Assembly: GCF_029338395.1 (NCBI RefSeq)
Contig: NZ_CP119809.1
Coordinates: 992,001-1,056,000 of the forward strand
Length of the DNA stretch: 64,000 bases
Source: Halorussus caseinilyticus
Lineage (GTDB): Archaea; Halobacteriota; Halobacteria; Halobacteriales; Haladaptataceae
Direction: 5' to 3'
A program made the position numbers and the translations under genes. This document shows positions 1 through 64,000 of this stretch, in pieces (positions within the stretch are counted from its first letter, which is position 1; each line of letters begins with the position of its first letter). Below the pieces are notes generated by a model. It searched no databases, was not told where the DNA came from, and was given only the letters and a program-made list of their open reading frames with translations.

Positions 1-1468
1 ACGTAGAAGTCCGACCCGTAGTACAGCACGTCGATGCCGTCGTTCCGTTTCGAGGCGTAGCGCACCCGTTCTAAGGTCGGGCGGAGACCCTCCGCGGGTT
101 GGCCGTACTGGAGCAGGGCGTTCCTGTCCTCGCTGTCGGCGTCCACGTACTGGTCGGCGGGGTGCATGTACGTCGTGCTGGCGGCGGTGGCCGCGACCTG
201 TCCGGCGACCAGCAGGACCAGCAGGGCCGCGAGCGTGGCGCTCACGCCGTCGCCGTCCGAGACGGCTTGCGCGCCCCACCGGACGAGGATGGCGAGACCG
301 ACTCCCGCCGGAATCGCCAGCGGAACGACCGCGTGGACGACCTCCCACGGGAAGGGGTTCTCCACGATGACGGGGTAGCCGAGGACGCTGACGAACCCCC
401 AGTAGGACGCGAACGACACCACGTCGCGGGGTTTGTCGCCAACGTACCGGTCGGTGACGAACCCGACCACCGACAGGACGAGCAGTGCGGCCGCGCCCTC
501 CCAGAGTATCGCGCCGAGCGACTCGAACGTCGAGAGGTACGACTTCTGGTTGCCCTCGCCCCACTTGCCGACGAACGACTCCCACGACCCCACGGTGGCT
601 TCCTCGATTACCGCGGGGAACGTGCCGGGATTCGAGAAGGCCTTCCAGAGTCCGGGGTCCGAGATGCCCTGCGAGCGCGGCGCGTAGAAGAAGATTACCA
701 CCGCGAAGAAGACGACGACGCCGAGAACGAGATGTAGGCCCCACCGGTCGTGCCAGAGCGCGCGCCACGTCTCGCGGGCCTTCCGGCGGACCAGCGCCTT
801 CCGGTCGTCGGCCTGCGCCGCCAGCACGAGTCGGTGGTCGAACAGGAGGACGGCCGCGCCCATCCACGTCACGACGTAGACCAGCACGTTCTCCTTCGTG
901 GTGAACGCCAGCGCGAGCATCAGCGTCCCGAGATAGAGGTAGCGAGGCTTGCGGGTGTCGAACAGACGGACGTAGAACGCCAGCGCGTACACCATGAACG
1001 CCGCGAGAAGCACGTCGTTGCGCATGAACCGCGAGTAGTAGAGGACGACGGGGTTGGCCGCGAAGAAGAGTCCGACCGCTATCATCTCGGCACGGCGGAG
1101 TCGCTCGCGGAGCAACCACGCGGTCAGCGGAAGCAGGCCCGAGACGACGGCGACGGGCAGGCGCGCGAGGAAGTCGCTCGCGCCGAACCACTGGAAGAGG
1201 TACTTGTTGACGTGATAGAGAAACGGCCCGTGGATGACGGCGTGGTACTCCCAGATACCGTTCTCGGCGTAGCGGAGAATCCAGTACCCGACGCGGCCTT
1301 CGTCCCAGTGGAACACCCGCGCGCCGAGTCCGAACAGTCGAAGCGCCAGCGAAACCAGTGTCACGGCGAGAACCGCGAGCGCGGTTCGCGCGCCGACGGC
1401 CCGACCGAACGCGCTCGCGGGGTCGCGGGTCCACTGCCGAGCGTTGGCGGACCTCTCATCTGCGGTCA
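1..1468 (-). CDS. Agl23-type GT-C membrane protein (flippase activity-associated family), 3' end beyond the window
   Basis: About 489 residues are visible, reading leftward off the window edge. The protein starts MTADERSANARQW, followed by a membrane helix and then WDEGRVGYW, the acidic DE-type motif of the first external loop in GT-C glycosyltransferases. Many further hydrophobic segments follow. Later landmarks are a loop with YYSRFMRND and, near the edge, QPAEGL and VLYYGSDF, which I recognise from the TIGR03663 'flippase activity-associated protein Agl23' family. In that family a role in moving or using lipid-linked sugars for surface glycosylation is suspected but not well proven. The start sits in a divergent gap facing ribH. 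A second GT-C-like family (YYY) occurs at 27093-29492. Family call is good; substrate unknown. Confidence 0.8.
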
Positions 1469-1549
1469 TCGTTTCCCGAAACCATCCAGAGGGATACAAA
1501 TTTTCCGGAGAACGGTAGTTCTTTTACTCGGCCAAACCTCCACCCGGAC

Positions 1550-1951
1550 ATGGTTTCCCTCGGTCTCGTCGTTTCGCGGTTCAACCGCGACGTAACTGAG
1601 CAGATGGAAGAACACGCGCGGGAGGCCGCCGCCGACCGCGGCGCGGAGGTCGTAGAGACGCTTCGCGTTCCCGGTGCGTACGACGCGCCGCTGGCGGCCG
1701 ACCGCCTCGCCCGGCGCGAGGAAATCGACGCCGTGGCGGTGGTGGGGACCATCGTGACCGGCGACACCGACCACGACCAAGTTATCGCCGACGCCGCCGC
1801 ACAGGGCCTGACCGACGTGAGTCTCGACCGCGACACGCCCGTCACCTTCGGCGTGAGCGGACCGGGCATGTCGGGAGCGGAGGCCCGCGAGCGGGCGGAC
1901 AAAGGAGCGGAGGCGGTAGACGCCGCAGTCGAACTTTCGGAGGAACTCTAA
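1550..1951 (+). CDS. ribH: 6,7-dimethyl-8-ribityllumazine synthase
   Basis: This 133-residue protein has the landmarks of lumazine synthase. RFNR near the N-terminus and VPGAYDAP match the substrate pocket (VPGAFELP in bacteria). GTIVTGDTDHDQVI corresponds to the loop with the catalytic His, and PVTFGV with a C-terminal EARERADKGAEA helix completes the fold. It condenses 5-amino-6-ribitylaminouracil with 3,4-dihydroxy-2-butanone 4-phosphate in riboflavin synthesis; the family forms cytosolic oligomers. The ATG was chosen because the protein then starts at the family's usual MVSLGLVVSRFN, with a TATA-like TTTTACT about 26 bases upstream, which suggests a leaderless message. The stop is directly followed by the ATG of the aminotransferase, so the two are co-transcribed. 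Confidence 0.93.
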   Translation: MVSLGLVVSRFNRDVTEQMEEHAREAAADRGAEVVETLRVPGAYDAPLAADRLARREEIDAVAVVGTIVTGDTDHDQVIADAAAQGLTDVSLDRDTPVTFGVSGPGMSGAEARERADKGAEAVDAAVELSEEL

Positions 1952-3094
1952 ATGCACTTTTCAGACCGAATCCAACGAGTCGAACCGAGCGCGACCCTCG
2001 CAATCAGCAACCTCGCCGCCGAACTGGAGGCCGAGGGCGCGGACGTAGTTGACCTGAGCGTGGGCGAACCCGACTTCCCGACGCCCGAGAACGTCGTCGC
2101 GGCCGGGAAGGAAGCGATGGACGCGGGACACACCGGCTACACCTCCTCGAACGGGATTCCGGAACTCAAGGAGACCATCGCCGAGAAGTTGCGCGACGAC
2201 GGACTCGACCACGAGGCCGGAAACGTCATCGTGACCCCCGGCGCGAAGCAGGCGCTCTACGAGGCAATCCAGACGCTCGTGGACGACGGCGACGAAGTGG
2301 TCCTGTTGGACCCCGCGTGGGTCTCCTACGAGGCGATGGTGAAGTTGGCGGGCGGCGACTTGAACCGCGTGGACCTCGCGCCCCACGACTTCCAACTCGA
2401 ACCCGCGCTGGACGAACTCGGCGAGGCGATGTCGGACGAGACCGAACTGCTCGTGGTCAACTCGCCGAGCAACCCGACCGGAGCGGTCTACTCCGACGCC
2501 GCGCTGGAGGGGGTCCGTGACCTCGCGGTCGAACACGACGTGACCGTCATCAGCGACGAAATCTATCAGGAGATTACCTACGGTGCGGAACCGACGAGTC
2601 TCGGCACCGTCGAGGGGATGGCCGACCGGACCGTCACGATAAACGGCTTCTCGAAGGCCTACTCGATGACCGGGTGGCGTCTGGGCTACTTCGCCGGGCC
2701 GGAAGAACTGATTTCGGAGGCCGGAAAGCTTCACTCCCACTCGGTCTCGTGTGCGACCAACTTCGTCCAGCACGCGGGCGTCGAAGCGTTGCGCAACACC
2801 GACGAGTCGGTCGAAGAGATGGTCGAAGCCTTCGCCGAGCGTCGGGAGTTCCTGCTCGACCGACTCGGCCAGCAAGGCGTCGAGGCACCCGAACCCGAGG
2901 GCGCGTTCTACCTCATGATGCCCGTCGCCGCCGACGACCAGACGTGGTGCGAGCAGGCCCTCGAAGAGGCCCACGTCGCCACAGTGCCCGGAAGCGCGTT
3001 CGGCGCGCCGGGGTACGCCCGCATCTCCTACGCCAACAGCAAGGAGCGCATCGGCGAGGCGGTGGACCGGTTGGTCGAGGCCGACCTGCTGTAG
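1952..3094 (+). CDS. PLP-dependent class I/II aminotransferase (aspartate aminotransferase family)
   Basis: A 380-residue fold-type I aminotransferase. Visible landmarks are LSVGEPDFPTPENV at the N-terminus, GYTSSNGIPELK, the NSPSNPTGAVY loop, SDEIYQEITYG, and SKAYSMTGWRLGY, whose Lys binds pyridoxal phosphate. The C-terminal domain has PEGAFYLMMPV and an Arg-containing GYARISYANS that should bind the substrate carboxylate. Length is normal. It transfers amino groups between 2-oxo acids and amino acids. Aspartate is the likely donor by family, but this subgroup also contains aromatic and alanine aminotransferases, so specificity is open. Its ATG abuts the ribH stop codon with no spacing, implying coupled translation. 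Confidence 0.88.
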   Translation: MHFSDRIQRVEPSATLAISNLAAELEAEGADVVDLSVGEPDFPTPENVVAAGKEAMDAGHTGYTSSNGIPELKETIAEKLRDDGLDHEAGNVIVTPGAKQALYEAIQTLVDDGDEVVLLDPAWVSYEAMVKLAGGDLNRVDLAPHDFQLEPALDELGEAMSDETELLVVNSPSNPTGAVYSDAALEGVRDLAVEHDVTVISDEIYQEITYGAEPTSLGTVEGMADRTVTINGFSKAYSMTGWRLGYFAGPEELISEAGKLHSHSVSCATNFVQHAGVEALRNTDESVEEMVEAFAERREFLLDRLGQQGVEAPEPEGAFYLMMPVAADDQTWCEQALEEAHVATVPGSAFGAPGYARISYANSKERIGEAVDRLVEADLL

Positions 3095-3184
3095 CGGCCG
3101 ACCGCTCGTTTTCCCAGTTCCCACCGTCCGGGAACTTCCAGCTATCTTAAGGGACGGCGCGTCCTACCTCGGGACAGAGCCATC

Positions 3185-4087
3185 ATGTACGACAGTATTC
3201 TGGTCCCTACCGACGGGAGCGAACACGCCGAACGCGCCGCCGAACACGCCCTGAGTCTGGCACGCGCGTTCGACTCGACTGTCCACTTCGTCAACGTCGT
3301 GGACGTACAGACCGAAGGTGGTCTGTTCAGCGCGGGCGGCGTAGACCGAGAGTTCGTCGGGCGACTCGAAGACCGCGGCCGCGAGAAGATTGCGACGCTG
3401 GAGGAGTTGGCCGAATCCGGCGACGACGTGCGGACGGCCGTCGTCAAAGGTCGGCCCTCGGAGGGCATCTTAGACTACGCCGAGGAGAACGACGCCGACC
3501 TCGTTCTGATGGGCACCCACGGCCGAACCGGACTGAACCGGTACGTCACGGGGAGCGTGGCCGAACGAGTCGTCCGCCTCTCGGACGCGCCGGTGTTCAC
3601 GGTCCGGGCCACCGAGCGAAGCGTCGTCGGCGACGGCTACGACGACGTGCTGATTCCGACCGACGGGAGCGACTGCGCCGACGCCGCAGTTGCCCACGGC
3701 ATCGCAATCGCCGAGCAGTACGACGCGACCGTCCACGCGGTCAACGTGATGAACGTTCGGGCGATGACGAGCGCCGACGAGATGCCGTCTCAGCCGACAC
3801 TCCTCGAAACGTTCGAGGAACGCGGCGAGGAAGCCACCGAAGCGGTCGCGGAGCGTGCGCGGGAGGCCGGTCTCGACGCCGTGACCGCCGTCTGGAAGGG
3901 GACGCCAGCGGTGGGTCTGTTGGACTACGCCGACGACGAGGACGTGGACCTGATTGCGATGGGGACGCACGGACGGCGCGGACTCGACCGCTACTTCCTC
4001 GGGAGTACCACCGCGAAGGTCGTCAGAGCCTCGGAAGTGCCCGTCCTGTCGGTGCGCTCGTCGGAAGACGACGAAGACGCCGAGTGA
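3185..4087 (+). CDS. tandem UspA-domain universal stress protein
   Basis: Two UspA domains fused in 300 residues (about 1-143 and 152-295). Each begins with a strand plus VPTDGS or IPTDGS and ends with the ATP-binding pattern G-2x-G-9x-G(S/T): MGTHGRTGLNRYVTGS and MGTHGRRGLDRYFLGS. Both domains keep the motif, so both may bind ATP. Such proteins act in the cytoplasm in stress tolerance, often as dimers; the tandem form mimics a dimer in one chain. A TATA-like CTTAAG lies about 36 bases upstream. The stop codon lies inside the stem of a strong hairpin shared with the convergent methyltransferase. Confidence 0.92.
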   Translation: MYDSILVPTDGSEHAERAAEHALSLARAFDSTVHFVNVVDVQTEGGLFSAGGVDREFVGRLEDRGREKIATLEELAESGDDVRTAVVKGRPSEGILDYAEENDADLVLMGTHGRTGLNRYVTGSVAERVVRLSDAPVFTVRATERSVVGDGYDDVLIPTDGSDCADAAVAHGIAIAEQYDATVHAVNVMNVRAMTSADEMPSQPTLLETFEERGEEATEAVAERAREAGLDAVTAVWKGTPAVGLLDYADDEDVDLIAMGTHGRRGLDRYFLGSTTAKVVRASEVPVLSVRSSEDDEDAE

Positions 4088-4117
4088 CGGCGCTCCGACG
4101 GAGCGCCGTCACTCGGC
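4079..4117. terminator. perfect 18-bp-stem hairpin between convergent genes
   Basis: Bases 4079-4096 pair perfectly with 4100-4117 around a 3-base loop (gac). The stem includes the stop codon of the UspA gene and lies 36 bases from the stop of the opposing methyltransferase. Its position suggests a bidirectional 3'-end or RNA-stabilising element. It has no clear T-run, so a classical intrinsic terminator is not proven. Confidence 0.6.
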
Positions 4118-4152
4118 AGGTCGCACGCGGCGGGTCGGGCGGACCGCCGCCC

Positions 4153-4758
4153 TCACGCGCGGGCGAGCAGTTGCACCCAGTCGCCGTCCGAGACCGACTC
4201 GACCGAGAACCCGGCGTCATCGGCCAACTCGCGGAGTCGGTCGGCGCGGTAGAGCGTGAACCTCCGCCGGTCGTCGTCGTAGCTGTCGCCGACTTTCTCG
4301 CCGTCGCCGCGGGCAACCGACAGGAGCATCGCGCCGCCGGGTCGAAGCACGCGCCGGAACTCCCGGAGGGTCGCGGGCGCGTCCTCGCGGGGGACGTGGA
4401 GGAACGACGCGCAGGCCCACAGACCGTCGAAGGCGTCGGCCGCGAGACCGAGGGCGCGCATGTCCATCCGGACGAACGCGGCGTCGGGGGCGCGGTCGGT
4501 CGCGGTCCGGAGGAAGGCGGGCGTGAGGTCCACGCCGACGACTTCGTGGCCGCGGTCCGCGAAGGTGGCCGACTCCCATCCGGGACCGCATCCAACGTCG
4601 GCGACTCGGGGCGACTCCGCGGAGTCGCCCCGAGTCACCGGTTCGAGCGCGTCTACGAACTGCTCGACTAGTTCCCGAATTTGCGACCGGTCGCCGTGGC
4701 GCTCGCGGTACTCGTCGGCGACCGACTGGTAGGTGGCGATGGTGTCGGGATGGGTCAT
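4153..4758 (-). CDS. class I SAM-dependent methyltransferase
   Basis: A 201-residue Rossmann-fold methyltransferase. Motif I is VADVGCGPGWES, motif II ends in VVGVDLTPAF, and the post-I region is FVRMDMRALGLAADAFDGLWA, followed by LHVPRED and FRRVLRPGGAMLLSV. The substrate is unknown. The start at MTHPDTIATYQSVADEYRERH was chosen because upstream residues look like untranslated sequence and the YxxxAxxYxxRH opening is typical of the family. Odd feature: residues just before motif I (TRGDSAESPR) are encoded by a perfect 34-bp palindrome and look like an insertion into an otherwise standard N-terminal helix-strand junction. Confidence 0.82.
   Translation of the reverse strand: MTHPDTIATYQSVADEYRERHGDRSQIRELVEQFVDALEPVTRGDSAESPRVADVGCGPGWESATFADRGHEVVGVDLTPAFLRTATDRAPDAAFVRMDMRALGLAADAFDGLWACASFLHVPREDAPATLREFRRVLRPGGAMLLSVARGDGEKVGDSYDDDRRRFTLYRADRLRELADDAGFSVESVSDGDWVQLLARA
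4603..4636. repeat. perfect 34-bp palindrome inside a methyltransferase reading frame
   Basis: The two 17-base arms 4603-4619 and 4620-4636 are exact reverse complements with no loop. The segment is in frame and encodes TRGDSAESPR directly before the AdoMet-binding motif I, a place where length variation is tolerated. It resembles an in-frame palindromic insertion. The methyltransferase at 21801 carries a similar SRGDSAS peptide at the equivalent position. Confidence 0.75.
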
Positions 4759-4944
4759 CGGTCGGCGGTTCGGCGTCGTGACTCTTGAAGTTGGCTCGGT
4801 CCTCTCGGAGTAGTCAGACCACCTTTTTTTCTCGTCGGGTGTCCTCGGGCGCTCGCTTCGCTCGCGCCCTGCGGCACCGCTCCTCGAAAAAATCTGGACC
4901 AAAAAAACCTGCTCGCTCACTCCGTTCGCTCGCAGTACGACTCG

Positions 4945-5766
4945 TCAGTCGAGACTCAGACCGGGGTGCCAGCGTTCCACGCCGTTCTCGGCCTTTATCT
5001 CGTCCATCTTCGCCAGAAGCTTCACCGCGAGGCTGGCGGTTTCGGCCGCGCGGTTCTCGCCCTCGGTCAGGAACTCGCCGGTCTCGCGGTTGGCGAACAC
5101 CGAGCAGACCGCGCCCGCGCGGAGGCCGTAGATGTTCGCCAGCGTCATGATGGCGCTGGCCTCCATCTCGATGTTCTTGACGTTCGCGTCCTTCAGCCCC
5201 TCTACGAGTTCGTCGCTCCCCGCGGCCTCGAAGCCCTCGAATCCGGGGCGGCCCTGTCCGGCGTAGAAACTGTCGGCGCTCATCGTGATGCCGGTGTGGT
5301 AGTCGTAGCCGAGGCGCTCGGCGGCGGCGACCAGCGCCGAGACGACTTCGTAGTCGGCGACGGCGGGGTAGTCCTCGCGGACGTAGGCGTCACTGGTGCC
5401 TTCCTGCCGGACCCCGCCGGTGGTGATAACGAGGTCCCCGACTTCCATGTCGGGCTGAATCGCGCCGCACGAGCCGACGCGGATGAAAGTGTCCGCGCCG
5501 ACGCGGGCCAACTCCTCGACGGCGATTGCCGCGGAGGGGCTACCGATGCCCGTGGAGGTGACGCTGATGGGCGTCCCCTCGTAGTCGCCGGTGACGGTCC
5601 GGTACTCGCGGTGGTGACCCACCTCGTCGGCGTCGTCCCAGAACTGGGTTATCTTCTCGATTCGCTCGGGGTTGCCCGGCAGGAGAACGGCGTCGGCCAC
5701 GTCGCCCTCGCCGACTTCGAGGTGGTACTGCACGTCGTCGTTGGGGTCTTCGCTGTCTCCAGTCAT
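4945..5766 (-). CDS. udp: uridine phosphorylase / nucleoside phosphorylase
   Basis: A 273-residue member of the PNP/UDP family. Visible motifs are LLPGNPERIEKI (phosphate-binding N-terminal loop), RVGSCGAIQPDMEVGDLVI (family signature), SADSFYAGQGRPGF (base-recognition region) and NIEMEASAIMTLANI, whose Glu-Met-Glu binds ribose. It splits uridine (and perhaps other nucleosides) with phosphate into base and ribose 1-phosphate in the cytoplasm. The start was set at MTGDSEDPNDDVQYH because a TATA box lies 26-31 bases upstream, implying a leaderless transcript. The cytidine deaminase on the same strand upstream makes uridine from cytidine, so the two steps connect. Base preference is inferred from family resemblance. 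Confidence 0.9.
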   Translation of the reverse strand: MTGDSEDPNDDVQYHLEVGEGDVADAVLLPGNPERIEKITQFWDDADEVGHHREYRTVTGDYEGTPISVTSTGIGSPSAAIAVEELARVGADTFIRVGSCGAIQPDMEVGDLVITTGGVRQEGTSDAYVREDYPAVADYEVVSALVAAAERLGYDYHTGITMSADSFYAGQGRPGFEGFEAAGSDELVEGLKDANVKNIEMEASAIMTLANIYGLRAGAVCSVFANRETGEFLTEGENRAAETASLAVKLLAKMDEIKAENGVERWHPGLSLD

Positions 5767-5791
5767 GCCGTTGGCTGACTCGACCAGCGAG

Positions 5792-5797
5792 TATAAA
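5792..5797 (-). promoter_or_regulatory. TATA box of the uridine phosphorylase gene
   Basis: TTTATA on the minus strand, 26-31 bases before the ATG at 5766. This spacing places transcription initiation at or next to the start codon, the leaderless arrangement common in haloarchaea. Confidence 0.6.
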
Positions 5798-6077
5798 GGC
5801 CGAGGGTGTCCTGTGGCGGAGACGGACGAGTTTCGGACCCTGACCCGGCGACTACCGAGCGAACGCCGGGCGAACGAGGACCGACCGCCGGAGGCGCGAG
5901 CGAGGGAGTCGGTCGTCGCGGCCCACGCTCGACCAATCAATCCACGGTTTGGGTGGATGAAAGGGGGCTTTCGAGGAAAAGACGACTTCTCCGGTTCCTG
6001 CGGAGCGGGCGGGGGCGTTCGAGAACGTCTTAGCGACGATTAAACGTCGGTTCGACACCTCGAACGTCTCTCCGTCG

Positions 6078-6479
6078 CTACTCCAGCATCTCCTCGGTGA
6101 TGGTGTTCGGCAGGAGTTCGCCGAGGGTGTACTCCGACACCGCGTACTCGTCGCCGTCGTCGCCCTCGTCACAGAGGACCGGCAGGTCGTCGTCGCAGAA
6201 CTCCGCGAGCGTCTGGCGGCACATTCCGCAGGGGGTCACACCGTCCCGAGCGCCGGAACTCACCGCAAGCGCCGCGAAGTCGCGGTGGCCCTCCTTGACC
6301 GCCTCGGCGATGGCGACTTCCTCGGCGTGGAGCGAGTTGCTGTAGTTGGCGTTCTCGATGTTGCACCCGACGTAGACGCTCCCGTCGGCGGTCTGGAGCG
6401 CCGCGCCGACCGGGTAGTCCGAGTAGGGTACGTGAGCGTCGGCCTGCACTTCGCGGGCGGCCGTGAGGAGTTCGTTCAT
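6078..6479 (-). CDS. cdd: cytidine deaminase
   Basis: A 133-residue zinc cytidine deaminase of normal homotetrameric-class length. The zinc ligands and catalytic Glu are present: NSLHAEEVAIAEA gives the Cys/His-A-E site, and TPCGMCRQTLAEF gives the two zinc cysteines. CNIENANYS is the conserved substrate-binding stretch. It hydrolyses cytidine and deoxycytidine to uridine and deoxyuridine. It lies upstream of uridine phosphorylase on the same strand with a gap of about 310 bases, so it is probably functionally linked but separately transcribed. Confidence 0.95.
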   Translation of the reverse strand: MNELLTAAREVQADAHVPYSDYPVGAALQTADGSVYVGCNIENANYSNSLHAEEVAIAEAVKEGHRDFAALAVSSGARDGVTPCGMCRQTLAEFCDDDLPVLCDEGDDGDEYAVSEYTLGELLPNTITEEMLE

Positions 6480-6539
6480 GGTAGCGGGGCTTCGAAGGCG
6501 CGGGGCATATATCTCCCGCCCGCCAGCGGAGGGCGGGTG

Positions 6540-6964
6540 ACTCGCTAGTAGCCCACCCAGAACTATATTTTCGTTTCCTAAGAAATTGTATTTATTTGTC
6601 TAAGAAATCTATTTCTATTCAGTCGGACAGAAGACGCCGACGGCTGAAGAAGCCAGCGACCCGAGGGTTCAAGTACGAGAACGCGACGAATCCTGTCCGG
6701 ACGCTTCGCGCGGTTCCGGGCGCGGGCGGCGCGCGGGCAGTGCCCGCGCGCCGCGGGACCGCCAGTCCGACTAACCGGAGACGGCTGAGCCACTATCGCC
6801 GAGTTGCATCGCTGTCGTGGTGTGGGCATCGGGCGTCGAGTCGCGGGTCGAGGAGAGGCGTCTGTACGCTCCATCAGTCGAAGACCGTCGCGTCACCGCG
6901 ACTGCACAGCACCGCAACCACACTGCTACCGCGACGACTGGAGGCCGACGGGCAAACGCAGACG
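6540..6964. other. non-coding spacer with an AT-rich island
   Basis: No convincing gene is visible; open frames here are composition artefacts. Bases 6566-6620 are strikingly AT-rich and contain CTAAGAAA twice (near 6582 and 6600). Similar AT-rich tracts with CTAAGAAA or its complement occur beside other copies of the dispersed element and inside the gene at 47378. Confidence 0.6.
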
Positions 6965-7130
6965 ACCGGAAACCGACGGGCAAGCGGGGGACAGGCTTGC
7001 GCCAATCAGGACCGCACCGCGCGGGCCACACGCCTCCCCAACCGACTGCGTTGCCTGCGGTCGCAAGTCAGCGAGGCGCGAAGCGTCTCGCAAGCCTCGG
7101 TCGCTCCGCTCCCGACGACCTCACGCAACA
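6965..7130 (+). repeat. modular dispersed element, copy A
   Basis: Copy A contains the shared head (CAGGCTTG...CCAATCAGGACCGC), the core CACGCCTCCCCAACCGACT, then a 9-bp hairpin at 7071-7091 and a tail ending near 7130. Bases 6965-7047 are identical over 83 bp to the reverse complement of 16141-16223 (copy B). It lies just upstream of the gene at 7277. Confidence 0.8.
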
Positions 7131-7276
7131 AAATGACGAAGGGGAAATCAATCGAGGGCGTGATTCACCCGCCAGAGACCCCTCCCCGCCGAGTAATCGC
7201 CGCGTTCTTCGACCGCGTTCCATCCTGCCAATGGCGTTACGTTCATGACGCGCCGGGTCGTAGGTGGGCGTACGGA

Positions 7277-7750
7277 ATGAGGCGCGACTACTTCACGCTG
7301 GAGGTTCGAAACGTCGATTGGGTCGAGGAGGACGCGGAAGCCAAGAAGCCGACGGTAATCATCGACTTCGAGGGTCCGTCCTCGACGCTCCGCGAGCGCC
7401 TCACGGGGACAGGCGACGAACTGCTCGACGCCGAGGAGACCGACGTGGCGTTCCGACTCCAAGGCCCGGTGGACGACGACGACACCGCGGGTGTCGTCAG
7501 CGTCACCAACCGCATCACGGGAGACTTCGTTCTCGAACTCAATCAGGACGCCGACGACGTTCTCAAGTTCATCGCGGCGGCCCGCGAGTACGGGAAGACG
7601 ACCGGCGACATGGACGGACGCTACCACGTCGAAATCAGCATCAACGGCGAGGACCTCGTGGAGTACGAGAAGAGTACGTTCCTCGTCTACAACGACGAGG
7701 GCAACCTCCTCCGACAGCACAGTCTCATCCCGAGCGGCGTCGAACTCTGA
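7277..7750 (+). CDS. conserved haloarchaeal protein (DUF5793-like)
   Basis: A 157-residue acidic cytoplasmic protein starting MRRDYFTLEVRNVDWV. It has no signal peptide or membrane segment. I recognise it, from memory, as the haloarchaeal DUF5793-type family; function unknown. The predicted fold looks like mixed alpha/beta, with stretches such as PTVIIDFEGPSSTLRERL and EETDVAFRLQGPV. The frame is open further upstream, but those residues come from the dispersed repeat and do not look coding, so the internal ATG was chosen. The opposing microprotein at 7790-7900 ends 39 bases beyond its stop. Confidence 0.75.
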   Translation: MRRDYFTLEVRNVDWVEEDAEAKKPTVIIDFEGPSSTLRERLTGTGDELLDAEETDVAFRLQGPVDDDDTAGVVSVTNRITGDFVLELNQDADDVLKFIAAAREYGKTTGDMDGRYHVEISINGEDLVEYEKSTFLVYNDEGNLLRQHSLIPSGVEL

Positions 7751-7789
7751 CCCCTCTCGCTCGTCGGCGACGTACCTCCCTCCGATTCC

Positions 7790-7900
7790 TCAGAAGGTAC
7801 CGAACAGCAACAGATACGCGAGGATAATCGCCGCCAGCAGGACGATGCCGCCGATGACCGTGTTGAACAGGCCCTCCGGGTCGGTCAGACTGAATTTCAT
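7790..7900 (-). CDS. 36-residue single-span membrane microprotein
   Basis: MKFSLTDPEGLFN is followed by one hydrophobic helix (VIGGIVLLAAIILAYLLLF) that ends the protein. No known catalytic motif. The clean N-terminal amphipathic stretch plus a single span resembles small membrane proteins or subunits widely conserved in haloarchaea. It is convergent with the gene ending at 7750 and divergent from the mutase gene at 8096. Function unknown. Because it is so short, coding status rests on its membrane-protein-like composition. Confidence 0.6.
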   Translation of the reverse strand: MKFSLTDPEGLFNTVIGGIVLLAAIILAYLLLFGTF

Positions 7901-8095
7901 ACCTCGAACTACCACGACTGACGGCTTATGTGTCACGGGCATTCGGCCCGTACCGACTCGTTCGACGCCGTTCGGCCTGTCGTACGTCTCACCACTCTCG
8001 TCCGCTCGCGACCTCCGGGAGTACCGTCTCCCGGACCCCCGTCCGTAGAAGTCGAACCGCGGAAAGCTAAGTATCAGGCTCCCCGAAGTCCCGAC

Positions 8096-9457
8096 ATGAA
8101 CCTCTTCGGGACCGCGGGCATCCGCGGGAGTGCAGTCGAGACGGTGACGCCGGAACTCGCGCTGGCGGTCGGGCGGGCGGCCGGACGCGACGGAGACGAG
8201 TTCGTCGTCGCGCGCGACGGCCGCGAGACCGGCCCCGCGTTGGCCGCCGCGATGGAGGCCGGACTCGAAAGCGCCGGGGCCGACGTTCGACGGGCGGGCC
8301 AACTGCCGACCCCGGCGCTCGCGTTCGCCTCGCAGGGGCGGCGCGGCGCGATGCTGACCGCCAGCCACAACCCACCGACCGACAACGGCATCAAACTGTT
8401 CGCCGACGGCGAGGAGTACGACCGGGATGCCGAGCGGACCATCGACCGGCGGGTCGAGGACGACGACCCGCCGGTCGCGTGGGACGAGTGGGGCGACCGA
8501 GAGCGCGTGGGCGTGTTGGACGACTACCGGGATGCGGTCGTGGGGTACGCCACCGACCACGGCGCGCCCCTCGACGGCCTGCGCGTCGTGGTCGATTGCG
8601 GCAATGGGATGGCGGCAGTCGCCACGCCCCAAGTTCTCCGCGCCCTCGGCGCGAACGTCGTCACCCTCAACGCCAACGTGGACGGCCACTTCCCCGGCCG
8701 GGAGAGCAAACCGACGCCCGAGACCCTCGAAGACCTCCGGGAGTTCCTCCGGGCGGACCCCGATGCCGACCTCGGAATCGGCCACGACGGGGACGCCGAC
8801 CGCATCGTCGTCGTGGATGGTGACGGCGAAGTCGTCCACGAGGACACCGTAGTCGCGCTCCTCGCCAGCCACTACACCGAACGGAGCGAGGCCGACGACC
8901 CCGTGGTCGTGACGACGCCCAACGCCTCCGGACGAATCGACGAGCAGGTCGAGACTGCCGGGGGTCGCGTCGAGCGCGTCCGACTCGGCGCGCTCCACGA
9001 GGGCATCGCCGCGGCCCGCGAGGACGGCGGCGACGACACCGAAGTCGTCTTCGCGGCCGAACCGTGGAAGCACGTCCACACCCGGTTCGGCGGGTGGATA
9101 GACGGCGTGGTCAGCGCCGCCGTCGTCTCCCGACTCGTCGCCGACGCAGGGGGTCTCGCGCCGCTTCGGGAACCCGTCACCGAGCGACCCTACCGGAAGG
9201 TCAGCGTCTCGTGTCCGGACGACGCCAAGTCGGACGTGATGGCCCGACTCGAAACCGCGATTCCCGACCGCTTCCCCGAGGCCGACGTTGCGACCGAGTA
9301 CGGCGTCCGGGCGACTCTCCCCGACGGGTCGTGGGTGTTGGTCCGGCCGAGCGGAACCGAACCCTACGTTCGCATCTACGCCGAGAGCGACGACGTGGAC
9401 GCACTCGTCGCGGAGGCGTCCGACGCCGTGGAGGGCGAAGTCGAAGCGCAGTCCTGA
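8096..9457 (+). CDS. glmM: phosphoglucosamine mutase / phosphomannomutase family
   Basis: A 453-residue alpha-D-phosphohexomutase with all four motifs. The phosphoserine loop is MLTASHNPPTDNG, the metal loop GHDGDADRIVVVD, the sugar loop AAEPWKHVHTRFGGW and the phosphate loop RPSGTEPYVRIYAE. The N-terminal NLFGTAGIRG is the standard opening. It interconverts hexose 6-phosphate and 1-phosphate (glucosamine or mannose), feeding nucleotide-sugar synthesis for glycoprotein and surface sugars. EPWKH in the sugar loop differs from the GEQSGH of bacterial GlmM and from classic PMM/PGM, so substrate choice is uncertain; the symbol follows common haloarchaeal annotation. The ATG at NLFGTAGIRG was chosen over upstream in-frame sequence that lacks family similarity. 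Confidence 0.85.
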   Translation: MNLFGTAGIRGSAVETVTPELALAVGRAAGRDGDEFVVARDGRETGPALAAAMEAGLESAGADVRRAGQLPTPALAFASQGRRGAMLTASHNPPTDNGIKLFADGEEYDRDAERTIDRRVEDDDPPVAWDEWGDRERVGVLDDYRDAVVGYATDHGAPLDGLRVVVDCGNGMAAVATPQVLRALGANVVTLNANVDGHFPGRESKPTPETLEDLREFLRADPDADLGIGHDGDADRIVVVDGDGEVVHEDTVVALLASHYTERSEADDPVVVTTPNASGRIDEQVETAGGRVERVRLGALHEGIAAAREDGGDDTEVVFAAEPWKHVHTRFGGWIDGVVSAAVVSRLVADAGGLAPLREPVTERPYRKVSVSCPDDAKSDVMARLETAIPDRFPEADVATEYGVRATLPDGSWVLVRPSGTEPYVRIYAESDDVDALVAEASDAVEGEVEAQS

Positions 9458-9564
9458 CGCCCTCGGATGAAATGTCGGGGAACAGTCGCTCGAAGTGGTA
9501 TTTTCCACGGTTTTAGTTTTGAAGCGACGGTTTTATAGCGCGTTGCCGAGGTATGTCGGATACG

Positions 9565-10719
9565 ATGGCGAAAATTGACAAAGGGAAACGTCAGGTACTG
9601 AAGGTCGGCGGTGCGGGACTTCTCGGAACCGGACTCGCGGGATGTCTCGGTGGCGGCGGTGGCGGTAGCGAGACGACCACCGAGGAGTCCGGCGACGAGA
9701 CGACAGAATCCTCCGGGTCGGACTCGACCACCGAGTCGGACTCAACGACTACGAAGTCCGACCCGCTGAACGTCGGGATGGTGTACGCGACGGGCGGACT
9801 CGGTGACAACTCGTTCAACGACATGGCCCACAAGGGCATCCAGAAGGCCGAGTCGGACTTCGGCACCTCGTTCAAGAACGCCGAACCGAGCAGTCCGAGC
9901 GACGTGGCGACTCTCCAGCGCAAGTTCGCGCGCTCCCAGAACTACGACCTCATCAGTTGCATCGGGTTCGTGCAGGCCAGCGCCCTCAAGGAGAACGCGA
10001 AGCGATTCGGCGACCAGAACTTCATGGTCGTGGACACCGTGGTTGAGAGGGACAACGTGTCGAGTTACACGTTCAAGGAACACCAAGGCTCGTTCCAAGT
10101 CGGTCACCTCGCGGGCCTGCTGACCGACATGGACTTCAGCGCGGGCGGTGGCGAGACCAACGACGACCTGACGGTCGGATTCGTCGGCGGTAAGGAAGTC
10201 CCGCTCATCAAGAAGTTCGAGGCGGGATTCAAAGCCGGAGTCAAACACGCTAACTCCGACGTTAGCGTGCGAACGGCGTACGTCGGCGCGTGGAGTGACC
10301 CCGGAAAGGGCCAGTCCATCGCCAACTCGATGTACGACAAAGGGGCCGACATCGTCTACCACTCCGCTGGCGGTAGCGGAAACGGCGTGTTCAAGGCGGC
10401 TCAGAGCAAGGGCCGGTACGCCATCGGCGTGGACGCCGACCAGTCCAAGAGTCTGCCCAAGTACAGCAACGTCATCCTCGCCAGCATGGTCAAGTACGTG
10501 GACGAGGCCGTCTATCGGTCGGTCGAGCGCACTTCGAACGGCAACTTCGACGGCGGGTCGGTTCACAGCCTCGGTCTGGAGAAGAACGGCGTCGCGGCAG
10601 TCTACGGCGAGGACCTCGGGTCGGAGATTCCCGACTCCGTGAAGTCGAAACTCGACGCTTCCCGGAAGAAGGTCGTCGCGGGCGACATCGAAGTTCCGAC
10701 CAAGCCCGGAAACGTCTGA
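9565..10719 (+). CDS. BMP-family nucleoside-binding lipoprotein of an ABC importer (paralog 1)
   Basis: A 384-residue substrate-binding protein. The N-terminus MAKIDKGKRQVLKVGGAGL, then LAGC, gives a lipobox after a hydrophobic stretch; the following Gly- and Thr/Ser/Glu-rich linker tethers the domain. The Bmp domain begins NVGMVYATGGLGDNSFNDMA, and has CIGFVQ, VGHLAGLLTDMDF and VGFVGGKEVPLIKKFEAG, typical of PnrA/BmpA nucleoside binders. It should hand purine or pyrimidine nucleosides to the permeases at 13550-15855. ATG at 9565 is preferred because TTTATA lies about 28-33 bases upstream; ATG at 9553 is possible. A close paralog follows at 10814. Confidence 0.88.
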   Translation: MAKIDKGKRQVLKVGGAGLLGTGLAGCLGGGGGGSETTTEESGDETTESSGSDSTTESDSTTTKSDPLNVGMVYATGGLGDNSFNDMAHKGIQKAESDFGTSFKNAEPSSPSDVATLQRKFARSQNYDLISCIGFVQASALKENAKRFGDQNFMVVDTVVERDNVSSYTFKEHQGSFQVGHLAGLLTDMDFSAGGGETNDDLTVGFVGGKEVPLIKKFEAGFKAGVKHANSDVSVRTAYVGAWSDPGKGQSIANSMYDKGADIVYHSAGGSGNGVFKAAQSKGRYAIGVDADQSKSLPKYSNVILASMVKYVDEAVYRSVERTSNGNFDGGSVHSLGLEKNGVAAVYGEDLGSEIPDSVKSKLDASRKKVVAGDIEVPTKPGNV

Positions 10720-10813
10720 ATTACCGCTACTCACCTCTTTTCTCTCGGTTTCGAGGTATCTCCCGAGCAACAAAGCATCGGATTCATCACGTTCGATAGT
10801 AAACGTGGATGGG

Positions 10814-11887
10814 ATGCGGGGGAGAAACAAACGCAGACGGCGACTCTTGCAGATGTTAGGGGGAACGGCCGCGTTCGGGGCGACCGGACTCTTACAGAAC
10901 GACCCGACCAACGTCGGGATGGTGTACGCCACCGGGGGTCTCGGGGACAACTCGTTCAACGACATGGCTCACGCGGGGATTCAGCGCGCGAGCGAGGAGT
11001 TCCGAGTCGAGTTTACGAACGCCGAACCGGGGAGTCCGAGCGACGTGGCGACCCTCCAGCGGCGGTTCGCGCGCTCCCGGAATCCCGACTACGAGCTCGT
11101 CTGCTGTATCGGGTTCGTCCAACAGAACGCGCTGGCCCAGAACGCGAAGCGATTCGGCGACCAGAACTTCATGGTCGTAGACACCGTGGTCGAGTCGCCG
11201 AACGTCGCCAGTTACGTGTTCAAGGAGCATCAGGGGTCGTTCCAAGTCGGCCACCTCGCGGGTCTGATGACCGACATGGACTTCAGTGCCGGGGCGGGAG
11301 AGACCAACGACGACCTGACCGTCGGGTTCGTCGGCGGCAAGGAGATACCGCTCATCAAGAAGTTCGAGGCGGGGTATCTAGCCGGGGTCAAGCACGCGAA
11401 CCCGGAGGTAAACGTTCTGTCGGCCTACGCGGGTGCGTGGAACGACCCCGCGAAGGGTCAGTCCATCGCCAACTCGATGTACAGCAACGGCGCGGACATC
11501 ATCTACCACGCCGCGGGCGGCACGGGGACGGGAGTGTTCAAGGCGGCCCAGAGCAACGGCCGGTACGCCATCGGCGTGGACGCCGACCAGTCCCAGAGCC
11601 TTCCGGAGTACGCCAACGTCATCCTCGCCAGCATGGTCAAACACGTAGACGAGGCGGTCTTTCGGTCGGTCGAGCGCGTGGTCGACGACAACTTCGACGG
11701 CGGGACCGTCCACCGCCTCGGACTCCAGAAAGATGGCGTCGAGGCGGTCTACGGGAACCAGTTGGAGTCCGAAATCCCACGGCGCGTCAAGTCGGCGCTC
11801 CAGCAGTCCCAGCGGAAGATAACGAACGGTGGGATTTCGGTCCCGACCGAACCGGCCGCAGTCGGGCAGGCGACGACTTCCGAGTAG
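10814..11887 (+). CDS. BMP-family nucleoside-binding protein (paralog 2, no lipobox)
   Basis: A 357-residue close paralog of the preceding gene; the Bmp domain is nearly co-linear (NVGMVYATGGLGDNSFNDMA; VGFVGGKEIPLIKKFEAG). The N-terminus MRGRNKRRRRLLQMLGG looks like a Tat signal but is followed within about 20 residues by the binding domain. There is no lipobox Cys and no Thr/Ser-rich tether. It may therefore be released, anchored by an uncleaved helix, or cytoplasmic. A GTG at 10805 is an alternative start. It lies between paralog 1 and the ATPase gene and is likely part of the same importer, perhaps with different ligand preference. This is a tandem duplication with a remodelled N-terminus. 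Confidence 0.85.
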   Translation: MRGRNKRRRRLLQMLGGTAAFGATGLLQNDPTNVGMVYATGGLGDNSFNDMAHAGIQRASEEFRVEFTNAEPGSPSDVATLQRRFARSRNPDYELVCCIGFVQQNALAQNAKRFGDQNFMVVDTVVESPNVASYVFKEHQGSFQVGHLAGLMTDMDFSAGAGETNDDLTVGFVGGKEIPLIKKFEAGYLAGVKHANPEVNVLSAYAGAWNDPAKGQSIANSMYSNGADIIYHAAGGTGTGVFKAAQSNGRYAIGVDADQSQSLPEYANVILASMVKHVDEAVFRSVERVVDDNFDGGTVHRLGLQKDGVEAVYGNQLESEIPRRVKSALQQSQRKITNGGISVPTEPAAVGQATTSE

Positions 11888-11963
11888 CGGGAACTCGGGA
11901 AACGGCGATTTCGACAAGCAACACACGTATCCTGCCTGAAGGCTCTTCGGGAAATCCACGCAT

Positions 11964-11969
11964 CTTAAG
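11964..11969 (+). promoter_or_regulatory. TATA-like element before the importer ATPase gene
   Basis: CTTAAG lies 28-33 bases before the ATG at 11997, suggesting a leaderless promoter. The ATPase-permease genes may thus be transcribed separately from the binding proteins. Confidence 0.45.
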
Positions 11970-11996
11970 CGGACCGGTCGTGAACAACGACCAAAG

Positions 11997-13553
11997 ATGA
12001 GCGTAGCCGTCCACCTACAGGGGATAACCAAGCGGTTCCCCGGCGTCGTCGCCAACGACGAGGTCGACCTCGAAGTCGAGGAGGGGAGCGTCCACGCCCT
12101 TCTCGGCGAGAACGGGGCGGGCAAGACGACGCTGATGAACGTGCTGTACGGTCTCTACCAACCGGAGGGTGGAACCGTCAACCTGCACGGGGAACCGCGC
12201 GAATTCGACACGCCACGAGACGCTATCGACGCGGGAATCGGGATGATTCATCAACACTTCATGCTGGTGGACACGATGACGACGGCTGAGAACATCGTCC
12301 TCGGCCACGAACCGCGGAAGTGGGGCGGTCTGGCCATGGACCGCGCGCAGGCAGAACGCGACGTTCGGGAACTCAGCGAACGCTACGGTTTCGATGTGGA
12401 CCCGACCGCCCGCGTCGAGGACGTGAGCGTCGGGGTCCAACAGCGCGTCGAGATTCTGAAAGCACTCTACGGCGGGGCCGACGTGCTAATTCTGGACGAA
12501 CCCACCGCGGTCCTCACGCCCCAAGAAGTAGAGGACCTCTTCGAGGTGTTCGACGAACTGGCGGCCGAGAACAAGACGATTATCTTCATCACGCACAAGT
12601 TGGGCGAGGCGATGGAGGCCGCCGACGACATCACGGTTCTCCGGGACGGCAAGAACGTCGGGACGGTGGACGCCGACGCGACGACCCGCGAGGAACTCGC
12701 CGAACTGATGGTGGGCCGGGAGGTCCTGCTCGAAGCCGAGAAAGACCACGTGGAACCGGGCGACGTGGGCCTGTCGGTGGCGAACCTTCGAGTCACCGAC
12801 GACCGGGGCGTCGAACAGGTCAGCGGCGTGGACATCACCGCCCGCGAGGGCGAGGTGTTCGGCATCGCTGGCGTGGACGGCAACGGTCAGTCGGAACTCG
12901 TGGAGGCCATCACGGGTCTCGACACGCCCGAGGAGGGAACGGTCTCGTTCCACGGGCGGGACGTGACCGACCTCTCGCGGCGCGAGCGCATCGACACCGG
13001 GATGGCCTACGTCCCCGAAGACCGCCAAGAGCGAGGATTAGTGATGGAGTTCGACCTCGTGGAGAACGGACTCCTCGGCAGTCAGCACACCTCGCCGTTC
13101 TCCGACCGGGGTCGCATCGACTGGGAGTACACCCGCGACCACGCCGAGGACATCATAGAGGAGTACGACGTGCGCCCGCCGAACGCCGACGCCGAGGCCG
13201 AGTCGCTGTCGGGGGGCAACCAGCAGAAGTTCGTGGTCGGCCGGGAGTTCGCCCGCGACCCGGACGTGGTGGTCGCCTCCCACCCGACCCGCGGGGTGGA
13301 CGTGGGGAGCATCGAGTTCATCCACGAGCGAATCTTGGACCTCCGGCGGGAGGGCAAGACGATTCTGCTGGTCTCCTCGAAGTTGGACGAGGTCCAGCAA
13401 CTCTCGGACCGACTCGGCGTGATGTACGAGGGCGAAATCGTGGACGTGGTGGACCCCGACCGGGTGACCGAGGAGGAACTCGGCCTGCTGATGGCTGGCC
13501 AGACCCCCGAGGACGCGCCGAGCATCGCCGACGCCGTGGGGGGTGAGCGATGA
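11997..13553 (+). CDS. nucleoside-type ABC transporter ATP-binding protein (two ABC domains)
   Basis: A 518-residue fused ABC ATPase of the RbsA/YufO class. Domain 1 (about 1-235) has Walker A GENGAGKTTL, signature VSVGVQQRVEIL and Walker B VLILDEPTAVL. Domain 2 (about 260-500) has the degenerate GVDGNGQSELV, signature LSGGNQQKFVVGRE and VVVASHPTRGVDVGS, in which the usual DEPT is replaced. Asymmetric nucleotide sites are normal in this family. It powers import at the membrane with the two permeases that follow; its last four bases overlap the next start (ATGA), so the genes are translationally coupled. Confidence 0.93.
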   Translation: MSVAVHLQGITKRFPGVVANDEVDLEVEEGSVHALLGENGAGKTTLMNVLYGLYQPEGGTVNLHGEPREFDTPRDAIDAGIGMIHQHFMLVDTMTTAENIVLGHEPRKWGGLAMDRAQAERDVRELSERYGFDVDPTARVEDVSVGVQQRVEILKALYGGADVLILDEPTAVLTPQEVEDLFEVFDELAAENKTIIFITHKLGEAMEAADDITVLRDGKNVGTVDADATTREELAELMVGREVLLEAEKDHVEPGDVGLSVANLRVTDDRGVEQVSGVDITAREGEVFGIAGVDGNGQSELVEAITGLDTPEEGTVSFHGRDVTDLSRRERIDTGMAYVPEDRQERGLVMEFDLVENGLLGSQHTSPFSDRGRIDWEYTRDHAEDIIEEYDVRPPNADAEAESLSGGNQQKFVVGREFARDPDVVVASHPTRGVDVGSIEFIHERILDLRREGKTILLVSSKLDEVQQLSDRLGVMYEGEIVDVVDPDRVTEEELGLLMAGQTPEDAPSIADAVGGER

Positions 13554-14803
13554 GCGACGAGGGCGGCGACTCGTGGCAGGAACGTGCCGACCGCGCGCTC
13601 GCGCGACTCGTGGACGCCTCGGCGTTCGAGCGCATCCTCATCAGTCTCGCGGCGCTCGCGATGTCGGTGGTCGTCGGTGCAGTCGTCATCCTCGTCTCGG
13701 GATGGGTGGCGACCTGCGAGTCGCCCGTCTTCTCGGTGGCCGGAATCGGGTCGTTCTGCTACGACCCGATAGACGTGTACGTCACGCTGTTCAAGGGCGC
13801 GATTTGGCCGTCGTACAACGTCGCAATCACGCTCAAGGAGACCACGCTGTTGCTGTTCACGGGCCTGTCAGTCGCCGTCGCGTTCCGCGCGGGCCTGTTC
13901 AACATCGGGACGCAGGGTCAACTCGTCCTCGGTGCCCTCGGCACTGCGATGGCGGTTCTGTGGGTCGCGCCGGTCGTCCCCGCAGGTGCGGTCGGCGCGC
14001 TGATTCTGATTACGGTGGGTCTGCTCGCGGGCGCGTTCGTCGGCGGCGTCTGGGGCGCGATTCCGGGCGCGCTAAAAGCCTACGCCGATGCCAACGAGGT
14101 CATCACGACCATCATGCTCAACTTCGTCGCGTCGGGCATCGCGTTCACGCTGGTCTCGGAGGTGTTCAAAGACCCCGAGAGCCAGACCGTCCAGACCCGA
14201 GCGATTCCCGGATTCGCGCAACTCCGTCCCGTGTTCTTCGACAGCACGGTGTTCTCGATGCTCGCGCTTGTCGGTGCGCTCGTTCTCGCGGCCGGTATCT
14301 ACTGGATGCTCAACGGGACTTCGTTCGGCTACGACCTCCGGACCAGCGGGGTCCAACCGGAGGCCGCCGAGTACGGCGGCGTCGAATCGAAGAAGACGAT
14401 GGTGTCGAGCATGGCGCTGTCGGGTGCGCTCGGGGGTCTGGGCGGCGCAGTGTACGTCCTGATGGTCGCCTCGCGGTGGCGGACCGGCATCCCCTCGCTC
14501 GGGTTCGACGGCATCACCGTCTCCATCCTCGCGGGGAACAACCCACTTGGGGTGATTCCGGCGGCGTTGCTGTTCGGGGCGCTGAAGACCGGCAGTCTGG
14601 CAATCGAGTTCCAGCTTTCGGTCCCCAAGCAGTTGGTCGGCGTCCTGCGTGGTCTCATTATCCTGTTCATCGCCATGCCGGAGTTCTTCCGGATGGTCGG
14701 GGCGCGCTTCCGGTTCGGCGACGAGCGTCCGACGGTTGCGACCGACGGCGGCGAGACGACAGACGGAAGTGCTGGCGGCGACCAAGGGGGTGACGACAGA
14801 TGA
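13550..14803 (+). CDS. nucleoside-type ABC transporter permease 1 (YufP-like)
   Basis: A 417-residue multi-span permease of the BPD_transp_2 family. It has an N-terminal cytoplasmic stretch, then hydrophobic helices. Landmarks are LKETTLLLFTGLSVAVAFRAGLFNIGTQGQL (the AFRAGLFNIG motif is diagnostic of YufP/NupP permeases) and YADANEVITTIMLNFVASG, the EAA-like coupling loop. The C-terminus is polar and Gly/Asp-rich. It forms half of the membrane channel for nucleoside uptake. Start and stop overlap neighbouring genes by 4 bases each (ATGA). Confidence 0.9.
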   Translation: MSDEGGDSWQERADRALARLVDASAFERILISLAALAMSVVVGAVVILVSGWVATCESPVFSVAGIGSFCYDPIDVYVTLFKGAIWPSYNVAITLKETTLLLFTGLSVAVAFRAGLFNIGTQGQLVLGALGTAMAVLWVAPVVPAGAVGALILITVGLLAGAFVGGVWGAIPGALKAYADANEVITTIMLNFVASGIAFTLVSEVFKDPESQTVQTRAIPGFAQLRPVFFDSTVFSMLALVGALVLAAGIYWMLNGTSFGYDLRTSGVQPEAAEYGGVESKKTMVSSMALSGALGGLGGAVYVLMVASRWRTGIPSLGFDGITVSILAGNNPLGVIPAALLFGALKTGSLAIEFQLSVPKQLVGVLRGLIILFIAMPEFFRMVGARFRFGDERPTVATDGGETTDGSAGGDQGGDDR

Positions 14804-15855
14804 GCTACGCCGACCGCTCGCGCAAGCGCCGCTTGCTCGCCGGTGGCACCGCTCTCGTCGCCGTCGCGCTGGCGGCGGTGGAGTTGTTCTTCCCGGAGAG
14901 TCCGGTGTCCGAAATCGTCCGCATCGTGGACGCCAACTACGTCAAGTCGGTGCTACGGCTCGCGGTCCCAATCACGTTCGCGGCGCTCGGGGGCATCTTC
15001 GCCGACAAGAGCGGCGTCATCAACATCGGTCTCGAAGGCCTGCTCATCATCTCGGCGTTCACCTCCATCGCGGTGGCCGGGACGATAAGCGGCGGGAGTC
15101 CGACCCAGCTTCAGCTCTGGGTGGGCTTTCTCGCGGCGGTACTTTCGAGCGTCCTGTTCGCGCTCCTGTTCGCGGTCATCTGCATCGAGTTCAAGGCCGA
15201 CCAAGTTATCGCAGGGCTGGCGGTGTGGCTCATCGCCCTCGGTCTCGCGCCGTTCGCCAGCAAGGTCATCTGGGGACAGGTCAACAGTCCGCCAGTCGCC
15301 ACGCTCAGCGACTGGACGCTCGGCGTCCCGTTCACGGACATCTCGCTGTTCACGGCGAACCCGCCGGTCGTGATGATGCTCGTGGCGGTTCCGCTGGCGT
15401 GGTACGTCCTGAACCGGACCGCCTTCGGCCGGTGGATAGAGGCCAGCGGCGAGAACCCGAAGGCGCTCGACACGGTGGGCGTGGACGTGCGGAAGGTCCG
15501 CTACTCGGGCGTCCTGCTGTCGGGGTTCTTCTCGGGCATCGGCGGCGCTGGTCTGGCGCTCGGGCGCGTCGGGCAGTTCATCGGTGGCGGCGCGACGATG
15601 GTCAACGGCCGGGGCTGGATTGGCATCACCGCGTTCCTGTTCGGCAACTACAACCCGCTCGGGGCGTTCGGCGCGTCGTTCCTCTTTGCCAGTCTGGACG
15701 CACTTCAGATTCGCCTCCAGCAACTGGGCTACTCCATCCCGAGCGAACTCATCGGTATCATCCCCTACGTGACGGTCATCGTCGTGCTGGCGTTCGTCGG
15801 TCACACTCGGTCGCCCTCCGCGGCGGGCGAACACTACGAGTCGGGCGAGGAGTAG
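14800..15855 (+). CDS. nucleoside-type ABC transporter permease 2 (YufQ-like)
   Basis: A 351-residue permease with about eight to ten hydrophobic helices. FAALGGIFADKSGVINIGLEG is the signature loop of the second permease of BMP importers, and FKADQVIAGLAVWLIALGL corresponds to the coupling region. It pairs with permease 1 to make the translocation path. The gene ends the importer operon; about 150 bases further on the dispersed element copy B begins, in opposite orientation. Confidence 0.9.
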   Translation: MSYADRSRKRRLLAGGTALVAVALAAVELFFPESPVSEIVRIVDANYVKSVLRLAVPITFAALGGIFADKSGVINIGLEGLLIISAFTSIAVAGTISGGSPTQLQLWVGFLAAVLSSVLFALLFAVICIEFKADQVIAGLAVWLIALGLAPFASKVIWGQVNSPPVATLSDWTLGVPFTDISLFTANPPVVMMLVAVPLAWYVLNRTAFGRWIEASGENPKALDTVGVDVRKVRYSGVLLSGFFSGIGGAGLALGRVGQFIGGGATMVNGRGWIGITAFLFGNYNPLGAFGASFLFASLDALQIRLQQLGYSIPSELIGIIPYVTVIVVLAFVGHTRSPSAAGEHYESGEE

Positions 15856-16008
15856 GCGCGACGGTTCGAGTTGGGGGTTCGTTTTTCCGGTCGGGTTTTT
15901 CGGTCGAGTGCGGCGTGGCTCTTCGCCCGTCGTGTCGGTGTCGCTCGGGGGTTCTCGCCTCGCGGCCGCGCGTCGGCACGGACACGACCCGGCGTGCGAG
16001 GCCGACGG

Positions 16009-16223
16009 CTCTCCCCGGCGCGCGCTGGCGTCGTCGGCGCTCCGCGCCGACTGCTCGGGGAACGCGGGTCGCCCCCGCCGCGACTTCATGCCGTGCCACC
16101 GTCGCGCGAGGGATGACCGAACGACTGGAAGGAGTGAGGGAGTCGGTTGGGGAGGCGTGTGGCCCGCGCGGTGCGGTCCTGATTGGCGCAAGCCTGTCCC
16201 CCGCTTGCCCGTCGGTTTCCGGT
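16009..16223 (-). repeat. modular dispersed element, copy B
   Basis: Read on the minus strand, bases 16223-16141 are identical over 83 bp to copy A, including head and CCTCCCCAACCGACT core. Further on come CCCTCGCGCG, a hairpin-like GGCACGGCATGAAGTCGCGG and the tail CCAGCGCGCGCCGG near 16025-16012. It lies downstream of the importer operon, facing inward toward copy A. Confidence 0.78.
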
Positions 16224-16304
16224 TCTCTCCCACTTCGCCCGACGACTCTCGTCACGTTCCTCGTCGTCTCCCACTTCGCCCGATAAGTTACCCCCTCGCC
16301 GTCC

Positions 16305-16805
16305 TCAGTCCCGGTCGGCGACCAACAGCGTCCCGCCGAACAGGTAGAGCAACACCACGCCGACGGGAATCGGCAGACCGGGGAAGCCGCGGGTCCAGAG
16401 CAACCACGTCGCGGCGGTGAGGACGACACCGGCGAGCGCCAGCAACGCGCCCATGACCCGCACCGCGTCGATGGTCGCCTCGACGCGCTCCTCGTAGCGG
16501 TAGAGCAGGACGCTCAGCACTACGGCCGCGCCGACCACGGCCGCGCCGACCGACCACGCGGCGTACGCCGTCGCAATCGAGTGGCCCCCTTGATACGCCA
16601 TCGCGCCGACCGGCGTCGAGACCGCCAGCCCCTCCGAGATGGAGATGCCCGAGACGTACCGGACCTGAAAGAACGGGAAGCGAACGAACAGGACGCTCCC
16701 GACGCCCGAGAGCGTCGAGTAGGTGACGTTCCACGGGAGGAGCGCCGAGAGCCACGCCGACACGACGGCCAACTCGCCCGCGTACTCGGACCGAACCCAG
16801 ACCAT
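16305..16805 (-). CDS. haloarchaeal membrane protein, function unknown
   Basis: A 166-residue protein with about four hydrophobic helices: one after the N-terminus (SAWLSALLPWNVTYS region), one around AAWSVGAAVVGAAVVLSVLL, then ALLALAGVVLTAATWLLW and a last one near IPVGVVLLYLFGGTLLV. A charged cytoplasmic loop YRYEERVEATIDAV separates the second and third. No catalytic motif is recognised. It stands alone between two dispersed elements (B and C), transcribed opposite to its neighbours. Confidence 0.75.
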   Translation of the reverse strand: MVWVRSEYAGELAVVSAWLSALLPWNVTYSTLSGVGSVLFVRFPFFQVRYVSGISISEGLAVSTPVGAMAYQGGHSIATAYAAWSVGAAVVGAAVVLSVLLYRYEERVEATIDAVRVMGALLALAGVVLTAATWLLWTRGFPGLPIPVGVVLLYLFGGTLLVADRD

Positions 16806-17021
16806 GCGAGGGACACGGAAAGCCGGGGAGTAAAAGCTACCGGGACGACGGGAAGACGTGTTTGCGTATTCGCTTCGGCATTGTTTTTATTTCTTTTGTA
16901 TTTCTACGTGTTGTCTAGTGGTCAGTCGGTCGAGGTCGGAACCCCGAGAACCACCGACAACCGTGAACGCGGAGAGGGTGAGCGAAACTGACAGCCCCGA
17001 ACGCGGAGAGCGCTAGCTTCA

Positions 17022-17172
17022 GGCTTGAACCGATGAGGACCGCCACCGCCCCGCACCGCGACCGCGGACCACACGCCTCCCCAACCGACTGCGTTGCTCC
17101 CCCCGGTGCGCTACTCGTCCCTCGCGCGAATTGGCGCGGCATGAAGCCGCGCCAGCGTGCGCCGACGTAGAA
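17022..17172 (+). repeat. modular dispersed element, copy C
   Basis: Head GCTAGCTTCAGGCTTGAACC, then a run of ACCGC units, core CACGCCTCCCCAACCGACTG, CTACTCGTCCCTCGCGCG, a perfect 9-bp hairpin (17132-17140 with 17146-17154, loop atgaa) and a tail to about 17172. A 54-bp stretch is identical to copy D in inverse orientation. It sits 200 bases before PilB. An AT-rich tract (about 16874-16910) lies on its left; no gene is visible from 16806 to 17369. Confidence 0.8.
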
Positions 17173-17369
17173 AGCGACCACGCCATCGCGCCGACGTGGA
17201 AAACTCGTCCGAGAGTGCCGACGCCAAAGACCCACCGACGGACACGTCGAAGCGGGTCGATTCCGTCCGCCCGCGTCCCCTGTCCGGTAATTTAAGTACC
17301 CCCGACGAGATGTGGCGCGTGAACCGTCGCGGTCGGGTCGCCGACCCGACCGCTCGCCCCCGACCCATC

Positions 17370-19052
17370 ATGTCCGAGTCACCCCTGTCCGAGTGGACCG
17401 ACGACGTGCGAATCCGCATCCGGGAGTTCCAGCAGACGCTCCGCCGGACCGCCGAGGTGCTTCGCGGGTCCGCCATCGACGCCGAGGAGTACGAACCAGC
17501 CGAACACGGCCCGCTGGTGTCGTTCTCCGGACTCCCCGACTACGAGGAAGTGGACCGCTACTGGGTCAACGCCCCCTTCGCGTTCGTCTCGGTCAACTAC
17601 GACGACGTGGAGAACGAGTACCTCTATCAGGTCGTCGAACCCGAGTTAGACGACCTCGAAACCGAACTGTTGGACCGCCTGTTCGCCGACATCCGCGACT
17701 CGCTCATCCACCGCCGGGACGCGGGTATCGCCGACGGCGAGGACAGTGAAACCGAGGGCGGCGCGAGCGAGGACCCCGAAACCGTCCTGAAGGAGGAACT
17801 CCGGGAACTCCTCTCGATGTACGGCGTCGAAGTGGACGAGGCGAGTTTCTACCGCCTGTTCTACTACCTCTTCCGGACGTTCCGCGGGTTCGGAAAACTC
17901 GACCCGCTCATGCACGACCCCCACATCGAGGACATCTCCTGCGACGGCTACGACCTGCCGCTTTTCGTCTACCACGACGAGTACACCGACATCGAGACCA
18001 ACGTCGTCTACGCCCAACAGGAACTCGACAACCTCGTCGTCCGCCTCGCCCAGCAGTCGGGCCGCCACGTCAGCATCGGCGACCCCGTGGTCGAGACCAC
18101 CCTCCCCGACGGCTCTCGGGCCGAACTCGCCCTCGGCGAGGAGGTCACACCCCGCGGGTCGGCGTTCACCATCCGGAAGTACGCCGACGAACCGTTCACC
18201 CCTATCGACCTCGTGAACTACGGCACCTTCTCGCTCGACCAGATGGCGTACCTCTGGCTCGCCATCGAGTCGAATAAGTCGCTCATCTTCGCGGGGGGCA
18301 CGGCGTCGGGTAAGACCACCTCGATGAACGCCATCTCGATGTTCATCCCGCCGCGCTCGAAGGTCCTGACCATCGAGGACACCCGCGAACTCGCCCTGTA
18401 TCACGACAACTGGCTGTCGTCGGTCACGCGCGAGCGCAGGGGCGAGGGCGCGGACATCACGATGTACGACCTGCTTCGCTCCGCGCTCCGACACCGCCCC
18501 GAGTACATCGTGGTCGGCGAAGTCCGCGGCGAGGAGGCGATGACCCTCTTTCAGGCGATGAACACGGGCCACACCACCTACTCCACGATGCACGCCGATT
18601 CGGTACAGACCGTCATCAACCGCCTCGAAAACGAACCCATCAACGTCCCGCGGGCGATGATTCAGAGTCTCGACATCCTCTCGGTCCAGACGCTGACCTA
18701 CGTCGGCGACGAGCGCGTCCGCCGGAACCGCGTGCTGGCCGAAATCGAGGGCATCGACCAGCGGACCGGCGACTTGGACTACTCGACCACCTTCTCGTGG
18801 AACGCCGACGAGGACACCTTCCGGCGCAACGACAGCAACGTCTTAGACGAGATTCAAAACGAGAAGGGGTGGTCGCGGGGAGAACTCCTCGGAGAGTTGC
18901 GCGACCGCAAGCGCGTCCTCCAGTACCTCCGCGAGCAGGGCGTCACCGACTACCGGCGGTTCACCGCGATGATAAACGAGTACTACTCCCACCCCGAACG
19001 CGTGCTGGACACCATCGAGTTGGACGCCGAAGTTTCGACCGGGTTCGACTGA
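17370..19052 (+). CDS. type II/IV secretion-family ATPase, PilB-like (pilus assembly)
   Basis: A 560-residue archaeal PilB/TadA-type ATPase. The N-terminal domain (about 1-150) has the conserved VDRYWVNAPFAFVSV; HDPHIEDISCDGYDLPLFVYH begins the ATPase region. Walker A GGTASGKTTS is at about residue 308, then IEDTREL, a Walker B-type IVVGEVRGEEAMTLFQAM, and His-containing TGHTTYSTMHADS. It should power assembly of type IV pilus-like filaments at the inner face of the membrane with the PilC protein that follows. The start MSESPLSEWTDD was chosen because upstream sequence is non-coding. The stop overlaps the pilC start (TGATG). No pilin genes adjoin this locus. Confidence 0.9.
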   Translation: MSESPLSEWTDDVRIRIREFQQTLRRTAEVLRGSAIDAEEYEPAEHGPLVSFSGLPDYEEVDRYWVNAPFAFVSVNYDDVENEYLYQVVEPELDDLETELLDRLFADIRDSLIHRRDAGIADGEDSETEGGASEDPETVLKEELRELLSMYGVEVDEASFYRLFYYLFRTFRGFGKLDPLMHDPHIEDISCDGYDLPLFVYHDEYTDIETNVVYAQQELDNLVVRLAQQSGRHVSIGDPVVETTLPDGSRAELALGEEVTPRGSAFTIRKYADEPFTPIDLVNYGTFSLDQMAYLWLAIESNKSLIFAGGTASGKTTSMNAISMFIPPRSKVLTIEDTRELALYHDNWLSSVTRERRGEGADITMYDLLRSALRHRPEYIVVGEVRGEEAMTLFQAMNTGHTTYSTMHADSVQTVINRLENEPINVPRAMIQSLDILSVQTLTYVGDERVRRNRVLAEIEGIDQRTGDLDYSTTFSWNADEDTFRRNDSNVLDEIQNEKGWSRGELLGELRDRKRVLQYLREQGVTDYRRFTAMINEYYSHPERVLDTIELDAEVSTGFD

Positions 19053-21268
19053 TGTTCGGCTTTCTGCCCCTTCTGGCGGTCCTCGCGCTGGCGGTTCCGG
19101 TCGCGCTCGCTCCCGTCTCCCGGGAGGCCGACCGCTTCGTCACCCGGACCGCGCTGACCGCCTTCGGCGGGTGGGTCTCCGACCACGGCAGACGACGCGA
19201 CGAGCGAAAGCGCCTCCTACAGGCGGTCCACGTCGGCCAGACCTACCGGATGTTCGCGGCCAAGACCCTGCTGTACGCCGGACTCGCCGCCGTGGTCGGG
19301 AGCGTCCTCGGGGTCTATCTCGTCGCGGGCGTGCTGGCGATTCTGCGCATCTCGCCCGAAGCGATGCGCGCAGTCCTGCCGACCCAACTTCACTTCCTCG
19401 CGGGACTGCTGGTCTTTCCGGACCTCTCGGCCGGGCAGTTGTTCGCCATCCTGCTGACCAGCAGTGGGACGCTCGGCGTGGCGTCCGGAGGTCTGACCTA
19501 CTGGATTCGGTGGGAGAACCTCTCGTATCGGGCCAACGCCCGCGAGCGCAAGATAGACGAGAGCATCTCTCGGACCGTCGCGTTCGTCTACGCCCTCTCG
19601 CGGAGCGGGATGGCGTTCCCCGAAATCATGCGGACGCTGGCCCGAAATCGGTCGGTGTACGGCGAAGCGGCCGAGGAAATCGCGGTCGTGGTCAAAGCGA
19701 TGGACTACGCGGGTCTGGACATGCTGTCGGCCATCGAGCGACTCGCCGACCGGACGCCCAGCGAGAAGTTCGGCGAGTTCGCCGACAACCTCGCCAGCGT
19801 CCTCCAGAGCGGCCAGAGCATCTCGTCGTACCTCGAAGGCCAGTACGAGCGCTATCAGGAGGACGCCGAGGCCCAACAGGAGGCGTTTCTGGAACTGCTC
19901 GGCACGCTCGCGGAGGGGTACGTCTCGGTGTTCGTGGTCGCGCCGTTGCTGTTCATCACCATCCTCGTCATCATGGGGCTGATGGCGCTCGGGGACACCC
20001 TGCCACTGCTCCGGATGCTGACGTACTTCGCCATCCCGCTGGCGAACGTCGGGTTCGTGGTCTACCTCGACAGCATCACCGAGTCGCTCCGGGCGACCCG
20101 ACAGGACCGGGACATCGACCTCGCGTCGGTGGCGCTGGCGGGCGTCCGGCGCACCGACGACTCCGCGTCCGAGCGTGTAGGCGTCGAGCGCCCGGACGCG
20201 GACGCAGGCAGGGGCGCGCTCTCGGGTGCGGACGCGCGGGACGCGGACGCGAGCGCGACGGGTGCGCACGGAGCGCAGTCGGACGGCGGCGTCGGCGGGT
20301 CCGCCGACGCCGCCGACGCTGGCGGGGAGACGGGTGCGGTGAACTTCGAACGACTCGACGCCTTCGAGAACGTCCGGTGGGTGAGCGAGACGCTGGCCGA
20401 CCCGGTGGGGACCCTGCGGGACAACCCGGTCGCGGTGCTGTACGCGACGGTTCCGCTCGGCCTGCTGTCGGTCCTCGTCCGGTCGTGGCCGCACCTCGTC
20501 TCGGGGTCGCTCTCGCTCCGGGTCGTGGACGACTTCGTGGTGCAGGCGGCGCTGTTCGTCGTGGGCACCTTCGCGGTGGTCCAAGAACTCCACCGGCGGC
20601 GCATCGCGGCCATCGAAGCGGCGGTGCCGGACTTTCTGGACAGACTCGCCAGCGTCAACGAGGCGGGGATGTCGGTCGTCGAGAGTTTCGAGCGCGTGGC
20701 CCGGAGCGAACTCGGGGCGCTCGACGACGAGGTGCGGAAGCTCTGGGCCGACATCCAGTGGGGCGTGGACGCCGAAACCGCGCTCTACCGGTTCGAGGAC
20801 CGCCTCGACACGCCTACCATCACCCGGACGGTGACGCTCATCGCCAACGCGATGGCCGCCAGCGGCGACATCGCGCGCGTCCTCCGCATCGCGGCCGACG
20901 ACGCCCAAGACACTCGCAGACTGAAGCGCAAGCGTCGACAGGAGATGCTGACCTACGTCGTCATCATCTACCTCTCGTTCGTGGTGTTCCTCGTCATCGT
21001 CGGCGCGCTCAACAGCATCCTCATCCCGAACCTCCCCACGGACGGGGCCGCGTCGGGCGGCGGGTCCCCGGTCGGCGGCGGCCCGCTCTCGGGGATTTCG
21101 AGCGTGGACACCGAGGCGTACACGCTCCTGTTTTTCCACTCGTCGCTGGTGCAGGCGGTGTTCTCGGGCCTGCTCGCCGGGCAGATGGGTGAGGGGAGCG
21201 TCAAGAACGGCGCGAAGCACGCGACGGTGCTGTTGACCGTCGCCTACGGCGTGTTCCTGTTCCTCTGA
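19052..21268 (+). CDS. PilC/TadC-like type II secretion F family membrane protein
   Basis: A 738-residue polytopic protein with two T2SS F domains. The first (about 160-300) includes ISRTVAFVYALSRSGMAFPEIM; the second (about 520-660) has VPDFLDRLASVNEAGMSVVES. Each is followed by membrane helices. Between them (about 365-440) lies a low-complexity Asp/Ala/Gly-rich cytoplasmic linker (ADARDADASATGAHG and so on) unlike the rest. It is the membrane platform for the PilB ATPase encoded immediately upstream. The C-terminus has a Gly-rich loop (SGGGSPVGGGPLSG) before the last helices. The start overlaps the PilB stop codon. Confidence 0.9.
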   Translation: MFGFLPLLAVLALAVPVALAPVSREADRFVTRTALTAFGGWVSDHGRRRDERKRLLQAVHVGQTYRMFAAKTLLYAGLAAVVGSVLGVYLVAGVLAILRISPEAMRAVLPTQLHFLAGLLVFPDLSAGQLFAILLTSSGTLGVASGGLTYWIRWENLSYRANARERKIDESISRTVAFVYALSRSGMAFPEIMRTLARNRSVYGEAAEEIAVVVKAMDYAGLDMLSAIERLADRTPSEKFGEFADNLASVLQSGQSISSYLEGQYERYQEDAEAQQEAFLELLGTLAEGYVSVFVVAPLLFITILVIMGLMALGDTLPLLRMLTYFAIPLANVGFVVYLDSITESLRATRQDRDIDLASVALAGVRRTDDSASERVGVERPDADAGRGALSGADARDADASATGAHGAQSDGGVGGSADAADAGGETGAVNFERLDAFENVRWVSETLADPVGTLRDNPVAVLYATVPLGLLSVLVRSWPHLVSGSLSLRVVDDFVVQAALFVVGTFAVVQELHRRRIAAIEAAVPDFLDRLASVNEAGMSVVESFERVARSELGALDDEVRKLWADIQWGVDAETALYRFEDRLDTPTITRTVTLIANAMAASGDIARVLRIAADDAQDTRRLKRKRRQEMLTYVVIIYLSFVVFLVIVGALNSILIPNLPTDGAASGGGSPVGGGPLSGISSVDTEAYTLLFFHSSLVQAVFSGLLAGQMGEGSVKNGAKHATVLLTVAYGVFLFL

Positions 21269-21380
21269 GCGGTCGGCGGGGGTCGGACTCGCTCGGACAT
21301 TGTTCTCCGCTGTTTCGGACTTTCTTAGGATTTCTTTACGTGTCTATTTCTTTCTTAGAGAACGATTTTTATTATTCGGC

Positions 21381-21648
21381 TCTCCACGTCGGCGCGCTCG
21401 GGCGCGCCCCGCGAGTGGCCGCGCCCATCCGCGCGAGGTCGTCGGGAACGAAGTGACCGAAGCCCTCGAAAATCGAAGATTTTTGGGATGTAGCGAATCA
21501 GTGATTCGCAACAGCTCGTCGGAACTCGCTTCCGACGGTGGATGACCGAATGACTGGACGGAGTGAGGGAGTCGGCTGGGGAGGCGTGTGGTCCGCGGTC
21601 GCGGTGCGGGGCGGTGGCGGTCCTCATCGGCTCAAGACTGAAGTCAGC
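21381..21648 (-). repeat. modular dispersed element, copy D (long form)
   Basis: Read on the minus strand from 21648: head CAGTCTTGAGCC, ACCGC run, core CACGCCTCCCCAGCCGACT, then hairpins including a 24-bp module at 21515-21538 identical to one in copy F, further stem-loops (CGAATCAGTGATTCG), and a tail near CGAGCGCGCCGACG. It lies behind the PilC gene and faces copy C. An AT-rich tract (21306-21380) adjoins its tail. The rest of 21269-21800 shows no gene. Confidence 0.75.
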
Positions 21649-21800
21649 CCCTTGCTCGTCCTTTCGGTTGCAGTGAAGTATAGTTGCGGTCTGACAGGAG
21701 TCCGCAGTAGTCAGCGTCCTGCGTTCTCGGTCCCGAAGCGACCCCTCTCCCCCGCGACGAACCCGGTGGCGTTTTCACCCACCGCCACCCACGAAAACCC

Positions 21801-22529
21801 ATGAACGAGGCGGACGCGAACCGCCGCGACGACGCCGAGACCGCACGAGACGACGTGCGGGCGACCTACGACTACATCGCCGACCACTTCGCCCAGACCC
21901 GCGAGTACGCGTGGCCGGAAGTCGAGGAGTTCGTCTCCCGCGGTGACTCCGCTTCGGTCGCGCTGGACCTCGGATGTGGCAACGGCCGCCACGCCGAACT
22001 GCTCGCCGAGCGCGCCGACCGGGTGGTCGCCGCGGACGTGAGCCGCGGGTTGCTCGAAAACGCCCGTGAGCGCGCCTCGGACAGGGGTTTCGACGCCGAC
22101 CTCGTGCAGGCCGACGCCGCGCGATTGCCCTTGCGGGACGCGACGGTCGGACTGGCGGTGTACGTCGCCACGCTCCACCACCTGCCGACTCGTGCCGCCC
22201 GCGTCGGGAGTCTGGACGAACTCGCCCGCGTCCTCGCGCCCGAGGGTCGCGCGCTCGTGAGTGCGTGGAGTACGGCCGCCGACCGATTCGACGGCGACGA
22301 GAGCGAGACCGAAAGCGCCTCGGAGAGTCGAGCGGACGAGACCCGCGAGACGGGTTTCGATACGACCGTGGAGTGGACCCTACCGGGCGGCGAAACCGTA
22401 GACCGGTTCTACCACATCTACTCGCCCGCGGAGTTCGAGTCGGACGTGGCCGAGAGCGCGCTGGAGATGGTGGACTTCGAGGTGTCGAGCGGGAACTGCT
22501 ACGGCGTGGTCCGCGCGACGAAACAGTAA
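21801..22529 (+). CDS. Trm9/ALKBH8-like tRNA methyltransferase
   Basis: A 242-residue SAM methyltransferase. The opening YDYIADHFAQTREYAWPEVEEF matches the YxxIAxHFSxTRxxxWPxVxxF opening of eukaryotic Trm9. Motif I is ALDLGCGNGRH, motif II VVAADVSRGLL, and the region VATLHHLPTRAARVGSLDEL matches the HHLSTRxxR signature of the same group. Trm9 methylates the carboxymethyl group on wobble U34 of certain tRNAs, and its relatives act on tRNA-Gly(UCC). The gene is followed, 40 bases after its stop, by tRNA-Gly(UCC). Whether haloarchaea make this exact modification is inference. An SRGDSAS segment before motif I recalls the palindrome-encoded insert in the methyltransferase at 4153. Confidence 0.78.
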   Translation: MNEADANRRDDAETARDDVRATYDYIADHFAQTREYAWPEVEEFVSRGDSASVALDLGCGNGRHAELLAERADRVVAADVSRGLLENARERASDRGFDADLVQADAARLPLRDATVGLAVYVATLHHLPTRAARVGSLDELARVLAPEGRALVSAWSTAADRFDGDESETESASESRADETRETGFDTTVEWTLPGGETVDRFYHIYSPAEFESDVAESALEMVDFEVSSGNCYGVVRATKQ

Positions 22530-22569
22530 GGCCCTTAATGCCGGGCGGCCAACTGGGAAATGTAGTCGC

Positions 22570-22640
22570 GCGCCGATGGTCTAGTGGTAGGACCTGAGCC
22601 TTCCAAGCTCATGGCCCGGGTTCAAATCCCGGTCGGCGCA
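22570..22640 (+). tRNA. tRNA-Gly (anticodon TCC)
   Basis: A full cloverleaf: acceptor GCGCCGA/TCGGCGC with discriminator A, D arm GGTCTAGTGGTAGGACC, anticodon stem TGAGC/GCTCA with loop CTTCCAA, and T arm CCGGG-TTCAAAT-CCCGG. The anticodon is at 22602-22604 and reads GGA (and possibly GGG). CCA is not encoded. No intron. It lies just behind the Trm9-like gene. Confidence 0.95.
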
Positions 22641-22960
22641 CTTCTTCCGGAACTGTGTGGCGAGTGACTGCCGACTCGTACTTCCTCGACCGACTGCGAG
22701 TAACCACGACGAGCAGAACGGCGACCGGTACGGCGAGTCGGTGCAAGTCGCCTTCGAGAACTAGACGTGAAGACCGGTCAGGACTGACCGACTGACCGCC
22801 GGACGGAATTCGCCGAACGCCCGACAGGGTGGGCCGTGCGGTTTTTCTGTTCGACCCGCCTATTCGTAGACGTACCTGCTTCCTCATCGGAACCAACGTA
22901 CAGTTACGCTAACATAGCCAACAGCTCAGAGATGAACGTGCCTCGCTCCCCGACGAAACG
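22641..22960. other. 320-base intergenic stretch, no gene seen
   Basis: Between tRNA-Gly and the large regulator. The open frame on the minus strand here runs into the tRNA and has no protein-like features. I see no clear TATA box or repeat; promoter elements for the regulator presumably lie in the AT-richer 22885-22925. Confidence 0.5.
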
Positions 22961-25900
22961 ATGACCGGCCCGGTTCGCGTTCTCTACGTCGCTCCGAACG
23001 CATCGACGGGCGAAGCCCTCGAATCAGAGTTCGCCGACGACCGACCCGCAGTCGAACTCTCGTACGTCACGAGCGTCGAACGGGCGCTGGTCACGCTCGA
23101 AATCGAGCGAGTCGGCCACGTCGTTCTCGACGCCGAGACTGGGACCGAGACCCGTCGCGGTCCTGAGAGCGCCATCCGTCGCGCACACCCCGACGTGCGA
23201 GTCGATGTGGTGTCGGAGGCCGACGCCGAAATCGCGTCCGAGGCGACCGGCGGTCAGTTGCGTCGGCCCGGACCCGAACGGGTTCGGGTCCTCGCGCGAC
23301 GAATCGAGTCGCTCGTCGCGTCCGAAACGGTCACGGACGGCGGCGTCGAAGGCGACCACTTCCGGGCGCTCGCGGAGGGACTCTCCGACGCCATCCTCGT
23401 CATCGACACCGATAGCGTCGTCCGGTTCGCCAACGCCGCCGTCGAAGAGACGTTCGGTTACTCGCCGGACGAACTCGTCGGCGAACCGCTGACGAAGCTC
23501 ATGGCCCCGGACCTCGCCGAGCGACACCGCGAGGGAATCGAGCGCTACCTCGAAGACGGCGAGCGTCACGTCGATTGGGACTACCTCGAACTGCCCGGTC
23601 AGCGACGGGACGGGACCGAAGTGATGCTCGGCGTCTCGTTCAGCGAGTTCACCTCGGGCGGCGACCTGCGGTTCACCGGCATCGTCCGGGACATCACCGA
23701 GCGCAAGCGACGCGAGTCGGAACTCCGCGACCGGATTCGCCAGCAGGAAGCCCTCGCGACGTTCTCCCAGCGCGCGCTCCGGGACGACCCGCTCGACGAC
23801 CTGATGGACGAGGCGGTCGAACTCGTCGCCGACACCCTCGACCACGAGTACTGTAAGGTCCTCGAACTCAGGCCCGAGTCCGACGACCTACTGCTCCGGT
23901 CGGGCGTCGGGTGGCGAGAGGGAGCCGTCGGGTCCGCCACCGTCGGCACCGAGCGCGACTCGCAGGCGGGGTACACGCTCCTCTCGTCGGAACCGGTCGT
24001 CGTCACGGACCTCGACTCGGAAACGCGGTTCTCCGGCCCGGACCTGCTCACCTCCCACGACGTGAACAGCGGCATCTCCACGATAATCGGGTCGCCCGAG
24101 AACCCGTGGGGAATTTTGGGCACGCACGACACCGACGAACGGTCGTACGCCGAGTACGACGTGCAGTTCGTCCAGAGCATCGCCCACATCCTCACGACGG
24201 TCGTCCAGCGGCGCGAACGCGAGCGAGGACTCGAACGCTCCGAAGCGATGCTCGATGCGGTCAGCGACGGGGTGTACGCCCTCGACGCCGATTCGCGGTT
24301 CGTCGCGGTCAACGACGCGTACGTCGAACTCACCGGTTACGACCGCGCGGACCTGCTCGGCGAACACGCCTCGACGGTCGTCGGCCCGGACCTCTACGAG
24401 GACGCGAAGTGGATACAGACCGCGCTCGAAGGCGACGAGGACGTGGTGACGATGGAAGCGACGATGCCGACTGCGGACGGCGACTCGGTTCCTGTCGAGG
24501 CCCGAGTCGCGCCGCTTCGCCTCGGCGACGTGATGGGTCGGGTCGGGGTCGTCCGCGACGTGTCCGACCGCAAGCGCCGCGAGGAGAAACTCGCCTCGCT
24601 CAACGAGATGCTCCAGTCGCTGGCCGACGCCGAGTCCCACACCAGCATCTGTGACCTCGGCGTCGATGCCGCAGTCGAGACGCTCGGGTTCCCGAACGCG
24701 GCGGTGGCGCTGTACGACACCGAGGGGAACAGTCTGGTCTCGACGGTCCGGCGGTGGTCCGGCGGGGACATTGACGACGTGCTTCTGAGCGGTCACGGGG
24801 ACGACGTGGCGTGGCGGACCTTCGTAGAGAGCGAGTCGAAGGCGTTCGACGACCTCGGGACCGAGTTGGACGCCGACACCGAGATGAAGAGCGCGCTCGT
24901 GGTTCCGCTCGGTAAACACGGCGTGTTCGTCGCCGCGGCACCCGAACGGGGCGCGTTCGACGCCACCGACCGGTCGCTCGCGGACATGCTGTGTTCGAAC
25001 GTCAGGTCGGCGCTCGACCGGGCCGAGCGCGAATCGGAACTCCGGAACCAGCGCAACGACTTGCGGGAGAAAAACAGGGAACTCGAACGAGTCAACCGAC
25101 TCAACAGCGTCATTCGGGAAATCACCAAGGCGCTGACCGAGGCGTCGTCTCAAGAGGACGTGATGCAGGCGATGTGCAATCGGTTGACCGAGGCGGGACC
25201 CTATCGGTTCGCGTGGTTCGGCACCTACGACAGAGTTACCGACGAGATTCATCCCGAAGCGTGGGCCGGTTCCGGGGAGGGGTATCTAGAGGACATCGAG
25301 GTCAGCGCCGACGCCGAGAGTTCCCACGGCCGCGGACCTGCTGGTCGGGCGGTCCGGACGGGGGAGTTGCAGGTCCAAAACGACTTGCTCGGCGACCCGC
25401 CCTTCGAACCGTGGCGTGAACAGGCGTTGAAGCGCGGCTATCGAGCGAGCGTCTCGGTTCCTGTCCGCTACGGCGGGACGCTCTGGGGCGTCCTCAACCT
25501 CTACGCGAGCGAGTCGGGAGTCTTCGACGCGATGGAGCGGACGGTGCTGTCGGAACTCGGAGAGACCATCGGCTACGCGCTGAACGCCCTCGAACAGCGG
25601 GAAGCGCTCGTGAGCGAGCGGTCGATAGAACTCGACTTCCGAATCCACGGGACGGGGAGTCCGGTCCTCGAGTTCGTAGACCGGACCGGCGCGGAGTTCG
25701 AGTTCGAGACCGCGGTCCAGCGCCGCGACGGCAGACTTCACGCCTTCTTCACTATCCGGAACGCACCGCCCGAAGAGACTCTCCAGTACGTCGAAGATGT
25801 CTCGTGGATAGAGGACGTACACCTCGTGACCGAGCGCGACGGCGAGTATCTCTACGAGTGTGCGCTGGCCGACCAGTCGTTCCTCCGGTCGCTGATGGAC

Positions 25901-26278
25901 CGCGGCGCGATGCCCCGGACGCTGACCGCCAGCGAGGAGGAAGGCCGGTTCGTGATTCGCCTCCCGCAGAGCGCCGACGTGCGGGCGTTCGTGGACCTCT
26001 TCGAGAACTACTACGACGACGTGGAACTGGTCGCGCGCCGGGAACGCGACGAACCGGTGATGACCCGGCAGGACTTCGAGTCCGAACTCGCCGAGCGACT
26101 CACCGAGCGACAGGCCGAAGTCCTCCGGATGGCGTACTTCAGCGGTTTCTTCGACTGGCCCCGCGGAAGCACGGCCGAGGAGATAGCCCAAGCACTCGAC
26201 GTGTCCCAACCGACGGTGAGTCGCCACATCCGCGGTGCCGAACGGGTGCTGTTCGGCCTGTTGTTCGAGGAATCGTGA
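22961..26278 (+). CDS. multi-sensor bacterio-opsin-activator-type regulator (PAS/GAF/HTH_10)
   Basis: A 1105-residue cytoplasmic transcription regulator. Domain order by eye: a degenerate receiver-like domain (1-115), PAS 1 (about 128-245, ILVIDTDSVVRFANAAVEE), GAF 1 (about 255-405), PAS 2 (about 415-530, YALDADSRFVAVNDAYVEL), GAF 2 (about 540-690), a short coiled coil (about 690-715), GAF 3 (about 720-875), a Bat-type domain (about 880-1030) and a C-terminal HTH_10 (LTERQAEVLRMAYFSGFFDWP, then TAEEIAQALDVSQPTVSRHI). Such proteins sense redox, light or small ligands and regulate genes directly. No kinase domain. Targets unknown; the HalOD1 gene behind it and the inverted repeat between them are candidates. 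Confidence 0.9.
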   Translation: MTGPVRVLYVAPNASTGEALESEFADDRPAVELSYVTSVERALVTLEIERVGHVVLDAETGTETRRGPESAIRRAHPDVRVDVVSEADAEIASEATGGQLRRPGPERVRVLARRIESLVASETVTDGGVEGDHFRALAEGLSDAILVIDTDSVVRFANAAVEETFGYSPDELVGEPLTKLMAPDLAERHREGIERYLEDGERHVDWDYLELPGQRRDGTEVMLGVSFSEFTSGGDLRFTGIVRDITERKRRESELRDRIRQQEALATFSQRALRDDPLDDLMDEAVELVADTLDHEYCKVLELRPESDDLLLRSGVGWREGAVGSATVGTERDSQAGYTLLSSEPVVVTDLDSETRFSGPDLLTSHDVNSGISTIIGSPENPWGILGTHDTDERSYAEYDVQFVQSIAHILTTVVQRRERERGLERSEAMLDAVSDGVYALDADSRFVAVNDAYVELTGYDRADLLGEHASTVVGPDLYEDAKWIQTALEGDEDVVTMEATMPTADGDSVPVEARVAPLRLGDVMGRVGVVRDVSDRKRREEKLASLNEMLQSLADAESHTSICDLGVDAAVETLGFPNAAVALYDTEGNSLVSTVRRWSGGDIDDVLLSGHGDDVAWRTFVESESKAFDDLGTELDADTEMKSALVVPLGKHGVFVAAAPERGAFDATDRSLADMLCSNVRSALDRAERESELRNQRNDLREKNRELERVNRLNSVIREITKALTEASSQEDVMQAMCNRLTEAGPYRFAWFGTYDRVTDEIHPEAWAGSGEGYLEDIEVSADAESSHGRGPAGRAVRTGELQVQNDLLGDPPFEPWREQALKRGYRASVSVPVRYGGTLWGVLNLYASESGVFDAMERTVLSELGETIGYALNALEQREALVSERSIELDFRIHGTGSPVLEFVDRTGAEFEFETAVQRRDGRLHAFFTIRNAPPEETLQYVEDVSWIEDVHLVTERDGEYLYECALADQSFLRSLMDRGAMPRTLTASEEEGRFVIRLPQSADVRAFVDLFENYYDDVELVARRERDEPVMTRQDFESELAERLTERQAEVLRMAYFSGFFDWPRGSTAEEIAQALDVSQPTVSRHIRGAERVLFGLLFEES

Positions 26279-26321
26279 GCGCCGTCGAGACCCGGCCCAA
26301 GCGCGAGTCACGCGCCGAATT

Positions 26322-26363
26322 TAGATGTATAACCCACCGGGGTCGCGGCAGGGTATACATCTA
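26322..26363. promoter_or_regulatory. inverted repeat TAGATGTATA/TATACATCTA upstream of the HalOD1 gene
   Basis: The perfect 10-base arms 26322-26331 and 26354-26363 are separated by 22 bases; the inner ACCC and GGGT extend the symmetry with a 1-base bulge. It lies between the regulator gene (stop at 26278) and the HalOD1 gene (start 26409), overlapping its likely promoter region. It could be an operator or a 3'-end hairpin of the regulator transcript. Confidence 0.5.
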
Positions 26364-26408
26364 TCGTTAATTCCTATCCCGGTTGCACGCTATACAATTC
26401 GATACAGA

Positions 26409-26738
26409 ATGAGCCAAAGTGTGAGTGGGGATACCTTCGAGAAGCGTTCGACCAGTCAGCGCGTCATCACCGCCGTCGCCGAAGCGACCGATAGCGACCC
26501 GACCGAGGTGGGACCGCTCTACCACGTCATCGACCCCGACGCGCTGGACCGTCTGTTCTCGCCGACCAGAGGGAGCGGCCGGAATGGGGGCCACGTAGAG
26601 TTCACCTTCGGTGGGTGCGACGTGGTTGTGTCCGGGAACGGCGACGTGGAAGTGACCGAACGCGGCGTTGCGGCCGAACTCGCCGACGAGAACGACAGCG
26701 CCCACCGTCTCGGAACCGACCTCGACGAAACCGCGTGA
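26409..26738 (+). CDS. HalOD1 output domain protein
   Basis: A 109-residue single-domain protein. The pattern SQRVITAVAEATDSDPTEVGPLYHVIDPDALDRLF, then VEFTFGGCDVVVSGNGDVEV, is the haloarchaeal HalOD1 output domain. The domain is found alone or fused to receivers and is thought to act in signal output; the mechanism is unknown. Start chosen at MSQSVSGDTFEKRS, since upstream sequence holds the inverted repeat. It follows the large PAS/GAF regulator and may be its partner or target. A second stand-alone HalOD1 protein occurs at 53647. Confidence 0.85.
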   Translation: MSQSVSGDTFEKRSTSQRVITAVAEATDSDPTEVGPLYHVIDPDALDRLFSPTRGSGRNGGHVEFTFGGCDVVVSGNGDVEVTERGVAAELADENDSAHRLGTDLDETA

Positions 26739-26839
26739 GCGACGACGACCGTCCGAAACCGAACCACGGAGATTAGATGCAACGTAGTTGTGACCCGATA
26801 CGAAACGCGACTAACGGCCGACCGAGTGACGCCGACGCA

Positions 26840-26986
26840 ATGACCGAGACGTGTATCCGCTGTGGGGACGCCATCCCGTCCGACGAGTGGCATCCGGTCG
26901 CTACCGTCCGCGACGAAGACGGCGAAGTCGAGATATACGACTTCTGCTCCGAAGCGTGCCGAACCGCGTGGCAGAGCGACGACTAA
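26840..26986 (+). CDS. zinc-finger microprotein (treble-clef-like, CxxC...CxxxC)
   Basis: Forty-eight residues with CIRCGDAIPSDEWHPV near the start and FCSEACRTAWQSDD at the end: two Cys pairs spaced like a small zinc ribbon or MYM/TRASH-type finger. Such very small zinc proteins are numerous in haloarchaea, and some regulate motility or lipid traits; the role of this one is unknown. The ATG is the one nearest the first Cys pair; an upstream in-frame ATG (26777) would add 21 unconvincing residues. Confidence 0.75.
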   Translation: MTETCIRCGDAIPSDEWHPVATVRDEDGEVEIYDFCSEACRTAWQSDD

Positions 26987-27092
26987 CTATATCTATGTCT
27001 AACGTGTTTCTACAGTTCTTACATAATTGAAATTGTTTTTATACGTCTCGCTCCGGAGCGTGGAGTGGAACAACCGCCGAGCGTCGGCCGGT

Positions 27093-29492
27093 TCAGAGCT
27101 TCGACTGGTGGACGCGGTAGACGACCACGCCGTCCTCGCGGAACGCCACTTCGACGCCCGGATACTGCGAGAACCGGAGGTCCTCGTCGTCGTATCGTTC
27201 GCGCGCCTGCGGTCCGACGTAGACGTACTCCACGTCGTAGCGCCGGAGACGTTCGGCGCGGTCGGCCCACGACCCGGTGTAGACGACATCGACTTCTTCG
27301 GCCCGCGCTTCGGCGGTGTCGTGGCCCCGGTAGATGCCCTCGTGGTACACCCACCCGACGACGGTCGGCAGTCCGGTCAGCGACGAGGCCGGACTGCTCC
27401 ACGCGTACACGTCGTGGCCCGGCGGGGAGACGATGTGGGGTTGGCCCTCCCTGTCGTCCAACCACGCGATGGCCGCCGCCTCGTCTGGGTGGTAGTCCTC
27501 CACGAACGCCTTCCCGTCTAACGTCGGGTCGTCGGTCCGGTGTTGGTCGGCGGTGAAGTGCCCGCCGAGCGCCATCGCGCCGTAGAGTCCGGTCGAGACC
27601 ACGAGGACCGCGGCGAATCCGACCATGACCTCCGAGCGGTCGATGCCCACGCCCGGAAGCGTCCACTCCGACGGTCCCGAGGGCGCGACCGACGACGCCA
27701 GCGCGGTCCCCGCGGCGGTGGCCCAGAGGACCCACACCTGCATGTACACCTTGAACACCGTGTTGAACCGCCCGGTAGCCGCGCTGTCCTGCACGTAGAC
27801 GAACTCGACCAGCGTGACGAGTCCGGCCCCCGCGACCAACAGTACCGTCTCGTAGCCGACGCCTTCGGCGTCGGTGCCGTCGGCGACGGTCCCGCCGTCG
27901 CCGACCGTTCGGAGCAGTAGCCACCCGACCACCAGCAGGGGGACGACCAGCGCCACTACCGGGTAGTTCAGCAACCATGCGAACCCGGCCAGCGCCGCGG
28001 CCAACACGCCGAATCGGGCGGGGTCCACGTCGAACGCGGCGCGCGCCCGCGGCCAGAGGTAGGCCGCGAACACCGCCAAGAAGGTGCCGTGGACCAGCAA
28101 GAGACCCACCGCGCTGGCGGGGTCGGGCAGGACCGCGATGCTCCGGTTGCCCGCCGAGCGCAGGAGGATGCCGAAGACGAACGGCGCGGCCCACGCGATT
28201 GCGACGACGGCGACGACGCCAGTCGCGGCGAACGCGCCAGCGATTCGGCGGGTCTCCCCGCGAAGGCTGAGTCCGGCCAAATCTGCGGCCGCGCCCCCAC
28301 CGTTCGCGCCCCTTCCGTCCGCAACCGTCTCGGCCGACGAGTCGGCCGAGACGCCGGGGAACAGCGCCATCGGGTCGCCCGGCGAGAACAGGACCGCCAA
28401 CCACACCACGCCGAGACCTGTCGGGAAACTCCAGACGTTGACGAGTCCGATGAAGCCGACCACGACCGGAAGGACGCCGAACGCGAGGACGCGCCGCCGT
28501 CGGACCGCGCCGGGACCCGACCGGTAGTAGGAGTACCCGAGCGCGGCGACCAGAAGCAGGAACGGCGTGCTGACCATGTGGGCGTGAAGGTCGCCGTTGA
28601 GGAACGAGAACAGCGGGAACTCGTTGATGGTTTCGGGAATCACCCGACTCGGACCCCAGTAGCCAAAGGAGTCGAGTCCCCTCGTCACGAGTTCGCCCGA
28701 CGACGATTCGGCGATTGGCTTGGCCACCCAGTCGGCGACACCCTGCGCCGTCGAGTCGGGCAGGAGCCAGATTACCCCCGTGACCGCGATGACGAGGTTG
28801 GCCGCGAACCCGACGAAGAAGGCCCCGAGCGTTCCCGCGGTCCGGCGCGAGGTCCCGCGCGCGTCGGCCATCGCGCCCGCGAGTCCGTAGGCCGCGGTGA
28901 CGAGCGCGGCGTAAAACCCCGAGAGCGCCAGATTGTACGCGAACTGGGCTTCGGTGCCCGTGAGGTGGGCGAGGAGTCCGGCCGCGAGGTGGCCGCCGTA
29001 GTAGTAGAGAACGTGGTCGCCTGCCCACCACATGTCGCCCGGAGGCAGGGCGTCGGCCCGCAGGAGCGACTTCAGGATGCCGAAGTCGAGGAACTTCTCA
29101 CCGCCGCCGGGGTAGATGCCGGGGTCCACCGACCGGACCGCGACGAGGAACGCGAACGCGACGGCGAATACTATCATTGTTTCCGCGTACGCGCGCGCGA
29201 GAAGCAAATTCTCGGACCGAGCGTCTCCGTCTCGTCCGAGCGAGCGGTCGGTCCACAGAACGAGACCGGACAGTCCGGCGAGGGCCGCGACACCGACGAC
29301 TGCGGTCCACCGACCGAACGCGACGTGGCCGACCCAGTAGCCGACGGTGGTCACGACGACTAGCGCGACGGGGAGGGCGAAGGCCGCGCCCCGGTCGGGA
29401 AAGCGGGGAAACAACCGGGCCGCCAGCGGCAGTGCGACGAACGCGAGCGCCTGAAACACGGCGAACCAGAGCAGGACGAGCGCGTACTCCAT
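27093..29492 (-). CDS. YYY-type (DUF2298) polytopic membrane protein
   Basis: A 799-residue protein with about 14-18 hydrophobic helices over the first two thirds and a soluble C-terminal domain. The motif DHVLYYYGGHLAAG gives the family its 'Chlor_Arch_YYY' name (TIGR03662, DUF2298). An acidic residue in the first external loop (SVDPGIYPGGGEKFLDF) and the overall plan recall GT-C glycosyltransferases. The C-terminal part has HEGIYRGHDTAEARAEEVD and VEYVYVGPQARERY. It is probably involved in membrane or surface sugar chemistry; the substrate is not known. It is transcribed away from the initiator tRNA. The bases 26987-27092 after its stop are AT-rich with no gene. Confidence 0.85.
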   Translation of the reverse strand: MEYALVLLWFAVFQALAFVALPLAARLFPRFPDRGAAFALPVALVVVTTVGYWVGHVAFGRWTAVVGVAALAGLSGLVLWTDRSLGRDGDARSENLLLARAYAETMIVFAVAFAFLVAVRSVDPGIYPGGGEKFLDFGILKSLLRADALPPGDMWWAGDHVLYYYGGHLAAGLLAHLTGTEAQFAYNLALSGFYAALVTAAYGLAGAMADARGTSRRTAGTLGAFFVGFAANLVIAVTGVIWLLPDSTAQGVADWVAKPIAESSSGELVTRGLDSFGYWGPSRVIPETINEFPLFSFLNGDLHAHMVSTPFLLLVAALGYSYYRSGPGAVRRRRVLAFGVLPVVVGFIGLVNVWSFPTGLGVVWLAVLFSPGDPMALFPGVSADSSAETVADGRGANGGGAAADLAGLSLRGETRRIAGAFAATGVVAVVAIAWAAPFVFGILLRSAGNRSIAVLPDPASAVGLLLVHGTFLAVFAAYLWPRARAAFDVDPARFGVLAAALAGFAWLLNYPVVALVVPLLVVGWLLLRTVGDGGTVADGTDAEGVGYETVLLVAGAGLVTLVEFVYVQDSAATGRFNTVFKVYMQVWVLWATAAGTALASSVAPSGPSEWTLPGVGIDRSEVMVGFAAVLVVSTGLYGAMALGGHFTADQHRTDDPTLDGKAFVEDYHPDEAAAIAWLDDREGQPHIVSPPGHDVYAWSSPASSLTGLPTVVGWVYHEGIYRGHDTAEARAEEVDVVYTGSWADRAERLRRYDVEYVYVGPQARERYDDEDLRFSQYPGVEVAFREDGVVVYRVHQSKL

Positions 29493-29671
29493 TCGGTATG
29501 TAGGCGTGCGACCGAGCGATAAACCTCTTGGGGTTCACCCCCTCCTAATCGCCTCTTCGAGGGGTGACCGTGGTCGAACCCCGTGGCGGACGCGACCGAT
29601 TGCATCGAGAAAAATTCGCATACGGAAGTCGAATCACAATCCTTATCCGTGGGACGGCACTACGAATTGGT

Positions 29672-29746
29672 AGCGGGATGGGATAGCCAGGAGATTCCGG
29701 CGGGCTCATAACCCGCAGACCGGTAGTTCAAATCTACCTCCCGCTA
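29672..29746 (+). tRNA. initiator tRNA-Met (anticodon CAT)
   Basis: A full cloverleaf with acceptor AGCGGGA/TCCCGCT and discriminator A, anticodon loop CTCATAA (anticodon 29707-29709) on stem GCGGG/CCCGC. The three consecutive G:C pairs at the base of the anticodon stem are the hallmark of initiators and distinguish it from elongator Met. CCA not encoded, no intron. Confidence 0.95.
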
Positions 29747-29897
29747 CTTCTTCCGAACCAACGTTCGAGTGCTGGTGTCTCTTCCGAACAGCGACCCCGC
29801 TCGCAGACCGTTTCTCGGTGGCCGTAATTACAACTATTTTTGTCTACAGAGAGCTTCGACCCCCGACGCGCACCGATGGGCCGGGGTCGGGGCCGCG

Positions 29898-29905
29898 TAT
29901 TTAAT
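29898..29905 (+). promoter_or_regulatory. TATA box of the DJ-1/PfpI gene, with a start-site palindrome
   Basis: TATTTAAT lies 26-33 bases before the ATG at 29931, fitting a leaderless transcript. A 12-bp palindrome GTAACGTGTTAC (29918-29929) sits directly before the start codon, in the place where a repressor would block initiation. Confidence 0.55.
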
Positions 29906-29930
29906 GAACGTCGCGGAGTAACGTGTTACG

Positions 29931-30623
29931 ATGACATCCGTACTGTTCGTAGTCAGCGAGGAGGGGTACTGGGGAGAAGAGTGCGTGGACCCGTTAGAGA
30001 CGCTCTCGGACACGGACGCCAGCGTAGACGTTGCCACGCCCAGCGGGAACAAACCCGTCGTGGATGACCGGTCCATCGACCCCGAGACCGTCGGCGAGGA
30101 GACCGCGGAGTGGGTCAAGGAGGTCCACGCCAACGACCAGCGACTCCAGAGCCCGAAACCGATTGCCGAGACCGACGCCGACGTGTACGACGCCGTGGTG
30201 TTCCCCGGCGGTCACGGCACCGAGTGGGACGTGAATCAGGACAGACACGCCCGCGCCTTGCTTCGGGAGATGGTCGAAGGCGGCGACCAGAAGGCGCTGG
30301 TCGTCTGTCACGCGGTCGGTCTGTTGGCGTTCACGCGGGACAGTAACGGGGGCTTTCTCGTGGACGGCCGCGACGTGACGGGCTTTCCCAACGAGTGGGA
30401 GGAGAACATCGTGGACGACCACGACCTGATGCCCGACGGCCGGAAACTGCCCTACTGGGTCGAAGACGAGGTGAAAGCCGCGGGTGGCAACTGGGACGCT
30501 GAACTCGACGCCGACGCCAGCGTCACCGTGGACGGCGACCTCATCACCGGCCGAGGTCCGGAGTCGTCCCACGAGAGCGTGATGGCGCTCATCGAAGCGC
30601 TCGGCGTCGCATCGCCCGCGTAG
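29931..30623 (+). CDS. DJ-1/PfpI (Hsp31-like) class I glutamine amidotransferase-like protein
   Basis: A 230-residue protein of the DJ-1/ThiJ/PfpI superfamily. The nucleophile elbow is ALVVCHAVGLLAF, with Cys followed by His; VVFPGGHGTEWDV is the typical oxyanion-side loop; EEGYWGEECVDPLE contains the Glu that usually hydrogen-bonds the reactive Cys. Relatives are Hsp31-type chaperone/glyoxalase III enzymes that detoxify methylglyoxal or repair damaged proteins. Length and the C-terminal SSHESVMALIEALG helix fit the Hsp31 branch. The reaction is inferred. It has its own leaderless-type promoter with a palindrome at the start site. Confidence 0.85.
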   Translation: MTSVLFVVSEEGYWGEECVDPLETLSDTDASVDVATPSGNKPVVDDRSIDPETVGEETAEWVKEVHANDQRLQSPKPIAETDADVYDAVVFPGGHGTEWDVNQDRHARALLREMVEGGDQKALVVCHAVGLLAFTRDSNGGFLVDGRDVTGFPNEWEENIVDDHDLMPDGRKLPYWVEDEVKAAGGNWDAELDADASVTVDGDLITGRGPESSHESVMALIEALGVASPA

Positions 30624-30672
30624 ACCGAAAGCACACTTTTATCACGGTCTCCCCACCGATAGACGAAGAGAG

Positions 30673-30951
30673 ATGGCGCTAGACACCCGCGGCGTTCTCG
30701 CAATCATCACCGGTCTGTTGATGACCGTGGCGCTTATCGCCGCTCGGTCGGAGGAACGACTGCTCGGAACGTGGATAATGGCGTTCTCGTTCGCCGTCGC
30801 TTCCCTGTGGTCGATTATGAGCATCTTCTGGGCGCAGTCGAATCCGAGCGCACTGACGCCGAAACTCTGGATAACGATGGCGTCGATGGCGGCGGCCGCA
30901 ACCGTCTACTTCGGCTACATGGGCCTCCACGGCGAAGGTCTCGGCGAGTGA
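30673..30951 (+). CDS. small three-span membrane protein
   Basis: Ninety-two residues with three hydrophobic helices: VLAIITGLLMTVALIAA, then WIMAFSFAVASLWSIMSIFW, then LWITMASMAAAATVYFGYMG. Short polar loops and an acidic C-terminus follow. No known family motif. TTTTATC about 31-38 bases upstream may be its promoter. Unknown function. Confidence 0.7.
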   Translation: MALDTRGVLAIITGLLMTVALIAARSEERLLGTWIMAFSFAVASLWSIMSIFWAQSNPSALTPKLWITMASMAAAATVYFGYMGLHGEGLGE

Positions 30952-31060
30952 CCTGACAAGCACGACTTATCGACCCAATCGCGGGACGTAATCACCCCGA
31001 GATACGGCCCGTCACTTTATTTAACGGCTCGTTACCCTACGTACATCTCACACCAGTAGA

Positions 31061-31067
31061 TTTAAAT
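31061..31067 (+). promoter_or_regulatory. TATA box of the peptide importer operon
   Basis: TTTAAAT centred 27 bases before the ATG at 31091. This makes a leaderless start at 31091 likely and excludes the in-frame ATG at 31070, which touches the TATA box. Confidence 0.6.
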
Positions 31068-31090
31068 GCATGATTGCATACCTCATTGGT

Positions 31091-33157
31091 ATGCCACACC
31101 GGCGCAATCGAACTGACGACACGAACGATAGCCGACGAAAGTTCCTGAAGGCGAGTGGTGCTGGTGCCGTTGCCCTCTCTCTTGCTGGCTGTAGCGGCGG
31201 TGGCGACGATACCACCACCGAGGAGACGACCGAAGAGACGACGACCACCGAAACCGAACCGAACACCGTCACCGGGTCCGCCGACGACATCCCGGAAGGT
31301 GGGACGCTCACCTACGGGATGTCCTCGAAACCCGACTCGTCGAACGTTCTGGTCGGAAGTTCGGTCTACTCTGGCGTTCCGCTCTACCGCATCTACGAGT
31401 TCGGTACGGCGCTGGACCCAATCACCAACGAAGTCAAGCCGTGGGTGTTCAGCGACTGGACCATCGAGGAGTCCGACAAGCCCGACCTCTACTTCAACAT
31501 GCAGAAGGGTCTGAAGTGGAACGACGGCGAGGACTTCACCAAGGAAGACGTACTGTTCACCTACCGGTACTGCATGGAGAACAAGCCGGGTCAGTACACC
31601 GACGTTGTCGAACCCATCGAGAAAATCGAGGAGTCCTCGAAGAGCGACTGGGACTTCCACCTCAAACTCAACAAGCCAATCGGCTACTGGGAGAGCAACA
31701 CGCTCGGCGGCCTTCCGCTCCTGCCCAAGCACAAGTGGGAAGGCAAGGACTACAAGAAGTACGACCCGATGAAGGCCAACCCGGACAACGGTCCGGTGGG
31801 TCTCGGTCCGGGCCGACTCACGAAGTATCAGCCTGACACCTCGATGCAGGTCGTCCTCGACAACGAACACTACTACGACACTCTCAGCACGCTCGACTGG
31901 CGGGAAGAACACGACCAGCTCATCGCCGGTGGGCCGTTCATCGACAAAATCAACTTCAAGATTTACGGGAGCAAGACCGCGCTGACCCAAGCCTTCCTGA
32001 AGGGCGAAGTCGATACCCACTACGGGAGCATGAAGACCTCGAAGCTCTCGAAAGTCAAGGAGACCGACGGCATGTCGCTCATCAACGGTCTCGGCAGCGG
32101 GTTCTCCTACTTCGGCTTCAACGGTCGCCGCAAACCGCTCGACGACGTTGCCTTCAAGCAGGCGATGACGTTCGTGTTCGACGAGTACTTCTGGGTCGAG
32201 CGACTCCTCCAGAACAACGCCATCAAGGGCGACTTCGCCCAGACGCCGGGGTATCCCGCCCCGCGTCCGGACTACCAGTTCGCCAGCGAAGACGAGATGA
32301 TGACCCACCCGGCCACCAACGCCTTCGACTTCCGGTCGGCGGAAGCCGCGGTGCCGGACGTGGAAGCAATCCGGAAGTTCCTCTCCGAGGGGAAGGTCAT
32401 CGACGGGTCGTCGGGTACCTACGCCGGAAAGGACTACCCCGGCAGTCTCTCGGGCATCAAGGCGAGTCAGTCGGAAGCCAAGTACGACTACTCGTTCGGC
32501 GAGGTCAAGTCCTCGGTCCTCAAAGACCACCAGAGCGCCGACAAGGAGATTCGCGTGGGTGGCAAGACCATCCCCGAGGTCATGGACGGCGACCCGATTA
32601 CCATCTTCATCGACCCGCCGAAGAACACGCCGAAGGAGGCGAAGGCCATCCAGCGATGGGCGGACAACCTGAAGTCCCTCGGCATCCCGGTGAAGACCCA
32701 GACGCTGTCGTTCAACACGATGTTGTCGAAGGTCTACCAGCAGGAGGACTTCGACATCTACCCGATGGGTTGGGGCGGAACCGGTCCGTTCGGCAGTTCG
32801 GCCTATGCCTTCTTCCACTCGGACAACGCCGACGACCTCTCGAAGAAAGACCACGGGAGCGACAAGCAGAACGCCGAAGCGACCCTGTACAACTCGACGG
32901 GCTACGGTCTCGCTGGCGGCAGTGCCGACGAACTGCTCTCGAAGGCCCGGACGGAACTAGACCCCAAGAAGCGCAACAAACTCAGTGCGAAAGCGCTCGA
33001 ACGCATCTACCTCGACATGCCCTACTTCATCATGGACTACGAGAAGATGCGCTGGCCGGTCAACACTGCGAAGTTCACTGGCTTCGTCGAGGGTCTCGTG
33101 GACCCGCCGTACGCGAGCTTCAGCACGCAGTTGAACAACATGCACCTGAAGGAATAG
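31091..33157 (+). CDS. peptide/dipeptide ABC transporter substrate-binding lipoprotein (SBP family 5)
   Basis: A 688-residue extracytoplasmic binding protein. The N-terminus has a Tat motif SRRKFLKASGAG and lipobox LAGC followed by a Thr/Glu-rich tether. The mature domain has the SBP_bac_5 pattern: GGTLTYGMSSKPDSSNVL, LKWNDGEDFTKEDVLFTYRY and, later, LDDVAFKQAMTFVFD. It binds oligopeptides or similar ligands outside the cell and delivers them to the permeases at 33335-35289. It is longer than typical DppA (about 530 residues), as in many haloarchaea. Start supported by the TATA spacing. Confidence 0.9.
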   Translation: MPHRRNRTDDTNDSRRKFLKASGAGAVALSLAGCSGGGDDTTTEETTEETTTTETEPNTVTGSADDIPEGGTLTYGMSSKPDSSNVLVGSSVYSGVPLYRIYEFGTALDPITNEVKPWVFSDWTIEESDKPDLYFNMQKGLKWNDGEDFTKEDVLFTYRYCMENKPGQYTDVVEPIEKIEESSKSDWDFHLKLNKPIGYWESNTLGGLPLLPKHKWEGKDYKKYDPMKANPDNGPVGLGPGRLTKYQPDTSMQVVLDNEHYYDTLSTLDWREEHDQLIAGGPFIDKINFKIYGSKTALTQAFLKGEVDTHYGSMKTSKLSKVKETDGMSLINGLGSGFSYFGFNGRRKPLDDVAFKQAMTFVFDEYFWVERLLQNNAIKGDFAQTPGYPAPRPDYQFASEDEMMTHPATNAFDFRSAEAAVPDVEAIRKFLSEGKVIDGSSGTYAGKDYPGSLSGIKASQSEAKYDYSFGEVKSSVLKDHQSADKEIRVGGKTIPEVMDGDPITIFIDPPKNTPKEAKAIQRWADNLKSLGIPVKTQTLSFNTMLSKVYQQEDFDIYPMGWGGTGPFGSSAYAFFHSDNADDLSKKDHGSDKQNAEATLYNSTGYGLAGGSADELLSKARTELDPKKRNKLSAKALERIYLDMPYFIMDYEKMRWPVNTAKFTGFVEGLVDPPYASFSTQLNNMHLKE

Positions 33158-33334
33158 CGGTCTAACTCTCCTCTCTCGGTCGCCGTTTTCGTCGGACTAC
33201 TAACGAGTAATCGAGACCAGAGGGGTCCGTGTTGTGGTAAATCATCACATTCATAACGTGGGTTTACCATAAATAGCACGTATTTGCCAGAGTCGCAATG
33301 AAAAGAAGAAATCAAACGGTAACTGAACCAAACT

Positions 33335-34324
33335 ATGACACGAATTAGTGCACGATACCTCGGCAAGCGGTTGGTCGTGTCCTACCTGACCCTGCTTGTC
33401 ATCATGTCGCTACTGTTCGTCCTCATCCGGAGCATGCCCGGCTCGTTCATCGGTTCGATGATAACTCCGGAACTCGACCAGTCCGACATCAAGAGACTGC
33501 GAGAGACGTGGGGTCTGAACGAACCGATGTGGAGACAGTACATCGACTTCATGATAAACTACCAGACCGGTCAGTTCGGTCGGTCGCCGACGTACAAGGA
33601 ACCCGTCTGGGACATCATCATCCGGCGGTTCCCGCGGACGCTGGTGCTTTTCGGCTCGGCGTTCATCGTCCAGTTCATCGTCGGCCCACTCGTCGGGATG
33701 TATCTCGGCTGGTGGCGCGGAACCCGGAAGGACAAGAGCATCTTCACGTCGAGTCTGGCGGTGTACTCGATGCCAGCCTTCTGGCTCGCGTGGTTGTTCA
33801 TCTGGCTGTTCAACTACGAACTCGGCTGGCTACCGAGTACCTACATGTTCACCAAGTTCGCTAACTTCGAGTGGACCACGCTGTCCATCATCGTGGACGT
33901 ACTCAAACACATCGCCCTGCCGCTGTTTAGCATCGCGTTCGTCTCGTGGGTCGGCGCGATGCTGGTCATGCGGCCCGCGATGAACAACGTCACCGGTGAG
34001 GACTACGTGTTCCTCGCGCAGGCGAAGGGCCTGAGCGAGCGGACGGTCATGATTAAACACGCCGCACGTAACGCGCTGATTCCGGTGGCGACCCAAGCCA
34101 TCGTTGGACTGGCGTTTCTCCTCGACGGGAGCGTCATCGTCGAGAACGTGTTCAGTTGGCCGGGTCTCGGACAGGTCATCGTCTCGTCGGTGCTGAGCAG
34201 GGACTATCCGGTCTCACAGGCCGCGTTCTTCATGCTCGCCGTTCTCATCATCGTCATGCGCCTCGTGACCGACATCGCTTACACGTATCTCGACCCGCGA
34301 ATCAAGTTCGGGGGTGACTCCTGA
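33335..34324 (+). CDS. peptide ABC transporter permease (DppB/OppB-like)
   Basis: A 329-residue permease with about six helices. It opens RYLGKRLVVSYLTLLVIMSLLF, then RETWGLNEPMWRQYIDFMIN, the standard OppB N-terminal region. The EAA coupling loop is seen at DYVFLAQAKGLSERTVMIKHAARNAL, and the end LVTDIAYTYLDPRIKFG is typical. It forms the channel with the next gene product, whose ATG overlaps this stop by one base (TGATG). The 177-base gap before it holds an AT-rich stretch but no gene. Confidence 0.93.
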   Translation: MTRISARYLGKRLVVSYLTLLVIMSLLFVLIRSMPGSFIGSMITPELDQSDIKRLRETWGLNEPMWRQYIDFMINYQTGQFGRSPTYKEPVWDIIIRRFPRTLVLFGSAFIVQFIVGPLVGMYLGWWRGTRKDKSIFTSSLAVYSMPAFWLAWLFIWLFNYELGWLPSTYMFTKFANFEWTTLSIIVDVLKHIALPLFSIAFVSWVGAMLVMRPAMNNVTGEDYVFLAQAKGLSERTVMIKHAARNALIPVATQAIVGLAFLLDGSVIVENVFSWPGLGQVIVSSVLSRDYPVSQAAFFMLAVLIIVMRLVTDIAYTYLDPRIKFGGDS

Positions 34325-35289
34325 TGTCTACCGAAACGGAAACCGAAAACGCGTCACAAATCGACTCGCTGAAGGAGCGCTGGCGGCCTCGAATCGAGCG
34401 GTTCCGCCGCGGTTGGGACCGCTTCACCCAAGAGAAGATGGGGGTGCTTGGCATCGTCATCATGGTCGTGTTCATCTTCTGGGCGCTGTTCCCGGACGTG
34501 TTCGCGCCCCACTCGATGGAGTGGCGGGCGTACCTCGGGACCGAACCCGGCCGACTGACCGCCGAGCAAGCCGACTCGCTCCCGCACCCGCCCGCGTTCG
34601 GCGACCCGTTCTTCGCACCGCTGGGGACGAACTACCTCGGACAGGGCATCCTGACGCTCGTCGTTCACGCCGCCGACGACGCCCTCTACATCGGGTTCGC
34701 GGCGGGCCTGCTGTCGAGTCTCGTCGGCGTCCCGCTCGGACTCATCAGCGGCTTCTACGGCAATACGTGGATTGACGAGACGATTCAGCGCGTGGTCGAC
34801 GTGATGTACGGCCTGCCGTTCCTGCCGTTCCTCATCGTCCTCGTGGCGATTCGGGGCATCACGACGACCAACATCATCCTCGGCATCGCCGTCACCTCGT
34901 GGCTGAACAACTGTATCGTCATCCGCGGGGAGACGCTCTCGCTGAAAGAGCGGTCGTACGTCGAGTCGGCGAAGGTGGCGGGCGCGAGCGACACGCGAAT
35001 CGTGTTCCGACACATCATGCCCAACGTCCTGCCGCTTGCGTTCGTCTTCCTCGCGCAGGACGCGGCGGCGGCCATCCTCGCCCAAGCGTCGCTGGCGTAC
35101 CTCGGACTCGCGGACTTCACCGCCAACTCGTGGGGCCTGATGCTCCAGAACATCAAGTCGAACGGATACGTCTTCGACGCGTGGTGGTGGCTCATCCCGC
35201 CGGGCGTCTGCATCATGCTAATCGCGGCGGCGTTCTACTTCGTCGGCTTCTCGATGGAGGACGTGACCAACCCGCAGGAGGAGAGCTAA
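34324..35289 (+). CDS. peptide ABC transporter permease (DppC/OppC-like)
   Basis: A 321-residue permease. The N-terminal cytoplasmic segment ends in [20 protein letters not shown], the first helix. [23 protein letters not shown] matches the OppC 'HPLGTDxxGRD' loop in modified form. The EAA loop is [26 protein letters not shown]. Pairs with the preceding permease. One-base overlap upstream, and one base before the next ATG downstream, so tight operon coupling. Confidence 0.93.
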
Positions 35290-35290
35290 C

Positions 35291-36436
35291 ATGTCGCTAC
35301 TCGAAGTCAACGACCTATCGGTGCGCTACAACGCGGGAGAATCGAAGGTCCACGCCGTGGACGGCGTGAACTTCAGCGTCGAACACGGCGAGACGTTCGG
35401 TCTCGTCGGCGAATCGGGATGCGGAAAGACCACGCTCGGGAAGTCGCTCATCCACCTCCTCGACACGAACGGCTACGTCGAGAGCGGAGAAGTGTGGTTC
35501 GACGGCACGCTCCCCCAGTGGGAAGACGAGAACGGTAACCCGCGCCGCGAGATTATCGAGGACGACCAGTACCCGGTCCGCGAGGACGGGATGACCGACC
35601 TCACCGAACTCGACGACCAAGACATCCGGGACGTGCGGTGGCGCAACATCGCACTGATTCCACAGAGCGCGATGAACGCCCTGAACCCCGTCTACGAGGT
35701 GGGCGACCAAATCGTGGAGGCCATCCTGCGACACGAACCCCACACGTCCAAGCAGGAGGCCGACGCCCGCGCCCGGGACCTGCTCGAACGGGTCGGCATC
35801 GAACCCGACCGGGCCGACGACTACGCCCACGAGTACTCCGGCGGGATGAAACAGCGCGCGGTCATCGCCATGGCGATGGCGTGCAACCCGGACATGCTCA
35901 TCGCCGACGAGCCGACGACGGCGCTCGACGTGATTATTCAGGACCGCATCCTCGAAGAAATCGAGGAACTGCAGGACGAGTTCGACGTGTCCATCCTCGT
36001 CATCAGCCACGACATCAGCGTGATGGCCGAGATTTGCGACAAACTCGGCGTGATGTACGGTGGCAAGATGATGGAGAGCGGCCCGAAGGCCGAGGTGTTG
36101 GAGAACGCCTCCAACCCGTACACGCTCGGGTTGAAGAACTCGTTCCCGACGGTCAAACAGGAACAACAGCAGTTGGTCTCGATTCCGGGGTCGCCGCCGA
36201 CCCTGTTGGACCCCAGCGAGGGGTGTCGGTTCGCCGACCGGTGTCCGTTCGTCGTGGACGAGTGTCACACGTCGCACCCGCCGATGTACGACGTGGACGC
36301 CGCCGAAGGCGGGACGAGAGTCGAGGCGAGTGACCGCCACGCCCACCGGTCGGCGTGCTACCGAATCGACGACCTCGAACAGATGCGCGAAGACGCCGCA
36401 ATGGAGGAAACATGGACCGAAACGCAGACCCACTAG
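35291..36436 (+). CDS. peptide ABC transporter ATP-binding protein (DppD/OppD-like)
   Basis: A 381-residue ABC ATPase: Walker [12 protein letters not shown], a long insertion after the Q-loop region (about 70-105), signature [16 protein letters not shown], Walker [13 protein letters not shown] and the His-loop [10 protein letters not shown]. The C-terminal oligopeptide/dipeptide extension has [14 protein letters not shown], Cys pairs that in some relatives hold an iron-sulfur cluster. It energises import with the DppF-like partner, whose start lies 25 bases inside this gene's end. Confidence 0.93.
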
Positions 36437-37776
36437 TCGAAGTCGAGAACGTCTCGAAGTGGTTCGATATGTCCCAAGGGGTCGTAGACCGCCTGATGGG
36501 ACGAGAACCGACGCCCGTGAAAGCAGTGGACGACGTGTCGTTCACCATCAACGAGGGCGACATCATGGGCATCGCGGGCGAGTCGGGATGTGGAAAGACG
36601 ACGCTCGGCAAACTGCTCGTCCAACTCCACGAACCGACGAAAGGGAGCATCAAGTTCGACGGAGACGACATCACCGAGATGTCGAACGACGACGAACAGG
36701 AGTTCCGCAAGCGGGTCCAGATGATATTTCAGGACCCCTTCGAGAGCCTCAACCCCCGGATGACCGTGTTCCAGTCGGTGGTCGAACCGCTCCGCATCAA
36801 CGACATGTACGGCGGGTACAGCGAGCGCCGCGAGCGAGTCATCGAAGTGCTGAACGAGGTGGGACTGTCGCCCGCCGAGGCGTACCTCAACGAGTTCCCG
36901 AAGGAACTGTCGGGCGGGGAACTCCAGCGCGTCGCCATCGCGCGGGCGCTGGTCGTCAACCCCGACTTCGTGGTGTGTGACGAACCCGTCTCGATGCTCG
37001 ACGTGTCCATCCGGGCGGGCGTGCTGAACCTGATGAAGGAGCTACAGGACGAGTACGGCCTGACCTACGTGTTCATCAGCCACGACCTCTCGCTCATCCG
37101 GTACATGTGCGACCGGACCGCCATCATGTACCTCGGCGACGTGATAGAACAGGGACCCACCGACGACGTGGTGATGGACCCCAAACACCCCTACACGGAA
37201 GCGCTGTTCGACGCGGTGCCCGAGGTTGACCCCGAGGCCGAGCGCCACCGCGCGAACGTCACGGGCGAAGTGCCCAACCCGCGGAATCCGCCCTCGGGAT
37301 GCCGGTTCCACCCGCGGTGTTCGAAGATTATCCCGCCGGAGGGCTGGACCGGAAGTCAACCCGCGTTCCGGCGAGCGTTCCAGTTCAAGCGCCAAGTCGT
37401 GACCGAGCAACTCGGTCCCGACGACGCCGACACCAGCGCCGAGACCGCGGCGGGTCGGGCGGCCGACGAGTTGCTCGAACACGGTCTGGCGCTCGAACTC
37501 CCCGAGGAACACCAGTCCGCGAGCGAGACCGGAACCACGGTGGACCCGCGCCAACTCGACCTGCCCAACGACGCCGAGCAGACGCTTCGGGAGGCCGCCG
37601 AGCGAGTCGTCTCGGGCGACTACGACGCCGCCCGCGAGGTACTCGACGGCGAGTTCGAGACCGTCTGCGCCCGAGAACACCCCGACCTGCGGACGGCGGG
37701 CGACCAGATAACCGCCTGCCACCTCTACGAGGGCGAGCGCAAGGAGACCCGGAAAGCGCCGAGCGCGGACGACTGA
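36412..37776 (+). CDS. peptide ABC transporter ATP-binding protein (DppF/OppF-like) with long C-terminal extension
   Basis: A 454-residue ABC ATPase: Walker [15 protein letters not shown], signature [15 protein letters not shown], Walker [13 protein letters not shown], and the His-loop [11 protein letters not shown]. The family extension has [12 protein letters not shown]. After this comes an unusual tail of about 120 residues ([20 protein letters not shown], then [20 protein letters not shown]) ending with a Cys/His pair in [11 protein letters not shown]. The ATG at [13 protein letters not shown] was chosen because it gives the standard ABC opening and overlaps the previous gene by 25 bases. 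Last gene of the importer. Confidence 0.9.
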
Positions 37777-37898
37777 CGACCGGACGCCTCTCGGGTCCGT
37801 CCCGAGATTTCTGTGCAGTCGGGTCCCGGCGCGGTGCGCCGAGGTGCGTGGTATCAGACAACATTTTTGTCGCCAGAGCAACCGAATACTGACAGTAC

Positions 37899-38378
37899 AT
37901 GACCGACCGCACACCCTTCAGTCCCCGGAAACCGGTCACGCTGGGGTCGTTTCTGGTGGTCGCGCTCGTCGCGTCCGCGCTGTTCGTGCCGACGTTCTCC
38001 GCGCACCTCGCGGTGATGAACAAGGTCAGCATCGACGCGACTGCGACCGACGTGGCGGTGTCGGACGACGGCGACCACCTCGTAGTCCAGATAGCGGTTC
38101 GCAACCCGACCCGGAGCGCGTTCACCGCGACTCACGGCCGACTCTACGCCAGAGCGGACGGCGAGCAGGTGTCGGGGTTCGGTAACGACCTCGAAGAGGC
38201 GACGGTTCCGGCGGGCGAGACCCGGACCGTGACCGCCCGCCTCAGCATCGACGAGGACCACCGCGAGCAGGCTATCGACGCCGCGCGAGCGGGCGAAGTG
38301 GTCGTGACCGGCCAACTACAGGGGACGATACAGGACGCGGAAGTCGAGGTCGGAGTCGAGGAGGAGACGGATGGCTGA
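37899..38378 (+). CDS. LEA14-like / DUF membrane-anchored protein
   Basis: A 159-residue protein with one N-terminal helix (LGSFLVVALVASALFVPTF) and an external beta-rich domain: VVQIAVRNPTRSAFTATHGRL and TVPAGETRTVTARLSI look like a LEA2/WHy-type immunoglobulin-like fold. The C-terminus is acidic. It overlaps the next gene by 8 bases, so the two are likely co-expressed. Function unknown. Confidence 0.72.
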   Translation: MTDRTPFSPRKPVTLGSFLVVALVASALFVPTFSAHLAVMNKVSIDATATDVAVSDDGDHLVVQIAVRNPTRSAFTATHGRLYARADGEQVSGFGNDLEEATVPAGETRTVTARLSIDEDHREQAIDAARAGEVVVTGQLQGTIQDAEVEVGVEEETDG

Positions 38379-38817
38379 ACGCGCGCTGTCGGCGGCCGGG
38401 TTCGGACTCGGTGCGGTCCGCGAGCGCCTCCGAGTGTTGGCGCTCGGGTCGCTGACGGGCGTCGTCGCCGGGATGGGGACGTTCATGTTCCTCCAAGAGA
38501 ACTTCCTGCCGTGGGGCGTCACCGAGACGTGGGCGCTCGGGTTCGTGGTCGCGGCGGGGGCCTACACCCACTTTCTCGCCGCCGACCTCTCCGAGAGCAT
38601 CGCCCTGTCGCTGGTCGCGGTGGTCGTGGGTCTGGCGACGAACGTCGTCGCGTGGATTGGGCCGCTGTGGATTCTGGGCTACCCACGGTTCGCTCGGGGT
38701 CTCCTCCTGCCGAAGATGGTGGGCGAGGCGCTCGCCAGCGGCCTGCCGACGTACCTGATAACCTTCTACGCGGCGTATTTCGGTGCGCTGACGCTCGGCG
38801 GCTATCTGGAGGCCTGA
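38371..38817 (+). CDS. four-span membrane protein, function unknown
   Basis: A 148-residue protein with hydrophobic segments around LALGSLTGVVAGMGTFMFLQ, WALGFVVAAGAYTHFLAA, IALSLVAVVVGLATNVVAW and LITFYAAYFGALTLGG. No catalytic motif recognised. It overlaps the preceding gene by 8 bases and probably partners with it in the membrane. Confidence 0.72.
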   Translation: MAERALSAAGFGLGAVRERLRVLALGSLTGVVAGMGTFMFLQENFLPWGVTETWALGFVVAAGAYTHFLAADLSESIALSLVAVVVGLATNVVAWIGPLWILGYPRFARGLLLPKMVGEALASGLPTYLITFYAAYFGALTLGGYLEA

Positions 38818-38896
38818 GCGACTGGCGCGTCGTTTCGGCGGCGAGTCGCGGCGGCGAACTCGATGGTTCGGACGCGCTCGGCAAACCGGATTCCCG

Positions 38897-38977
38897 GCAG
38901 ACGCTCGGCCGGACAACCGCCAGCGAAGACGCTTGACCGACCAACCACCACCGCAGACGCTCGGCCGGACAACCGCC
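38897..38977. repeat. 25-bp direct repeat pair in a spacer
   Basis: The 25-base unit GCAGACGCTCGGCCGGACAA plus CCGCC occurs exactly at 38897-38921 and 38953-38977, 56 bases apart. An incomplete third match (AAGACGCTTGACCGACCAACC) lies between. The surrounding spacer 38818-39474 has no convincing gene. Confidence 0.75.
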
Positions 38978-39078
38978 GGGTGGGATAAAGGGGCCGCCCG
39001 CTCGCGGGCAGTTTAGTCGCCTCAGCGACCCCTATCTGAGGCGAACGAAGTGAGCCGAAGATATGTCGCTGAGCGACC

Positions 39079-39166
39079 GCGAGCGGGCGGGGGCTTTCGA
39101 AGACTTCGTTACGTCGGTTCCTGCGGTCGCTGTCGCGGTACGTAGCGAGCGGGCGGGGGCTTTCGA
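39079..39166. repeat. 66-base direct repeat, reading-frame preserving
   Basis: The 22-base GCGAGCGGGCGGGGGCTTTC plus GA starts at 39079 and again at 39145; similarity (GTTCC-GCGGTC) continues after each. The 66-base period equals 22 codons. Translated, both copies read ERAGAFE...VPAV. A tandem duplication in the spacer before the low-complexity tract. Confidence 0.7.
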
Positions 39167-39206
39167 GGTGTTCATCATGACGGTTCCCGCGGTCTCTCCC
39201 ACGTTT

Positions 39207-39425
39207 CAGACGACAGTGACGACGAAGACGACCGAAACAGCGACAACCGAAACGGCGACGACAGTGATGACAGTGATAACAGCGACGACTGAAACGGCGA
39301 CGACAACCAACACCACTGAAACCACAACGACAACTGAAACAGCAACAACCGAAACCACAGCGACGACAACGACGACTGAAACGGCGACAACAACGACAAC
39401 CGACACCACAGCGACAACCGAGTAC
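39207..39425. repeat. T-poor simple-sequence tract of ACGACA/ACCGAAACAGCG-like units
   Basis: About 220 bases of degenerate repeats such as GACGACAACCGAAAC, almost free of T on the plus strand. It would encode Thr-rich repeats (TTTET, TATTE) on plus and Val-rich ones on minus. Neither has a clean start, ribosome-binding context or family resemblance, so I treat it as a low-complexity spacer. It is directly followed by the GTG-start gene at 39475. Confidence 0.7.
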
Positions 39426-39474
39426 ACCGCTAGCGACCGAGGCGTTTTTAGACCGTCACGCGCTACCTCGTCAC

Positions 39475-39735
39475 GTGCCGAAGGACACGCCCCAACCGGA
39501 GAAGACGGTCCGCGAGCGGGGGACGTTCGCCAGTCACAACGACAACCCGACGCTGGCGAGTTACCTCTCGTCGCTGTTTCTGGTGCTGTCGGTGCCGGGG
39601 TTCATCGTCGCGGCTTACGCCGGGCACTCGGTCGGACTCTACGGCTACGACGCCATCGTCCCCGCGTTCGCGGGCCTGCTCGTCGGGTCGCTCGCCGTCG
39701 CGTTCGCGCTGATGCACTGGCTGACCGGGAACTAA
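39475..39735 (+). CDS. small two-span membrane protein
   Basis: Eighty-six residues from a GTG start (MPKDTPQPEKTVRERG). Two helices follow: LSSLFLVLSVPGFIVAAYAG and IVPAFAGLLVGSLAVAFALM, separated by a short HSVGLYGYDA loop. TTTTTA about 30 bases upstream may be the promoter, fitting a leaderless start. Function unknown. Confidence 0.7.
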   Translation: MPKDTPQPEKTVRERGTFASHNDNPTLASYLSSLFLVLSVPGFIVAAYAGHSVGLYGYDAIVPAFAGLLVGSLAVAFALMHWLTGN

Positions 39736-39816
39736 GCGTCTGCGGGCTTCGGAAATCTATTCGACGCTTAGAGAAACAATTTTCGTGCTTAGATAGATGT
39801 TTTCGATGCCGAACGC

Positions 39817-40029
39817 TCAGTACGCGTTGGTCCGGAGCGTCATGTAGAAGACGACTATCATCGCGGCGACGAGAAGCGCGAACTGGGGTCGCGTGGGCGC
39901 GTCCGACGACGCGGTGAAAAACGAGAACAGACTCGCCAGACCGAGACCGCTCGCCAGCGCGAACAGCAGAAGGACTCGGTTGCCTTCGTCCGTCAGCCAG
40001 ACGTAGACGGTTTCCTTCGGGTCGTCCAT
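39817..40029 (-). CDS. small two-span membrane protein
   Basis: Seventy residues: MDDPKETVYVWLTDEGNRV, then helices LLLFALASGLGLASLFSFF and FALLVAAMIVVFYMTL. It is the last gene of a tight minus-strand set (40897, 40574, 40039, 39817) and starts 9 bases after the stop of the previous gene. Function unknown. AT-rich sequence (39755-39805) follows its stop. Confidence 0.7.
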   Translation of the reverse strand: MDDPKETVYVWLTDEGNRVLLLFALASGLGLASLFSFFTASSDAPTRPQFALLVAAMIVVFYMTLRTNAY

Positions 40030-40038
40030 GTCGGCGGG

Positions 40039-40572
40039 TCAGTACCAGATTTCCTTGAAGTCGCACGCCACGGGTTCGTTGGTGACGTTCTGGGCGAGCG
40101 CCATCGACGTGAGCGCGACACCGGAGTCGGCGGTGAACTCCCCGCCGTCGTCGCGCCACTCGCAGATGCCGACGCCGACTTCGAGTTGCCAGTCGCGGAT
40201 GGTCATCAACCACTCGTCGGGCAGGTCCTCCACGTCGTCTTCGAGTTGGACCCGGAAGAGGTACTTGTACGTCGTCTCGTGGCGGTCGCTGATGTCCTCG
40301 CCCGCCATGTACTCGGGGAACGTCGGAGTGCCGAACAACTGGACGAGGCGGTAGAGCGCGGTGCCAACGTCGCCCTCGGAGGGTTCGCCCGGTTCGGGCG
40401 TCATGGGCGCGCGCACGTCGAGGTCCTCGCGGTCGTTGACGACATCCTCGACGAGTACCTCGCCGTCCGACCGTCGGCGACGTATCTCGGATTGGGGAAT
40501 CGGTTCGAGGACCAAGTTCTGTAACTGTTCTAAGTCGGGCGTGTCGGGGTGAGTGCGAACGTCCGTCGGCAT
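40039..40572 (-). CDS. conserved hypothetical soluble protein
   Basis: A 177-residue acidic protein without signal or membrane helix. Segments rich in aromatic residues (LFGTPTFPEYMAG, YKYLFRVQLED, WLMTIRDWQLEVGVGICEW) suggest a compact alpha/beta fold. No family recognised. It starts 1 base after the stop of the membrane protein at 40574 and precedes another at 39817, so it is probably a peripheral partner of small membrane proteins in one operon. Confidence 0.72.
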   Translation of the reverse strand: MPTDVRTHPDTPDLEQLQNLVLEPIPQSEIRRRRSDGEVLVEDVVNDREDLDVRAPMTPEPGEPSEGDVGTALYRLVQLFGTPTFPEYMAGEDISDRHETTYKYLFRVQLEDDVEDLPDEWLMTIRDWQLEVGVGICEWRDDGGEFTADSGVALTSMALAQNVTNEPVACDFKEIWY

Positions 40573-40573
40573 G

Positions 40574-40825
40574 TTAGTATGCGAAGTAGTTGAAGCCGCG
40601 CCATCCGAGGTAGCCGAGACCGAACGTGCCGACCCCGATGGCGATTACCGAGATAGACTCGACGGTGCTGACCGCGCCCTGTTCGATGGGGTCGAGACCG
40701 AAGTACAGCGTCAGTCCGACCGTGGTGAGGATGTACCCCACGACGATGCCGAGTAGCATGACTGCCAACGATGCGAAACCCGCCGGACCGCGGAGGGGTT
40801 TCGGTACTTGTTCGCGTATCGCCAT
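40574..40825 (-). CDS. small two-span membrane protein
   Basis: Eighty-three residues: MAIREQVPKPLRGPAG, then helices FASLAVMLLGIVVGYILTTV and SVIAIGVGTFGLGYLGW, ending GFNYFAY. It is followed directly by the hypothetical gene at 40572. No known motif. Probably a subunit of a small membrane complex with its neighbours. Confidence 0.7.
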   Translation of the reverse strand: MAIREQVPKPLRGPAGFASLAVMLLGIVVGYILTTVGLTLYFGLDPIEQGAVSTVESISVIAIGVGTFGLGYLGWRGFNYFAY

Positions 40826-40896
40826 GGTTTGTGGTATTATCCGCCAAGGTTAAAAGTTCCGCACTTTCAATCGAGCGGAGAGAATCGCAGTCGCCG

Positions 40897-41274
40897 TCAC
40901 TCTCGGCCGTTCTCGCGCGGGTCGTCCGCGTCGGCGTCTACGTGTTCCAGACCGTCGCCGCCGAGCGGCGACATCTCGGGGTCGAAATCGCCGGTTCGGT
41001 CGCCGGTTCCGTCGGGGTCCGGCGACTCGTCGCCGGACCCCTCCCGCCGGTGGGACTCGCCCGAGGGCATGGCGACGTACTCCTCGGTGGGCGTCCGGAA
41101 CCGGTAGCCGAGTGCGATGAACAGGCCGCCGACCACGACCCGCAACACCACCCACGGCGAGGTCAGAGCGTAGGTGCCGTTCACGACCCCGCCGTGGATT
41201 GCCTCGCCGACGAGAAGCGCACCGACCACGAGCAGGACCGTGCTGAGCATCGCCAAGAACCGTACTGAAATCAC
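40897..41274 (-). CDS. two-span membrane protein with acidic tail
   Basis: A 125-residue protein with helices FLAMLSTVLLVVGALLVGEA and WVVLRVVVGGLFIALGYRF, then a long disordered acidic C-terminus (SGDESPDPDGTGDRTG). Upstream lies the 294-base divergent gap to the large PilB gene. Unknown function. Confidence 0.7.
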   Translation of the reverse strand: MISVRFLAMLSTVLLVVGALLVGEAIHGGVVNGTYALTSPWVVLRVVVGGLFIALGYRFRTPTEEYVAMPSGESHRREGSGDESPDPDGTGDRTGDFDPEMSPLGGDGLEHVDADADDPRENGRE

Positions 41275-41568
41275 GCACGGGGGTTGCGAACCCCGAAAGT
41301 TACGCTTTCCGGTTCGAATCTGAGCGGCGACACGTCAGATTCGGTCGGAGTTTCGGTAAGTCTAGTGACACGACTCCCGGTAGGAGCCGGTTCAGACGCA
41401 GGAACGCGCCGCGTGAGTCCGATACTCGGCCGACCGTGACGTATCACGGAGGCGGGTGAGCGGCCACAATGTTCATTATCCCTCCATCGACCATGTAAAG
41501 TAAAGTATGAGGACGTATCTTTTGTCTGTTACGAGGTTTTTTGCGTCATTAGGCGAGGGGAGTAGTCA

Positions 41569-44500
41569 ATGAGCGACGAACGGGACGCCGGGGACGACAT
41601 CCCCGACGAAAAACGACGGCAGGCGGACGGCTCCGACGCAGACCCCGACGCCGACGAACCTGACGCCGACGAATCCGACCCCGAAGGCGGAGACGCGGAA
41701 GGCGATACCGACTCCAAAGACGACGACATCGAAGCCCCAGAAGTCGAAAACACCGAAGGAGAAGACGAAGGGGCCGACGAAGCGGACACCGAAGGCGGAG
41801 ACGAAGACCATGAATCCGACACCGCCGAGAACGACGCGGGGCCGGACTCGCTCGAAATCAGCGACGAGAAGCTAACCAGCGCGGGCGTCACCGTCGGCGA
41901 GTACGACTGGGAGGAGTTCAAAGACGAGTTCTTCTACGAGGACGGGAGTCCGCCGACCAACTGGCGGGGGAAGGCCCTCCCCTTCGAACCGTCGGAGTAC
42001 CTCGGCCACGACCCCGACGAGACCGACCAGCGAGTCGAAGACGGTGTAGAGACCGCCGAGGGGCTGAGCGCCTACTTCGAGGACTTTCTCGACCCGGAGA
42101 AGACGCCCGTGGCGCTCGGCGAGTACCTCTGGGAACACTTCCGGTACGAGTACTACTACGACGAGAGCGAGGAGGGGATGGCGCTCCCCCGCGACGAGTC
42201 GGGCGAAGTCGTCCCCTTCGACCGGAGCAAGTGGCACGGCCACGACGACTTCCCGGCCAGCGTCTTCGAGGCGGGGTGGGCCGTCACCGACCTGAGCGCG
42301 TCGTTCGAGGAGTGGCTAGACCCGGCGACCACGCCCGTCACGAAGGGCGAGTACTACTGGGAACACTTCAAGTACGAGTACTACTACACCGACACTAGCG
42401 TCACCGCCCCGGAGCGACCGCGCGACGACGAGGGGGAAATCGACCGCTTCGACAAAGAGGAGTGGCTCGGTTTCCCCGAGGAGGACCTCGAAGAACGCCT
42501 CGCGGAGGGCGCACACGACGCCCGGAAACTCCTGCAAATCGAGGACGAGCGCACCCTCGACGTGCCCGAGGAACTGGACGAGGACGCCTTCTTCTCGACC
42601 TTCGAGGGCCACACCACGCTGGCGAACCGCTACGACCTCGAAAAGGAAGTCGCACTTCCCAAGAAACAGCACTTTCGGGAGGTGGACCGCTACTGGGTCA
42701 ACAAGCCCTACTCGTTCGTCGTCATCTTCCACTCCGAGAAGGAGAACGAGACCAAGTACTACCTCGTGGAGCCGTACTGCACGCCCATCGAGGAGGACCT
42801 GAAGGAGTTTTTGACCGAGAAGCTTCGGTCGTCCATCAAGTACTCCAGCGAGGATGTCGTCGTCGAGGCTCAAGAGGAGGAACGCGAGGAGGTCATCGAG
42901 CGCGAGACCCTCCGACTGCTCGCGCGCTACGACCTCTACGCCGAGAACGACGGCGAACGCGCCGAGCAACTGAAAGAACTGCTCGACCGCTACGACGAGA
43001 CCAGAGACGCGGTGTCGGCCTACGTCGAACGACTCCGCGAGGAGACCGACGCCGCGTTCGAACCGGTCCGGGAGTTCATCGAGGAGCGCCGAGACGAACG
43101 CACTGACGAGACGGACGACGAGGACCCCGACGCGGACGCCGCGGAGTCCGAAACCGACTCGTCGCCAGAAGCAGAACAGACGCCCGACACCGACCCGTCA
43201 CCGGATGCCGACGCCGCGACCGACTCCGAGGAGGTCGCGGCGGACGGCGGCGCGGTCGGCGACGACTCGGCAGACACCGACGCTACAGACCCCGAAACGG
43301 TCTCGCCGGAGTCGCCCGAGACACCGGCGGAACCGTCTTCGCCCGACGAAGCCGAATCCGCCGACCTCCCGGCGAAGACCGACGACGCGGATGGGAGTGA
43401 CCTACCCGCAACGACCGACGACGGCGACGACCCTCGCATCCGACTCGACGAGTACCTCGATTTGGACTTCGAGGCCGAGGGGTCGCTCCGCCAGCAGGTC
43501 CGGGCCGCGGTCGAAGCCAAAATCGAGGCGCTGGAACCCGACGACTCCGGCGGCTTGGACGGCATCATGGTCCGGCCGGAGCCGGTCCTCATCGAGGAGG
43601 ACAGCGACGACCTCTCGGAGTATCAGGCCCAGAAACTGCTCTACTACCTCCGGCGGGACTTCATCGGCTACGAGCGCATCGACGGCGTGAAACACGACAT
43701 CAACGTCGAGGACATCTCCTGTGACGGCTACAACTCGCCGGTGTTCGTCTACCACACCGACTACGAGCAGATAATCACCAACGTCTACCACGGCGAAGAC
43801 GAGTTGGACGACTTCGTGGTCAAGATGGCCCAGCGGTCGGGGAAAGGCATCAGCAAGCGCCAACCGCAGGTAGACGCCACCCTCCCCGACGGCTCTCGGG
43901 CCCAGTTGACCCTCGGCCGCGAGGTGAGCGACCACGGGACCAACTACACCATCCGGCAGTTCAAGGACGTGCCGTTCACGCCGGTCGACCTCGTGAACTG
44001 GAACACCTTCTCGCTCGAAGAGATGGCGTTCATGTGGCTCGCTATCGAGAACCACAAGTCGCTCATCTTCGCCGGGGGCACGGCGTCCGGGAAGACGACT
44101 TCGCTGAACGCCGTCTCGCTGTTCATCCCCAGCAACTCCAAAATCGTCTCCATCGAGGACACCCGCGAGGTCGAACTGCCACAGCGCAACTGGATTGCCA
44201 GCGTCACCCGGCCTTCCTTCTCGGACGACGACAAGGGCGACGTGGACGAGTTCGACCTGCTGGAGGCGGCGCTCCGCCAGCGCCCCGACTACATCGTGAT
44301 GGGCGAGATTCGCGGCGAGGAGGGTCGGACCCTCTTCCAAGTCATGTCCACGGGGCACACGACCTACACCACCTTCCACGCCGACACGGTGGGAGAAGTT
44401 CTCAAGCGGTTCACCACCGAACCCATCAGCGTCAGCAAGACGCTGTTCACCGCCCTCGACTTGGTGTCCATCCAGACCCAGACCCGCGTCAACGACAGCA

Positions 44501-45354
44501 AGGTCCGGCGGAACAAGTCGCTCACGGAGATAAACGAGTACAACGCCGAGAACGACGAAATCAACGTCCAAGACATCTTCCAGTGGCGCGCCGAAGACGA
44601 CGAGTTCATGCGCCTCTCGGGGTCGAACACGATGGAGGACATCATGTTCGACCGCGGATGGAACCGCGACAGACTGGAGAAAGAAATTCTCAAGCGCCGG
44701 GTCATCCTCGCGTACCTCATCAAAAACGGTCTCAACGAGTACACGCAGGTCGCCGCGACCGTACAGGCGTTCATCAACGACCCCGACACCATCCTGACGC
44801 TGGTCGCCAACGAGAAACTCGAAGATAGCCTCGAAGACCTCCGGGAGATGGAGAGCGTCCAAATCGACGTGAACCCCAAGAAAGAGGAGATGGTTCCCCG
44901 GCCCGACCCGAGCGAGGAGACCTACGACCTCGCCAAGGGCATCCTCGCGGAGGCCGAGGACCGCCTGCTCGACGACTACCGGGGAGCGGACGCCGACGTG
45001 GACGGACTCGCCGTCGCACTCGCCGAGTCTGCCGAACCAACCGACGCGCCCGCGGAAATCGAGGCCGAACCCGGTGCCGACGGTTCGGACGCACCCGCAT
45101 CCGACGACGCCGACGCGCCGTTCGGCGGCGACATCCTCGACTCCGAACCCGCCGAGAGCGAGTCGGTGCAGGACACCGAATCGGTCGGTCCGGAGGACAG
45201 CGTTCGGAACGTCAACGACGCCGGAGAACTCGGGAGTTTCCCCGAAGTGTACGACGAGCAAGAAGAGGACGACGAGAACGGCGATAGCTCCTTCGGCGAC
45301 TTCGAGGCCGCCTTCGAAGACGACGAGGACGACCGGCGGGAGGACGAGCGATGA
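41569..45354 (+). CDS. giant PilB-like type II/IV secretion ATPase with N-terminal repeats
   Basis: A 1261-residue protein, about twice the normal length. Residues 1-95 are an acidic disordered tail. Residues about 105-330 form three tandem repeats of about 75 residues, each opening GEYxWE(E/H)FxxExxY (at about 110, 183 and 259). The usual PilB N-domain follows (VDRYWVNKPYSFVVIF), then an acidic linker of about 120 residues, then VEDISCDGYNSPVFVYH and the ATPase: Walker A GGTASGKTTS at about 836, IEDTREV, VMGEIRGEEGRTLFQVM and TGHTTYTTFHADT. The C-terminus is again acidic. It should drive filament assembly with the PilC at 45351 (ATGA overlap) and the pilin-like proteins downstream. The repeats are the unusual part. 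Confidence 0.9.
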   Translation: MSDERDAGDDIPDEKRRQADGSDADPDADEPDADESDPEGGDAEGDTDSKDDDIEAPEVENTEGEDEGADEADTEGGDEDHESDTAENDAGPDSLEISDEKLTSAGVTVGEYDWEEFKDEFFYEDGSPPTNWRGKALPFEPSEYLGHDPDETDQRVEDGVETAEGLSAYFEDFLDPEKTPVALGEYLWEHFRYEYYYDESEEGMALPRDESGEVVPFDRSKWHGHDDFPASVFEAGWAVTDLSASFEEWLDPATTPVTKGEYYWEHFKYEYYYTDTSVTAPERPRDDEGEIDRFDKEEWLGFPEEDLEERLAEGAHDARKLLQIEDERTLDVPEELDEDAFFSTFEGHTTLANRYDLEKEVALPKKQHFREVDRYWVNKPYSFVVIFHSEKENETKYYLVEPYCTPIEEDLKEFLTEKLRSSIKYSSEDVVVEAQEEEREEVIERETLRLLARYDLYAENDGERAEQLKELLDRYDETRDAVSAYVERLREETDAAFEPVREFIEERRDERTDETDDEDPDADAAESETDSSPEAEQTPDTDPSPDADAATDSEEVAADGGAVGDDSADTDATDPETVSPESPETPAEPSSPDEAESADLPAKTDDADGSDLPATTDDGDDPRIRLDEYLDLDFEAEGSLRQQVRAAVEAKIEALEPDDSGGLDGIMVRPEPVLIEEDSDDLSEYQAQKLLYYLRRDFIGYERIDGVKHDINVEDISCDGYNSPVFVYHTDYEQIITNVYHGEDELDDFVVKMAQRSGKGISKRQPQVDATLPDGSRAQLTLGREVSDHGTNYTIRQFKDVPFTPVDLVNWNTFSLEEMAFMWLAIENHKSLIFAGGTASGKTTSLNAVSLFIPSNSKIVSIEDTREVELPQRNWIASVTRPSFSDDDKGDVDEFDLLEAALRQRPDYIVMGEIRGEEGRTLFQVMSTGHTTYTTFHADTVGEVLKRFTTEPISVSKTLFTALDLVSIQTQTRVNDSKVRRNKSLTEINEYNAENDEINVQDIFQWRAEDDEFMRLSGSNTMEDIMFDRGWNRDRLEKEILKRRVILAYLIKNGLNEYTQVAATVQAFINDPDTILTLVANEKLEDSLEDLREMESVQIDVNPKKEEMVPRPDPSEETYDLAKGILAEAEDRLLDDYRGADADVDGLAVALAESAEPTDAPAEIEAEPGADGSDAPASDDADAPFGGDILDSEPAESESVQDTESVGPEDSVRNVNDAGELGSFPEVYDEQEEDDENGDSSFGDFEAAFEDDEDDRREDER

Positions 45355-47375
45355 GTCACGGGAGCGCGAACTCCCCCGAGCGGTCGGCCGACTCGCTGGC
45401 CGACGCGTTCTACCCGCTGTTCGACTATCTGTTCGACGAGGACGGCGACTTCGTGGACGACGTGGAGACCAAACTCGCCGAGGCGCGGATGCCCGACACG
45501 GTGGAACTGTACCTCTCCCGAGGGCTGGCAGTCGGCGTCCTCGCGGGAGTCGTCCTCTGGTTGCTCGGTCTGGTCGTGGGTTACGTCCTGTTCGTGACCG
45601 GTCTCGTGGACGTTGGAGTCCTCATCGGCCTGCCGGTGCCCAGCGAGCAAGTGGCGCAGATTATCAACGCGCTCAAAATCCCGGCGCTCGTGGTGGCAAG
45701 CGGCTTCGTCTTCGGCGCAATCGGGTTCACCATCGGGTTCGGCGTCATCGTCGGGATTCCGTACATGCGGGCCAGCGAGCGCGAACGGGAGATAAACATG
45801 CTGTTGCCCGACGCCATCTCGTTCATGTACGCCCTCTCCATCGGGGGGTTGAACCAGTTGGAGATTCTGGAGGCGATGGCGAAGGCCGACGACACCTACG
45901 GCGAGGTGGCCCGCGAGTTCCAGTCCATCGTCCAAGAGACCGAGTACTTCGACACCGACTACCGGACCGCGATTCGCAAGCGGTCGCTGGAGACGCCGAG
46001 CGACGAGTTGGGCCAGTTTCTGACCGACATGCTCTCCATAGTCAACTCCGGGGGCGACATGAGCGACTTCTTGGACGACAAGAAGGACAAGCACATGCGG
46101 ACCGCCAAGCAGGAACAGGAGATGACGCTGGAGACGCTGGAGTTGTTCGGCGAGATGTACATGACCCTCTCGCTGTTTCCCCTGCTTCTCATCATCATCC
46201 TCGTCATCATGTCGATGCTCGGGGAGGCCCAAGAGTCGATGCTCTACGCGACGGTGTACGGGTTGATTCCGCTGACGGGTGCCGGGTTCCTCGTGCTGGT
46301 CTCGACGGTCAAGCAGGACGACCCCGGCGACGGCTACCTCAACCCCGCAGACGGCGGGGACCGACTCGAAGCCACGACCGGCGCGGGTCTGCTCCACCTC
46401 GGTCTCATCGAGAAGTACGTCGGCGAGTTCTCGGTCTTCGACCGCATCAAGAGCAGGGAGGGGACCTACGAGACGGTGGCGCTGTTGAAGCGACCCCACA
46501 TCTTCTTCCGGGAACACCCGCTTTTCATCCTCGGGTTGACGTTCCCGGCGTCGCTGGTGCTGGTCGGAAACGCAGTGTGGACCGGCGCGGCACCCCGGAA
46601 CTTTCAGGATATGGTCGCTCAGCCGATTTGGGGGACGTTCATCTACGTCTACGTCCCGGTGTACGTCAACTTCCTTCCCCTCGCAATCTTCCACACGTGG
46701 AACGTCCGGTCGCGGAAGGCGGTCGTAGACAAACTCTCGGACAACCTCCGGAAGCTGTCGTCGGCCAACGACACCGGACTGACCCTGTTGGAGTCGATTC
46801 GTACCGTCGCGGACACCTCGTCAGGTAAACTCGCCGACGAGTTCGACGTGATTCACGCCAAGGTCGAGTACGGGATGAGTCTGAAGGCGGCGCTCATCGA
46901 GTTCAACAACCGGTACCACATCCCGCGACTCGCCCGGACGGTCAAACTGGTCTCGAAGGCACAGGAGGCCTCCAGCCAGATTACGGCGGTTCTCTCGACT
47001 GCGGCCCAAGCCAGCGAGAATCAGGACGACATCGCCCGCGAGCGCAAGTCTCGTTCGCGGATGCAGGTCGTCATCATCATCATGACCTACCTCACCCTGC
47101 TGGCGGTGATGGCCATCCTGAAGGTGAAGTTCCTCGACGTGATGGCGGGTCTGGCCGGGCAAGCCTCGTCGTCGGGCGGCGGCGCGGGAGCCTCGCAGTT
47201 CGGCGGCGGCATCGACACGAAACTCCTGTCGATGCTGTTCTTCCACGCCGTGACCCTGCAAGCGGTCCTCTCGGGGTTCATCGCGGGCTACATCCGGGAC
47301 GCCTCGCTCATGTCTGGCGTGAAGTTCGCCGTGGTACTGCCGACAGTCGCACTCCTGACCTTCGCGTTCATCTAA
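45351..47375 (+). CDS. PilC/TadC-like type II secretion F family membrane protein
   Basis: A 674-residue platform protein with two T2SS F domains. The first includes LLPDAISFMYALSIGGLNQLE and the second KLSSANDTGLTLLESIRTVAD, each followed by membrane helices. Two further helices lie near the N-terminus. It overlaps the giant PilB gene by 4 bases and is followed two bases after its stop by the first pilin-like gene. It is the membrane scaffold on which the ATPase assembles filaments. Paralogous to the protein at 19052, without that one's low-complexity linker. Confidence 0.9.
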   Translation: MSHGSANSPERSADSLADAFYPLFDYLFDEDGDFVDDVETKLAEARMPDTVELYLSRGLAVGVLAGVVLWLLGLVVGYVLFVTGLVDVGVLIGLPVPSEQVAQIINALKIPALVVASGFVFGAIGFTIGFGVIVGIPYMRASEREREINMLLPDAISFMYALSIGGLNQLEILEAMAKADDTYGEVAREFQSIVQETEYFDTDYRTAIRKRSLETPSDELGQFLTDMLSIVNSGGDMSDFLDDKKDKHMRTAKQEQEMTLETLELFGEMYMTLSLFPLLLIIILVIMSMLGEAQESMLYATVYGLIPLTGAGFLVLVSTVKQDDPGDGYLNPADGGDRLEATTGAGLLHLGLIEKYVGEFSVFDRIKSREGTYETVALLKRPHIFFREHPLFILGLTFPASLVLVGNAVWTGAAPRNFQDMVAQPIWGTFIYVYVPVYVNFLPLAIFHTWNVRSRKAVVDKLSDNLRKLSSANDTGLTLLESIRTVADTSSGKLADEFDVIHAKVEYGMSLKAALIEFNNRYHIPRLARTVKLVSKAQEASSQITAVLSTAAQASENQDDIARERKSRSRMQVVIIIMTYLTLLAVMAILKVKFLDVMAGLAGQASSSGGGAGASQFGGGIDTKLLSMLFFHAVTLQAVLSGFIAGYIRDASLMSGVKFAVVLPTVALLTFAFI

Positions 47376-47377
47376 CC

Positions 47378-48115
47378 ATGTTCGGCGAGATTTCCTCTTC
47401 GAGTTCGGAACGCCGACGGCCGAGTCCTAATCGGCGTTGGGACTCCCTCGAACAATACATAGATAGCTATAGGCTAACTAGAGTTTTCTCTAAGAAAGAA
47501 TCTTATTTCCAAAATCCGACAAGCGAACGCTCGGCCGACCAGCCGACATGGGCGGGACTGAAAGGGGCCGGTCGCGCGACCGGGGGCTTTCTGAGCGGTC
47601 TCTCCGCCAGTTTCGCCGGGGATTCCCGACGCTCGAACGCCCGAGCGCAGACCAGCGTCGATTTCGTGGTCGGGATGAGCGTCTTCCTGCTGACGGTGGC
47701 GTTCGTCGTCGGGTTCCTCCCCGGCGTCTTCGAACCGTTCACCGCCAGCGGGGAGGGCGACGTGCTGGCGAGCGACCGGACCGCGAGTCTGTTGGCCGAG
47801 CAGTTGCTCGCCGACCCCGAGACGCCGGGCGCGCTGAACGCCACCTGTACCGCCGAGTTCTTCTCGGAGAGCGACGACGGTCGAATCGACGAGTGTCGGT
47901 TCGACGCCGACGCCGGGGACCTCGGGACCGCGCTCGGAGTGAGTCCGACGACGGCGGTCAACGTCACTATCGAGGAGAACGGCACCGTTCGCTCGGCCGG
48001 GGGCGTCACCCTCGACGCGGGACCGACGCCGCCCGAGTCCGAGAGCGTGGTCGTCTCGCGCCGAGTCGTCCTGCTCGGCGGCGAGGAGAGCGACCTCTAC
48101 GTGAGGGTGTGGTAG
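47378..48115 (+). CDS. pilin-like protein 1 of the pil operon (DUF7287-like)
   Basis: A 245-residue protein. The membrane helix is at about 92-115 (TSVDFVVGMSVFLLTVAFVVG), preceded by RAQ, a pattern close to the class III signal of archaeal pilins; an external domain follows with two Cys (NATCTAEF and DECRFDAD). I recall this family as DUF7287. Odd: about 85 residues precede the helix, and DNA at 47455-47520 encoding YIDSYRLTRVFSKKESYFQN is very AT-rich, with the CTAAGAAA motif of AT islands near the dispersed elements. The ATG follows the pilC stop by 2 bases, and no later start precedes the helix. Confidence 0.75.
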   Translation: MFGEISSSSSERRRPSPNRRWDSLEQYIDSYRLTRVFSKKESYFQNPTSERSADQPTWAGLKGAGRATGGFLSGLSASFAGDSRRSNARAQTSVDFVVGMSVFLLTVAFVVGFLPGVFEPFTASGEGDVLASDRTASLLAEQLLADPETPGALNATCTAEFFSESDDGRIDECRFDADAGDLGTALGVSPTTAVNVTIEENGTVRSAGGVTLDAGPTPPESESVVVSRRVVLLGGEESDLYVRVW

Positions 48116-48117
48116 CC

Positions 48118-48741
48118 GTGAGCGACGACACCTCTCGCGGCCGTGGACCTGCCCGCGGTCGCGGGCAGGTCCACACGCTCGAAGCGTTCACGGCGGCCCT
48201 GCTGGTGGTCTCGGGCGTCCTCTTCGCGCTTCAGACGACCGCGGTGACGCCGCTGACCGCCAGCACGTCGAACCAGCACGTCGAGAACCAACACCGGACC
48301 GCGGCCAGCGACCTGCTGGCGTCGGCGGCACAGAACCGGACGCTCCGGCCCGCGGTGACCTACTGGGACCCCGCGCAGGGCGCGTTCGTCAACGCGACGG
48401 GGCGGGGGTACTACGCCAACGGCGGACCGCCCAACGCCTTCGGGGACGCGCTGAACCAGACGTTCGGGAACCTCTCGGCGACCGGGCGGCGCATCGCCTA
48501 CAACGTCTACGTCCGGTATCGGACGCCCGGCAACGCGACCCGGCGACAGACGATGGTGTACATGGGGTCGCCGAGCGACAACGCCGCCACCGCGACCCGG
48601 ACCGTCGCGCTGTACGACGACACGTCGCTGTCAGGCGCGGCAGGGAACGTCTCTGCGGCGAACTTCTACGCGCCCGACGCCGCACGAAACTCGTCGCTGT
48701 ACAACGTCGTGGAGGTGCAAATCGTCGTATGGCAGATGTGA
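48118..48741 (+). CDS. pilin-like protein 2 (DUF7288-like)
   Basis: A 207-residue protein from a GTG start 2 bases after the previous stop. The N-terminus is RGRGPARGRGQVHTLEAF, then a helix FTAALLVVSGVLFALQTTAV; several NxT/NxS sequons (NRTLR, NATGR, NQTFG, NLSATG) suggest a glycosylated external domain. I recall the family as DUF7288. The N-terminal codons hold a 30-base palindrome (48144-48173). It overlaps the next gene by 13 bases. Likely a filament subunit or minor pilin. Confidence 0.78.
   Translation: MSDDTSRGRGPARGRGQVHTLEAFTAALLVVSGVLFALQTTAVTPLTASTSNQHVENQHRTAASDLLASAAQNRTLRPAVTYWDPAQGAFVNATGRGYYANGGPPNAFGDALNQTFGNLSATGRRIAYNVYVRYRTPGNATRRQTMVYMGSPSDNAATATRTVALYDDTSLSGAAGNVSAANFYAPDAARNSSLYNVVEVQIVVWQM
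48144..48173. repeat. 30-bp palindrome inside the start of pilin-like gene 2
   Basis: The 14-base arms 48144-48157 and 48160-48173 are exact reverse complements around a 2-base centre. It begins 26 bases after the GTG and encodes the basic stretch before the membrane helix. It could fold in the mRNA near the start codon. Confidence 0.6.
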
Positions 48742-49733
48742 GATTCGACCCGAGACCGCCCGCGGGCGACCGCGGGCGGTCCGGAGACGGCGGACGCGAC
48801 CGGGGCCAGTTGATACTCGTGACCGGACTGGCCATCGCGGTGATGCTGGTCGCACTGGTACTGCTTTTGAACACCGTCATCTACACCCAGAACCTCGCCA
48901 CGCGGGGGGCCGAAATCGAGGACACCGAGGCGGTCACGTACCGCCACGAGGTCGTCACCGGCGTCGGCGGCGTCGTGGACGCCGAGAACCGGGAGGGGTA
49001 CGACACCCGGTCGAAAGTCGAGAACAACGTCACCGAGGCCATCGCTCGGTTCGACGACGTGACCGCGGGCTACCGCGCCGAACGAGGGACCGTCGCGCGC
49101 GTCGAGACCGACTCGCTGGCGCTGACCGACGGGACCCTGCTCTACCAGACCAACGCCTCGCGGAACTTCACCAGCGCCGCGGGCGGGTCGAGCGACTGGG
49201 AACTCGCCGACGACGTGGGCAACGCCCGTCGCGTCCGGTTGTCGGTCTCCGGCGAGAACCTCTCGGACGGCCGGTCGGGGTCGTTCCACGTCAGACTCGC
49301 CGGTGCGGGCGGCACCGACTGGCGGGTCTACCTCTACAACGACAGTAGCGACGACATCGCCGTCGCGGTCAAGAACGGCACCGACTCGCCCGAAGTCGCG
49401 TGTACGACCGACGGACCGCGGGCGACGGTGGACCTCACCCGCGGGACGCTGAACGGGTCGGCGTGCCCGAAACTCGTCTGGGCGACCGACCTCACCGAGC
49501 CCTACCGAATCGAGTTCCGGAACGGCGAGGAGGCCACCGGCACCTACGAGTTGACCGCCGACGAGTCGGGCGGCGCGACGGACGTGGCGTCCGGCAACTT
49601 CGCCGGGGCCGGGTCCGTGGGGTCGCCGCGGGCGGTCCCGGCGGTGTACGCCGCCGAGTTCGATATTCACTTCGAGACGCCGAATCTCGCGTTCCACACG
49701 ACGGTCCGAGTCGCGCGGGGTGAGCCAGCATGA
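48729..49733 (+). CDS. pilin-like protein 3 (DUF7261-like)
   Basis: A 334-residue protein: a polar N-terminus with a RDRGQ motif, helix LILVTGLAIAVMLVALVLLL, and an external beta-rich domain with NVTEAIARF, NASRNF and NGSACPK sequons. I recall it as DUF7261. A 12-bp hairpin (48754-48765 with 48770-48781) lies 25 bases after the ATG. It overlaps the preceding gene by 13 bases and the next by 4 (ATGA). Probably a minor pilin or filament-associated protein. Confidence 0.78.
   Translation: MADVRFDPRPPAGDRGRSGDGGRDRGQLILVTGLAIAVMLVALVLLLNTVIYTQNLATRGAEIEDTEAVTYRHEVVTGVGGVVDAENREGYDTRSKVENNVTEAIARFDDVTAGYRAERGTVARVETDSLALTDGTLLYQTNASRNFTSAAGGSSDWELADDVGNARRVRLSVSGENLSDGRSGSFHVRLAGAGGTDWRVYLYNDSSDDIAVAVKNGTDSPEVACTTDGPRATVDLTRGTLNGSACPKLVWATDLTEPYRIEFRNGEEATGTYELTADESGGATDVASGNFAGAGSVGSPRAVPAVYAAEFDIHFETPNLAFHTTVRVARGEPA
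48754..48781. repeat. hairpin inside the start of pilin-like gene 3
   Basis: The 12-base arms 48754-48765 and 48770-48781 are exact reverse complements around a GCGA loop. It encodes the polar stretch just before the membrane helix, the same relative place as the palindrome in the previous gene. Confidence 0.55.
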
Positions 49734-50200
49734 GGGACGGACTTCGCGCCGACGACCGCGGCGTCTCGGTCACGGTCAACTACGCGCTCAATCTCGTGGT
49801 GGCGACCCTACTCATCGGCGGGGTGCTGACCGCGACGGGCGGGATGGTAGAGGACCGCCGGGAGTCGGCGGTCCGGACCGAACTCTCGGTGGTGGGCGAG
49901 CGCATCGCCACCGACCTGATGGCCGCCGACAGACTCGCGGAAGTCGGCCGCGGCGACGAGACGGTGGCGGTGTCGATGACGCTCCCCGAGCGAGTCGCGG
50001 GCACGCGCTACGACGTGACCATCGACGCGACGGCGACGGACTCGACCATCGTCCTCCAGTCGAACACGCCCGAGGTGACGGTCCGGGTCGAGTTCCACAA
50101 CGCGACCGCGGTCCAATCGACCACGGTCCGGGGCGGCGACCTCCGAATCGAGTTGAACGCCGGGGCCGCGCCCGACCGACTGGAGGTGACGAACCCGTGA
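49730..50200 (+). CDS. pilin-like protein 4 (DUF7266-like)
   Basis: A 156-residue protein: short N-terminus with DDRGVSVTVNYALN, helix LVVATLLIGGVLTATGGMV, then an external domain (VAVSMTLPERVAGTRYDVTI, VRVEFHNATAVQSTTV). DRGVS before the helix resembles an archaeal prepilin cleavage region. I recall DUF7266. Its ATG overlaps the previous stop and its stop overlaps the next GTG start (GTGA), so the five pilin-like genes are tightly coupled. Confidence 0.78.
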   Translation: MRDGLRADDRGVSVTVNYALNLVVATLLIGGVLTATGGMVEDRRESAVRTELSVVGERIATDLMAADRLAEVGRGDETVAVSMTLPERVAGTRYDVTIDATATDSTIVLQSNTPEVTVRVEFHNATAVQSTTVRGGDLRIELNAGAAPDRLEVTNP

Positions 50201-50991
50201 GCAGAAACTGCGACCTGCTGGACCGCCGCGGGGTCAGCGAGACCATCGGCTTCGTGTTCGTGTTCGCGCTCGTGACCGCCTCCATCGGCGTGGTCTACAC
50301 CACCGGTATCGGCGGACTGGAGGACGCCCGCGAGGACGAGCAACTCACCAACGCGGTCCGGGCGTTCGACGTGCTTGCCGACAACGTGGGCGACGTGACC
50401 AGCGAGGGCGCGCCGAGTCGGGCGACCGAACTCAAACTCTCGGGCGCGAGCGTCGGGTTCGGCGACCCGGTGGGAATAACGGTGCAGGTCAACGACACCG
50501 ACAGCGACGCCAACTTGACCTACACCCAGACCACCCGGCCGCTGGTGTACGACGCACCGGCCGGACAGGTGGTGTACTCGGCGGGCGCGACGTTCCGGGT
50601 GGACGGGGGCGACGCCGCGATGCGGTCCGAACCCGGACTGGTCGTCACGGACCGCCAGTCGGTCGTTCCGCTGGTCGTAACCTACCCCGCGTCCGACTCG
50701 GGCGGCGTGGGCGGGAGTTCGACGGTACTGGTGGTCGCCCACCGACAGTCGGTCGAACTCGGCGGTCGGTTCGACACCGGCCCGGACCCCGCGGACGAGG
50801 CCCGAGTCAACGTCACGGTGAACTCGCCGCGAGCGGCGGCGTGGGGCCGGTACTTCGAGTCGCTGGGGATGTCGCCGCCGAACTCGAACCCGGCGGCCGC
50901 GGACCCGAGCGACGGGGAAGTGACCTACCAGTTCTTCACCGACCGCCTGCTCGTTCCGGAGTCGGTGGTGGAGTTCGAGATAGCGGGGTGA
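50197..50991 (+). CDS. pilin-like protein 5 (DUF7289-like)
   Basis: A 264-residue protein from a GTG start overlapping the preceding stop. DRRGVSETIGFVFVFALVTA is very close to the RxVSxxIG...helix of haloarchaeal type IV pilins. The external domain includes NVTVNSPRAAAWGRYFESLG and VTYQFFTDRLLVPES. I recall it as DUF7289. It closes the pil operon. A related, larger protein lies convergently at 51628-53403; both share the pattern VNVTV...AWGRYF/AWGRFF. Confidence 0.8.
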   Translation: MSRNCDLLDRRGVSETIGFVFVFALVTASIGVVYTTGIGGLEDAREDEQLTNAVRAFDVLADNVGDVTSEGAPSRATELKLSGASVGFGDPVGITVQVNDTDSDANLTYTQTTRPLVYDAPAGQVVYSAGATFRVDGGDAAMRSEPGLVVTDRQSVVPLVVTYPASDSGGVGGSSTVLVVAHRQSVELGGRFDTGPDPADEARVNVTVNSPRAAAWGRYFESLGMSPPNSNPAAADPSDGEVTYQFFTDRLLVPESVVEFEIAG

Positions 50992-51082
50992 GAGCGCCGT
51001 GGCGTGGTGTGCTTTCGATTCGTTCTTCCTCTCGAAACGGTGCTTTCGGCGAGTTCACCGTTTTCGGCGCGTCTTCTCGTTT

Positions 51083-51285
51083 TTCTGCTCCGGCGCGCGC
51101 GAGCAACGCGCGCGAGGGATGAGGCTTGCGAGACGCTTCGCGTCTCGCTGATTTGCGAACGTCGTTCGCAAACATCGCAGGGAGGAACGACCGAAGGGAG
51201 TGACGACCGAGACGCGCAATCGGTTGGGGAGGACGTGGCGCGGTGCCGTGCGGTTGCGGTCTGATAGGTTCAAGCCTGAAGTCAC
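51083..51285 (-). repeat. modular dispersed element, copy E
   Basis: Read on the minus strand: head TTCAGGCTTGAACCTATCAG, ACCGC units, core ACGTCCTCCCCAACCGATTG, hairpin 51152-51172 (10-bp stem), hairpin 51128-51148 (9-bp stem, same module as in copy A) and a tail CTCGCGCGCGCCGGAGCAGA shared with copy F. It lies behind the pil operon. Confidence 0.8.
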
Positions 51286-51290
51286 GGTGC

Positions 51291-51356
51291 GGTCGCAGTG
51301 CTGTCTCGTCGTTCGGTCGCAGTGCTGTCTCGTCGTTCGGTCGCAGTGCTGTCTCG
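51291..51356. repeat. three tandem copies of a 24-bp unit
   Basis: Unit GGTCGCAGTGCTGTCTCG plus TCGTTC starts at 51291, 51315 and 51339; the first two are identical and the third diverges after 18 bases. It lies exactly between the outward-facing heads of element copies E and F. Confidence 0.85.
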
Positions 51357-51432
51357 CCCTGAAGTCGTGTTTTCTCGGGTCACAGAGGCTTCACCGGGAA
51401 GCGACGAGAAACGACGAGAAGAGACGCGAGAA

Positions 51433-51588
51433 GCTAGCTACAGGTTTGAGCCAATCACACCGCCACCTCGTCCTCCCCAACCTCCTCGTTCGCTCCCTTC
51501 GGTCGCTCACTCGTCCACCGTCGGAAGCGAGTTCCGACGAGCCTTCCGTCGCTTCGCTCCGGAAGACCTCGCGCGCGCCGGAGCAGAA
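51433..51588 (+). repeat. modular dispersed element, copy F
   Basis: Head GCTAGCTACAGGTTTGAGCC, shortened middle, core GTCCTCCCCAACC, the 24-bp hairpin module 51518-51541 (identical to one in copy D), a second stem CTTCCG...CGGAAG, and the tail CTCGCGCGCGCCGGAGCAGA. With copy E and the 24-bp repeats it fills the convergent gap 50992-51627, which has no gene. Confidence 0.8.
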
Positions 51589-51627
51589 GAAACGCCGTCG
51601 CGTGTGAACTACCCCGGCCTGCTCGGA

Positions 51628-53403
51628 CTAAACACTCGTGACGTTGACGTGGGAGACGCTGATGTGGAGGTACGTCAGGCGCGGGACGTTCTGGGCCGCG
51701 CCGACCACGGGGTCCACGGATTCCAGTGCGCGGTCGAAGTGAATCGACCCGCCCGCTTTCAGGAGGGTGTCGCCGCCGCCGACGATGCCGCCGTAGAGGT
51801 CCGCCTGCGTTCGGACCGTAATCGCGCCCGGATTGGTGTCGGTGCCCGGCGCGTAGATGAGACCGACGAACTTCGCGTGGTCGTCGAGTCTCACTTCGAG
51901 ACCCGGCCCGGCGTACACCCGGAAGACGGGCGACCGGTGGGTGGTCGTGTCGCCGACGGTGCCGCCGACGACGTGGAACCTCGAACCGCTGGTGTAGAGT
52001 TTCACCATCCCGCCGTTGGGGTCGGTCACTTCGACGTTCACGTCGTTCCATACGATGTCGTCGTCCACGACCAGCGTGATGTCCCCGCCGGTGTTGTCGA
52101 GTTCGAGCGTCTGGGAGGAGTCGAGGTCGTCGTTCGAGACGAAGTACGCGCCGTCGGGGAGCGTCAGCGTCGATTCGGAGTCGTTCCACGTGTCGGTACT
52201 CTCGTTGATGGCCGTGACGCCGCCGTTGTCGTTGTTCGAGGACTTGCTGTAGGTCGTGACTTTCCCCTGTACCATGTCGCCGATGGGACTGATGTCCGGG
52301 GCCGTCCCGTTTCCGGACTGCCATCCGTTCACCGCGCTACAGTCGCTCCCCGGCGGGCCGCCGTTGCAACTGGCCGTCCCGCCGTACGAGAGGTTGCCGT
52401 GGACCGCGACCCCGCCGCCGAAGTCCACGGTGCCGCCGCCGGTCCGCAGGTCGCCGTATATCTCGGCCCCGCCGGTCAGTTCGACGCTCCCCTTCGTGAC
52501 GATGGTTCCCTCGTAAGGCGGGGACGGACTTCCCGGATACGCGCCCGTAGAGGAGTTGTAGCTATCGGTGAACGACGACCCGCCAGCGCCCTGAATCGTC
52601 ATCTCGTCGGGCGTGGTTCCCGCCAGCGCGTTCGTGACGTTGCGCGTCCGCGTGGGCACGACCAGCGTGATGGTCACGCGGTCGTCCGGGTGATGGTACG
52701 TCACCGACCCGCCGGTCCGTTGCTCGAAGAACCGACCCCACGCCTCGTAGTACTCGCTCCGAACCGTGACGTTCACCTCGCCGTTCGTGAGGGGGTTCCG
52801 GAAGTCGGGGTTGCCCTTCTTGGGAAACTTCGCGTCAGTGTCGCCGTCGCCGGTGACTCGGACCCGACCGCCGAGCGACTCGCTCCCGTTGACCGCGACC
52901 AGCGGAAGCGTGAGGGTGGTCCCCCGGTAGTGGAACTCCGGCGGCGACACCATCGTACTCCCGTTGTCGGTTCGCTTCCAGACGCCGCCGCCCTGATACG
53001 CGATTCTGGTATCGCCGTTCCGGTAGGCGATTGCGCCGAGCGTCTGGTTCATGACGACGTGTTCGGTGGTCCCGTCGGTCCGGTTGACGACTCGGACGCG
53101 CATCCATCCCGTCCGGTTCTCGACGGTGGCGCTATCGACGCCCAGCGAGACGCTCTGGGTGGGCGAAGAACCGATGCCGACCAGACTCGCCTTCGAGTCG
53201 AGTTGGGTCATCGCGTGTTCGGCGCTGTCGATTTCCGACGACTGCTTCGAGTCGTCCAGTGCCGACGACCCGAACGCGACGATGAGTCCCGTCCCCGTGA
53301 TGGTGATGGCGAGCAACAGAACGACGCCGAGTACTTCCGACTGACCGCGCGTGCGCTTCGACTCCCCGTCTGCCCTCGCGTTCGGACTCCGCCGACCGGT
53401 CAT
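51628..53403 (-). CDS. large pilin-like surface protein (DUF7289-type) with polymer-forming-like region
   Basis: A 591-residue protein. The basic N-terminus RTRGQSEVLGVVLLLAITI is a type IV pilin-like signal and helix. The middle has many NxT/NxS sequons (NRTGW, NQTLG, NVTVRSEY) and an AWGRFFEQRTGG motif shared with the pilin-like protein at 50197. Residues about 300-440 (IVTKGSVELTGGAEIYGDLR, FGGGVAVHGNLSYGG) look like a bactofilin or polymer-forming beta-helix. Three Cys are visible near 355-365. It is convergent with the pil operon and probably belongs to the same surface structure, as a minor pilin or adhesin. Confidence 0.78.
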   Translation of the reverse strand: MTGRRSPNARADGESKRTRGQSEVLGVVLLLAITITGTGLIVAFGSSALDDSKQSSEIDSAEHAMTQLDSKASLVGIGSSPTQSVSLGVDSATVENRTGWMRVRVVNRTDGTTEHVVMNQTLGAIAYRNGDTRIAYQGGGVWKRTDNGSTMVSPPEFHYRGTTLTLPLVAVNGSESLGGRVRVTGDGDTDAKFPKKGNPDFRNPLTNGEVNVTVRSEYYEAWGRFFEQRTGGSVTYHHPDDRVTITLVVPTRTRNVTNALAGTTPDEMTIQGAGGSSFTDSYNSSTGAYPGSPSPPYEGTIVTKGSVELTGGAEIYGDLRTGGGTVDFGGGVAVHGNLSYGGTASCNGGPPGSDCSAVNGWQSGNGTAPDISPIGDMVQGKVTTYSKSSNNDNGGVTAINESTDTWNDSESTLTLPDGAYFVSNDDLDSSQTLELDNTGGDITLVVDDDIVWNDVNVEVTDPNGGMVKLYTSGSRFHVVGGTVGDTTTHRSPVFRVYAGPGLEVRLDDHAKFVGLIYAPGTDTNPGAITVRTQADLYGGIVGGGDTLLKAGGSIHFDRALESVDPVVGAAQNVPRLTYLHISVSHVNVTSV

Positions 53404-53646
53404 ATCCGCCTCATCGGACTACGGGATTATAAACCAATCCGCCAACTATCGGGAAAGATTCACTAGCGCGTTGACGAGAGTACCAGCCACGGACAACGAG
53501 TCGCGAGCGATTCCCACGTCGGGTCTCGTCCCCGTGTCTCGGGGGCCTCGGCCGTCGTGACGGCGCTCGGCGGGAGCGCTCTTCCCGAAATTCTGACCAT
53601 CGGAAAACCTATGTACGACCCTTCCTTGATAAACGGTAGCAACGAA

Positions 53647-53976
53647 ATGAGCATGTCGAGAAAGAACATCGACCCTGTGGAAATCGAATCTACGTCCGAA
53701 AACGGCGACTATACCTCTACCTACGTCTTCGACATCAGCGACCACATGCTCGCCGGAGAGGTGTGTACCGGCCTCGCGCTCGCGCTCGGGGAGACACTCG
53801 ACCGAGACCCGGCCCAGATGACGCCGCTTAGTTCCGTCGTAGACTGTGACGCACTCCAGATGCTGTTCCACACCCGACGCTACGGCGACTTGCGCGACGA
53901 GGTGTCGGTGTCGTTCCCCTACGACGTGTACGAGGTCACGGTTCATTCGGGCGGTAGAGTCGTCGTGCAGGGGTAA
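53647..53976 (+). CDS. HalOD1 output domain protein
   Basis: A 109-residue stand-alone HalOD1 protein: LALALGETLDRDPAQMTPLSSVVDCDALQMLF, then VSFPYDVYEVTVHSGGRVVV. The N-terminus (MSMSRKNIDPVEIESTSENG) is short and polar; a start two codons later is possible. HalOD1 domains are haloarchaeal signal-output modules of unknown mechanism. It is a distant paralog of the protein at 26409. The 243-base gap before it (53404-53646) contains no other gene. Confidence 0.82.
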   Translation: MSMSRKNIDPVEIESTSENGDYTSTYVFDISDHMLAGEVCTGLALALGETLDRDPAQMTPLSSVVDCDALQMLFHTRRYGDLRDEVSVSFPYDVYEVTVHSGGRVVVQG

Positions 53977-54063
53977 GCCCGCCGACGCGACGGATTCGGC
54001 GTTCCGCGTTCCGGAAGCGATTGGGGCGACAGAATTACGTTTTCCCGACAGGTATGCTATCGT

Positions 54064-54276
54064 ATGGCAACCGAGTCTACCCGGTTCGACTGGCGACTCG
54101 TCGCCCTCGTCGCCGTTCTCGTCGGTGCCGCCGTCCTACAGATGTTCGCCGCCGCGGGCACCGGCGACGACGACGTGCAACTCGTCGTCATCGGCACCGC
54201 GAGCATCGTCATGCTTCTGGCTATCGGCGTCGTGATGTGGTTGGTCCGCGCTGGAGCGGGCCGAGAACGCGAGTGA
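54064..54276 (+). CDS. small two-span membrane protein
   Basis: Seventy residues: MATESTRFDWR, helices LVALVAVLVGAAVLQMFAAA and LVVIGTASIVMLLAIGVVMW, then a short basic/acidic tail. It may be co-transcribed with the similar-sized gene at 54348. Unknown function. Confidence 0.65.
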   Translation: MATESTRFDWRLVALVAVLVGAAVLQMFAAAGTGDDDVQLVVIGTASIVMLLAIGVVMWLVRAGAGRERE

Positions 54277-54347
54277 GGGCGCTGACTCCCGATAATCCCT
54301 CGCCCGACGACTAACAGTGATGTGTCCGGACCGCGTACTCCCGCCGG

Positions 54348-54536
54348 ATGCGGGAACTGCTCGGCCCGACGTATCGAAATTTGGCCGCTCTCGCCGTCGT
54401 CGCGGCGCTACTCGGCGGGGCGTACTTCGTCGCAAATCCACTGGTCCGGTACGCCGCGTGGTTGGTCGCGTTCGCGGTGTGGATGGCGTGGTTCGTGTCC
54501 GTCGCGCGCGAGTGGATTTCGAAGGCGAACTTCTGA
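54348..54536 (+). CDS. small membrane protein
   Basis: Sixty-two residues with two close hydrophobic segments (LAALAVVAALLGGAYFVANP and YAAWLVAFAVWMAWFVSVA) and a basic C-terminus. No family recognised. It directly precedes the promoter of the eIF1A gene. Confidence 0.6.
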   Translation: MRELLGPTYRNLAALAVVAALLGGAYFVANPLVRYAAWLVAFAVWMAWFVSVAREWISKANF

Positions 54537-54585
54537 GTCCGAAGCGACCGCTCGCAGAGAGAGGTTCCCACGCACGATGCAACCC

Positions 54586-54592
54586 TTTAAAA
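54586..54592 (+). promoter_or_regulatory. TATA box and start-site inverted repeat of the eIF1A gene
   Basis: TTTAAAA is centred 27 bases before the GTG at 54615, supporting a leaderless GTG start. Between them AGTGTA (54592-54597) and TACACT (54605-54610) form an inverted repeat across the initiation region, a possible operator. Confidence 0.55.
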
Positions 54593-54614
54593 GTGTAGAA
54601 CTCTTACACTGCTT

Positions 54615-54902
54615 GTGAGTGAAGATTCTGGGCGACGGAACCTCCGTATGCCCGACGATTCGGAGCAGTTCGCTATCGTAACCGAGATGCTCGGCAAGAA
54701 CCGAGTGCGCCTCCGCTGTAACGACGGCGTAGAGCGCATGGGCCGGATTCCGGGCCGGATGCGAAAGCGAATCTGGATTCGACGCGACGACATCGTGCTG
54801 TGCGAACCGTGGGACTGGCAGGACGAGAAGGCAGACATCGAGTGGCGCTACGACGGGTCCGCGCAGGACCAGTTGCGGCAAGAAGGCCACATCAACGTCT
54901 AA
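54615..54902 (+). CDS. eif1A: translation initiation factor aIF-1A
   Basis: A 95-residue S1/OB-fold protein. It opens [20 protein letters not shown], has [20 protein letters not shown] (the RNA-binding loop) and ends with [16 protein letters not shown], all standard for archaeal eIF1A. It binds the ribosomal A-site region during initiation and helps subunit joining and scanning-like steps. Start: GTG at 54615, supported by the TATA spacing and the conserved GRRNLRMP. The last part of the gene plus 31 bases beyond the stop is duplicated at 55584-55704, with a VapBC module between. Haloarchaea often have more than one eIF1A copy, so this may not be the only one in the genome. Confidence 0.92.
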
Positions 54903-54933
54903 CGCGGCTTTTCTGCGACTTCGCGGTTTCAGT
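54813..54933 (+). repeat. 121-bp direct repeat, left copy (eIF1A 3' end)
   Basis: The last 90 bases of the eIF1A gene and 31 bases beyond it. Aligns without gaps to 55584-55704, with about ten mismatches by eye. The two copies bracket the VapBC genes like attachment-site duplications. Confidence 0.9.
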
Positions 54934-55312
54934 ACGCCAGCACGTCGAGTTCCTGGACTCGCTCGAAATGGTCGTCACGAGTGACGATTCGCGCACCGTT
55001 GTGGCGACAGATACCCGCGATGAGTACGTCACCGAGGTTGATTCGATTCCCGGTGTCGAGGAGTTCGGCCTCGACCAGCGCGGCCTCTCGCGCAGTCGCG
55101 TCGGTCATCGGTAATGGTTCGACCCAATCGAGACCGTTCGAAACCCGCTCGATTTGCTCGCGCCCGCCGTTTCGCGCCGCGCCTCGGTACACCTCGAAGA
55201 GTGCCAACTGCGGCGCGAAAAACGGCTTATCGGCGTGTTCCTCCAGAAATTCCTGTGTGGCTTCCTTGCCGTCGAGGTAGTCCAACAGAAACAAGGTGTC
55301 GAACGCCATCAT
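54929..55312 (-). CDS. vapC: PIN-domain toxin VapC
   Basis: A 127-residue PIN-domain ribonuclease. The acidic residues of the active site are seen: Asp in MAFDTLFLLDYL, Glu in LALFEVYRGA, Asp in GDVLIAGICRHNGA and Asp in IVTRDDHFERV. VapC toxins cut RNA (tRNA or rRNA) and are neutralised by VapB; the partner gene precedes with an ATGA overlap. Two adjacent ATGs (55312, 55309) are possible; the first gives the coupling overlap. Its 3' end reaches into the left 121-bp repeat. Confidence 0.9.
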   Translation of the reverse strand: MMAFDTLFLLDYLDGKEATQEFLEEHADKPFFAPQLALFEVYRGAARNGGREQIERVSNGLDWVEPLPMTDATAREAALVEAELLDTGNRINLGDVLIAGICRHNGARIVTRDDHFERVQELDVLAY

Positions 55313-55533
55313 CGACTATCGCGCTCCCGAAGGTCGGCGTCGAGGTCGTCGCGGGTGTCTTCGACGGCCTCGCGGAACCCTTCTACGTCGCTCATCATAC
55401 CGAACCCCTTCATCACGTCGCGGTCGCTTCCGGTGAGTCGGAGAATCGTGTCGGTGAAACTCTCTTCGTCGCGCTTGTGTTCCTTGAGTCGGTCGTAGGC
55501 CTCTTCGGTGATGGTCAGACTCTTCGTCCCCAT
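55309..55533 (-). CDS. vapB: antitoxin VapB
   Basis: A 74-residue antitoxin. MGTKSLTITEEAYDRLKEHK is a ribbon-helix-helix-like or similar DNA-binding start seen in archaeal VapB (DUF217-type), followed by SFTDTILRLTG and an acidic C-terminal helix that would wrap VapC. It should repress its own promoter and block the toxin. It overlaps the toxin gene by 4 bases. Confidence 0.88.
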   Translation of the reverse strand: MGTKSLTITEEAYDRLKEHKRDEESFTDTILRLTGSDRDVMKGFGMMSDVEGFREAVEDTRDDLDADLRERDSR

Positions 55534-55583
55534 GGATGTAGGTATACGTCTACGTCTACTTAGAGTTGGGGTTACGAGAGTCC

Positions 55584-55704
55584 GACTGACAGGACGAGAA
55601 GGCAGACATCGAGTGGTGCTACGACGAGTCTACGCAGGACCAGTTGCGCCAAGAAGGACACATCAACGTCTAACGCGACTCTTCTGCGACTTTGCGGTTT
55701 CAGT
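55584..55704 (+). repeat. 121-bp direct repeat, right copy (eIF1A 3'-end remnant)
   Basis: Gapless match to 54813-54933, including the eIF1A stop codon and sequence beyond, but no upstream eIF1A coding part. It cannot encode eIF1A, so it is a fragment. It ends 86 bases before tRNA-Ala. Confidence 0.9.
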
Positions 55705-55790
55705 GAAAGGGGGTCGAGCGACGACGAAAGTGAGCGCTAGCGAGCGTCGGAAAGTAACGACTTTTCGGCCGAACGAAGTGAAGGAGGAAG

Positions 55791-55862
55791 TGGACTCGTC
55801 GGGATTTGAACCCGAGGCCTTCCCCGTGCCAGGGGGATGATCTACCGCTGATCTACGAGCCC
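55791..55862 (-). tRNA. tRNA-Ala (anticodon GGC)
   Basis: A full cloverleaf on the minus strand: acceptor GGGCTCG/CGAGTCC including the G3:U70 wobble pair that identifies tRNA-Ala, discriminator A, anticodon stem TCCCC/GGGGA with loop CTGGCAC. The anticodon lies at 55828-55830. CCA not encoded. Confidence 0.96.
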
Positions 55863-56155
55863 TCGAACGCATTTCTTCGTTGTTCGGGGGTACTGATAAA
55901 CCTCTCGGATTCGTCCGCACATCGGGAGAGGGTGACGTGGCTTCGCGTGAGTCGGCTTACGTCCGCGGTCTGTTCTCGGCGAGTATAGAACTGTTTTTCG
56001 TTCTTTGAAATATTTTTGTATTTCTTTAAGCAATTTATTTCTTTCTCAGACGATTTTTGACGTTGCTCGGTAGCGGTACTAGGCGGCATCGCGGCGACAG
56101 TACGAGGACGCGATTGCGACGAACGCGACCGCGACGACGGCCGCACGAGAAGGTA

Positions 56156-56322
56156 GCTAGTTACAGGCTTGAACCAATCAGACCGCACCGCAACCGCCCC
56201 GCACCGCAACCGCAGGCCACGTCCTCCCCAACCGACTGCGTTGCTCGTCGCTTCGCTCCTGCGCTACTCGTCCCTCGCACGGTATGGCGCGGCACGAGGC
56301 CGCGCCAGCGCGCGCCGGAAGA
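56156..56322 (+). repeat. modular dispersed element, copy G
   Basis: Head GCTAGTTACAGGCTTGAACC, long ACCGC run, core ACGTCCTCCCCAACCGACTG, CTACTCGTCCCTCGCACG, a perfect 9-bp hairpin (56285-56293 with 56299-56307) and a tail GCGCGCGCCGGAA. The closest relative in layout is copy C. An AT-rich tract (55985-56060) lies on its left. It precedes rps15 by about 260 bases; no gene is seen from 55863 to 56583. Confidence 0.8.
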
Positions 56323-56583
56323 GCGTAAGTAACCTCTTCGGAAACCCATCTCGAACAGTGTTCCACACGTTGTTGATGGATAGTAACCCTTTACTTGCTA
56401 CGTTGTTACCGTACTAAGTACGGGAACAGCACAGCCGCAAATCTGACTCGCCACTCGGAGACGCCTCGCGTCTCGCTATTTCGTGGCTCGGGATTGCGGA
56501 CGTGCACCGCGTCAGACCGACGCACCAGCACGCCTACCTCACAGTCGGCGATAGCGGCCTGTGCAGTTCCAATCCAGACAACC

Positions 56584-57051
56584 ATGGCACGAATGCACAC
56601 CCGCCGCCGCGGTTCGTCCGACTCGGACAAACCGGTGGCAGACGAACCCCCGGAGTGGAGCGACGTAGACGAAGACGAAATCGTGGACCGCGTGGTCGAA
56701 CTGGCCGAACAGGGTCACACCCCGAGCGAAATCGGCCTGAAGCTACGCGACGAGGGCGTGAAGGGCACGCCCGTCCCCGACGTGAAACTGGCGACCGGCA
56801 AGAAAGTCACCGAGATTCTCGAAGAGAACGACGCCGACGGTGACCTGCCGGAGGACCTCCGCAACCTGATGGAGCGGGCCGTCCGCCTGCGCGAACACAT
56901 GGACGCCAACCCGCAGGACGCCCAGAACAAGCGGGCGCTCCAGAACACCCAGTCGAAGGTCCGCCGTCTCGTGGACTACTACCGCGGCGACGAACTCGAC
57001 GCCGACTTCACGTACTCCTACGAGACCGCCAAGGAACTCCTCGAAGCGTAA
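56584..57051 (+). CDS. rps15: 30S ribosomal protein S15
   Basis: A 155-residue archaeal S15 (eukaryotic uS15). MARMHTRRRGSSDSDKP is the usual opening, GHTPSEIGLKLRDEGVKGTP the conserved N-terminal archaeal extension, and QNTQSKVRRLVDYYRGDEL the rRNA-binding C-terminal region. It binds 16S rRNA in the small subunit platform. The ATG at MARMH was chosen over longer upstream frames, which come from non-coding sequence. The DHH gene starts at the base after its stop. Confidence 0.96.
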   Translation: MARMHTRRRGSSDSDKPVADEPPEWSDVDEDEIVDRVVELAEQGHTPSEIGLKLRDEGVKGTPVPDVKLATGKKVTEILEENDADGDLPEDLRNLMERAVRLREHMDANPQDAQNKRALQNTQSKVRRLVDYYRGDELDADFTYSYETAKELLEA

Positions 57052-58232
57052 ATGTCCGCCTCGGGTCGAACTGACGACGGGCAAGCGCCGTCCGCCAGCG
57101 ACGTGGCCGCCGACCTCCGCGAGGCCGACTTCGTTCGAGTCCTCGCGCGCGCAGACGGCGACTGCCTCGCGGCGGCCGGACTGCTCGCGCGCGCCCTCGC
57201 TGACTCCGGCGTCCCCTACCAGATTCGGGTCGCGCGCTTCGGCGAAACGCTGGCCGACCCCGCCGCCGACGCGAGCGACACCACCGTCGGTATCGGTCTC
57301 GATTCGGCCGCGGACGCTTCCGTGCCGGACGAGGCGACCCCCGCGAGCGTGACCGCGTTCGACGCGGCGCGCGAACTCGGGGTCTCGCCCGACCCGACGC
57401 TCGCACTCGCGGGCGTCGTGGCCGCGGGCCGTCCGCCGGGGTCCGGCGACAGCGCCCGCGTCCTCGAAAAGCGCGAGACGCCGGTCTCGACCGGCGTCCC
57501 GGCGTCGGCGTGCCGACCGACGACATCGCCGACGGACTCGCACACTCGACGCTCGCGCACGCGGACTACTCGGGCGACGCCGAAGCGGTGCAGGCCGCCC
57601 TCGCCGAACTCGGCCTTCCGGCCGAACTCGACGGGCAAGCCCACCGCGCGATAGCCTCGGAGTTCGCGCTGGCAGTCACCGGCGCGGACGCCGCGACCGA
57701 CCGCGCGGCCGAATCGGTCGAGCGCGCGCTTCGACCGCACGCGATTCCGGACGGCGAATCCGGCGACTCGGACGCACCCTTCGGGACAGTCGAGGGGTAC
57801 GCCGACGTGTTGGAGGCCGTCGCGCGCGAGCGACCGGGAACGGGCGTCGCGCTCGCGCTCGGCCACGCCGAGCGCGCCGACGCGCTCGACGCGTGGCGCG
57901 ACCACGCCGCGCGCGCACACGAGGTCCTCCGCAAAGGGACGACGGGCCGGTACGACGGCCTGTTCGCCCTCCGGACCGACGACGCCCCCGTGGAGACGGT
58001 CGCCCGCCTCCTGCGGGACTTCCGGTCGCCCGAACCGACCGCGCTCGTCGTGAGCGAGTCGGAAGCGGCCGCGGCCGCAGTCGAGGCGTCGGGCGTCGGT
58101 GCGTCGATGACCGACGCCGCACGAGCCGTCGGTGGCACCGGCGGCGGCACGCCCGACAGAGGCTACGCCACGTTCGACCCCGAAACGGACACCAAGGAGT
58201 TCCTCGCCGCGTTCCGGGAGGCCAGACCGTGA
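57052..58232 (+). pseudogene. RecJ-like DHH/DHHA1-family protein, interrupted by a -1 frameshift
   Basis: Two adjoining frames make one protein of about 393 residues. The first half has VLARADGDCLAAAGLLARAL, a degenerate DHH N-lobe; the second has FRSPEPTALVVSESEAAAA and the DHHA1-like end GGGTPDRGYATFDPETDTKE. They join at CTC GAA AAG (57463-57471): re-reading one A gives AAA GCG CGA GAC, i.e. VLEKARDAGLDRRPGVGVPT, a smooth helix and loop. The original frame instead continues into nonsense. Causes: loss of one A from an A5 run, a sequencing error, or programmed -1 slippage of tRNA-Lys. The family is a single-strand exonuclease or phosphoesterase relative typical of this position between rps15 and pcc1. 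Its stop overlaps the pcc1 GTG. Confidence 0.82.
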
Positions 58233-58528
58233 CCGGGACCCAATCGGAACCCAACGAGTCGGCCGGTCGCTCGGCGACGATTCGGAGCGAACTCGACGAC
58301 GCCGCGATTCTCGCGGCGTCGGTTCGGCCCGACAACACGCCCGAAATCGACACCCGCGTCGAACGCGACGGCGAGGGCGTCGAGACGGTCGTCACGACCG
58401 TCGAGCGCGAGACGACCGGCGGACTCCGGACCACGGTGGACGATTACGTCGTAAACCTCACGGTAGCGCAGAAAGTCGTACAGGCAGGAAAACGACACGC
58501 GAACGCAGACACAGACGATAAATCCTAA
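58229..58528 (+). CDS. pcc1: KEOPS complex subunit Pcc1
   Basis: A 99-residue protein starting from a GTG that overlaps the preceding stop (GTGA). SATIRSELDDAAILAASVRPDN and VETVVTTVERETTGGLRTTVDDYVVNLTVA match archaeal Pcc1, the small dimeric subunit of KEOPS. KEOPS with Kae1 makes t6A37 on ANN-reading tRNAs. The position between an S15-DHH pair and S3Ae is the conserved haloarchaeal order. The rps3ae ATG follows 2 bases after its stop. Confidence 0.93.
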   Translation: MTGTQSEPNESAGRSATIRSELDDAAILAASVRPDNTPEIDTRVERDGEGVETVVTTVERETTGGLRTTVDDYVVNLTVAQKVVQAGKRHANADTDDKS

Positions 58529-58530
58529 AC

Positions 58531-59166
58531 ATGAGCGAACGAAGCGTATCCAAGCAGAAACAGGAGAAGCGGTGGTACACCATCCACGCACCCCAGCAGT
58601 TCGACCGACAGGAACTGGGTGGCACCCCCGCGGACGAACCGGACAAAGTTCTCGGCCGCAACGTCGAGACGACGCTGGGCGAACTGAAAGGTGACGCCAG
58701 CGAGAACAACACCAAGCTCACGTTCAAAATCAACGACGTGGGGAGCGACTCGGCCTACACCGAGTTCGTCAAGCACGAACTCACCCGCGACTACCTGCGG
58801 AGCCTCGTGCGCCGCGGTGCCTCGAAGATAGAGGCCTACGTCACGGTCCTGACGACCGACGACTACCGCGTCCAGATTCAGCCCGTGGCGTTCACGACCA
58901 AGGACGCCGACGCGAGCCAAGAGAAGGCCATCCGCAACACGATGGTCGACATCGTGGAGGAGGCCGCCGAGGACCGCACCTTCGAGGACCTCATCGACAG
59001 CGTGGTCGAGGGTCGCCTCTCGTCGGCCATCTACGGCGAGGCCAAGACCATCTACCCCCTGCGCCGCGTCGAGATTCAGAAGTCTACGCTGGAAGCCCGT
59101 CCCGAAGAGGTCGCCGCCGAGGAAGAGACCTCCGTGGACGTGGACGAAGAAGAAGTCGAAGTCTGA
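58531..59166 (+). CDS. rps3ae: 30S ribosomal protein S3Ae (eS1)
   Basis: A 211-residue eS1 protein. It opens MSERSVSKQKQEKRWYTIHA, has LTFKINDVGSDSAYTEFVKH and a C-terminal YPLRRVEIQKSTLEARP, all family-typical. The C-terminus is highly acidic as in haloarchaea. It binds near the mRNA exit channel of the 30S subunit. Last gene of the rps15 operon; only 23 bases separate its stop from the opposing AT-rich gene. Confidence 0.96.
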   Translation: MSERSVSKQKQEKRWYTIHAPQQFDRQELGGTPADEPDKVLGRNVETTLGELKGDASENNTKLTFKINDVGSDSAYTEFVKHELTRDYLRSLVRRGASKIEAYVTVLTTDDYRVQIQPVAFTTKDADASQEKAIRNTMVDIVEEAAEDRTFEDLIDSVVEGRLSSAIYGEAKTIYPLRRVEIQKSTLEARPEEVAAEEETSVDVDEEEVEV

Positions 59167-59189
59167 GCGCGGACCTCGGAGTTTATTTT

Positions 59190-59756
59190 TTATTTTGGTT
59201 GACGAACAGCTTCAATTGGTTCGTTAACCTCCGACTTAATCGCATTTAATGCAGTATATATATTTTCGTAGTAGTTGGAAAGTTCAACATCATCATCAAT
59301 TTGTTCTACTGCTTCCTGCGCTCCTTGTTGTAGATGTTTTTGTTCGAACTGTCTCTCTTCGTCTGCTTCTGCAATTGCATAATTAAGAGTCATCAAACCA
59401 ACTTGAACAGCTGTCTTCTCCTCTTCAGTCAAATATAGCTGAGATTTAATAGCCAATTTTCTTAGCTCCTTTGTCAGATTATTGACTTCCCGAATCTGTT
59501 CCTCCGTGATTGAGATGTCAAATCTCTTATTTTCTATCTTTTTATGAGAAATATACGGGGAGAGGATGGCATGACATTCCGATAGTTTTTCATGAAGTTC
59601 AGTCAGAATTTCTACCTTTCTTTGGATATAGAATCCTGCGCGCTCTCGGGTGTCTTGCCGTCTTTGCTGAACACGATTGTTATAATAGCTGATGATTCCA
59701 GTGACGATAGAACCTGCAAATGCGCCACCTGCCGCAGCGAGAGATGTAGGTAACAT
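59190..59756 (-). CDS. AT-rich orphan gene: membrane-anchored coiled-coil protein
   Basis: A 188-residue protein with one N-terminal helix (LAAAGGAFAGSIVTGIISYY), then basic NNRVQQRRQDTRERAG and long predicted helices (VEILTELHEKLSECHAIL; EEQIREVNNLTKELRKLAIK), suggesting a coiled coil. Composition and codon use differ sharply from all neighbours: the DNA is roughly 40% G+C by eye, with many A- or T-ending codons and less acidic protein. This indicates recent transfer from a lower-G+C source. No family recognised. It ends 3 bases before the halocyanin stop region, so it was inserted tightly between rps3ae and the halocyanin gene. Confidence 0.75.
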   Translation of the reverse strand: MLPTSLAAAGGAFAGSIVTGIISYYNNRVQQRRQDTRERAGFYIQRKVEILTELHEKLSECHAILSPYISHKKIENKRFDISITEEQIREVNNLTKELRKLAIKSQLYLTEEEKTAVQVGLMTLNYAIAEADEERQFEQKHLQQGAQEAVEQIDDDVELSNYYENIYTALNAIKSEVNEPIEAVRQPK

Positions 59757-59758
59757 AA

Positions 59759-60187
59759 CTACTCCGTAACCACGATTTTTCCGACCATCCCGCTCGGTTC
59801 GTGGGGGATACAGAAGTAGTGATACTCGCCCGGAATCTCGAACGTCACTTCGTAGGTCTGGCCCGCCTCGATGCGGCCCTCGAAGTCGCCCATCCACCCC
59901 TCGCGGGCGGACTCCTCCGATTCGAAGCCGCCGGAGGCGAAGTACTCGGCCTCGTCGGGAATCTGGTTCTCGTAGGCGGTCACGGTGTGGCGGCGGTTGC
60001 CCGTGTTCGCCCAGACGACGGTCTCGCCCGCGCTGACTTCGAGTTCCGCGGGCCGGAAGAACGCCGACCCCATCCCGATGTCGTGGTCGGTGTCGGCGCT
60101 CGCGTTCCCGTCTCGGAGGGCGCTACAGCCAGCGAGACTCAGCGACCCGACGCTCGCGGCCCCAGCGAGGAACGTTCGGCGGTCCAT
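59759..60187 (-). CDS. halocyanin-like blue copper lipoprotein
   Basis: A 142-residue cupredoxin. N-terminal Tat motif MDRRTFLAGAAS and lipobox LAGC direct lipid anchoring outside the membrane. Copper ligands are visible: His in NRRHTVTAYE, and Cys, His and Met in YHYFCIPHEPSGMVG. It carries electrons between membrane complexes. A TATA-like CCTAAAT lies about 30 bases before the ATG. The downstream neighbour is the AT-rich orphan gene. Confidence 0.92.
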   Translation of the reverse strand: MDRRTFLAGAASVGSLSLAGCSALRDGNASADTDHDIGMGSAFFRPAELEVSAGETVVWANTGNRRHTVTAYENQIPDEAEYFASGGFESEESAREGWMGDFEGRIEAGQTYEVTFEIPGEYHYFCIPHEPSGMVGKIVVTE

Positions 60188-60228
60188 GTCCGACCCTCGG
60201 GACGCGAGCGATTTAGGTCATGCGGAAC

Positions 60229-60259
60229 GCCGACGCCGCCGCATCACGGCGGCGTCGGC
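60229..60259 (-). terminator. 13-bp-stem hairpin at the end of the PNPOx-like gene
   Basis: Bases 60229-60241 pair perfectly with 60247-60259 around a 5-base loop, starting at the stop codon of the gene at 60259. GC-rich, no T-run. Probably a 3'-end element; it also separates this gene from the halocyanin promoter. Confidence 0.55.
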
Positions 60260-60768
60260 TACCCGTCCGAGTCCCGGAAAGTCCACCGGGTCGCGTCGTC
60301 TGGGTAGTCGCTCCACGCCAGCACCGCGTCGGGCCGAACCGCGAAGAACGGCGTGCCGTGGCGAATCCCGTACTTCCCGTCGTAGGCCGCGTCGATGCGC
60401 GCGACGCGCTCGGAGTCGGCGGTGTCGTCGATTCGCTCGGCCGTCCCCTCGATAACGACGACTTCCTCGCCGCTCTCGCGGTGGACCGTGACCGCGGGGT
60501 TCGCTCGGAGGTTCCGCACCCATCGCGTTCGCTCGCCGCCGCCGCAGTGAAAGTGGTCGTCCAGCCAGACGCCCCACACCGGGCGAGCGTGGGGTCGGCC
60601 GTCGGGTCGCGTGGTCGAGAGCCAGTAGGTCCGTTCGTCGGCCATCCGAGAAGCCACGAACTCCCACGACAGCAGGCCGTCGCGGTCGTCGGGGATGCCG
60701 TAACTCGCTTCGGTCTCGGGGCGGTCCCGTCGGACCTCGCTGGCGGACTCCTCGTCTCGGTGGGTCAT
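60259..60768 (-). CDS. pyridoxamine 5'-phosphate oxidase-fold protein (flavin or F420 binding)
   Basis: A 169-residue split-barrel protein. TYWLSTTRPDGRPHARPVWG is the classic PNPOx-fold strand and turn; RTRWVRNLRANPAVTVHRES and VVVIEGTAERI complete the core, and FFAVRPDAVLAWSDYP the end. Members use FMN or F420 to reduce or oxidise small molecules, or bind haem. The cofactor is not decidable from sequence by eye. Monocistronic between halocyanin and the divergent lipid synthase gene. Confidence 0.85.
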   Translation of the reverse strand: MTHRDEESASEVRRDRPETEASYGIPDDRDGLLSWEFVASRMADERTYWLSTTRPDGRPHARPVWGVWLDDHFHCGGGERTRWVRNLRANPAVTVHRESGEEVVVIEGTAERIDDTADSERVARIDAAYDGKYGIRHGTPFFAVRPDAVLAWSDYPDDATRWTFRDSDG

Positions 60769-60825
60769 CGGACCGGCTACGGCCCGAGAGAAGATAACCT
60801 GTCCGTCCCGCGAGAGTCCGCCGGA

Positions 60826-60831
60826 TATAAA
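60826..60831 (+). promoter_or_regulatory. TATA box before the archaetidylserine synthase gene
   Basis: TATAAA lies 34-39 bases before the ATG at 60865, so the transcript would start a few bases before the ATG. Confidence 0.5.
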
Positions 60832-60864
60832 GACGTATCAACGGCCGTCGCACACCCGACACGT

Positions 60865-61605
60865 ATGGAACCCCGGTTCGTCGGTCGGCTCGGCGTCGCC
60901 GACGCGGTGACGGTCGCCAACGCCGCAGTCGGCTTTCTCGCGGCCGCGGTTGCGACTATCGACTCGGGACTGGCGGCCCAGTTGGTGTTGCTCGCGGCCG
61001 TCGCCGACGGACTCGACGGCGTTCTCGCCCGGAAGATGGGGGGGACTCCCGCGGGCGAGTATCTGGACTCGCTGGCCGACGTTGCCTCGTTCGGGGTCGC
61101 GCCGGGCGTACTGGTGTTCGTCGTCGCGCGCCAGCGGTGGGGACTCGCCGACCTCTCGCCGATGGCAATCGCCACCTTCTGCGTGCCCGCGCTGTTCGTG
61201 GCGATGGCAGTCGTCCGGTTGGGACTCTACAACGCCTACGACGCGGGAAACGGCCACACCGAGGGCGTGCCGAGTACGCTCGCGGCGACGATTCTGGCGG
61301 CGACGGTGCTTGCGGGCGTCGATGACGCCGCGGTTCTGCTCGCGGCCGCGGCCGCCTTCGCGTACCTGATGGTGGCGCGCGTGACCTACCCCGACCTGTT
61401 CGCGCGGGACGCGGTGGCGATGGGAGGTGTGCAGGCGCTCGCCATCCTCGCGCCCGCGGCGTTCGGACGGGTCTTCCCCCGAGTACTGCTCGGTGCGGCG
61501 CTGGCGTATCTCCTACTCGGCCCGCGATACTACTGGCGAGACGCCGACTGCGAGTTCGACGGCCGCGAGGTGGGCGCGCGCGAGATGGAAGGGAAACGCT
61601 CTTGA
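60865..61605 (+). CDS. pssA: CDP-alcohol phosphatidyltransferase, archaetidylserine synthase type
   Basis: A 246-residue membrane enzyme with about six to eight helices. The CDP-alcohol motif DGx2ARx8Gx3Dx3D is present as DGVLARKMGGTPAGEYLDSL followed by AD. It joins CDP-archaeol with an alcohol, probably serine, at the membrane. In haloarchaea this subgroup is annotated as the 'protein sorting system archaetidylserine synthase', linked to archaeosortase-dependent lipid attachment of surface proteins. The serine specificity is inferred from the family. No archaeosortase gene is in this window. Confidence 0.85.
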   Translation: MEPRFVGRLGVADAVTVANAAVGFLAAAVATIDSGLAAQLVLLAAVADGLDGVLARKMGGTPAGEYLDSLADVASFGVAPGVLVFVVARQRWGLADLSPMAIATFCVPALFVAMAVVRLGLYNAYDAGNGHTEGVPSTLAATILAATVLAGVDDAAVLLAAAAAFAYLMVARVTYPDLFARDAVAMGGVQALAILAPAAFGRVFPRVLLGAALAYLLLGPRYYWRDADCEFDGREVGAREMEGKRS

Positions 61606-61662
61606 GGTGTACGCACCGAGTTTTGAGCATATGAGTCCGGTAAGCCTTGCGGGGTGGGACGA

Positions 61663-62952
61663 ATGAGCGACGAGGGAACCGAGGGCGACGAGACCGAGGA
61701 AGCGCCGGAAGCCGAAGAGACGGAACTCGACACGACGCCGCTCTCCGAGGAAGAAATAGAGGAGGAACTCGACGCCGCCGAGGAAGAACTCGAAGCGGCC
61801 GAGACGGAGGCCGACCTCGACGAGGTGGAGGCCCACCTCGACGAAATCGAGGGGCATCTCGAAGACACCGACCTCCCCGAACCCGAGGACGAGGACGCGG
61901 AGGACCCCAACGAGCAGTTCGAGGACCGACTCTCGGACCTCCGGAGCGAACTCGAAGACGCCCGCGGCCCCTACGCCGAGAACGTAGTCGAGGACGTGAG
62001 CGAGTCCGGTACCACCGTCGAAGAGACCGAGTGGACCGACACTGGCCGCGAGGAACTGGTCGAAGTCGTGAAGGCGTTCGTCGCGGACGTGGAAGAGACG
62101 CTCGACACCGACGTTTCCGCGACGGTTTCGGCCGACATCGAGGACCTCGCGGGTGCAATCGAGGACGCCGCGGTCGCAATCGGCGAGGCAGGTCTGGACC
62201 CCGACGACGACGCCGAGACTATCGCACAACTGGAAGAGGCGGCCACAGAGCTACAGGCGGGCGTCGAGGACGCAGAAGAGTGGGACGACCTCGAGACCCG
62301 CGAGCAGTTGCAGGCACAGGGCTTCTACGACGTACTCGACCACCGGAAGGACTACCCCCCGGAGTGGCACGCGCTGAAGATTTGGGAGAAGCGCGGGCGC
62401 GCCGACATGGTTCTGCTCGCGCTAGATAGCCTCCAGTCGAACTTCATGGAGGAACACTGCAAGGAGTCACTCGTCCGGATGGGCCATCCCGAATCGCTGG
62501 ACAAGATGAAAGAACTCGCCCAGCGCCGGGACGAGTTCGCCATCCGCACCATCGGGAAAATCGGCGACGAGGACGGTCTCGACGCCGTGCTGGACTACGT
62601 GGACTCAGGCCCCAACCTCGCCAAACCCGCGCTGAAGGCCGTCGGCGAAATCGGGAGCGAGGAGGCGACCCAAGACGTTGCCGACCAACTCGCGTCCGAC
62701 GAGTCCTCGATTCGGAGTCAGGCCGCCCGCTCGCTCGGTCTCATCGGCGACACGCGGGCCATCGACCCGCTGGCGGACCTGCTCGAAGACGACGAGGCCG
62801 ACGAAGTTCGGGCGAGCGCGGCGTGGGCGCTCAACCAAATCGGCACCGAGCGCGCGCTCGAAGCGGTCCGTCCCTACGCCGACGACCGGGCGTACATCGT
62901 CCAGACCGAAGCCGAGAAAGCCGTCGAGAGCCGAGCCGAGACCGCGGCCTAA
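61663..62952 (+). CDS. HEAT-repeat protein with acidic coiled-coil N-terminus
   Basis: A 429-residue protein. Residues about 1-110 are very acidic and heptad-like (EEEIEEELDAAEEELEAAE), probably coiled coil. Residues about 110-215 form a helical domain, and about 225-425 hold HEAT/PBS-lyase-type repeats (FAIRTIGKIGDEDGLDAVLD, AALKAVGEIG-like, ARSLGLIGDTRAIDPLADLL, AAWALNQIGTERALEAV). Such proteins are scaffolds or phycobilin-lyase-like repeat proteins; a partner is not known. ATG at MSDEGTEGDE preferred over a GTG nine bases upstream. Confidence 0.85.
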   Translation: MSDEGTEGDETEEAPEAEETELDTTPLSEEEIEEELDAAEEELEAAETEADLDEVEAHLDEIEGHLEDTDLPEPEDEDAEDPNEQFEDRLSDLRSELEDARGPYAENVVEDVSESGTTVEETEWTDTGREELVEVVKAFVADVEETLDTDVSATVSADIEDLAGAIEDAAVAIGEAGLDPDDDAETIAQLEEAATELQAGVEDAEEWDDLETREQLQAQGFYDVLDHRKDYPPEWHALKIWEKRGRADMVLLALDSLQSNFMEEHCKESLVRMGHPESLDKMKELAQRRDEFAIRTIGKIGDEDGLDAVLDYVDSGPNLAKPALKAVGEIGSEEATQDVADQLASDESSIRSQAARSLGLIGDTRAIDPLADLLEDDEADEVRASAAWALNQIGTERALEAVRPYADDRAYIVQTEAEKAVESRAETAA

Positions 62953-63003
62953 TCGCTCTCCCGTCGTTTTTACGACCGCGCATTCGAGAACGTGGGCTAC
63001 CTA

Positions 63004-63246
63004 TCAGGCGAGTAGCGCGGCGAGAAACTCCAGCGCGAACGCGACGATGAGCAGAAACGCGCCGACGCGACCTATCCACGTGTGTTCGGTCACTTCCATC
63101 GGAGATATATCGACGCTGTAGTCGTTGTACTCCTCGCTGTACTCGACGTAACTCGGCAGTTGGAAGAACTCGAAGAAGACTAACGCCGCGCCGAGCGCGC
63201 CGACCGCGTATCCCGACAGTTCGAGCGCCAACACGAGGTCTACCAT
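63004..63246 (-). CDS. small two-span membrane protein
   Basis: Eighty residues: helices LVLALELSGYAVGALGAALV and WIGRVGAFLLIVAFALEFLA, with a polar EYSEEYNDYSVDISPMEV loop between. The start at MVDLVLALEL was chosen because residues further upstream are not membrane-protein-like and overlap the promoter of the divergent gene. Unknown function. Confidence 0.68.
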   Translation of the reverse strand: MVDLVLALELSGYAVGALGAALVFFEFFQLPSYVEYSEEYNDYSVDISPMEVTEHTWIGRVGAFLLIVAFALEFLAALLA

Positions 63247-63294
63247 ATTCACACCGGCGAACCTATCGAGCAAAAAGCCATCGGTCCCCGAGGG

Positions 63295-63301
63295 TTTAAA
63301 T
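63295..63301 (+). promoter_or_regulatory. TATA box of the secreted protein gene at the window end
   Basis: TTTAAAT centred 28 bases before the GTG at 63326 fits leaderless initiation and supports that start codon. Confidence 0.6.
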
Positions 63302-63325
63302 CCGAGAACGGGACCAACCCTGCCC

Positions 63326-64000
63326 GTGTCCCCTTCCACGTCCACGCCTCCGACGGCCGATGCGGCGACGCTCCTCGCCGTCCTGCTTGCGGTCGTCTCG
63401 GTGACTGCTCCGGTGGCCGTCGCCGCGAGCGCGCACGCAGAGACGAGTTCGGTCGGCGCGACGGCGGCCAACGACGCGCCGGTCGATTCCCCGTCCGCGA
63501 CCACCCCACCCGAAATCGTCGCGCTCTACCCGAACCCGGTCGCCGACGGTGACGCCGGGGAGTTCGTCGTCCTCCGGGTTCCCGAGTCCACCGACCTCTC
63601 GCGGTGGGCACTCGCCGACGGCGAAGCCACCGTCTCGCTCCCGAACGCGACCGTCTCGGGCCGAGTCGCGGTCTCGACCGACCCGCGAGTCGCGCGGAAC
63701 CTGACCGACGCGCCCGTCTACCCGCTCGCGGGTGACCTCTCGCTAGCGAACGGCGGCGAAACTGTCCGACTGGTCGGCGGGGAGACGGTCCGACTGGTCG
63801 GCGGCGACACTGCCGCGAGCGAGACCGAGGACCGCGAAAACACCACTATCGCTTCAGCCGTCACCTACGAGAACGCTCCCGAGGGCGAGCGCCGCCATCG
63901 CGTCCGGACCGCTGCCCGGCGGTCCGGACGCGGGGCGGATGGCTCCGAAAGCGCGTCCGGCGCGGACGGCGAGCGCACGACTCGCTGGCGGTGGACGCCG
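63326..64000 (+). CDS. secreted protein, N-terminal part (phospholipase D-like family suspected)
   Basis: 225 residues are visible before the window ends. A GTG start is followed by a Sec-type signal (LLAVLLAVVSVTAPVAVAAS). Then comes a domain with EIVALYPNPVADGDAGEFVV and SLPNATVSGRVAVSTDP, which resembles the lamin-tail-like N-terminal domain seen in haloarchaeal secreted phospholipase D-like proteins. That assignment is from memory and the catalytic HKD motifs would lie beyond the window. A short tandem ETVRLVGG duplication is present. Promoter spacing supports the start. Confidence 0.65.
   Translation, partial: MSPSTSTPPTADAATLLAVLLAVVSVTAPVAVAASAHAETSSVGATAANDAPVDSPSATTPPEIVALYPNPVADGDAGEFVVLRVPESTDLSRWALADGEATVSLPNATVSGRVAVSTDPRVARNLTDAPVYPLAGDLSLANGGETVRLVGGETVRLVGGDTAASETEDRENTTIASAVTYENAPEGERRHRVRTAARRSGRGADGSESASGADGERTTRWRWTP

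Follow-up and report, generated by a model that had tools for sequence, protein, structure and literature searches.

The two inverted repeats, E and F, that face each other head to head between a pil-type operon and a convergent pilin-like gene of Halorussus caseinilyticus are most probably copies of a modular dispersed element, which carries a mobile cassette and has spread as selfish palindromic DNA, the tandem array lying between them being a by-product; a probability of roughly 0.78 is given to this reading as a whole. Genome comparisons show that E and F are members of a dispersed, non-coding and intergenic haloarchaeal repeat that is uneven among related species, and that the type-1 cassette of F is mobile on its own and enters beside a C without target duplication. 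At the pil locus itself, the pair has no demonstrated job.

Organization of the locus

In the window, i.e. the whole stretch of 64,000 nucleotides that was analysed, the head-to-head arrangement described by the first-pass annotation is real, with E at 51090-51280 on the minus strand and F at 51434-51581 on the plus strand. The tails, reported there as identical, form an inverted repeat of 24 nt with 23/24 complementary positions, and the three direct repeats of 24 bp between the heads correspond to 2.8 copies with 100% matches. The gap was also rightly placed, as a DUF7289 ORF closes the pil-type operon with its stop at 50991 and a convergent DUF7289-DUF7305 gene occupies 51628-53403 (-) on the other side. 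This convergent gene is a paralogue of the last gene of the operon (50197-50991) to which a DUF7305 domain has been added. The parts of the locus are as follows:

51090-51280, minus strand: element E, entire copy, head at 51280 and tail at 51090
51256-51280, minus strand: E head, TTCAGGCTTGAACCTATCAGACCGC, without the CTAGC present in most copies
51222-51232, minus strand: E core, CCTCCCCAACC
51124-51172, minus strand: type-2 double-hairpin module within P1 (first hairpin) of E
51090-51116, minus strand: E tail including the last hairpin P4 (CTCGCGCGCGTTGCTCGCGCGCGCCGG)
51290-51356, no strand: 24-bp tandem repeat, unit CGGTCGCAGTGCTGTCTCGTCGTT, 2.8 copies, between the E and F heads
51434-51581, plus strand: element F, entire copy, head at 51434 and tail at 51581
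51434-51457, plus strand: F head, CTAGCTACAGGTTTGAGCCAATCA
51472-51482, plus strand: F core, CCTCCCCAACC
51483-51516, plus strand: P1 of F (first hairpin region)
51517-51567, plus strand: type-1 double-hairpin cassette of F, ACCG-hpA-CGAGC-hpB-GAC, R1 match of 72.3 bits
51568-51581, plus strand: F tail, CTCGCGCGCGCCGG, P4 hairpin lost
51080-51103 (left arm) and 51568-51591 (right arm), no strand: 24-nt inverted repeat of the E and F tails

Both heads correspond to AGGYTTGARCCWATCA, that of E being devoid of the CTAGC seen in F. The internal hairpin modules differ, E having a type-2 module in P1 and F one of type 1 that separates P1 from the tail. With up to 2 mismatches allowed, the head pattern has 4 matches in the window vs. 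0.19 expected, and five further copies of the element are present in the window:

6985-7162, plus strand: further copy (C1:998984-999162)
16016-16203, minus strand: further copy, head to head with the copy at 17013-17205, heads 810 bp apart
17013-17205, plus strand: further copy
21455-21647, minus strand: further copy
56157-56317, plus strand: further copy

A Rfam search of the window and 13 loci returned no match at the element; an S15-Halobacteria ribosomal leader and a tRNA were found above Rfam thresholds at 56420-56505 and 55791-55862, respectively.

A dispersed haloarchaeal element with a fixed frame

Among the proposals of the first-pass annotation, that of a small element was the right one. 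BLAST against the own genome gives at least 56 matches for F and at least 58 for E (40 candidate places scored), the head pattern occurs at about 125 places (reversed control, 0), and the exact core CCTCCCCAACCKMYT is present in 122 copies. Across 391 haloarchaeal genomes, the core is enriched over the reversed-pattern control in 149, belonging to 49 of the 86 genera, with exact-core copy numbers ranging from 0, as in the congener G008, to 122, such exact-pattern counts being lower bounds. A plasmid search gave weak matches in haloarchaeal plasmids only, and element strings looked up in the literature had only unrelated matches among the matches listed.

The module order is constant in the 70 copies read side by side, namely head, ACCGC-rich stretch, core, P1, CTCGCRCG, P4 and GCRCGCGCCG, where the head is usually CTAGC followed by AGGCTTGARCCAATCA, the core is CCTCCCCAACC, P1 is closed by GAY/RTC and the tail is GCRCGCGCCG. 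Double-hairpin modules are optional and inserted into this fixed frame, an architecture shared by other families of the class. On the tail-to-head strand, GNA triloops outnumber TNC triloops (25 vs. 12) and tandem GA occurs 21 vs. 0 times; as the copies are homologous and some loops are inverted, this excess of GNA loops is only a hint at the strand of function. In type-2 modules (e.g. L032, L033, L036 and L126), the second hairpin has a loop that reads either GCGAAGC or, in the opposite orientation, GCTTCGC, as though hairpins could flip.

Several additional observations concern the family at large. Recent identical whole copies were considered in G011 and rejected, the heads being alike and the bodies different. 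In 800 kb of C1 (L061-L100), CTAG is eightfold depleted (314 sites vs. 2568 expected), with 71 of the 314 sites in a head-like context of the elements and GCTAGC as the commonest form. Near-identical element-bearing stretches occur at C1:35.8 kb and at the extreme end of C1 (3482.2 kb; L008/L009 and L041/L043), which is possibly an assembly or end duplication.

Gene context, synteny and the tandem array

Regarding a possible role at gene ends, the first-pass annotation had suggested a double terminator, each convergent gene ending in its own hairpin element so that antisense read-through is prevented. At this locus each tail indeed points to the 3' end of a gene, and the E tail is preceded on the pil side by a T-rich stretch, but this is not a general property of the family. 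In an unbiased sample of 800 kb, analysed with a home-made gene finder and a simple codon model, among 41 intergenic copies, 22 tails face the 3' end of a gene and 19 a 5' end, the corresponding numbers for the heads being 20 and 21, so that a fixed orientation to genes was rejected and no placement at gene 3' ends is apparent. Moreover, of the 11 congeners compared at the syntenic convergent locus, nine have this gene pair separated by a short gap (roughly 0-150 bp) from which the element is absent; the genes of G012 and G005 even touch each other, so that a terminator element has no space there. With this gene pair element-free in nine congeners, a double terminator is not supported and is considered quite improbable. 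As for the other two, G007 has a longer gap of different sequence and no recognisable element copy, and G013 has a head-to-head pair in which the F-like copy is degenerate and from which the 24-bp array is missing.

The head-to-head configuration, a search for which had been advised, does recur elsewhere, as inverted neighbours closer than 1.5 kb in the 800-kb sample comprise six head-to-head and no tail-to-tail pairs, although these are few. Of 71 heads, 20 have a tandem array, with units that differ between copies, in the adjoining 150 bp of outside sequence, compared with 75 of 814 control intergenic pieces (Fisher p 1.5e-5); for tails the figure is 13 of 64 against the same control (Fisher p 0.0085). 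In some arrays the repeated unit takes in the end of the element itself, and at several loci it is the head that is repeated in tandem. Considering that the 24-bp array is missing in G013 and that unrelated arrays flank other copies, it is regarded as a common by-product, which would arise, as would the arrays elsewhere, when slippage or repair duplicates local DNA in tandem beside a structured element. The symmetry of the locus and the repeats between the heads had also led to the proposal of a locus-specific recombination or replication site with the 24-bp repeats as iterons; with a G013 pair devoid of these repeats and other copies flanked by unrelated arrays or by none, this explanation finds no support and is very unlikely indeed.

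A mobile double-hairpin cassette

The type-1 cassette is a double hairpin of 48-57 bp, of which 92 copies were counted in the own genome from an alignment and a model whose E-values are rough. It was found in 101 of 116 haloarchaeal genomes and, in a phylum sample of 247 genomes, in Halobacteria only (0 of about 200 others). In the 800-kb sample, all 24 strong matches are intergenic, about 82% of that DNA being coding. Within the element, the cassette is located between P1 and P4, inside P1 (L127) or inside P4 (L027), and it also occurs in several unrelated host repeats with filled and empty counterparts, including an element at gene 3' ends with the site CTG^NACCAAAAA and a host with the site CCCTTTCAGTCC^GCCAGG. 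A second gene-end repeat (ACCACCTTTTTTCTTCGTCGGGTG...CTCGAAAAA..CTGNACCAAAAAGYCCGCTCGCTC), located after stop codons, hosts a type-1 cassette as well, at the following loci:

L079:6100-6300, no strand given: second gene-end repeat
L098:10300-10500, no strand given: second gene-end repeat
C1:1064782, no strand given: second gene-end repeat
C1:1194257, no strand given: second gene-end repeat

Units similar to this second repeat (TTTTGCGCTGCGG...CTCGGCAAAAGCT) exist in other genera.

Cassettes also occur inside genes, three of them having been found in other genera, antisense and in frame, the gene names being read from translated sequences. In a predicted cobN, a clean 48-bp in-frame cassette is carried by G040 and G051, and 8 congeners lack it, 7 of them with flanks 85-91% identical over 302 bases. 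In a predicted precorrin-8X mutase gene, a 57-bp in-frame cassette is present in only one of 8 congeners (G102) and lacking in the other 7, the N-terminus of this protein being variable among them. Given their rarity, these two cassettes would be gains rather than losses. No clear target duplication was seen at either site, a 3-bp GTC repeat at cobN being indistinguishable from the cassette end. The third in-frame cassette was noticed in a GNAT-like acetyltransferase gene (L164 of G089; VSTSEASGGSSEQGSDGA). These filled and empty gene sites define the exact cassette ends; the whole element has no empty site with ends so defined.

The stems vary and remain paired. In the cassette alignment, 97.5% of cells are paired and 11 of 16 pairs have changed on both sides, with 47 double-change cells vs. 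13.6 after shuffling and 2 one-side cells. Among 22 matches from 20 other genomes outside the model, 99.1% of cells are paired and 13 of 16 pairs exhibit double changes, with 58 double-change cells vs. 18.7 after shuffling and no one-side cell; since the model itself was used to align this second set, the result is biased towards structure, and the set comprises the best-scoring matches, but the controls, shuffled or slid, do not come close. Folded as single-stranded DNA, E is better than its shuffles (z -2.24) and F alone is not (z +0.57).

Such very strong covariation, together with a core kept across many genera, could be expected from a structured RNA family whose transcripts are conserved for their fold. 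RNA families normally drift via G-U pairs. In the cassette, however, such pairs are almost absent (one-side cells 2 and 0; 3 G-T vs. 325 Watson-Crick cells in the own-genome copies), which argues for a process at the DNA level. Besides, no Rfam match exists and presence is patchy, G008 having no exact core at all, so a structured RNA has little probability.

Possible mechanism of spread

The elements would thus have spread as selfish palindromic DNA, perhaps recognised or copied as a folded single strand, since both stem arms change at once and G-T intermediates are almost absent; template-directed copying would be an alternative route. The palindromes could also be maintained by correction at the DNA level, for which no transposition is needed. 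In G058 (L187-L194), identical cassettes are found in elements that otherwise differ, which suggests exchange or gene conversion between copies and fits the latter as well.

No mobilising enzyme was found. The Y1 transposase domain is absent from the own genome and its presence in the genus bears no relation to copy number, and no internal transposase gene was recognised in the heads without core that were inspected. These results bear on the possibility that the element belongs to the PATEs, i.e. that it derives from IS200/IS605 and is mobilised by a Y1 transposase. In favour of it, the element ends are without terminal inverted repeats and have palindromes near them, cassette sites show no target duplication, and PATEs are known in Haloquadratum (PMC3119063). 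Yet the Y1 transposase is missing not only in the own genome but also in G001, G003 and G007 though cores are present, no longer version of the element carrying a transposase gene was seen, and hairpin cassettes lie anywhere in the element body; PATE membership is accordingly judged unlikely. The reading preferred here remains that of selfish palindromic DNA.

Extended to the Halobacteria, a broader view can be proposed tentatively, and it may well prove wrong: the cassettes would form class-wide, transposase-independent, nested double-hairpin DNA modules, copied as folded single strands, inserting by a C with no duplication of the target, residing in several unrelated host repeats and sometimes adding an acidic serine-rich segment of 16-19 residues (VxxSEASxGS) to conserved proteins. 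To our knowledge, short mobile palindromes able to alter proteins without breaking the reading frame have been documented chiefly in Rickettsia and in bacteria that bear REPs, a single report concerning archaea. The haloarchaeal cassette family extends over almost all genera sampled; its filled and empty sites in named genes are clean and its stems vary in sequence yet stay perfectly paired, so that movement without a recognisable transposase becomes testable. In addition, the element family accounts for many anonymous intergenic hairpins of haloarchaea, which would otherwise be taken for terminators, RNAs or sites of recombination.

Comparison with known systems

The PATEs of Haloquadratum walsbyi are non-coding, palindrome-associated and heterogeneous, generate no target duplication and have IS605-type ends (PMC3119063). 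The element is likewise haloarchaeal, non-coding, palindrome-associated, heterogeneous and without target duplication; it differs in that its own genome has no Y1 transposase and no IS605-type link was found by the search, which was for the Y1 domain only. From the same organism, SMR-A is about 110 bp long with terminal inverted repeats, and inserts into palindromes that belong to other elements, generating no target duplication (PMC3119063). The cassette is also small and inserts in palindromes without target duplication, but it is about 50 bp long and made of two separate hairpins. MITEs are defined by terminal inverted repeats and a target duplication; in the element head and tail are unrelated, and no clear target duplication is seen at the cassette sites in the cobN and precorrin-8X mutase genes, so that it does not qualify as a MITE. 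Mitochondrial double-hairpin elements are two adjacent GC-rich hairpins forming a dispersed unit; being organellar, they are likened to the cassette by description only.

REP/BIME sequences of the GTAG and CGTC types have covarying short stems, form dimers and clusters repeated with flanking DNA, and include intragenic copies and insertions into palindromes, those of the CGTC type having no dedicated transposase (PMC3733652). The cassette resembles them in these respects. CGTC REPs have an unpaired CGTC tag, a stem that begins with A-T pairs and a CCA tail, G-T pairs are frequent in GTAG REPs, and the survey reports bacterial phyla only (PMC3733652). Stem A of the cassette starts instead with C-G pairs (A1 and A3) and no CCA tail was seen, its alignment is devoid of a GTAG tag, its own genome lacks the Y1 domain expected of a RAYT, and G-T pairs are scarce.

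In an archaeon too, palindromic repeats that contain open frames and are fused into protein genes have been described, as far as the citing article reports them (Suyama 2005, cited in PMC2229807). They belong to another archaeal lineage and are likened to the cassette by description only. The organism was reportedly Methanocaldococcus jannaschii.

In Rickettsia, RPEs are short palindromic repeats of about 105-150 bp, both intergenic and in frame within unrelated protein genes (PMC10969869; PMC2229807). Like them, the cassette is palindromic with many copies (92; stems 97-99% paired) and lies in frame in conserved genes with empty sites in relatives. With its 48-57 bp it is too short for the Rickettsia family itself, from which it is set apart by description, as it consists of two adjacent hairpins, is restricted here to Halobacteria and nests in larger repeats.
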